Source of the DNA: Candidatus Methylomirabilis sp.
Lineage (GTDB): Bacteria > DYJV01
Length of the DNA stretch: 12,337 nt
NCBI GenBank assembly: GCA_020722945.1
Contig: DYJV01000050.1
Span: forward strand, 5,015-17,351
Direction of reading: 5' to 3'
A program made the position numbers and the translations under genes. Shown here piece after piece: positions 1 to 12,337 of the stretch. Position 1 is the stretch's first letter. Every line of letters starts with the position of its first letter. The notes below the pieces were generated by a model. It made no database searches. It saw only the letters and a list, made by a program, of their open reading frames with translations, and was not told where the DNA came from.

Positions 1-26
1 ATCTCTCTTCTTTTTGATATTTATCT

Positions 27-57
27 CTAACAATGGATAATATTGCAGTTTATATTC
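27..57 (+). repeat. Partial direct duplication of the hemW start region
   Basis: Bases 27-57 repeat bases 92-122, which cover the hemW start codon and its first eight codons. The offset is 65 bases and 29 of 31 positions are identical, with differences at 38/103 and 56/121. Similarity stops abruptly on both sides, so this is a short partial copy and not a full tandem duplication of the gene. It could be an old duplication scar, the trace of a small rearrangement, or an assembly artefact near the window edge. The identity is directly visible; the origin is inference. Confidence 0.8.
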
Positions 58-95
58 TTTTCATTAAACCATTTTACTTTACCTTGTTGCACTAA
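33..95 (+). other. 20-codon upstream minicistron starting like hemW
   Basis: An ATG at 33 opens a 20-codon frame that ends with TAA at 93-95, two bases before the hemW ATG at 98. Its first residues, MDNIAVYI, match MENIAVYI of HemW, but the rest (LFIKPFYFTLLH) does not resemble the radical-SAM protein. The frame is therefore a by-product of the 31-base duplication. If translated, its stop lies close enough to couple termination to hemW initiation. No Shine-Dalgarno site precedes it in the visible sequence, so translation is uncertain. Confidence 0.35.
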
Positions 96-97
96 CA

Positions 98-1201
98 ATG
101 GAGAATATTGCAGTTTATATCCATATCCCTTTCTGTCTTAGCAAATGTAACTACTGTAGTTTCAACTCTTACCCACTCGCCTCATTCACATCTTCTGATA
201 TTGACAAATATTTTAAAGCACTTTTATCTGAAATAGAAAAAAATAGAGAACTTCTAAATAAAAGAGATATAACCTCAATATATTTTGGTGGTGGCACACC
301 ATCTATACTTGAAGCTGATAGATATAGGGAGCTCCTCTCTTGCTTTAATATTGAAAATGTTCAAGAGATCACTCTTGAAATCAATCCAGGCACTATTAAT
401 AAAAAAAAATTAGAAGAGTACTCAGATATCGGAATAAACAGAGTTAGTCTCGGAATACAAACATTAAACAGCAAGCTACTCAACTTTCTTGGACGAGTCC
501 ATTCCAAAGAAGATGCTATCCTCGCTCTCAAAGAGGCAAAGGAAGTTTTTGATAATTTTTCTGCTGATATAATTTTTGCTATTCCATCCCAATCAATAAA
601 AGATATAAAAATAGACCTCTCAACAATCGTAGATATAGGAGCAAAACATATCTCTTGCTACTCTCTGACAGTAGATGAGGGGAGTAAATTTTTCAAGCAG
701 GGTATCAAGGAGGAGAGTGAAGATAAATTTACAAAGGGATACAATTTTATAAAAAATTTTCTTCAAGATTCAGGTTACCAACATTATGAGATTTCCAATT
801 TTGCCCTGCCAAGTTTTGAGTCAAAGCATAATCTAAATTACTGGAATGGCTCTGAATATCTCGGAATAGGTGCCGGTGCAGTCTCATTTTATCAGAATAT
901 GAGAATTGAAAATATTAATGACCCAATTTTGTATTCAAACGGTGACTATCCATCCAAAATTGAGCATCTTACCAAAAATCAACAGATAAATGAGTATATC
1001 TTCCTTAATTTAAGAAAGAGTGAAGGGTTACATCTAAAAGATTTTAAAGAGAAATATAATTTCGACCTTTACCAGAGATTCAGAAATAAGATAGAGCAGT
1101 TAAGAAAAAATAATTTAATAAAAGTCGAAAATCAGAGGTTATTTTTGACATCAAAGGGAATGAATGTGAGCAACTCTATATTTATAGAGTTTTTTGTATG
1201 A
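98..1201 (+). CDS. hemW: HemW, radical SAM heme chaperone (HemN-like family)
   Basis: This 367-residue protein belongs to the HemW branch of the radical SAM family. Members bind heme and help insert it into respiratory proteins; older annotations call them oxygen-independent coproporphyrinogen III oxidase-like. The CxxxCxxC iron-sulfur motif is at Cys13, Cys17 and Cys20, after the typical YIHIPFC start. The residue two after the last cysteine is Phe22, not the extra Cys of true HemN (CxxxCxxCxC), which favours HemW over coproporphyrinogen dehydrogenase. GGGTPS at 64-69 is the SAM-binding glycine motif, and HNLNYW followed by YLGIGAGA lies in the C-terminal half. Length is near the usual 370-380. 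ATG at 98 is chosen because it gives the family N-terminus, although no ribosome binding site precedes it. The gene is convergent with wrbA. Family assignment is firm; the heme-chaperone role comes from characterised homologues. Confidence 0.93.
   Translation: MENIAVYIHIPFCLSKCNYCSFNSYPLASFTSSDIDKYFKALLSEIEKNRELLNKRDITSIYFGGGTPSILEADRYRELLSCFNIENVQEITLEINPGTINKKKLEEYSDIGINRVSLGIQTLNSKLLNFLGRVHSKEDAILALKEAKEVFDNFSADIIFAIPSQSIKDIKIDLSTIVDIGAKHISCYSLTVDEGSKFFKQGIKEESEDKFTKGYNFIKNFLQDSGYQHYEISNFALPSFESKHNLNYWNGSEYLGIGAGAVSFYQNMRIENINDPILYSNGDYPSKIEHLTKNQQINEYIFLNLRKSEGLHLKDFKEKYNFDLYQRFRNKIEQLRKNNLIKVENQRLFLTSKGMNVSNSIFIEFFV
1172..1195 (+). terminator. Candidate intrinsic terminator inside the end of hemW
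   Basis: A perfect 9-bp inverted repeat, AACTCTATA (1172-1180) and TATAGAGTT (1183-1191), surrounds a two-base centre and runs into a T tract at 1190-1195. The hairpin and most of the T run encode the last residues of hemW, whose stop is at 1199-1201. The stem has only two G-C pairs, so it is weak by usual standards, though this genome is very AT-rich. It faces hemW and not the convergent wrbA, which has no T run after the hairpin on its strand. Confidence 0.4.
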
Positions 1202-1279
1202 AAAAATGGTTTTGGAAGTTGACAATAATTATAATTCAAAATTTGAAACTTAAAATTGTAGTATCAATATTACTAAAAT

Positions 1280-1891
1280 CTACCCAAAAAGTTTCTTCGA
1301 TATTTTAGCAACATATTTCCCTTGAAATTTAGCAATATTAAGCTCATTATCAGAAGGTCTCCTCAAACCATCATTTCCAGCAAGAGTTGATGCACCATAA
1401 GGTGAACCACCTGTTATCTCATCCATGTTAAGAAGAGCTTTTTGAGAGTAAGGGACTCCAACTATCACCATCCCATGGTGGAGAAGAGTTGTATGAAAAC
1501 TTGTAATTGTAGTCTCCTGTCCCCCATGCTGTGTCCCTGTTGAGACAAAAACACTCCCAACTTTCCCAATAAGGGCACCTTTCGCCCATAAACTACCTGT
1601 TTGGTCAAGAAAATTCCTCATCTGAGCAGACATATTCCCAAACCTTGTAGGTGTCCCAAATATAATAGCATCAGGTTCTTCAAGCTGATCAGGGTTTATT
1701 ATTGGAATATGTTCAAAAGATTTTCTAACTTCAAAAGCACCTATTCTTTTTAATACTTCTTCACCCATCAACTCAGGGACTTGAAAAATTTTTACTTCAG
1801 CACCCTCAACACTTCTTGCACCTTCAGCTACAGCTTCAGCCATTTTGTAAACATGACCATAAGTGCTGTAAAAAACTACATATACTTTCAT
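1280..1891 (-). CDS. wrbA: WrbA, NAD(P)H:quinone oxidoreductase (flavodoxin fold)
   Basis: This is a 203-residue FMN-binding protein of the WrbA family. Characterised members catalyse two-electron reduction of quinones with NAD(P)H, avoiding semiquinone formation, and act as tetramers in the cytoplasm. The phosphate-binding loop STYGHVY is at 9-15, PTRFGNM at 81-87, [10 protein letters not shown] at 117-126, and [12 protein letters not shown] at 161-172; all are WrbA hallmarks. E. coli WrbA has 198 residues, so this copy is full length. A GTG at 1909 would add six residues, but those codons form the purine-rich GAGAGAGGGGG ribosome site, so ATG at 1891 is the likely start. It lies 70 bases downstream of nudC on the same strand and may be co-transcribed with it. 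The assignment is strong; the physiological substrate is unknown. Confidence 0.94.
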
Positions 1892-1895
1892 CGAT

Positions 1896-1906
1896 ACCCC
1901 CTCTCT
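1896..1906 (-). promoter_or_regulatory. wrbA Shine-Dalgarno site that decides the start
   Basis: On the minus strand GAGAGAGGGGG ends four bases before the ATG at 1891. This purine run overlaps the in-frame GTG at 1909 and the codons after it, so initiation at the GTG would have to occur on its own ribosome site. It supports the shorter, 203-residue WrbA. Confidence 0.65.
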
Positions 1907-1961
1907 CACCTAAATGGAAGTAAGATTATTATGGCTTAAAAGTAAACTTTCTCTTTGGAAA

Positions 1962-2753
1962 TTATAATCGATCAATTAGAGTATCTATAAGAAACCTCGA
2001 TATACTTGTCGCAGGGGGTAAACCTGGCAAATGATCCTTGTGAAACCACCCCGCTTCTTCAAGCTCACATCTGTCAACTTTCAACTCACCAGCAGAGTAA
2101 TCTGCCAAAAACCCTATCATAATCTGATATGGAAATGGCCAAAATTGAGTTGTGATGTATTTCAAGTTATTTATCTCAATCCCTGTCTCTTCAAAAACCT
2201 CACGATTGACAGCCTCTTCAGCACTCTCTCCATACTCAATAAATCCTGCTACAACACCATATCTATTCCTCTGCCACTCCCTTTTCCTTGTAAGGAGAAT
2301 CTCTGGACCTTTTTTTACTCCAACTATCACAGCAGGATTTAAACGGGGGTAAACAGTAAAGCTACACTTACTACAAACCTTCGCTGTCTCTTTATTTGAA
2401 AATAGTAAACTTCCCCCACACTTACCACAGTAGATATTTTCACTATGCCATATCGAAAAAGATCTTGCAATCCCTGCAACTCCCCTACTCTCCTCATCAA
2501 TCTTTTCACTGATAATATTGAAAGAATCCTCCTCAAATAGAGAATCGTTTTCAATAAAAAAGAGATTCTCATTTTTATATTTACCAAAAAAAATTGCATC
2601 TTCTCGGATGCTCTTGACATCTTTATGAATTTTGAATCTGCTACCAGATAGCTCAATTATTGTAAAATTATCACCCGATATATTACTTTTTACAGTAGTA
2701 ATATGGAGATGTTTTATGAATTCTCTTGAAAATGGAAGATTGGGTAAGAGCAT
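1962..2753 (-). CDS. nudC: NudC, NADH pyrophosphatase / NAD-cap RNA hydrolase
   Basis: This 263-residue protein has the NudC architecture. NudC enzymes hydrolyse NADH to NMNH and AMP, and in E. coli also remove NAD caps from RNA 5' ends. Residues 1-100 are a poorly conserved NudC-type N-terminal domain. A complete four-cysteine zinc ribbon is formed by Cys109, Cys112, Cys127 and Cys130. The Nudix box runs from Gly170 to Ile192 and fits GX5EX7REUXEEXGU, with catalytic Glu185, Glu188 and Glu189. The NADH-diphosphatase signature after the box, normally SQPWPFPxS, reads TQFWPFPYQ at 202-210: the WPFP core is kept and the edges differ. E. coli NudC has 257 residues. No Shine-Dalgarno site precedes the ATG, and a promoter lies almost on top of it, so the message may be leaderless. 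Function is confident by family; the cap-removal role is not shown here. Confidence 0.9.
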   Translation of the reverse strand: MLLPNLPFSREFIKHLHITTVKSNISGDNFTIIELSGSRFKIHKDVKSIREDAIFFGKYKNENLFFIENDSLFEEDSFNIISEKIDEESRGVAGIARSFSIWHSENIYCGKCGGSLLFSNKETAKVCSKCSFTVYPRLNPAVIVGVKKGPEILLTRKREWQRNRYGVVAGFIEYGESAEEAVNREVFEETGIEINNLKYITTQFWPFPYQIMIGFLADYSAGELKVDRCELEEAGWFHKDHLPGLPPATSISRFLIDTLIDRL

Positions 2754-2759
2754 TTTGGA

Positions 2760-2788
2760 TAAATAACAAATAGATCTAATTTAGTCAA
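2760..2788 (-). promoter_or_regulatory. Candidate nudC promoter with almost no leader
   Basis: Minus-strand TTGACT at 2788-2783 matches the -35 consensus at five of six positions. A spacer of exactly 17 bases follows, then TATTTA at 2765-2760 as a fair -10 element. Only six bases separate the -10 element from the nudC ATG, so transcription should begin at or next to the start codon. The motif match is visible; promoter activity is inferred. Confidence 0.45.
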
Positions 2789-2927
2789 CATCAAATATAA
2801 CTATCTGATTTTAAACATTCTATTGAAAACAATTTATTGACTATCCAAAAATTAAATTTCCACTGATTAAAAACCTCTTTTGCTTTTATCTTCTTTTCTG
2901 TTCTAAAAACTATCAACTATTTTTTAC

Positions 2928-2996
2928 TTCCCTTCTACTCAAGGAAAATTGACCACCCCATCCAGCTTCGCTGTCCACCCCTTGAGTAGAGGGGAA
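2928..2996. repeat. Palindromic repeat, copy A (complete)
   Basis: Outer arms at 2928-2944 and 2980-2996 pair over 17 bases with one T/G wobble. They enclose a 29-base core at 2953-2981, made of CCACCCC, a short CAGC-TTC-GCTG hairpin and a second CCACCCC. A 5-bp alternative hairpin, CCCCT/AGGGG, can form from the end of the core and the right arm, so two structures compete. The flank at 2883-2927 shares words with the flank of copy C, including 15 identical bases (2905-2919 and 12242-12256). It resembles REP- or MITE-like intergenic repeats; no transposase is nearby. Confidence 0.85.
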
Positions 2997-3042
2997 TTTA
3001 CATTGGTTAGCAATATTGTCCATTATCAATTCAACATCCAAA

Positions 3043-3075
3043 ATTAATAATCCTATCGGCAGGTTTGAGATGACA
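3043..3075 (-). repeat. Second dispersed repeat, copy 1
   Basis: Read on the minus strand, this 33-base stretch matches plus-strand bases 11870-11902 at 28 of 33 positions, including the identical ends TGTCATCTCAAA and AGGATTATTAAT. The two copies are therefore inverted relative to each other and lie about 8.8 kb apart. Both sit close to a copy of the palindromic repeat. The form recalls the GTCAT-containing short intergenic repeats of many bacteria, but I cannot assign it to a named family. Confidence 0.7.
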
Positions 3076-3231
3076 AATATTTTTTTGAAATTACACAGAA
3101 GTGGCTCTGAGATTACAAAGGTTGGGATTTAAAGGTTTTTTAATTTGGTGGTTAACCTTTTGTGAGGTGTTTAAATACTCAGCAAAACTATAAAATAGTG
3201 TATTAAGATAGTAAAAATTGTGATTCGTAGC

Positions 3232-3262
3232 CTCTTTATAAAATAATTAAAGAGTCCTTTTT
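3232..3262 (+). terminator. Weak hairpin plus T run, plus strand
   Basis: CTCTTTA at 3232-3238 pairs with TAAAGAG at 3248-3254 around a nine-base loop, and a T-rich stretch follows at 3258-3262. It has terminator form for plus-strand transcription, but no plus-strand gene lies upstream. On the minus strand, which would serve the xdhC-family gene, no T run follows. It may be incidental in AT-rich DNA. Confidence 0.2.
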
Positions 3263-3286
3263 GACAAAGTTGTTTAGGGATTAGGT

Positions 3287-4204
3287 TTATAATTTTAAAT
3301 TTTTAGAATTTTTATTTTTTATAATTTCTGCAATTATGCTGACAGCTATCTCTGCTGGTGTTTCAGAGTTTATCTGAAGCCCTATTGGAGCATTTATCTT
3401 CTCAATACTCTCTTTTGTAAAACCTTTCTTGATAAGATTCTCCTTGACTGTCATCACTCTTTTCTTGCTACCAATCATCCCTATGTATTTGAACGGTTTA
3501 TTGAGAATTTGTGTAAGTATAACCTCGTCATGTGCATGCTCCCTTGTTACGAGGACAAAGAATGAGTTGTTAGTTGTTCTGATGTATTTGAGGATATTTG
3601 AAAAGTCAGAGAGGATAGTTGTATCTGCATCTGGAAATCTATCATCTGAAAGAAATTCCTCCCTATCATCATATATTATTACATTAAAATCACACAGTTT
3701 CCCCATCTTTGCAAGTGGAATAGCTATGTGCCCAGCACCAAATATATTTAATTCTGGAAGTGATTCTATTTTGTGGCAGTAGAAATTGTTATCTTCTATT
3801 AACTCTGATGTCAGTTTTTTTGAAAAATTATTTAACTCAACAGAGAGGAAAAAAGTTTCACCAGATAAAAATTTCTCGGTAAGGTTTGAGATAAGAAAAG
3901 AGTCCTTTTCTGATATATAAAGTTGTAAAACTGAAATTTTACCACCACACACAACAGCATCACCCAAAAAATTTTTCTCTGCTATGATGCTCTTTTTATC
4001 TTTTATTAAGGTAATACTTTCATTTATAAGGTCATTTTCAACAGGACCTCCGCCGATTGTCCCCTTTATTTCACCATCAGGTAACACAAGCATTACTGTG
4101 CTCACACCCCTTGGAGTAGAACCCTTTTTGTCTATGATTATGTTGAGCATTAACTCTCTTTTTTTAAAAAGAAGCTCACTCAACTCTTCCCATTGAAATT
4201 CCAT
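3287..4204 (-). CDS. XdhC/CoxF-family molybdoenzyme maturation protein
   Basis: This 305-residue protein has the two XdhC family domains. XdhC proteins bind molybdenum cofactor and prepare it for insertion into xanthine dehydrogenase-type hydroxylases; related proteins serve selenium-dependent molybdenum hydroxylases. The N-terminal domain shows GSTPRG at 28-33, GTIGGGPVE at 48-56 and the CGG motif at 86-88. The C-terminal Rossmann-like domain begins with FGAGHIAIPLAK at 155-166 and continues with IYDDRE (177-182), TREHAHDE (220-227), GMIGSKKR (242-249) and the closing INAPIGL region (270-276). AAGGA six bases before the ATG supports the start. It follows glmM by 12 bases as the last gene of the operon. 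No molybdenum hydroxylase subunit is in the window, so the client enzyme is unknown. The family is clear; a precise gene symbol would overreach. Confidence 0.85.
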   Translation of the reverse strand: MEFQWEELSELLFKKRELMLNIIIDKKGSTPRGVSTVMLVLPDGEIKGTIGGGPVENDLINESITLIKDKKSIIAEKNFLGDAVVCGGKISVLQLYISEKDSFLISNLTEKFLSGETFFLSVELNNFSKKLTSELIEDNNFYCHKIESLPELNIFGAGHIAIPLAKMGKLCDFNVIIYDDREEFLSDDRFPDADTTILSDFSNILKYIRTTNNSFFVLVTREHAHDEVILTQILNKPFKYIGMIGSKKRVMTVKENLIKKGFTKESIEKINAPIGLQINSETPAEIAVSIIAEIIKNKNSKNLKL

Positions 4205-4216
4205 ATTAAATCCTTT

Positions 4217-5572
4217 TTAGAATTTGTTTGTAAAAAAATCTCTCACTGTTTTCTCAAGGCTATCTATCATATTCCTTATTTTTGGTAGGTCATCACCCTC
4301 TATCATTATTCTAAGTTTCTTCTCTGTCCCTGAATACCTTATAAAGATTCTGCCTCGACCATCTAATGCTTTTTCATAGTCATTGATCTTTTTCTCTAAT
4401 CCTATAATTGCTTTTAGAGGAACTTTTTCAGGAACTTCTATATTTTTGAGTAGCTGTGGGAATTTGTTAAATATTTTTTTTAATTCACTTGCTTTTTTCT
4501 TCTCCCTTAACATTATTTTGATGAATTGCAAAGCTGTGAGTATCCCGTCACCAGTTGTATTAAAGTCTCTAAAAACAATATGTCCGGAAGGTTCACCGCC
4601 AAAATTGAGGTCTCCTTTTAACATCTGTTCTACAACATATCTGTCACCTACATCACTCTTGACAATATTTATTCCACTTTTTTCAAGAAATTTCTCAAGA
4701 CCGATATTGCTCATTGGCGTAAGGACAACAGTATTATTTTTGAGAGAGCCCTCCCTTTTCATAAAATCTGCTGCTGCTGCAATAATATGATCACCATCTA
4801 TCTCATCACCATTTTCATCAACTAATATACATCTATCGCCATCACCATCAAAGCTGATACCAAGGTCAGCTTCCCTTGAAATTACTGTAGCTCTTAATTT
4901 TCTGGTGTTTGTAGAGCCGCAAGCATCATTGATATTTGTCCCATTTGGTTCTACCCCGATAGAGATAACTTCCGCACCTAATTCATAAAAGACTTCTGGT
5001 GCTACCTTGTAAGTAGCACCATTTGCACAATCTATTACAATTTTGAGTTTTTTAAGATCTAAATTTCTTGGGAAAGTTGTTTTAAGATAAACAACATATC
5101 TCCCAATAGCATCATCTATCCTAAATGCTCTACCTATTTTTCTGGAGTCTGGAATTGCATCTTTAAAATTATTTTTTAGGATAAGATCCTCTATCTCGTT
5201 CTCAAGCTTATCAGGAAGCTTATAACCATCTGATGAGAATATTTTGATTCCATTATCCTCAAAAGGGTTGTGAGAAGCGGATATTACAACTCCTGCATCA
5301 ACTCTCATATTCCCGGTAAGAAAAGCTATCCCTGGAGTAGGGAGTGGTCCTACAAGGTAAGCATCGCCTCCCATAGAACATATTCCTGAAACAAGGGCAT
5401 TTTCAAGCATATAACCTGATAACCTTGTATCTTTACCTATTAAAATTTTCTGTTGTGAAGCATTTCTGAAGATAAGAGAGATTGCTTTGCCAAGTGATAA
5501 AACTATCTCACTTGTCATTGGATAGGTATTTGCCTTCCCCCGTATCCCATCAGTGCCAAATAGCTCTCTCAT
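4217..5572 (-). CDS. glmM: GlmM, phosphoglucosamine mutase
   Basis: GlmM converts glucosamine-6-phosphate to glucosamine-1-phosphate, which leads to UDP-GlcNAc for peptidoglycan and lipopolysaccharide. The protein has 451 residues, close to the usual 445-450. The phosphoserine loop ISASHNPFEDNGIK spans 97-110 with Ser100 as the catalytic residue. The metal-binding loop DGDGDR lies at 242-247, the sugar-binding GEPSGH at 326-331, and the phosphate-binding RYSGT at 412-416. The FGTDGIRG start is typical of GlmM as opposed to other phosphohexomutases. GGAG nine bases before the ATG supports initiation. It begins three bases after cdaR. The cdaA-cdaR-glmM order is conserved in many bacteria, and in Firmicutes GlmM binds and inhibits CdaA. 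All key residues are present. Confidence 0.96.
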   Translation of the reverse strand: MRELFGTDGIRGKANTYPMTSEIVLSLGKAISLIFRNASQQKILIGKDTRLSGYMLENALVSGICSMGGDAYLVGPLPTPGIAFLTGNMRVDAGVVISASHNPFEDNGIKIFSSDGYKLPDKLENEIEDLILKNNFKDAIPDSRKIGRAFRIDDAIGRYVVYLKTTFPRNLDLKKLKIVIDCANGATYKVAPEVFYELGAEVISIGVEPNGTNINDACGSTNTRKLRATVISREADLGISFDGDGDRCILVDENGDEIDGDHIIAAAADFMKREGSLKNNTVVLTPMSNIGLEKFLEKSGINIVKSDVGDRYVVEQMLKGDLNFGGEPSGHIVFRDFNTTGDGILTALQFIKIMLREKKKASELKKIFNKFPQLLKNIEVPEKVPLKAIIGLEKKINDYEKALDGRGRIFIRYSGTEKKLRIMIEGDDLPKIRNMIDSLEKTVRDFFTNKF

Positions 5573-5575
5573 GAT

Positions 5576-6535
5576 TTATTTCTCCGGTTTTTTAATATTT
5601 TTTGTCTCTGTTATGGTGAGGGTTGCTTCCTCAGAAGATATTGATAAGATTTTTACTTCAGGTGGGGAAGTTATTGATACCTTATACTTTTTTGAAGTAT
5701 TTAGGTTGTTAAGAACATCTAAATTTATAGATGCTGTAAAATTACTTTTTTTGATACCCTCTTTTAGGTTGTCGCTAATCTCACATTGTATAGAAATTTT
5801 TTCAGGGTTAAGCTTTATATTGTAACTATCCATAGCAAATGGAGCGTTGATTTTGATAGGGATATCCTCAAATTTTAATATAGAAGTTTTCTCCTCTATT
5901 AATACCTTTATTTTGACTTTGTTAGGGGATATTGATTTTATATGACTGCTATCTGTTATTACATTTTTTTCAACTTCAAAAGATGTATCCCTCTTCTCAA
6001 TATTTATAGGCTCTGTTTTCAATACATTTATTTTTTTGATTTCATTCTCTGCACCTATAATTTTTATGATGTTCGGTTCTACAATAATATCCTTTATCTT
6101 AAATCCTTTATTTGCCTTCCCATCCATTTTTGGAATGACAGGTTTTACTTCTGTTACTATTTTGTCAACATTGATAGTAACCTTTGAGGGCGTTACAATC
6201 TTAACAGAAACATTATGAGGAAGATTGAGCATATGGGGGTAAATATGAATTTCATTTTTACCCTTCTGAACATCTGACAAATTAATAGGGAAAGATAACT
6301 CCTTTTTGGTAATCATTTTTAAAAGGGAGCTTGGTCCACCTAAAAGGAGTGATATCTTCTGATCAGAAATATTTGTGATGATGTATTGTGAAGGAATATT
6401 TTTGAATTCGAGAGGGATATCGATATTTATATCAGAGTTCTTCTCTCCTGTTACTGCAAACCACAATCCAATTCCGCAGAGGATTGAGATTATCTTATAA
6501 AGTATATTTTCAACTATCTTTTCTTTGAGGCTCAT
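5576..6535 (-). CDS. cdaR: CdaR, YbbR-domain regulator of diadenylate cyclase
   Basis: This 319-residue membrane-anchored protein has a short cytoplasmic N-terminus, one transmembrane segment at about 12-29, and an extracytoplasmic region of beta-rich YbbR repeats. I see about three, near 36-108, 113-194 and 200-310, each with the pattern of a proline-containing strand followed by an SP-K-V-I turn. In Firmicutes CdaR interacts with CdaA through the membrane and changes its activity. Sequence conservation is low across this family, so position supports the call: its ATG directly follows the cdaA stop (TAGATG), and glmM starts three bases after its stop. Such linkage implies translational coupling and joint expression. 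The lysine-rich tail (NIKKPEK) is unremarkable. It could be called simply a YbbR-like protein; its effect on CdaA here is inferred. Confidence 0.88.
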   Translation of the reverse strand: MSLKEKIVENILYKIISILCGIGLWFAVTGEKNSDINIDIPLEFKNIPSQYIITNISDQKISLLLGGPSSLLKMITKKELSFPINLSDVQKGKNEIHIYPHMLNLPHNVSVKIVTPSKVTINVDKIVTEVKPVIPKMDGKANKGFKIKDIIVEPNIIKIIGAENEIKKINVLKTEPINIEKRDTSFEVEKNVITDSSHIKSISPNKVKIKVLIEEKTSILKFEDIPIKINAPFAMDSYNIKLNPEKISIQCEISDNLKEGIKKSNFTASINLDVLNNLNTSKKYKVSITSPPEVKILSISSEEATLTITETKNIKKPEK

Positions 6536-7318
6536 CTATTTACTCTTATCTTTAGTTCCTATAAGGAGGTTTGTCAAAACTTTTTTGAGACTGTCAGCAT
6601 CAAGGTTTCTTGTCAACTTCCCATTGATTCCTACAGAGATGTTCCCTGTCTCTTCTGAGACTATCAGAGATATAGCATCTGTCTGCTCTGTTATCCCTAT
6701 TGCTGCTCTATGTCTTGTCCCTAATTGTTTGCTGATGTCAGGATTTATTGAGAGTGGGAGGAAACATCCTGCATATTTTATCCTATCGTTGACAATTACA
6801 ACTGCACCATCGTGAAGTGGTGATTTGTTGATAAAGAGACTTTCAAGAAGCTCCTTTGATGCAAATGCATCGAGCTCTTTCCCAATTTCTATAAGATTTT
6901 TGAGCCCTGTGGCTCTTGGAAAGACTATTAATGCACCTATTTTCTTGAAAGATAAAGTAACAGCAAGCTTGACTACTTCATCTATAATTTTTGTATCTGT
7001 AAATTGAATAGTCCCTTTTAGGAATATATCTTTCCCAAAATTTGATAGTGCAAGTCTAATATCGTGCTGAAAAATAACAACTATTATTACAAAGATAGAA
7101 CTGAGAAAATTATTGAGTATCCAATTTAGTGTGACTAATCCTAAAAAACTTGATATTTCGTAGAGTATAAAAAGGAATATAAATCCGATAATTATCTGAG
7201 CAGACCTTGTCCCTTTGATAAATAGTAAAATTCGATAGATGATAAAACTTACAATTGCAATATCGAGAAGATCTTCCCACCTGATGAAGTCTATTGTATA
7301 ATTTAGTAGTTCTCTCAA
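6536..7318 (-). CDS. cdaA: CdaA, membrane diadenylate cyclase (c-di-AMP synthase)
   Basis: CdaA condenses two ATP into cyclic di-AMP, a second messenger that controls potassium and osmolyte balance and cell-wall homeostasis. The 260-residue protein has three hydrophobic segments at about 17-34, 38-60 and 68-84, followed by a cytoplasmic DAC domain. The catalytic motifs are intact: DGA at 170-172, within SPLHDGAVVI, and RHRAA at 202-206, within LGTRHRAAIGI. Length is slightly below the usual 270-280 because the C-terminal tail is short. The start is TTG at 7318. It gives the family N-terminus and no other ATG, GTG or TTG lies in the first 20 codons, but the nearest purine run (GAGGGG) is 12 bases away. 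It begins three bases after the folP stop and ends immediately before cdaR. Confidence 0.93.
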   Translation of the reverse strand: MRELLNYTIDFIRWEDLLDIAIVSFIIYRILLFIKGTRSAQIIIGFIFLFILYEISSFLGLVTLNWILNNFLSSIFVIIVVIFQHDIRLALSNFGKDIFLKGTIQFTDTKIIDEVVKLAVTLSFKKIGALIVFPRATGLKNLIEIGKELDAFASKELLESLFINKSPLHDGAVVIVNDRIKYAGCFLPLSINPDISKQLGTRHRAAIGITEQTDAISLIVSEETGNISVGINGKLTRNLDADSLKKVLTNLLIGTKDKSK

Positions 7319-7321
7319 AAT

Positions 7322-8545
7322 CTAATCTATCCCCTCTTTTCTGATGCTGTCAACTATTTTGAGGGCTTCAACACTCTGTTGAACATCGTGTGTTCTTATA
7401 ATTTTGGCACCATTACTTGAGGCTATACAGGCAGAAGCAATTGAGCCGTTTATTCGATCTTTAGGAGTTGGTCTATTTAATATTTTGCCGATGAATGATT
7501 TCCTTGATGTCCCAATAAGTATTGGTAGTCCAAAAGATTTGAACTCTTTAAGGCGATTGAGTATCTCTAAATTATGAGTAAAGGTTTTCCCAAAACCTAT
7601 ACCGGGATCAATTATAAGATTTGATGGATCTCCGCCATGATCCTCTACATAAAGGATAATCTCTCTAAAATAATTAGATATTTCATTTATAAGATTGTGG
7701 TAAGTAGGATTTACTTGCATATTTGATGGGGTCCCTTTGATGTGCATTAGAATCGCAGGAACTTTATATTTAATAAGAAGATCAAACATATTGTTGTCAA
7801 ATTTTAGTGCTGAGATGTCGTTGATAATATCTGCTCCATGAATTAGAGCTTCCTCTGCCACCTTTGCTTTGTAAGTGTCAATTGATACAAATGAATCTGG
7901 AAACTCTCTCTTTATCAGAGTTATAAGTGGAATAACTCTTCGTAACTCTTCATCTACTGAAACATTCTCTGCACCCGGTCTTGTAGATTCCCCGCCAATA
8001 TCTATAAAATCTGCACCATCTTTTAGCATCTGCTCGACATGTTTGATAGCGGTATCTATATTAGTAAAATCCCCTCCGTCAGAGAATGAATCGGGAGTGG
8101 CATTGAGTATCCCCATAATGTAAGTTTTGTTTGGTAGAAGATGTATCTCTCTATCTTTTGATTTGAGGATAAAGGAATTTTTATTAAAATTGTCAATTAT
8201 TTTGAGAAGCTCACTGCCAAGGAATTTCATTGAAAATGGCTGAGCTTTTATCTTCATTGCAAATAATTTTAGTTGTTTGAGATTCCCGACAATTACAACA
8301 TTTGATCTTTCAACAGATATATCCAGAGCACCCCTTGCAACAGCAGCATCACCACCAACAGAGAGCATCTCCTGTTTGATAACATTTGCAACAACTGATT
8401 TGACGTTTTGTATCAGAATATTGTAAAAGATACCTTTATTGGATACCTTTGCCGCACCTATTTCAGTAGGATTTACCTGAATAAATATTTCATCCTTGAG
8501 AGAGCCAGAATCTACTGATAATATTCTTGAATTAAATTTATGCAC
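7322..8545 (-). CDS. folP: FolP, dihydropteroate synthase with N-terminal extension
   Basis: FolP joins para-aminobenzoate to dihydropterin pyrophosphate to form dihydropteroate in folate synthesis and is the sulfonamide target. The TIM-barrel part covers about residues 139-407, with [15 protein letters not shown] at 144-158, [10 protein letters not shown] at 182-191, a DPGIGFGKT loop, GTSRKSF, and the closing RTHDV. About 135 residues precede it, including [12 protein letters not shown] and QPFSMKFLG; a similar extension occurs in the roughly 400-residue FolP proteins of some other bacteria, and its role is not known to me. I prefer GTG at 8545 (407 residues) because AGGAGG lies nine bases upstream. 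The TTG at 8572 would place that site inside the coding region. The GTG overlaps the end of ftsH by eight bases. The catalytic assignment is firm. Confidence 0.93.
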
Positions 8546-10370
8546 TTGGAGCTGCCTCCTGCTGTTTACCAAAAATTATTTCATCAACTTCAATAGATGA
8601 AAGGGTTTCTTTTTCGAGTAGTGCATTGGCTAAATCGTGAAGCTTGGAGATGTTTTCGGATAATATATCTTTTGTTTTCTGGTAAGCACCCATAACAATA
8701 TTTCTAACTTCGTTGTCTATTTCGATAGCAGTTGTCTCACTGTAATCTTTGTGTCTGACAAGCTCTTTTCCAAGAAAAATCTGCTCCTCCTTCTTCCCAT
8801 AAGAGAGGGGACCCAACTTGCTCATACCCCATTCACAAACCATTTTTCTTGCAAGATCAGAAGCACGCTCTATATCGTTGCCTGCACCTGTTGTGATACT
8901 GTCAAACACAATCTCCTCAGCAACCCTTCCACCCATAAGTATTGATATCTGAGTGAGAAGATACTCTTTTTTGTATGTGTGTCTGTCATCTATTGGCAAC
9001 TGCTGAGTAACCCCCAATGCTCTACCTCTTGGGATTATAGTAACTTTATGAATAGGATCAGCTTCTGGGAGAAATCTTGCTACAAGAGTATGCCCACTTT
9101 CATGGTATGCTGTAATTTTCTTTTCATGGGGGTTAATAATCATGCTCCTTCTTGCTTTGCCAAGTAGAATTTTGTCTTTTGCCTCATCAAAATCAAGCAT
9201 TTCGATAGATTCTTTGTTTTTGCTTGCAGCGATCAATGCTGCTTCATTTACGAGGTTGGCAAGGTCAGCACCTGAAAAACCGGGTGTCCCTCTTGCTATT
9301 ATGGATAAATCAACACCCTCTGCCAAAGGCTTGTTTCTTGCGTGAACTTTGAGAATACCATCTCTACCGGTAAAATCAGGGTTGTTAACAATAACTTGCC
9401 TATCAAATCTTCCCGGTCTCAGAAGTGCCGGATCCAGAACATCTGGTCTATTGGTAGCTGCTACGATTATGACACCATCGTTTGATTCAAATCCGTCCAT
9501 CTCAACAAGAAGCTGGTTGAGTGTTTGTTCTCTTTCGTCGTGCCCTCCACCAAGACCTGCGCCACGATGTCTCCCTACTGCATCTATCTCATCAATAAAA
9601 ATTATACATGGAGCATTTTTCTTCCCTTGTATAAAAAGGTCTCTTACCCTTGCAGCACCAACTCCTACAAACATTTCAACAAAATCAGAACCACTTATGC
9701 TAAAAAATGGGACATCTGCTTCACCTGCTATTGCTTTGGCAAGTAAAGTTTTGCCGGTGCCGGGAGGACCTACGAGGAGTGCTCCTTTGGGAATTTTGCC
9801 GCCTAATTTGGTGAATTTCTTGGGATTTTTGAGGAATTCTATTATTTCACCAACTTCCTCCTTCGCCTCGTCAATCCCTGCAACATCTTTAAAGGTAACT
9901 TTGTTTTCAGATTCGCTCAACAGACGGGCTCTACTTTTACCAAAAGAGAAAGCTTTGCCACTCCCACCTGCCATATTACGCATAAAAAATATCCATACTC
10001 CTATCAGAAGGAGCATAGGAAACCATGAAACAAGTATAGACTGCCATAAAGAATTTTTGTCGTTAGGTTTGACTTTTATAAGGACATTGTTATCTTTGAG
10101 AATATCCATCAGCTTCAGATCTGGAGCAATATAGCATAGATACTCTTTGGTATCGAAAGTTTTGAGGAATAATTTGTCACCTTGTATTGTAACACTCTCA
10201 GCTTTGCCATTTTTGACCATACCAAGAAAATCGGAATATGTTATCTCATTTGTGACAGTAGGATTATTAAAAGCATTAAAAACCATTATTACAACAAGGA
10301 CTATTACAAGCCAGAGAGAGAGATTTTTAAAAAAATTGTTCTGTTCGGGATTTTTATTTGGTTTGTTAAT
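8538..10370 (-). CDS. ftsH: FtsH, ATP-dependent membrane zinc metalloprotease
   Basis: FtsH extracts and degrades damaged or regulatory membrane and cytoplasmic proteins as an ATP-driven hexamer in the inner membrane. Numbered from the AUU start (610 residues), the membrane segments are at about 19-34 and 116-130, with a short periplasmic domain between. Walker A GPPGTGKT is at 201-208, Walker B IIFIDEID at 256-263, and the second region of homology, ending RPGRFDR, at 306-324. Zinc motif HESGH is at 423-427, and the third ligand region TTGAGND is at 493-499. A perfect TAAGGAGG lies six bases before ATT at 10370. No ATG, GTG or TTG lies in frame between there and Met42 of the longer frame, which is inside the first membrane helix. 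A GTG at 10409 would give 623 residues but has no ribosome site. The AUU start is inferred; protein identity is certain. Confidence 0.95.
8555..8560 (-). promoter_or_regulatory. folP Shine-Dalgarno site inside the end of ftsH
   Basis: Minus-strand AGGAGG lies inside the last ftsH codons, nine bases before GTG 8545. The GTG and the ftsH stop form GTGCATAA, so terminating ribosomes can restart at folP. This favours the 407-residue FolP over the TTG start at 8572. Confidence 0.6.
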
Positions 10371-10376
10371 TGGACT

Positions 10377-10384
10377 CCTCCTTA
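10377..10384 (-). promoter_or_regulatory. Strong Shine-Dalgarno site for an AUU start of ftsH
   Basis: Minus-strand TAAGGAGG at 10384-10377 is a perfect anti-16S match. It is followed by AGTCCA and then ATT at 10370. This is the strongest ribosome site in the window, and the only codon at the right distance is AUU. Confidence 0.7.
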
Positions 10385-10424
10385 ATATAATTTTAAGATT
10401 TTTTACCACATTACTTTGCTTTAT

Positions 10425-11804
10425 TCAATAAAAATCAATTTCTGTTTTTAAATAATTTTTGCTCTCCTTTGAAATTTTTACCTTTTCACTTATTCTGTGT
10501 CCTACTACCCAAACAATCTCTCCACTTGAATCCACCAAAAGTGGAATCTCTCGCCTTTTTCTTAATGGAATTTTGCTGTTGATAAAGAAATCTTTTAGTT
10601 TCTTTGGAGAGCCTATCCCTAATGGCTGGAATCTCTCTCCACCTTTGTAGTATCTTATTTCAAGAGGGAGTAGTAACTTCTCAAAATCGAAAAATTCTGT
10701 CAGATGACCCTTCTCTGATAGTTGCGGATAGGAATCAACACTCTCAATTTTGAGCCTGAAATTTTTGAAAGCATACTCCCCAATTCCTGTTATTAGAGAG
10801 GTTTGGGTGGGGCTACCATCTATATTTTTACTATTTTTAAGCGAAATAAATATATTGTCATACTCTTTGTAAAATTGTATCTTTTGGAAGGTAAATACCC
10901 CTTTTGAGCTATGTATAAATTTGTCAAGCTCTGTAAGAACTGACAATCTGTAATTGTAATTGTTAAAGTGGGCAAATATCTTTTTGTAAATTTCAAATCT
11001 GATAAATCTATTCATAGGAAGTTGTTTGTAGAGAAGGTTGTAACCGTTATTATTTGGAGAAATTATTTTATCAAAGATAGATGAGACGCTATCTTCTATA
11101 AATTCTGATAGCTCCCCTATATTTTGAGAGAAATTGGATATATGTTTCTCAAAAGCAGGTGAAAAATTCTCTGATATGAATGGGATTAGTATATTTCTGA
11201 TTCGGTTTCTAAGGTAGTAGTTTTTTCTGTTTGAAGAATCTTCGACAAATTGTGTCTGACTCTCTTTTAAATATTGTAGTATCTCTAATTTTTTAAATGT
11301 GATAATTGGTCTGATGATATTTGAAAATTTTAACTTTATCCCTTCAAAAGCAGTTATCCCTCTTCCTCGAAAAAGTGAGATGAAAAAATTTTCGATCTGG
11401 TCATCAAAGTTGTGAGCAGTGGCAATTTTGTCGTAACCATTTTCCGATGAAATCTTTTTAAGTAATTGGTATCGCAACAACCTCCCACCTGCTTCAATGC
11501 TCATTTTATTCTCAATGGAAAAATTCTTTACATTTAAGGTTTCTGAAAAGATTCTGATATTATGCTTTTTTGCCACAGAGTGTGAAAATATCTGGTCACG
11601 AGTGCTCTCATCCCCACGCAGAGAGTGATTGAGGTGAAACAGTGCAATATCTTTTATATTTAATTTTTTTTTAAAAAGGGTGAGCATTGTCAGGAGAAAA
11701 ATAGAGTCAGCACCTCCTGAAAATGAGACAAGTATAGATTCACCACTCTTGATCAGGTTGTTATTTTTGATAAAGTTTAAAAATTTCTCTTCTATTTTAT
11801 TCAT
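10425..11804 (-). CDS. tilS: TilS, tRNA(Ile)-lysidine synthetase
   Basis: TilS uses ATP and lysine to convert cytidine 34 of the CAU-anticodon isoleucine tRNA to lysidine, so that AUA is read as isoleucine; it is essential in most bacteria. The N-type ATP pyrophosphatase domain starts with the PP-loop SGGADS at 29-34, followed by HLNHSLRGDES and the TAHNFDDQIENF region with His131. The C-terminal substrate-binding domain ends with GERFQPLG, KLKDFFINSKIPLRKR and WVVGHRISEKV, all typical of full-length TilS. ATG at 11804 gives 459 residues and the usual MNKIEEKFLNFI start. TTG at 11816 would add four residues, and neither has a well-spaced ribosome site, so the start is uncertain by four codons. 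It is the first gene of the operon, 54 bases before the AUU of ftsH. AUA codons are common in this AT-rich DNA, which makes TilS especially needed. Confidence 0.95.
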   Translation of the reverse strand: MNKIEEKFLNFIKNNNLIKSGESILVSFSGGADSIFLLTMLTLFKKKLNIKDIALFHLNHSLRGDESTRDQIFSHSVAKKHNIRIFSETLNVKNFSIENKMSIEAGGRLLRYQLLKKISSENGYDKIATAHNFDDQIENFFISLFRGRGITAFEGIKLKFSNIIRPIITFKKLEILQYLKESQTQFVEDSSNRKNYYLRNRIRNILIPFISENFSPAFEKHISNFSQNIGELSEFIEDSVSSIFDKIISPNNNGYNLLYKQLPMNRFIRFEIYKKIFAHFNNYNYRLSVLTELDKFIHSSKGVFTFQKIQFYKEYDNIFISLKNSKNIDGSPTQTSLITGIGEYAFKNFRLKIESVDSYPQLSEKGHLTEFFDFEKLLLPLEIRYYKGGERFQPLGIGSPKKLKDFFINSKIPLRKRREIPLLVDSSGEIVWVVGHRISEKVKISKESKNYLKTEIDFY

Positions 11805-11869
11805 CTCTTTAAACAAACACCAACTTAAAAAAAATTCTCAATTTCAATCTCTGTTTTCAAACAAACCTC

Positions 11870-11902
11870 TGTCATCTCAAATTTGCCAGCAGGATTATTA
11901 AT
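11870..11902 (+). repeat. Second dispersed repeat, copy 2
   Basis: This copy matches the reverse complement of 3043-3075 at 28 of 33 positions. Its part ATCTCAAATTTGCCA (11874-11888) recurs exactly at 12007-12021, so a third partial copy lies 133 bases further on. Confidence 0.7.
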
Positions 11903-11904
11903 GT

Positions 11905-11980
11905 TGAAGTATGAATGTTGCATGATGAATGATGAATTGAAAATTGAGAATGGATAATTGATAATGATGAATTTTGAATT
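11905..11980. repeat. Low-complexity GATGAAT / ATTGA-word tract
   Basis: The tract is built from short, drifting words: GATGAATGATGAAT, then ATTGAAAATTGAGAATGG, then ATAATTGATAATGATGAAT. It has no clean period and no coding pattern. Such tracts suggest replication slippage or decayed intergenic repeats. No function is evident. Confidence 0.5.
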
Positions 11981-12006
11981 ATTTTTTTCAACCTCTCTGT
12001 TCTCAA
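11978..12006 (-). promoter_or_regulatory. Candidate promoter of the tilS operon
   Basis: Minus-strand TTGAGA (12006-12001) and AATAAT (11983-11978) are separated by exactly 17 bases, and each matches the sigma-70 consensus at five of six positions. It would give a leader of about 165 bases to the tilS ATG. In AT-rich DNA such matches arise by chance, and this one lies in repeat DNA, so support is modest. Confidence 0.28.
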
Positions 12007-12096
12007 ATCTCAAATTTGCCATATCAGTTCTAAATCTGTTGTCTCAATTTCAACATCTGCCGTCTCAACACCAACTTTTTTGGTTCTTGAAATGAA

Positions 12097-12172
12097 CCTT
12101 GATGAGGGGAATTAAAAAAATAACCACCCCGTCAGGCTCTGCTGTCCACCCCTCCGTAGAGGGGAATTTTTT
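12097..12172. repeat. Palindromic repeat, copy B (rearranged left arm)
   Basis: The 29-base core at 12124-12152 keeps both CCACCCC boxes at the same spacing and agrees with copy C at 25 of 29 positions. To its right, CCCCTC (12149-12154) and GAGGGG (12159-12164) form a 6-bp hairpin followed by AATTTTTT, which has terminator form on the plus strand. The left side is not the expected arm: it reads CCTTGATGAGGGGAATT (12097-12113), which resembles the right arm of copy A, so GAGGGGAATT occurs on both sides of the core at an offset of 55. Confidence 0.75.
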
Positions 12173-12270
12173 AAAAAACTATAACATCCAAGTCAAAAAT
12201 AAAACATCTCTTCTTTTATCTTTTTTCCTGTTCTAAACACTAAAAACTATCAACTAACAACCATTTTCAA

Positions 12271-12324
12271 TTCCCATCTACACAAGGATAATTGACCACC
12301 CCGTCCAGCTTCGCTGTCCACCCC
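12271..12324. repeat. Palindromic repeat, copy C (right arm missing)
   Basis: The left arm at 12271-12287 and the 29-base core at 12296-12324 are nearly the same as in copy A; the cores differ at one position only. The right arm expected after the second CCACCCC is absent and replaced by AGAAGAACAGGCG up to the window edge. The flank at 12213-12270 shares several words with that of copy A, including 15 identical bases, so homology extends about 50 bases beyond the palindrome. Confidence 0.8.
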
Positions 12325-12337
12325 AGAAGAACAGGCG

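Follow-up and report, generated by a model that had tools for sequence, protein, structure and literature searches.

Initiation factor IF3 discriminates against start codons that are not AUG, GUG or UUG, and to our knowledge very few chromosomal genes start at AUU. Two such genes of E. coli are cited in PMC1780047, infC, which is autoregulated by IF3 through its AUU codon, and pcnB, the expression of which is limited by its AUU start. Three genes of S. aureus, infC (AUA), cvfC1 (AUU) and ccpN (AUA), have noncanonical starts with extended Shine-Dalgarno (SD) sequences, and reporters of cvfC1, ccpN and citZ yielded about 10% of the AUG output in poor medium (PMC13009471). The sigR gene of Streptomyces has a GTC start and is repressed by IF3 (PMC5472188). 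For ftsH of E. coli, ribosome profiling and lacZ fusions identified a UUG start (PMC4909307). Among the papers searched, none joins FtsH with the phrase "AUU start codon" or with "rare start codon".

The analysed window is a stretch of 12,337 nucleotides (contig C83, 5015-17351) from an assembly of Candidatus Methylomirabilis sp. (G000; 2.51 Mb, 184 contigs, 98% complete). The gene order on its minus strand is tilS, ftsH, folP, cdaA, a YbbR-like gene and glmM, and all of these identities are backed by curated models, the YbbR-like gene being the exception. The ftsH product belongs to the family described by NCBIfam TIGR01241 (866.8 bits, cut-off 600) and its translation contains the GPPGTGKT (AAA) and HESGH (zinc-protease) motifs. 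The stop codon of tilS (TGA, 10427-10425) closes the ftsH frame upstream, and the ftsH frame opens just past it (Table 1). In the AT-rich, gene-poor end of the window, a GC-richer segment (accaccccgtc...ctgtccacccc) is present twice in similar form (12122-12155 and 12293-12324) and may be a dispersed repeat. At another locus (L200:5240-5500), short TATGGAGGTATATTATA was seen on either side of an assembly N run, directly ahead of a gene start.

Table 1. Coordinates of ftsH, its neighbours and its start region in the window.
Feature	Position	Strand	Remarks
tilS	10425..11816	minus	TIGR02432, 172 bits; upstream of ftsH, same order in G001
ftsH coding region read from ATT	8538..10370	minus	610 codons and stop; NCBIfam TIGR01241
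folP-type dihydropteroate synthase gene	7322..8572	minus	TIGR01496, 326 bits; next downstream of ftsH; start approximate
GTG	10409-10407	minus	no other ATG/GTG/TTG in frame between the tilS stop and helix 1; rejected as the start
SD TAAGGAGG	10384-10377	minus	predicted duplex with GAUCACCUCCUUA of -12.6 kcal/mol (G001, -11.6), calculated with an assumed anti-SD tail
Spacer AGTCCA	10376-10371	minus	six bases; AAAGCT in G001, of equal length
ATT, putative ftsH initiation codon	10370-10368	minus	six bases past the strongest SD; same ATT in G001

In the ftsH frame, the minus strand reads ATA AAG CAA AGT AAT GTG GTA AAA AAT CTT AAA ATT ATA TTA AGG AGG AGT CCA ATT AAC AAA CCA. An earlier note on this DNA had claimed that the best SD of the window stands six bases before this ATT and that no usable ATG, GTG or TTG is present in frame. 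Both claims hold: the SD and the spacer were found where expected, and the only canonical codon before helix 1, the GTG at 10409, has no SD of its own, the first ATG after it lying within transmembrane helix 1. Within the window's minus strand, TAAGGAGG occurs once, as the SD of ftsH; the plus strand has one further copy, at 6562, which falls in the cdaA region and precedes no gene. The initiation region of ftsH is weakly folded (-2.7 kcal/mol vs the genome mean of -6.6), being less structured than about 93% of genes. The 16S rRNA gene, sought for the anti-SD and for a lineage check, was not found in the assemblies of G000 or G001.

The comparison within the phylum comprised two genomes, G000 and G001, both of them fragmented drafts and belonging to the same order and to different families. 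At the same place of ftsH, G001 (contig C391, locus L037) has AAA AGG AGG AAA GCT ATT AAC GGA AAA, that is, AAGGAGG, six bases and ATT AAC, and its FtsH is about 80% identical to that of G000. The 23 codons from the upstream stop to this ATT include no ATG, GTG, TTG or CTG, and the first such codon after the ATT falls in the first transmembrane helix (MVFNAF); among the examined ftsH loci with a complete 5' region, G001 is the only one without a canonical start in the N-terminal frame. Alignment of the upstream regions has shown that the extensions are unrelated, while AGGAGG, the spacer length and ATTAAC are shared, and that both proteins continue after ATTAAC with the common N-terminal segment NNF-KN-SLWLVI. 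The pattern AAGGAGG-N6-ATTAAC is thus kept despite diverged spacer and upstream sequences. The N-terminus of a relative, which the earlier note had named as the test of an AUU start, supports this start more strongly than the note foresaw: G001 has AUU itself and not ATG, its SD and spacing are unchanged, and no canonical codon could serve instead. In both genomes, ATT stands at an SD-appropriate spacing with no usable canonical codon, and the arrangement is conserved in the single relative compared. Since the G001 site and the alignment conserve SD-N6-ATTAAC and not the extensions, chance, a sequencing error and a GTG start are all improbable, and conserved AUU initiation of ftsH in both genomes is very likely.

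We compared the occurrence of AAGGAGG-N5..7-ATT with a reversed control. The pattern was not enriched in either G000 (19 vs 23) or G001 (17 vs 34), so isolated matches would mean nothing, and general use of AUU in G000 was rejected. Inspection of 15 of the 19 matches in G000 and 15 of the 17 in G001 identified, besides ftsH, only one start-like site, in a DctM-like transporter gene of G001 (L133, contig C276). There AAGGAGG is followed by ATT ATA, with no ATG, GTG or TTG until codon 11, and the gene probably starts at AUU or AUA. The putative ftsH sites are set apart from isolated matches by frame, position and conservation.

The frequency of noncanonical starts was estimated from 1.39 Mb of the 2.51 Mb of G000 (992 gene models) with a filter for noncanonical start codons that stand behind a strong SD close to the 5' end of a gene. 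Four matches were convincing, namely ftsH, an RND-type exporter and a LacI-type regulator, all with ATT, and infC with ATA; the remaining ones were inside genes or had a canonical start nearby. The filter also recovered prfB (L215, reverse strand around 176), which has its usual in-frame stop and site of programmed +1 frameshifting; this recovery serves as a sanity check. AUU starts are therefore rare in G000, with ftsH and two weaker candidates among the 992 gene models, and are no general habit. The RND-type exporter gene (L181, reverse-strand ORF 2727-5247) has a likely AUU start behind AGGAGG at a spacing of 8, and its homologue in G001 has ATG within one codon of this ATT. In the gene of the LacI-type regulator (L253, reverse-strand ORF 18923-19940) the sole SD, GGAGGTGA, points to ATT at a spacing of 8, with no canonical start within usable distance. 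The infC gene of G000 (L123, G000:C41:23596-24096, minus strand) begins at AUA behind AGGAGGTG, and its frame has no canonical start ahead of an internal ATG. Its product belongs to the IF3 family (TIGR00168, 231.7 bits), which demonstrates that G000 has this factor; infC was not found in the G001 assembly. In G000, the SDs of UUG and GUG genes are no stronger than those of AUG genes, and genome-wide compensation of weak codons by stronger SDs was therefore rejected.

In 386 genomes, GGAGG-N4..8-ATH ahead of the FtsH N-terminal motif, a pattern that demands an exact GGAGG and would miss weaker sites, matched 15 times, and only the matches in G000 and G001 were FtsH; AUU, AUA or AUC starts of ftsH behind an exact GGAGG were found in none of the other genomes searched. 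In related loci, the SD-supported starts of ftsH were UUG in 59, AUG in 14 and GUG in 10 cases (UUG, 59/83), whereas those of other genes in the same loci were UUG in 28, AUG in 105 and GUG in 28 cases (UUG, 28/161). This excess of UUG (odds ratio 11.7, P 1.6e-16, without correction for relatedness) is a trend and not a precise rate, as the start-picking rule was simple and related loci are not independent. UUG also prevailed in 29 loci from separate families (SD-supported ftsH starts: UUG 14, AUG 4, GUG 2) and in ftsH loci with one possible canonical codon (UUG 27, AUG 15, GUG 7). The codon ahead of the conserved N-x-F-Y-K-N was ATG, GTG or TTG in all 34 loci, and almost all of the N-Q-F-Y-K-N matches listed for another set, of 77 genomes, follow a codon ending in TG. 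This would be expected at a start but not for a leucine. UUG is the main start codon of ftsH in Desulfobacterota and other groups (loci L008-L118) and is much rarer among the neighbouring genes. From the UUG excess it follows that weak starts are frequent in ftsH, not that the AUU is regulated. Judging from the sequences, the AUU of ftsH looks like the extreme of this trend.

Could the AUU be real but neutral, having drifted from AUG or UUG and being tolerated by the strong SD without any regulatory role? The other isolated AUU candidates in G000, the RND-type gene (AUG in G001) and the LacI-type regulator, agree with this explanation, which nevertheless seems less likely to us, as the AUU of ftsH has been kept in two families whose FtsH proteins differ by about 20%, and as weak starts prevail in related ftsH genes. 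Taken together, these two observations suggest selection for low initiation.

A start at the GTG, perhaps by reinitiation after tilS, with the SD-like sequence being internal coding sequence, is quite unlikely. GTG is a normal start codon in an open frame, and the tilS stop is only about 15 bases upstream of it, so that coupling without an SD could occur. However, this GTG lacks an SD, and the matching frame of G001 contains no ATG, GTG or TTG and encodes an unrelated extension. Moreover, if this GTG were used, the SD would fall in codons 9-11, as had been pointed out before, and the stretch SD-N6-ATT, which is conserved, would be mere codons 9-14. Residues conserved between the GTG and the ATT would have argued for it, but the 13-codon extension is not conserved and the GTG is absent from G001; this start was rejected.

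Very improbable is entry into the ftsH frame by a frameshift with the SD as a stimulator, as in prfB. In both genomes there is a TAA in another frame at this site (ATTAAC), but by inspection no plausible overlapping frame reaches the site in either of them, and upstream ATGs in other frames are closed within a few codons. The prfB gene of G000 has its usual frameshift site with upstream coding sequence, unlike ftsH, and frameshift entry was rejected for want of an overlapping frame. The least credible explanation is an ATG misread in sequencing or assembly: although G000 and G001 are both drafts, they were assembled separately and have diverged, and each has ATT at this codon, which makes a point error very unlikely.

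We therefore return to translation of ftsH from the AUU at 10370, with an output that would be low and IF3-sensitive, as the extreme of a weak-start habit, and assign to this explanation as a whole a probability of roughly 0.85. The near-complete SD, the six-base spacing and the almost unstructured leader would place the 30S subunit on the AUU. The initiator tRNA would pair imperfectly with this codon, FtsH still beginning with formyl-methionine (the expected N-terminus is fMet-Asn-Lys-Pro-Asn-Lys), and the strong SD together with the open leader would make the AUU usable. Because IF3 rejects initiation complexes of the AUU type, FtsH output may be reduced to a fraction of the AUG level and may rise when IF3 is scarce, as with infC of E. 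coli. Lower, IF3-sensitive FtsH production from AUU, as we infer it, is consistent with the AUA of infC in G000 and with the published AUU, AUA and GUC cases. The likely purpose would be to keep the FtsH protease low relative to the products of surrounding genes, and the conservation of the AUU suggests that translation is the step at which its production is deliberately held down. More tentatively, many bacteria could be under selection for weak initiation of ftsH, as with the UUG of E. coli and of Desulfobacterota. The AUU of this phylum could then couple the amount of this essential quality-control protease to the activity of IF3, and with it membrane proteolysis to the state of the translation machinery.

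The ftsH start adds to the known, small class of natural AUU starts a putative case that is conserved across families and concerns an essential protease. Annotation restricted to ATG, GTG and TTG would misplace the FtsH start in G000 and cut into the first helix in G001. That ftsH tends towards weak start codons is a point beyond the AUU itself, and the bias leads to a testable general claim, namely that FtsH dosage is limited at translation initiation.

Among the described systems, infC of E. coli resembles ftsH in that AUU is read with an SD, and infC of G000 is noncanonical as well, with AUA, the codon also reported for infC of S. aureus. However, FtsH is no initiation factor, so control would be one-way, without feedback. 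The pcnB gene of E. coli likewise starts at AUU, which limits its expression, but it is an unrelated gene, and the AUU of ftsH is found in a different phylum. With cvfC1 and ccpN of S. aureus, ftsH shares a conserved noncanonical start with an extended SD; those genes are also unrelated, and their low output was found experimentally in S. aureus. The protein level of Streptomyces sigR is set by a noncanonical start, as may be the case here, but the codon is GUC rather than AUU and the effect is experimentally proven. Closest by gene is ftsH of E. coli with its weak UUG start, although UUG is a canonical minor start that does not meet the discrimination seen with AUU.
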